A model generated the notes under the pieces. That model worked only from the letters and a program-made list of their open reading frames with translations, had not been told where the DNA came from and made no database searches. Below are positions 1 through 10,483 of a stretch of 10,483 nt of DNA, one piece after another. Within the stretch, counting starts at the first letter, position 1. Each line of letters starts with the position of its first letter. The DNA comes from Microcaldota archaeon (GTDB lineage Archaea > Micrarchaeota > Micrarchaeia > Micrarchaeales > Micrarchaeaceae), in the NCBI GenBank assembly GCA_030039935.1, contig JASHUQ010000003.1:1-10483 (forward strand), read 5' to 3'. Made by a program: the position numbers and the translations under genes.

Positions 1-75
1 AGAGAAATATTAATAAAGCTAAATCACATAGAAGAATCTACTTTGTTCTGGGATTTGAATGTCGACCCTAAATGA
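1..75 (+). CDS. possible 3' end of an unidentified upstream gene (partial)
   Basis: The frame beginning at base 1 is open to a TGA at 73-75 and would give the last 24 residues of a protein ending in FWDLNVDPK. It would overlap the start of orc1/cdc6 by 17 bases. The composition looks protein-like and its ATA/AGA/GAA codons match the neighbours. A second frame is also open over this short distance, so this is only weak evidence. I do not recognise the product. The 58 bases before cdc6 show no clear promoter, which would fit read-through from an upstream gene. Confidence 0.3.
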   Translation, partial: REILIKLNHIEESTLFWDLNVDPK

Positions 76-1276
76 CCTTCTTGGCGAATCAAAAATCTTC
101 CATAACAGGGAGGTATTCTCGCCGCATTTTGTGCCCCACAAGCTTGTGTTTAGAGAAAAGGAGATAAACAATATAGAAAGGGCGATTGCCCCTGCGCTTA
201 AGGGAGAGCGTGGGAGGAACCTTTTTATCTATGGAAAGACAGGAACAGGAAAAACATCCTGCGTGAACTATGTCATCGACGAGATAAAGAACATACCGAA
301 TACAAGGGCAAAGATATCATATGTAAACTGCAGGATCTACAACTCAAGGTTTAGGGTCTTAAACAAGATAATAGGGGACCATCTTCCAACATATGCAAAG
401 AGGGGATACGGGGCTGTTGACCTTTATGAAAGGATGAGGAACTGGATAGAAGAAGACAGCAAGATATTCGTTGTTGTTCTCGATGAGATTGATATGGTAA
501 AGGACCTTGATGATCTTATCTACACCCTTACAAGGATAAACAGCGATGTAAAAGCCGGGGGTGTTGCAATGATAGGGATATCGAACAAGATATCCTTCAA
601 GGAGGAGCTAGACCCGAGAAGCCTTTCGACCCTTTATGAACAGGAGCTTGTTTTTCCAGCCTATTATGCAACGGAAATCTATGCGATAATAAAGGACAGG
701 TCAGATGCGGGGTTCAAGAAGGGGATCATATCTGATGATGTCCTTCATTATATTGCCGCAACATCAGCAAAGGAGGGAGGCGATGCGAGGTTCTCGCTCA
801 AGATCCTTTCAAAGGCCGGAGAGCTTGGCGAGGAGAAAAACACACAGTCAATAACAATGAAAGAGGCACAAGAGGCTGTAAGGATGGCAGAGGACGATTC
901 TGTCTATGACCTTATTGCAACCCTTCCAGAACATCAGAAGCTTGTCCTGTACTCAATTGCGTTGCTGACCCAAAGCGGGGGAACTTACAAGAAGCTCACA
1001 GATGGCGTTGACACATATCTTTTCAGCGGAGAGATATACAACAGATACAAATCAATAAGCGAGAGCATGAAAAAGGATCCAAAAAGCGAGAGATGGTACA
1101 GAAAATATCTTTCTGAGCTTGAGATGCAGGGATTGATTGCGGCTTTCGAATCAGGAAAAGGCATAAGAGGGCATACAAAGCTGATAAAACTCTTGTATCC
1201 ATCTAAGAAAACAAGGGATGTTCTTGAAAGAGATATATTCGGATTGAACCCCCATGCACAAAAGGAAGAAAACTAG
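59..1276 (+). CDS. cdc6: Orc1/Cdc6 replication initiator (AAA+ ATPase with winged helix)
   Basis: This is an archaeal origin-recognition and helicase-loading protein that binds origin DNA through its AAA+ and winged-helix domains. Over 405 residues, the usual family size, it has Walker A GKTGTGKTS (59-67), Walker B VVVLDEID (138-145), sensor 1 GISN (173-176), the initiator-specific stretch LDPRSLSTLYEQELVFPAY (184-202), and sensor 2 GDAR (241-244). The winged-helix domain covers roughly 285-395. The ATG start gives the typical short N-terminal arm ending in NREVFSPHFVPHKL; its ribosome-binding site is weak. Archaeal origins often lie beside cdc6, but only 58 bases of upstream DNA are visible and no origin-recognition box is seen. 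It is followed 8 bases later by rnp3, so co-transcription is likely. Confidence 0.97.
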   Translation: MSTLNDLLGESKIFHNREVFSPHFVPHKLVFREKEINNIERAIAPALKGERGRNLFIYGKTGTGKTSCVNYVIDEIKNIPNTRAKISYVNCRIYNSRFRVLNKIIGDHLPTYAKRGYGAVDLYERMRNWIEEDSKIFVVVLDEIDMVKDLDDLIYTLTRINSDVKAGGVAMIGISNKISFKEELDPRSLSTLYEQELVFPAYYATEIYAIIKDRSDAGFKKGIISDDVLHYIAATSAKEGGDARFSLKILSKAGELGEEKNTQSITMKEAQEAVRMAEDDSVYDLIATLPEHQKLVLYSIALLTQSGGTYKKLTDGVDTYLFSGEIYNRYKSISESMKKDPKSERWYRKYLSELEMQGLIAAFESGKGIRGHTKLIKLLYPSKKTRDVLERDIFGLNPHAQKEEN

Positions 1277-1281
1277 GTGCT
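1276..1281 (+). promoter_or_regulatory. ribosome-binding site deciding the TTG start of rnp3
   Basis: GGTGCT sits exactly nine to four bases before TTG 1285, the same register as the GGTGAT-type sites elsewhere in the window. It overlaps the last base of the cdc6 stop codon. It supports TTG 1285 as the start; no ATG or GTG in that frame lies nearby. Confidence 0.7.
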
Positions 1282-1284
1282 TTC

Positions 1285-1809
1285 TTGCACTATTATGACT
1301 TGGTCTTTGAAACCTGCGATATAAGCGAACATTTAGAAAGGAAACTGGGGTTTGAAAAAATAATTGTTGCAAACCACGGAATAGATGTTGTAGACCTTGA
1401 CACAAGGAACTTCGATGGCAAAAAGAACATAGTTGGAATTGGGAAAAACCCGAACAGGCTTTCCTCTGCCGTCAAGAGCGGGATATCAGCAGTTTCTCTT
1501 GCAGAGCCGACAATAGACAAGGGGCTGATCGCCGCAATGGAGGACAACGGCTGCATTTTGTGCATTGGCTTATCAGACATTATGTCTTATTATGGAATGA
1601 AGCGCACAAGGCTCATCTACAAGATGAACAAGCTATTTGAGTATTCAAGGAAAAAGGTAGGCGTGAGCTTCGTGACACTTGCAAAATCCAATTCCATGAT
1701 GTGCTCATATATGCAGATGATAGAGCTTGCAAAGATGATAGGAGCCGATGAGAGCTATGCAAGGAAAAGCATATCCGAAATTAATGAAAAATTGCTGGTG
1801 GAAGAATGA
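1285..1809 (+). CDS. rnp3: RNase P protein component 3 (Rpp30/Rnp3)
   Basis: This is a protein subunit of archaeal RNase P, which trims the 5' leader of pre-tRNA. In this family Rpp30 pairs with Pop5 to activate the catalytic domain of the RNA. At 174 residues it is on the short side. Family features are the N-terminal YYDLVFE strand, the TIM-barrel-like pattern of alternating strands and helices, the central SDIMSYYGMKRTRLI region (97-111), and the C-terminal VSFVTLAKSNSMMCSYMQ segment (127-144) followed by a helix with GADES. The start is TTG, chosen because GGTG lies in register just upstream and the product then begins where the family does. The stop overlaps the pop5 start at ATGA, so the two are translationally coupled, matching their known heterodimer. 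Confidence 0.9.
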   Translation: MHYYDLVFETCDISEHLERKLGFEKIIVANHGIDVVDLDTRNFDGKKNIVGIGKNPNRLSSAVKSGISAVSLAEPTIDKGLIAAMEDNGCILCIGLSDIMSYYGMKRTRLIYKMNKLFEYSRKKVGVSFVTLAKSNSMMCSYMQMIELAKMIGADESYARKSISEINEKLLVEE

Positions 1810-2117
1810 AGGACAAGCACAGATACATTCTTGTTGAATCTGGGGTTGAGATTAGCGATAATGATATAGAGGATTTCTCTTCTGGCCTTTACAGTGGACT
1901 TATGCACTGCATTGGAGAGGCGAACTACCATAGGGTAAACCCAAAAATAGTGAATTTTGTAGGCAGGAACAGGTTCATAATCAAGTCTAGCCTTTCCGGC
2001 TCAGGTTTCCTGATCGCAGCTCTAGCTCTACTTAAAAGGGTAAACAGCAAGGAGACATACTTTTACACGCTTAAGACATCCGGCACGATAAAGGCGCTTT
2101 CTTCATTTGAATACTGA
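1806..2117 (+). CDS. rnp2: RNase P protein component 2 (Pop5/Rnp2)
   Basis: This small RNase P subunit partners with Rpp30 in pre-tRNA 5' processing. The 103-residue product has the Pop5 layout: an N-terminal RYILVES strand, a central helix (DIEDFSSGLYSGLMHCIG, about 20-37), a region with basic residues around VGRNRFIIKSS, and the diagnostic SGTIKAL near the C-terminus (about 92-98). The ATG overlaps the rnp3 stop (ATGA), and GGTG lies in register upstream within rnp3. It is slightly shorter than typical. Its end faces the end of the MTA phosphorylase gene with only seven bases between them, so any terminator must lie inside the opposing gene. Confidence 0.88.
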   Translation: MKDKHRYILVESGVEISDNDIEDFSSGLYSGLMHCIGEANYHRVNPKIVNFVGRNRFIIKSSLSGSGFLIAALALLKRVNSKETYFYTLKTSGTIKALSSFEY

Positions 2118-2124
2118 ATGCTGA

Positions 2125-2931
2125 TTATAGGTTTATTGTTGCGCCTGCGCCTTCAAGCGACCTTGGGCAGATGCACGACTGCCTATTTGGAGTTTTCTTC
2201 ACTATCTCGCCTATTAGCAACTTTACTTTTGCCTCGTTCTCTTTCATGGTTCTTGCTATATCATCAAACGAAACAGGTTTTATTCCTGGCTCTCCCTCGA
2301 GTCCCACATCGTAATCGGTAACTATTCCTATCCCAAGATAGCACATCTGCATCTCCCTTGCGAGCGCAACTTCAGGATACTGCGTCATATTTATGAGGTC
2401 CATGTTGCTGGCTGAAAAGAACCTTGACTCAGCTTTTGTAGAGAATCTTGGTCCATTGACAACAAGTATCGTTCCCTTCCCGTGCATTTTTATTTTCATG
2501 CTCTCTGCAGAGTTTATTGCTATAGACCTAAGCTCGCTGCAGTACGGCTCTGCAGTGCTCACATGTGCGACAGAATCGCTGTCGAATATTGTATCATCCC
2601 TTCCATTTGTCATGTTGAAAAACTGGTCGAACACAACAAAATCTCCGGGTTTGTACTCTTTCTTTAGAGATCCTACTGTTCCAACCCCTATGATCCTCTT
2701 TACTCCAATCTCCTTCAATGCCAGGATATTGGCCCTGTATGGGACTTTATGCGGAGGGATATTGTGCCTCTTCCCGTGCCTTGGCAAGAAGGCAACCTCT
2801 ATTCCATTTATTTTTCCAATCGAAATATTGCCGCTTGGTTTCCCGAATTTTGTTTCCTTCGAAATATCGGCGCTTTCTGCCAGCAACGAATAGAGTCCAG
2901 ATCCTCCTATTATTCCTATTTCAACGTTCAT
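2125..2931 (-). CDS. mtnP: S-methyl-5'-thioadenosine phosphorylase (MTAP/PNP family)
   Basis: The enzyme phosphorolyses methylthioadenosine, a by-product of polyamine and related metabolism, to adenine and methylthioribose-1-phosphate. The 268 residues show the family motifs in order: GGSGLY (9-14, phosphate site), RHGKRHNIPPHKVPYRAN (51-68), VNGPRFST (158-165), NMTQYPEVALARE (181-193) and TDYD (205-208). Aspartates at the last motif favour 6-amino purines, so MTAP is preferred over a guanosine/inosine phosphorylase, though an MTI phosphorylase cannot be excluded. Near the C-terminus is a CIC (Cys-X-Cys, 253-255), a motif described in heat-stable archaeal members. It lies on the opposite strand between the RNase P pair and psmA. 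TGAT precedes the ATG in the usual register. Confidence 0.92.
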   Translation of the reverse strand: MNVEIGIIGGSGLYSLLAESADISKETKFGKPSGNISIGKINGIEVAFLPRHGKRHNIPPHKVPYRANILALKEIGVKRIIGVGTVGSLKKEYKPGDFVVFDQFFNMTNGRDDTIFDSDSVAHVSTAEPYCSELRSIAINSAESMKIKMHGKGTILVVNGPRFSTKAESRFFSASNMDLINMTQYPEVALAREMQMCYLGIGIVTDYDVGLEGEPGIKPVSFDDIARTMKENEAKVKLLIGEIVKKTPNRQSCICPRSLEGAGATINL

Positions 2932-2958
2932 TTTATCATACTTTCAAATAGCAAAAGA

Positions 2959-2966
2959 ATATAAAG
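2959..2966 (-). promoter_or_regulatory. TATA-like promoter element of the MTA phosphorylase gene
   Basis: On the minus strand the sequence reads CTTTATAT, about 28 bases upstream of ATG 2931. Archaeal transcription starts about 25 bases after the TATA centre, so the mRNA would have a very short leader or none. It shares the 114-base divergent region with psmA. Confidence 0.45.
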
Positions 2967-3000
2967 TTATATTCCCTATCTAATATCTACGAATCATTCT

Positions 3001-3008
3001 TTTATAAC
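3001..3008 (+). promoter_or_regulatory. TATA-like promoter element of psmA and the exosome operon
   Basis: TTTATAAC lies about 40 bases before the psmA ATG. A start site about 25 bases downstream would leave a leader of roughly 15 bases carrying the GGTGAA ribosome-binding site at 3037-3042. This is the only good TATA candidate before the long operon. Confidence 0.45.
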
Positions 3009-3045
3009 AACCTTATTCGTTACTGTAATTATATTTGGTGAAACT

Positions 3046-3741
3046 ATGTATCCAGCTGCACAGGCTTATGACAGAGGTGTAATGTTCAGCCCTGACGGAA
3101 GATTATTTCAGGTAGAGTACGCAAGGGAAGCTGTAAAAAGGGGGGCAACATCCATTGGAGTGACAACAAAGGATGGGGTTGTTTTTGTTGCTCATAAGAA
3201 CATAACAGCACCGCTCGCTGTTCCAAACAGCGTCCAGAAGATATTTCGAATAGATTCATACATTGGAGTAACGTACAGCGGAATAGTTGCTGATGGACTT
3301 CATCTAATCAATGTTATGAGGGCAAAGACGCAGACCCATAGAATGGTATACAATGAAACAGAATCTGTTGAAACAATAGCAAAGGATATTTCCGAAGAGC
3401 TGCTTCTTGCAACGCAATACGGAGGGATAAGGCCGTATGCGATATCTTTCCTTATTGGAGGGATTGCAAAGGAGCCCCGTCTCTTTGAAATAGATCCTGG
3501 TGCGACAGTTGCTGGATACAAGGCAGATGCAATAGGCTCTGGAAAGGCAACGGCAGACGAGATGCTCATAAAAGAATACAGGGACGAGATGAGCATTGAA
3601 GACGCGATATCGCTTTGTGTTAGAATAATAAAAAAGATTGGAGAAAAGCCACTTACAGAAGACAATCTAGACATAGCAACAATAAAGAAGGGTGAAGGAT
3701 ACAGCATGCTTTCAAGCGACAAAGTAGCAAAATATATCTGA
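3046..3741 (+). CDS. psmA: 20S proteasome alpha subunit
   Basis: This is the structural outer-ring subunit of the archaeal 20S proteasome; seven copies form the gated entry to the proteolytic chamber. The 231-residue length is normal. The N-terminus has the alpha-type signature: YDRGVMFSPDGRLFQVEYAREAV (8-30), with Tyr8, Asp9 and Arg10 of the gate region. GATSIGV then begins the Ntn-hydrolase sandwich, without the catalytic N-terminal Thr that marks beta subunits. GSGKATADEML at about 168-178 is the usual alpha-ring helix. GGTGAA in register and a typical N-terminus support the ATG. It leads the exosome operon, in keeping with the known proteasome-exosome gene linkage in archaea. No beta subunit gene is in the window. 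Confidence 0.97.
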   Translation: MYPAAQAYDRGVMFSPDGRLFQVEYAREAVKRGATSIGVTTKDGVVFVAHKNITAPLAVPNSVQKIFRIDSYIGVTYSGIVADGLHLINVMRAKTQTHRMVYNETESVETIAKDISEELLLATQYGGIRPYAISFLIGGIAKEPRLFEIDPGATVAGYKADAIGSGKATADEMLIKEYRDEMSIEDAISLCVRIIKKIGEKPLTEDNLDIATIKKGEGYSMLSSDKVAKYI

Positions 3742-3761
3742 TATTTTATCTTTGTTTTACT

Positions 3762-3766
3762 GTGAT
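3762..3766 (+). promoter_or_regulatory. ribosome-binding site deciding the SBDS start
   Basis: GTGAT three bases before ATG 3770 matches the window-wide GGTGAT register. It selects ATG 3770 over an in-frame TTG at 3752. Confidence 0.65.
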
Positions 3767-3769
3767 TAT

Positions 3770-4462
3770 ATGTCTTCTTCTAAAACCGTTATAGCAAAAT
3801 ATGAAAGAAATGGACTAACGTTCGAAATATTCGTTAACTCGGATATTGCTTATGAATATCTGTCAGGAAAGATTAGTGATCCGATGAAGGCTCTTGAAGT
3901 AGATGAAGTATTCAAGGATGCAAGGAAGGGAGAGCGCCAAAGCGAAGACAAGATAAAAAGCGCATTTGGCACTGCGGAGCTTGCAAAAGTGGTAGAAACG
4001 ATAATGAAGAACGGCAATGTTCCCATAACCACTGAGCAAAGGAACAGGTCTATAGAAGAGAAAAGGAAGCAGATAATCAACATCATTGCAAAGAATTCCA
4101 TTGATCCAAGGACAAACGCGCCGAATCCCCCATTGAGGATAGAGAACGCTATGAGGGATGCAAGGGTTTCCATAGATCCGTTCAAGAGCGCGAGCGACCA
4201 GATAGACGCAATTGTGAAGAAGATAAATGCGCTTATTCCGATAAAGTTCACAACAATAAAGATTGATGTGGTTGTTCCGCCAGAGTTTGCAAACCGCTGT
4301 TTTGGGATACTAAAACAATATGGAATAAAAAGCGAAAAGTGGCTTGGCAACGGAAGCCTTCAGGCGGTAGTCGAATTCCCGGCTGGGATGCAGGCAGAGT
4401 TCTTTGACAGAATAAACAAGATGACACAGGGAAAGGTTGAAACAAAGATAATAGAAAACTGA
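3770..4462 (+). CDS. SBDS/Sdo1 ribosome maturation protein
   Basis: This is the archaeal homologue of the Shwachman-Bodian-Diamond protein, which in eukaryotes acts with an EF-2-like GTPase to release eIF6 from the large ribosomal subunit. The 230 residues have the three SBDS domains: an N-terminal FYSH domain (1-88), a central helical domain containing SIDPRTNAPNPPLRIENAM (110-128) and VSIDPFKSASDQ (133-144), and a C-terminal ferredoxin-like domain with VVVPPEFANRCFGILKQYG (167-185) and VEFPAGMQAE (201-210). A longer frame reaches TTG 3752, but ATG 3770 has GTGAT in register and gives the family N-terminus. It ends four bases before rrp4, inside the exosome operon. Confidence 0.95.
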   Translation: MSSSKTVIAKYERNGLTFEIFVNSDIAYEYLSGKISDPMKALEVDEVFKDARKGERQSEDKIKSAFGTAELAKVVETIMKNGNVPITTEQRNRSIEEKRKQIINIIAKNSIDPRTNAPNPPLRIENAMRDARVSIDPFKSASDQIDAIVKKINALIPIKFTTIKIDVVVPPEFANRCFGILKQYGIKSEKWLGNGSLQAVVEFPAGMQAEFFDRINKMTQGKVETKIIEN

Positions 4463-4466
4463 TACC

Positions 4467-5069
4467 ATGAAAAATATAGTTGTACCAGGAGAGCTTCTGG
4501 AAGAAAGGCCATTCAGGACCAGAAACACATATGTTGAAGATGGAAAAACATATTCAATGGTGCTTGGGCTTTATGACAAGGAAACCGCGTCTGTGACCCC
4601 TTTAGAGGGAACATGGATTCCGCATATAGATGACACTGTTGTGGGTGTTGTTTCAAACGTGAAAAACAGCGTTTATGAGATAGACCTTGACTTTCATATA
4701 AGAAGCATTGTAATAGGTGGAAAATATGATAGATTTGAATTCAAGCTTGGGGATGTCATACAGGCAACGATAAAGGACATAGAGGAAAAGAAGACAATAA
4801 TCCTGCAATACCCAAGGCTCCTTAATGGAGGGTCTGTCATAACAGTAACCCCTACAAAGATACCAAGAGTCATAGGAAAGAACAACACAATGATAAAGCA
4901 GATAATAGAAAGCACTAAGTCAAGGATAGTAGTCGGAACAAACGGGCACATATGGATAAATGGAGGAGATGATGCGCTTGCAAGGGCAGCAATACTTAGA
5001 ATAGAGAACGAGGCTCACGTTTCTGGACTTACAGAAAGGATAAAGAATATGATGGAACAAAAGATGTGA
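4467..5069 (+). CDS. rrp4: exosome RNA-binding subunit Rrp4
   Basis: This cap subunit of the archaeal exosome sits on the Rrp41-Rrp42 hexamer and feeds RNA into the pore. The 200 residues begin with the family opening VVPGELLEER, then an N-terminal beta domain (1-55), an S1 domain (about 56-118, with GVVSNVKNSVYEIDL) and a KH domain (about 125-195, with IPRVIGKNNTMIKQIIEST). The KH loop reads GKNN, so the second glycine of the common GXXG is absent; degenerate loops are known in this family. TGAT of the upstream stop lies three bases before the ATG and serves as the ribosome-binding site. It is followed by rrp41 after four bases. Csl4, the alternative cap, is not in the window. Confidence 0.95.
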   Translation: MKNIVVPGELLEERPFRTRNTYVEDGKTYSMVLGLYDKETASVTPLEGTWIPHIDDTVVGVVSNVKNSVYEIDLDFHIRSIVIGGKYDRFEFKLGDVIQATIKDIEEKKTIILQYPRLLNGGSVITVTPTKIPRVIGKNNTMIKQIIESTKSRIVVGTNGHIWINGGDDALARAAILRIENEAHVSGLTERIKNMMEQKM

Positions 5070-5073
5070 TATT

Positions 5074-5820
5074 ATGGGATCAAAAGCAAACAAACCCGAA
5101 TTGATCGTAAACGGGAAAAGACTTGATGGAAGGGCATTTGATGAGCTTAGGCCTTTGAAGATAGAAGCGGGTGTGCTAAAGAACGCTGACGGATCCGCTT
5201 ATCTCGAATGGGGGAACAACAAGGTGCTCGCTGCAATTTACGGGCCTGTGGAAACCCAGCCAAAGCACATGGCGGAGCCCACAAGGGCGATAATAAAGTG
5301 CAGGTACCAGATGGCCCCGTTCTCATCCCTTTCAGAGCACGGAAGAACAGGTCCTAATAGAAGGGCAACGGAAATATCAAAGGTGACAAAGGAGGTGTTC
5401 GAGAATGTTGTAATGCTAAACGAGTTTCCAGGAAGCATGATAAACATATTCATAGAAATACTGCAGAGCGATGGCGGAACAAGGGCAGCAGGAATAACAG
5501 CTGCATCAGTTGCGCTTGCCAGCGCGGGAATTCACATGAAGGATCTTGTATATGCGGTGAGCGTTGGAAAGATAGGGGAGGAGCTTGTTCTTGATCTCAA
5601 CATGATAGAGGACAACTACTCTGATTCTGACATGCCTATGGCGATATCGCCAAGAAACAACAGCATACTTCTTTTACAAATGGATGGTGGATATACAAAA
5701 GAGCAGCTTGCAAGGGCGATGAAAATGGCTGTCGATGCTGGAAAGACGATATCATCCATACAAAAAGAGGCGCTCAGGGATGTTTACAAGAAAGTGGCAG
5801 AGAGATACGAGAGTGTTTAG
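5074..5820 (+). CDS. rrp41: exosome catalytic subunit Rrp41 (RNase PH family)
   Basis: This is the catalytic phosphorolytic 3'-5' exoribonuclease subunit of the archaeal exosome; with Rrp42 it forms a hexameric ring that degrades or tails RNA. The 248 residues show an intact active site: the NGKRLDGR entry (13-20), phosphate and RNA-binding arginines in GPNRRATEIS (93-102), QSDGGTRAAGITAASVALA (131-149), and the acidic metal and catalytic region DLNMIEDNYSDSDMPMA (174-190) with Asp180 and Asp186. GTGAT overlaps the rrp4 stop and ends three bases before the ATG. The rrp42 ATG follows its stop directly, suggesting coupled translation of the two ring partners. Confidence 0.97.
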   Translation: MGSKANKPELIVNGKRLDGRAFDELRPLKIEAGVLKNADGSAYLEWGNNKVLAAIYGPVETQPKHMAEPTRAIIKCRYQMAPFSSLSEHGRTGPNRRATEISKVTKEVFENVVMLNEFPGSMINIFIEILQSDGGTRAAGITAASVALASAGIHMKDLVYAVSVGKIGEELVLDLNMIEDNYSDSDMPMAISPRNNSILLLQMDGGYTKEQLARAMKMAVDAGKTISSIQKEALRDVYKKVAERYESV

Positions 5821-6603
5821 ATGGACGCGATAGAGATAGTAAAAAGCAACTACATAAAGGAGCTTCTTTCAAAGAAAATGAGAGAGGATTCAAGGAGCAT
5901 GTTTGATTTCAGAGATATAAGCATTTCAACAGGAACAATACAGAATGCCGAGGGATCCGCACAAGTGGACCTAGGTGCAACAAGGGTGCTCGCCGGTGTG
6001 AAGCTTGATGTTGGAGAGCCCATGGAGGACACTCCAGACCAGGGAAGCATTGCAATGTCTGCGGAGCTGCTTCCGCTTGCAAGCTCCGATTTCGAGACAG
6101 GGCCGCCAAGCCCGGAAAGCATAGAGGTAGCAAGGGTCATAGACAGAGGGATAAGGGCAGGCAACTGCGTTGACCTTACCAGTCTATTCATAGAAGAGGG
6201 AAAGGCGTGGAACATTTTTGTAGATGTGTATGTGCTAAACTACGACGGAAACCTTTTTGACGCTGGAGAGACAGCGGCTATGGCTGCGCTTCTCAACACA
6301 AAGGTTCCCGAATACGAGAATGGAAACGCGATAAGGGAGAAGAGGACAAGAAAGCTTAAGGTAGACAATATTGTAACATCGTGCACATTTGGAAAAGTAG
6401 ACAATCATATTATACTTGATCCAAATGGCGACGAGGAAAACGCCATGGCTGCAAGGCTAACAGTCGCTACAGACAAGGACCAGATACGCGCAATGCAGAA
6501 AGGACTGGGGGGAAGCTTCTCTATACAGGAGATAGAATCGCTTGTTGAAACCGCTATGGAGAAGCATGAGTTTCTAAAGAGGCACATAGAAAAGCATAGG
6601 TGA
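5821..6603 (+). CDS. rrp42: exosome structural ring subunit Rrp42
   Basis: This is the RNase PH-fold partner of Rrp41 in the exosome hexamer; the family lacks the catalytic acids but helps bind RNA and shape the Rrp41 site. The 260 residues contain SISTGTIQNAEGSAQVDLGATRV (34-56), the FETGPPSPESIEVARVIDRGIR block (91-112), and a C-terminal helix. The region equivalent to the Rrp41 acidic motif reads ILDPNGDEENAMAARLTVA, with Asp and Glu but without the DxxxxD-MP arrangement, as expected for Rrp42. It begins on the base after the rrp41 stop. Its last codons and stop form the AGGTGAT that serves as the ribosome-binding site for eL43. Confidence 0.96.
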   Translation: MDAIEIVKSNYIKELLSKKMREDSRSMFDFRDISISTGTIQNAEGSAQVDLGATRVLAGVKLDVGEPMEDTPDQGSIAMSAELLPLASSDFETGPPSPESIEVARVIDRGIRAGNCVDLTSLFIEEGKAWNIFVDVYVLNYDGNLFDAGETAAMAALLNTKVPEYENGNAIREKRTRKLKVDNIVTSCTFGKVDNHIILDPNGDEENAMAARLTVATDKDQIRAMQKGLGGSFSIQEIESLVETAMEKHEFLKRHIEKHR

Positions 6604-6604
6604 T
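6599..6604 (+). promoter_or_regulatory. full GGTGAT ribosome-binding site for eL43
   Basis: This is the only complete GGTGAT in register in the window. It overlaps the rrp42 stop and lies three bases before TTG 6608, confirming that uncommon start codon. Confidence 0.75.
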
Positions 6605-6607
6605 AAC

Positions 6608-6853
6608 TTGGCTAATGCTAGCATAAGATACGGGGCAAGGATAAGAAAGAGAGCAGCAGCGATAAAGAAACAAAAGCAAACAGCGTACAAGTGCGAAATG
6701 TGCGGAAGAGTTACGGTAAGAAGGATGGGAACAAGCATATGGAGATGCAGGCACTGCAACACTACATATGCCGGCGGAGCGTATACTATGACAACCCCAG
6801 CAGGAGAGGTTGCGAAGAGGCTTATAGAGGATTTGTCAAAGAGAAACAGATGA
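6608..6853 (+). CDS. rpl37ae: ribosomal protein eL43 (L37Ae)
   Basis: This is a zinc-binding protein of the archaeal large ribosomal subunit. The 81-residue product has the family order: a basic N-terminus (IRYGARIRKRAAAIKKQK), a zinc ribbon with CEMC (29-32) and CRHC (47-50), the invariant GTSIWRC (41-47), and the GGAYTMTTPAGEVAKRL tail. The start codon is TTG, set by the perfect GGTGAT just upstream; the predicted N-terminus then matches the family. It lies four bases after rrp42 and four before the next gene. Its place after the exosome ring genes is conserved in archaea. Confidence 0.95.
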   Translation: MANASIRYGARIRKRAAAIKKQKQTAYKCEMCGRVTVRRMGTSIWRCRHCNTTYAGGAYTMTTPAGEVAKRLIEDLSKRNR

Positions 6854-6857
6854 TAGA

Positions 6858-7220
6858 ATGGTAAAAGTTGTTTTTGAGCCTTTGAATACCCTTGTTGTCC
6901 ATGATATACTGAAAGTCAACAAGGACGATCTTTTAAGGGAGAGGATAACCCCAAGCGGGTCAATGCCGCTGTGGTGGTGCAACGGCGTGCTTTTCAGCTT
7001 CGCCTCCCCTCCTATGGTAGACGAGATAGTTAAGGATCATATCAATGGAAAGGTTCACTGGATGGAGGTCCACTATTTCGCAATGAGGGAATACACACAG
7101 GTGTTGGAGCTGAACGACGAGCATTATGCAGGGCCTATGAAAGTAAGGGTTATAGACACAAGCAATTCTGAACTGCACCAGTCGTTCACAAAGTGGCTCA
7201 AGGAGAACAAGAAACTTTAA
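6858..7220 (+). CDS. unrecognised 120-residue protein inside the exosome operon
   Basis: I do not recognise this family. The product is 120 residues, soluble, without signal peptide or membrane segment, and rich in aromatic and His residues in the middle (MPLWWCNGVLFSF 36-48, VHWMEVHYFAMREYTQVLEL 66-85). The pattern of strands and helices suggests one compact alpha/beta domain, ending in a basic helix (FTKWLKENKKL). There is a single Cys, so no zinc site is evident. GATGAT in register before the ATG and a four-base gap from eL43 make it a genuine operon member. In other archaea the gene near this position can be a Brix-domain protein, rpoP or a small KEOPS or prefoldin gene; this product shows no clear similarity to those. 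A role in RNA or ribosome metabolism is inferred from neighbours only. Confidence 0.85.
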   Translation: MVKVVFEPLNTLVVHDILKVNKDDLLRERITPSGSMPLWWCNGVLFSFASPPMVDEIVKDHINGKVHWMEVHYFAMREYTQVLELNDEHYAGPMKVRVIDTSNSELHQSFTKWLKENKKL

Positions 7221-7224
7221 ATAT
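7216..7224 (+). promoter_or_regulatory. possible internal TATA element for rpoP
   Basis: TTTAAATAT overlaps the stop of the preceding gene and lies about 30 bases before the rpoP ATG, the right distance for a short-leader transcript. The 30-base gap here is wider than the other gaps in the SBDS-to-rpoP stretch, which fits an added internal promoter. Confidence 0.35.
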
Positions 7225-7250
7225 TTGAAAAAGAATGAATCTGTGATATT

Positions 7251-7382
7251 ATGGCCTATGTTTGCACTCATTGTGGAAAGAAGATAAAGCAGATAGAGAA
7301 TTTCGTAAGGTGCCCTTATTGTGGGTCAAGAGTACTTGTAAAATCAAGGCCGAACATTCCAAGAGATGTATCAACAGACTGA
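7251..7382 (+). CDS. rpoP: DNA-directed RNA polymerase subunit P (Rpb12/Rpc10-like)
   Basis: This small zinc-ribbon subunit of archaeal RNA polymerase is the counterpart of eukaryotic Rpb12; in the family it supports promoter opening and enzyme stability. The 43-residue product starts MAYVCTHCGKK and has two Cys pairs, Cys5/Cys8 and Cys21/Cys24, the second in the signature RCPYCGSR (20-27), followed by a basic RP tail. The length is typical. GTGAT lies three bases before the ATG (7243-7247). It is the last gene of the exosome operon here and faces the PRC-barrel gene with two bases between the stops. Confidence 0.95.
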   Translation: MAYVCTHCGKKIKQIENFVRCPYCGSRVLVKSRPNIPRDVSTD

Positions 7383-7384
7383 TA

Positions 7385-7618
7385 TCACTTTGTTCCTACT
7401 ATTATTGTCTCTGAAACGCTTTTTACCCTCTCGTATTTCACAGAGTTCTTTGCAAGGACCTGCGCGGTATTCTGGCTTCTTGTCAGGTTCTCCGCCTTTG
7501 TGAGCAGAAGGCTGGCGACCGCACCCTTTTCAAAATCGAGTATTGCGTCTTCAACATAGCCTATCATCCTTCCCTCATTTGTTATGATCTGTTTCCCGTA
7601 TAGTTCTGACAAAAGCAT
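7385..7618 (-). CDS. PRC-barrel domain protein
   Basis: This small protein consists of one PRC-barrel, the beta-barrel fold of the photosynthetic reaction-centre H subunit and RimM C-terminus that commonly mediates protein contacts. The 77 residues begin LLSELYGKQIITNEGRMIGYVEDAILDFEKG, the usual barrel opening, followed by the SLLLTKAENL strand and VKYERVKSVSETIIV, the last strands. Archaeal genomes often encode several such stand-alone proteins of unknown role. GATGAT lies in register before the ATG. It follows the histone gene on the same strand after 63 bases, so it may be co-transcribed or use the AT-rich element there. Its precise partner cannot be read from the sequence. Confidence 0.85.
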   Translation of the reverse strand: MLLSELYGKQIITNEGRMIGYVEDAILDFEKGAVASLLLTKAENLTRSQNTAQVLAKNSVKYERVKSVSETIIVGTK

Positions 7619-7663
7619 ATTATCATCTACATATTATTTTTCTATCATTAATCTTTACACACA

Positions 7664-7676
7664 AATATTATTATAT
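7664..7676 (-). promoter_or_regulatory. possible TATA element for the PRC-barrel gene
   Basis: The 63-base gap between histone and PRC-barrel genes contains an AT-rich block reading ATATAATAATATT on the minus strand, about 50 bases before ATG 7618. It would give a leader of roughly 25 bases. AT-richness makes chance matches likely. Confidence 0.25.
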
Positions 7677-7681
7677 GTTTT

Positions 7682-7894
7682 TCAATCGCCGAATTTGAAT
7701 ATGTATGAGTCTATGTCCTCTTTAAGTATTGTCTTTCTTCCCTTTTTCTTCGCCTGTGTAACCGCATATCTTGCTATCCTCTGCGCTTTCTTCTCAAGGA
7801 TGCGCGATATCTCGTTGGCAGCCTTGTCTGTTAGCATTATGTCAGAATTCCCATTAACTATCTTCTTCACAGCGGTTTTCGGAATCTTCGACAT
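7682..7894 (-). CDS. archaeal histone
   Basis: This is a DNA-wrapping chromatin protein of the HMf type, forming dimers and longer hypernucleosome-like stacks. From ATG 7894 it is 70 residues, the normal length, and consists of a single histone fold: IPKTAVKKIV (helix 1), an acidic-to-basic loop, the long helix LTDKAANEISRILEKKAQRIARYAVTQAKKKG (21-52), the conserved RKTI loop (53-56, DNA contact) and KEDIDSYIFKF (helix 3). The frame extends to a TTG at 7915, but that would add seven atypical residues and would start against the D box of the guide RNA. GGT in register before ATG 7894 favours the shorter form. The lysine-rich character is typical. The mRNA leader contains the box C/D RNA at 7916-7971. 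Confidence 0.93.
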   Translation of the reverse strand: MSKIPKTAVKKIVNGNSDIMLTDKAANEISRILEKKAQRIARYAVTQAKKKGRKTILKEDIDSYIFKFGD

Positions 7895-7915
7895 AAAAAA
7901 ACCATTTTTCTTCAA

Positions 7916-7971
7916 TCAGCACTCAAGATCATCTTCATAGCTTTGGGCTCAGCGTAGTGCATTATCATCAT
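7916..7971 (-). ncRNA. box C/D guide sRNA (2'-O-methylation guide)
   Basis: On the minus strand a complete archaeal C/D layout is visible: C box ATGATGA (7971-7965), 12-nt spacer TAATGCACTACG, D' box CTGA (7952-7949), 10-nt loop, C' box ATGAAGA (7938-7932), 12-nt spacer TGATCTTGAGTG, D box CTGA (7919-7916). Archaeal sRNPs (L7Ae, Nop5, fibrillarin) strongly favour 12-nt spacers, so two exact 12s are hard to obtain by chance. The C' box has one change from consensus, as is usual. By the N+5 rule the D guide, complementary to CACUCAAGAUCA, would methylate the C in its fifth position; CUCAAGA is the anticodon loop expected of tRNA-Leu(CAA), making that C the wobble C34. The D' target, CGUAGUGCAUUA, I cannot place. 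The RNA lies 21 bases before the histone ATG. Terminal pairing outside the boxes is weak. Confidence 0.8.
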
Positions 7972-7992
7972 GGATTTTATTTTCTTTCTAAC

Positions 7993-8001
7993 TAATAAAA
8001 A
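7993..8001 (-). promoter_or_regulatory. TATA-like element for the guide RNA and histone transcript
   Basis: The minus strand reads TTTTTATTA here, centred about 25 bases before the C box, so transcription would begin almost at the 5' end of the sRNA. The histone could be made from the same transcript, with the sRNA in its leader. Confidence 0.4.
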
Positions 8002-8024
8002 TGTTGTGCTAATTAAAACATCAC

Positions 8025-8033
8025 CTTTTTATT
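8025..8033 (+). promoter_or_regulatory. TATA-like element for the thioredoxin gene
   Basis: CTTTTTATT lies about 49 bases before ATG 8078. A start about 25 bases downstream leaves a leader of some 20 bases that includes GGTGAA at 8069-8074. A similar CTTTTTATT at 8060-8068 is too close to the ATG to serve. Confidence 0.35.
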
Positions 8034-8077
8034 CTCATAGTGTGTAATAGTAGTGTAACTTTTTATTCGGTGAAAAA

Positions 8078-8398
8078 ATGAGCGTAACGGACGTAAACGA
8101 GGCTGACTTCGAAAAAGAGGTAGTTCAGTCTCACATACCTGTTGTTGTTGATATATGGGCGCCATGGTGCGGCCCGTGCAGGTTCTATTCCCCGATTGTT
8201 GATGAGGTTTCAACAGAGTTTGATGGAAAGGTAAAGTTCGTAAAGATAAATGCAGATGACAATGAAAAGATAGCCGTAAAGTTCAACATAATGAGCATAC
8301 CAACGACACTGCTTCTTGAAAAGGGAAAGCTGAAGGCTATGAATGTCGGAGCTATTCCTAAAGAGGCACTGAAGAAGTGGATAGAGAAGAACTTGTAA
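8078..8398 (+). CDS. trxA: thioredoxin
   Basis: This is a cytosolic dithiol oxidoreductase that reduces protein disulfides. The 106 residues form a single thioredoxin domain: VVVDIWAPWCGPCRFYSPIV carries the WCGPC active site (30-34, Cys31/Cys34) with the buried Asp25, VKFVKINADDNE is the central strand, and IMSIPTTLLL supplies the cis-proline (Pro75) opposite the active site. There is no signal peptide. GGTGAA in register supports the ATG. It is divergently arranged to the guide RNA and histone, with a separate promoter. No thioredoxin reductase lies nearby. Confidence 0.95.
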   Translation: MSVTDVNEADFEKEVVQSHIPVVVDIWAPWCGPCRFYSPIVDEVSTEFDGKVKFVKINADDNEKIAVKFNIMSIPTTLLLEKGKLKAMNVGAIPKEALKKWIEKNL

Positions 8399-8408
8399 CG
8401 TGGGGCAA

Positions 8409-8421
8409 AACATAAATATTT
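8409..8421 (+). promoter_or_regulatory. TATA-like element before the 97-residue gene
   Basis: The AT-rich run ATAAATATTTTA lies about 27-38 bases before ATG 8448, the spacing expected for a transcript with almost no leader. Confidence 0.4.
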
Positions 8422-8447
8422 TATTGGACTAGGTGTAGCTAGATGTT

Positions 8448-8741
8448 ATGGGGTTAACTAAAACAAGGAATGAAACCAGTGGCCATACGCACGATCCAAG
8501 GCATATTATTACACGGGCATTTAGCGGCGAAGTGTTAAGTGAATTTGTTTGCAAGACCTGTCCTGCAAAAGGCGTGAGCATTAATGCAATGGCAATAGAC
8601 TGGAAAGAACCAGAAGAAGACGAAATTATATCAGCAGAAAAACCAGGCTTAGAGACCGAACAGCTGGGAGATGGGCCTTGCTTTGCTGCAAATATGGCTA
8701 GTGAGCTTAGGAGACAGCCAACACTAGAGTTATATATTTGA
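8448..8741 (+). CDS. unrecognised 97-residue protein with a CxxC pair
   Basis: I do not recognise this product. It has a histidine cluster (His13, His15, His19 in GHTHDPRH), one CKTC pair (35-38) and another Cys at 78. A mononuclear metal site is possible, but there is no complete zinc-ribbon pattern. The C-terminal half is acidic (EPEEDE 54-59) with no membrane segment or signal peptide. The ATG has only GAT in register. Leucine codons include TTA far more than in the operon genes, where CTT dominates, hinting at later acquisition. It ends ten bases before the Nudix-like gene, so the two probably form a unit. A real gene is likely but its role is unknown. Confidence 0.7.
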   Translation: MGLTKTRNETSGHTHDPRHIITRAFSGEVLSEFVCKTCPAKGVSINAMAIDWKEPEEDEIISAEKPGLETEQLGDGPCFAANMASELRRQPTLELYI

Positions 8742-8751
8742 CATTGATGTT

Positions 8752-9318
8752 ATGGTAGTAAAGGAAAACGATCCTGCAAGGCATTTTGCAAGGCTAAAGC
8801 GCGAAGTCCCAGATGGCGATACTGGAGTAAGCCTTGTTCCATACTTCGGAATGTGTCTTTCAACGTTCATGGTAGCGCATGACGCAGAAAATCCTGATAG
8901 AATCCTGCTTGGAAAAATCAAACCCGTCCCAGAATGGGAACGAATAGGTGGGTTGAATGCAGAAAGAGCAAAGGGAAATGTTGGCCTTTGGATATTGCCT
9001 GCATGCCAGCTGCTTTTATACGAATCTCCGAAAGACGCGCTGGTAAGAATTGCAAGGGAAATGCTAGGACTTAACTCCATAACATCAGGAGAGCCAATAG
9101 TCGAATCAGATACTTCTGATCGAAAGGATGCGAACAATGTTGGTTTCCACTGGGACATTCACTTTATATACAAAATACCTCTCTTACCTTCAAAACTGCC
9201 AAGGCATTCTAATCTTTGGGAAGAGCTTAGCTTCATAGATGTTAAGAAAACGCCGAGAAGCGCTTTTGGCAGAGGGCACGGAGACATTCTTGAATATGCT
9301 GGTATTCCTACTGCATAA
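8752..9318 (+). CDS. Nudix-fold protein with degenerate catalytic box
   Basis: The 188 residues resemble a Nudix domain in layout: an N-terminal strand STFMVAHDAENPDRILLGK (37-55), a box-like segment WILPACQLLLYESPKDALVRIAREMLGL (80-107), then WDIHFIYKI (134-142) and LWEELSFIDVKKTP (155-168), the usual late strands. The canonical box is GX5EX7REUXEEXGU. Here the first Gly is Ala84, Glu91 is kept, Arg99 is kept, the following Glu is Ile100, and only Glu103 of the EE pair remains. A relaxed box is known in GDP-mannose mannosyl hydrolases, whose box region looks broadly similar, so activity on a nucleotide sugar is possible; a non-catalytic role is equally so. TGAT lies in register before the ATG. 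It follows the 97-residue gene. Confidence 0.65.
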   Translation: MVVKENDPARHFARLKREVPDGDTGVSLVPYFGMCLSTFMVAHDAENPDRILLGKIKPVPEWERIGGLNAERAKGNVGLWILPACQLLLYESPKDALVRIAREMLGLNSITSGEPIVESDTSDRKDANNVGFHWDIHFIYKIPLLPSKLPRHSNLWEELSFIDVKKTPRSAFGRGHGDILEYAGIPTA

Positions 9319-9481
9319 AAGCTTTATATATGTGAATAAAGAAAATGAATATGGAATGATGTGATGTCCTTCCAACACTTAAAGGGAATGTGATCGTTGC
9401 GATTCTTCCTAGATGTAAGGCTCTTCCTTTCAATACCATAAGCTATATTAAAGAATTTTGCAATTATATGAGAGCGATTTA
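9319..9481 (+). other. hisS leader region with strong TATA and short reading frames
   Basis: The 163 bases before hisS contain CTTTATATA at 9322-9330, the best TATA match in the window, and a second at 9443-9450. Between them lie minimal frames: GTG 9332 to TGA 9364, ATG 9364 to TGA 9393, and GTG 9390 to TAA 9482 (30 residues), successive ones overlapping. The last stop overlaps the hisS ATG as TAATG. No tRNA or guide RNA is evident. The frames could be a decayed gene or a translated leader; evidence is weak. Confidence 0.3.
9443..9450 (+). promoter_or_regulatory. TATA-like element proximal to hisS
   Basis: CTATATTA lies about 35 bases before the hisS ATG and would give a leader of about ten bases. 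Confidence 0.35.
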
Positions 9482-10483
9482 ATGGCAGATATACCTTTCC
9501 CAAGGGGAGTAAGGGACCTTCTTCCTAATGAGGCACTTTTCAGGAACGAGCTTCTTGCTAGAATAGAGTCTGTATTCCAGAGATTTGGTTTCCTTTCAAT
9601 TGATACACCATTAATGGAATCGCTTGATATACTTAATGCAAAGGGAGCGATTGGAGAAGACGCAAAGCTCATCTTCGAGATAAAAGGAGACAAGCTTGGC
9701 ATGAGGTATGACCAGACAGTTTCTCTTGCTAGGTTCGTGGCAATGCATCAGAATGTTCCTCTTCCTTTCAAAAGATACTCTATTGGAAAGAACTGGAGAA
9801 GGGACGAGCCCCAAAAGGGAAGATACAGGGAGTTTACACAGGCAGATGTTGACATTATTGGAGGGGAGACTGCGCAGTCAGACGCGGAGGTGCTCGCCGC
9901 CATAGCAACAGCATTCGACGAGATAGGGATAGATTATGAGATAAGGATAAGTAACAGACAACTGATGAACTCTGTATTTGAGAAATTCGGGGTAAAGAAA
10001 GAGCTTGCTGTAGAGATAATGAGAACTGTTGACAAGCTCGAGAAGCTCGGGCGCGACAAGATAATAGAAATGCTCGGATCTCTTAGCCTTGAACGCGATG
10101 TTGTGAGCAGGATAGACAACCTGATAAACCTTGAAGGGACAAACGAGGAGAAAATAGGATTTGTAAGGAACGTTACAAATGATAAGAGCGTAGAGGAACT
10201 GGCAAGCCTTGTTAAATTCGTTTCATCATATGCATTTAAAGGAAGCGTTATTGTTGATTTCTCTGTAGTAAGAGGGCTCGATTATTACACAGGTTCTGTA
10301 TTCGAGTTTGTTGACTCTGAAGGGAAAATGAGGGGCTCCATTGCTGGCGGCGGAAGATACGACAACCTTATTGGACTATATACAGGGAAATCGCTCCCTG
10401 CTGTTGGAATAGCCATAGGGATAGACCCGTTGCTTGATGTAATGGAGTTTTCAAATTCAATAAAGTACACGTATTCAAAGGTT
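9482..10483 (+). CDS. hisS: histidyl-tRNA synthetase (3' end beyond window)
   Basis: This class II synthetase charges tRNA-His with histidine. The frame is open from ATG 9482 to the window edge, 334 residues, covering the catalytic core but not the C-terminal anticodon-binding domain. Motif 1 is the PRGVRDLLP to DTP region (7-43). Motif 2 is KRYSIGKNWRRDEPQKGRYREFTQ (97-120). The histidine-specific motifs are VRGLDYYTGSVFE (263-275, with the catalytic Arg264) and GGGRYDNL (289-296). Motif 3 is AVGIAIGIDPLL (307-318). The ATG has GAT in register and the N-terminus is typical. It overlaps the stop of a short upstream frame by one base. The enzyme appears intact as far as seen. Confidence 0.96.
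   Translation, partial: MADIPFPRGVRDLLPNEALFRNELLARIESVFQRFGFLSIDTPLMESLDILNAKGAIGEDAKLIFEIKGDKLGMRYDQTVSLARFVAMHQNVPLPFKRYSIGKNWRRDEPQKGRYREFTQADVDIIGGETAQSDAEVLAAIATAFDEIGIDYEIRISNRQLMNSVFEKFGVKKELAVEIMRTVDKLEKLGRDKIIEMLGSLSLERDVVSRIDNLINLEGTNEEKIGFVRNVTNDKSVEELASLVKFVSSYAFKGSVIVDFSVVRGLDYYTGSVFEFVDSEGKMRGSIAGGGRYDNLIGLYTGKSLPAVGIAIGIDPLLDVMEFSNSIKYTYSKV

Follow-up and report, generated by a model that had tools for sequence, protein, structure and literature searches.

What is a two-guide RNA doing directly in front of a histone gene? The question is raised by a stretch of 10,483 nucleotides from a Microcaldota archaeon of the family Micrarchaeaceae (GCA_030039935.1, contig JASHUQ010000003.1), referred to below as the window. 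An earlier note, made from the letters alone, had described a box C/D guide RNA there and proposed C34 of tRNA-Leu(CAA) as its likely target. The guide lies directly 5' of an archaeal histone gene on the same strand, a link that is absent from that note.

The reading favoured here, with considerable confidence, is that of a box C/D guide gene whose D guide would act on C34 of tRNA-Leu(CAA) and whose RNA would also be the 5' leader of the histone mRNA. Judged separately, the assignment as a guide for C34 is very likely to be right and transcription of the guide as a histone leader is likely, while expression of both from one promoter is probable. Transcription would begin at a TATA promoter, starting about at the C box, and would continue into the histone gene. 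The D guide would bring fibrillarin to the wobble C34 for 2'-O-methylation, and trimming behind the D box would set free a histone mRNA with hardly any leader.

Structure of the guide RNA

The four boxes follow one another on the minus strand in the order first described, exact to the base (7971-7916), and re-measurement over the same interval again gave two spacers of 12 nt and a D'-C' loop of 10 nt (Table 1). A search pattern for C, D', C' and D that left the first spacer and the loop fairly free matched once in the window and in none of 200 dinucleotide shuffles. Over the 711,578-base assembly the pattern had three matches and the same pattern backwards had none. Two more C/D-like RNAs are present in the assembly, at G000:C70:10544-10591 (L227) and G000:C87:1471-1524 (L228). 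Rfam gave no match in the window at gathering score.

Table 1. Features of the guide RNA and its surroundings in the window
Feature	Position	Strand	Remarks
TATA-like box TTTTTATT	7994..8001	-	30 to 23 nt 5' of C box
C box ATGATGA	7965..7971	-	RTGATGA in 54/56 histone-anchored loci, TTGATGA in 2/56
D' guide TAATGCACTACG, 12 nt	7953..7964	-	candidate 16S rRNA target (9 bp), weak
D' box CTGA	7949..7952	-	CTGA in 52/56 loci, CCGA in 4/56
D'-C' loop, 10 nt	7939-7948	-	
C' box ATGAAGA	7932..7938	-	RTGANGA in 52/56 loci, RTGATGT in 4/56
D guide TGATCTTGAGTG, 12 nt	7920..7931	-	7930-7921 complementary to tRNA-Leu(CAA) 31-40; fifth base from D faces C34
D box CTGA	7916..7919	-	
Archaeal histone gene, 70 aa	7682..7894	-	ATG at 7894; PF00808 E 8.4e-9; D box to ATG 21 nt

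The genome encodes fibrillarin (PF01269, E 1.1e-81), from which the presence of the C/D machinery was judged. The neighbours in the window (Cdc6, thioredoxin, histone and HisRS) are archaeal, and further ones are taken to be exosome-region genes.

tRNA-Leu(CAA) as the predicted target

The proposed target was sought in the organism's own genome and is there: a tRNA-Leu(CAA) gene at G000:C17:7930-8027 has the anticodon arm ACGGA CTCAAGA TCCGT, which contains ACTCAAGATC. The identical 98 bases recur at the end of contig C116, a second copy that is probably a contig-end overlap. The tRNA search of the assembly returned 31 matches, 30 of them above the cut-off. Pairing between the D guide and this tRNA is Watson-Crick at ten of ten positions (tRNA 31-40), with N+5 on C34. 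Both guide positions that flank the 10-bp duplex are unpaired; the base adjoining the D box, a guide G opposite G30 of the tRNA, had already been suspected of not pairing. When 29 of the genome's own tRNAs, its own 23S locus and the 16S loci of relatives were compared as partners of the D guide, tRNA-Leu(CAA) scored highest.

Across the order, the tRNA-Leu(CAA) pattern was matched in 116 of 164 genomes, as against 10 of the 137 others; the 48 order genomes that gave no match may be incomplete, or their gene may be intron-bearing or different. All order rows read GACTCAAGATC, with variation in the outer stem pairs. Because positions 30-40 of the tRNA are identical in these rows and the guide is also invariant, a covariation test between guide and target is impossible.

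The T loop of tRNA-Leu(CAA) carries a short insertion with a GTTCAA...GAAC-like inverted repeat (L024 1501-1598; L339-L357, L361-L380). By a rule devised for this analysis, insertions of 10-21 nt are present in 35 of the 40 order genes inspected and absent from five. The insertion is probably a tiny non-canonical intron; introns in the T loop are known in archaea, according to the relevant part of PMC6379350.

Conservation and spread of the guide

Conservation was first assessed independently of the guide pattern. A histone search of 60 relatives matched 58, and the guide was looked for upstream. That the boxes would be retained in relatives proved correct: boxes and 10-nt guide are kept in 56 of the 58 histone-anchored genomes and in 39 of 41 genera. 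In these 56 genomes GATCTTGAGTNCTGA stands directly upstream of the histone gene, and GATCTTGAGT-N-CTGA is accompanied there by C, D' and C' boxes; the two exceptions are G029 and G050. A profile was anchored at the D box, each genus being represented by a single genome and the two genera that lack the guide being omitted. Neither the D box nor any of the ten guide bases varies among the 39 genera, and each guide base carries 2.0 bits. Next to D the guide has G or A, and its twelfth base varies freely; leader and coding positions around the block, those behind the D box among them, do not exceed 0.56 bits. Given ten invariant guide bases between variable flanking ones, the conserved block is the paired block.

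The strict C'-guide-D pattern was found in 130 of the 164 genomes of the order and in 38 of the 137 genomes from the rest of the class, and a control with the strict pattern reversed gave none among the rows listed. The block also occurs in at least 119 stretches of named genomes. The record titles of 80 of these stretches give 27 Micrarchaeota, 2 'Marsarchaeota', 21 Thaumarchaeota/Nitrososphaerota, 16 Thermoplasmatota and allies, 8 Thermococcales, 3 Heimdallarchaeota, and one each of Diapherotrites, Euryarchaeota and 'Proteobacteria'. A C34 guide for tRNA-Leu(CAA) common to such widely separated archaea points to an old and little-sought modification.

The single 'Proteobacteria' record (L145) has a thaumarchaeal-type guide at a contig end, and this contig is probably mis-binned or chimeric. 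In 16 of the 21 listed thaumarchaeal loci (L073, L076, L081, L095 and 12 more) a UPF0047 gene lies just 3' of the guide, a second case of the guide repeatedly occupying a leader position, with another host gene. In several of these loci the boxes are enclosed by a GC-rich terminal stem.

The D' guide

The D' guide of the window pairs over 9 nt with the 16S stretch GGTAGTGCATGG of relatives, with N+5 on a G; no SSU (16S) rRNA gene was found in the organism's own assembly (G000). G006 has a different D' guide, with a 16S match of 10-11 nt. The idea that D' guides are rRNA guides in general was dropped. Among 86 distinct D' guides, eight have an rRNA run of at least 9 nt (four of them at one 16S site), and 20 shuffled sets gave 0-4 runs of 9 nt each (mean 2.1). 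With so few runs against this background, most D' guides look like orphans. The window-type D' guide may tentatively be regarded as a 16S guide. In G004 position 1000 of the 16S rRNA corresponds by alignment to 1043 in one E. coli copy; this copy seemed to be offset from the standard numbering, and no standard number is claimed.

Linkage to the histone gene

Guide-anchored and histone-anchored matches together supplied 126 guide loci of the order, which cover 121 of the 130 strict-pattern genomes and four more with a variant C' box. In every one of them (126 of 126, from 125 genomes) a histone gene lies downstream on the same strand within 400 nt. In other families of the class no histone was found beside the guide in 32 loci, from 32 of the 38 guide-bearing genomes; three of these loci (L191, L192, L207) have less than 250 nt downstream, and the profile used to detect histones derives from those of the order itself.

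One gene family lies behind the histone in 105 of the 126 loci. Because conservation of gene order extends beyond the histone, the linkage of guide and histone need not mean function, and the downstream neighbour is weakened as proof of a special linkage. Upstream neighbours are less kept, the largest clusters comprising 64 and 62 of 126, a rough estimate affected by wrong-frame ORFs and unequal flanks.

Probable promoter, start codons and genomes without the guide

With the start taken as the first ATG after D, or otherwise as the last other start, 68 of 126 loci have the histone start 4-5 nt from the D box, and 118 have it no more than 25 nt away. The histone start is necessarily inside the RNA in five (L053, L279, L280, L281, L316). 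In these five the guide bases also encode the histone N-terminus.

Boxes could be parsed in 125 of the 126 loci; here positions -30 to -24 relative to the C box form a T/A block. A+T reaches at least 96% at -29 to -25, and further A-rich positions lie near -34/-33 and at -11 to -8. The block and the A-rich positions are spaced as in an archaeal promoter whose transcripts would begin near the C box; the usual promoter spacing of archaea is also given in PMC3491384. In the window itself, the poly-T run before the ATG could end transcription ahead of the histone. Of 121 histone leaders, 108 match GAGGTGAT over four bases at most, but the same holds for 11 of 17 genes in the window, so nothing follows from this Shine-Dalgarno comparison.

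Two relatives lack the guide. In G050 a TATA-like TTTTTTAA occupies -30 to -23 relative to the ATG of the histone, the distance of a leaderless message; it looks as though the RNA had been excised and the former guide promoter now made a leaderless histone message. In G029 TATTTATT remains at -51 to -44. No guide was found elsewhere in these two genomes (93% and 84% complete) at up to two mismatches, and likewise none in G003 and G036. As G050 retains both tRNA-Leu(CAA) and the histone, the guide there is either dispensable or diverged.

Alternative explanations

Box C/D motifs are short, and a chance motif or the ribosome-binding region of the histone might imitate them. Such an origin is extremely improbable given the empty shuffles and the full 2.0 bits that each of the ten guide bases reaches across 39 genera, and the same block occurs in distant archaea with no histone beside it. 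Another target for the D guide, in place of tRNA-Leu(CAA) or in addition to it, is quite unlikely. The runner-up partner (L029 1501-1596) is read as tRNA-Ser(CGA), an anticodon assigned by eye from the loop; ten positions of that loop, AACTCGAGATCT, can pair with the D guide, one of them (N+6) as G-U, whereas tRNA-Leu(CAA) pairs without wobble.

It is an evenly balanced matter whether a real guide that methylates C34 has the histone only as an inherited neighbour, with readthrough or independent expression and no coupling. These are small genomes with kept gene order, as the family behind the histone illustrates, and most archaeal C/D genes adjoin or overlap ORFs (PMC7994747). However, a histone start within 25 nt of the D box in 118 of 126 loci leaves no space for a second promoter, and the upstream neighbourhood is, by the rough count above, less kept than the downstream one. 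It is rather doubtful that the leader is a switch, in which L7Ae or the whole C/D RNP would set histone output, or each transcript would become either guide or histone. G021, G232, G233, G234 and G025 speak for it: they have no in-frame start after the D box, so the histone must start inside the RNA and excision would destroy the reading frame. So do mRNAs with leader k-turns that are repressed by L7Ae (from the portion of PMC5539422 on such leaders) and the lowered reporter expression with 5' overlap, an arrangement that is rare at 7% (PMC7994747); the Shine-Dalgarno comparison, in turn, is uninformative. The fuller version, a regulatory leader that couples chromatin to translation because C/D RNP assembly and excision choose between guide and histone message, is unlikely; if it were true, histone supply would track C/D protein supply.

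Relation to known systems

The favoured reading, a C34 guide that also forms the histone leader, combines something already known with something that may be new. PMC7994747 reports sRNAs of Pyrococcus directed at position 34 in four tRNAs, namely tRNA-Leu(CAA), Leu(UAA), Met and Trp. C34 of tRNA-Leu(CAA) is listed as predicted in P. furiosus in PMC7668247, and Cm34 is reported to have been seen in some tRNAs, among which the passage concerned does not name tRNA-Leu(CAA). The Pyrococcus sRNA (Clouet d'Orval 2001, as summarised in PMC7994747 and PMC7668247) has the same predicted target and nucleotide and the same C/D-C'/D' design, and the C'-guide-D block is also present in Thermococcus records. 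Compared with that sRNA as summarised, the present guide heads a histone gene and has another D' guide. Other C/D guides for C34 are sR50, in the intron of pre-tRNA-Trp, and the sR49-type tRNA-Met guide (PMC7994747, PMC2584109); the Haloferax Met and Trp guides are covered in PMC2584109. sR50 resides inside its target's intron, whereas the present guide is a separate gene in a histone leader.

What may be new, if tentatively, is this place in the histone leader, of which literature searches of open-licence papers found no report. C/D genes that overlap the 5' end of an ORF (Tripp 2017, as cited in PMC7994747) likewise lie before or over a start codon. As portrayed there, such overlaps are 7% of C/D genes and reduce downstream transcription; they are rare and costly, but the present guide is kept with one host gene across the order loci examined. 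It would be a natural, order-wide case of a guide RNA as the leader of a histone message, though reporter work calls such overlaps costly. The L7Ae autoregulatory leader, in which a k-turn mediates control by L7Ae (PMC5539422, in the part describing it), is similar in placing a k-turn RNA in an mRNA leader. That leader is a lone k-turn on the l7ae mRNA, whereas here a whole two-guide RNA precedes a histone mRNA, and regulation is putative. Control of an archaeal protein gene by a C/D RNP is now directly testable, since RNA reads from a Micrarchaeum co-culture have been deposited (PMC8975820).
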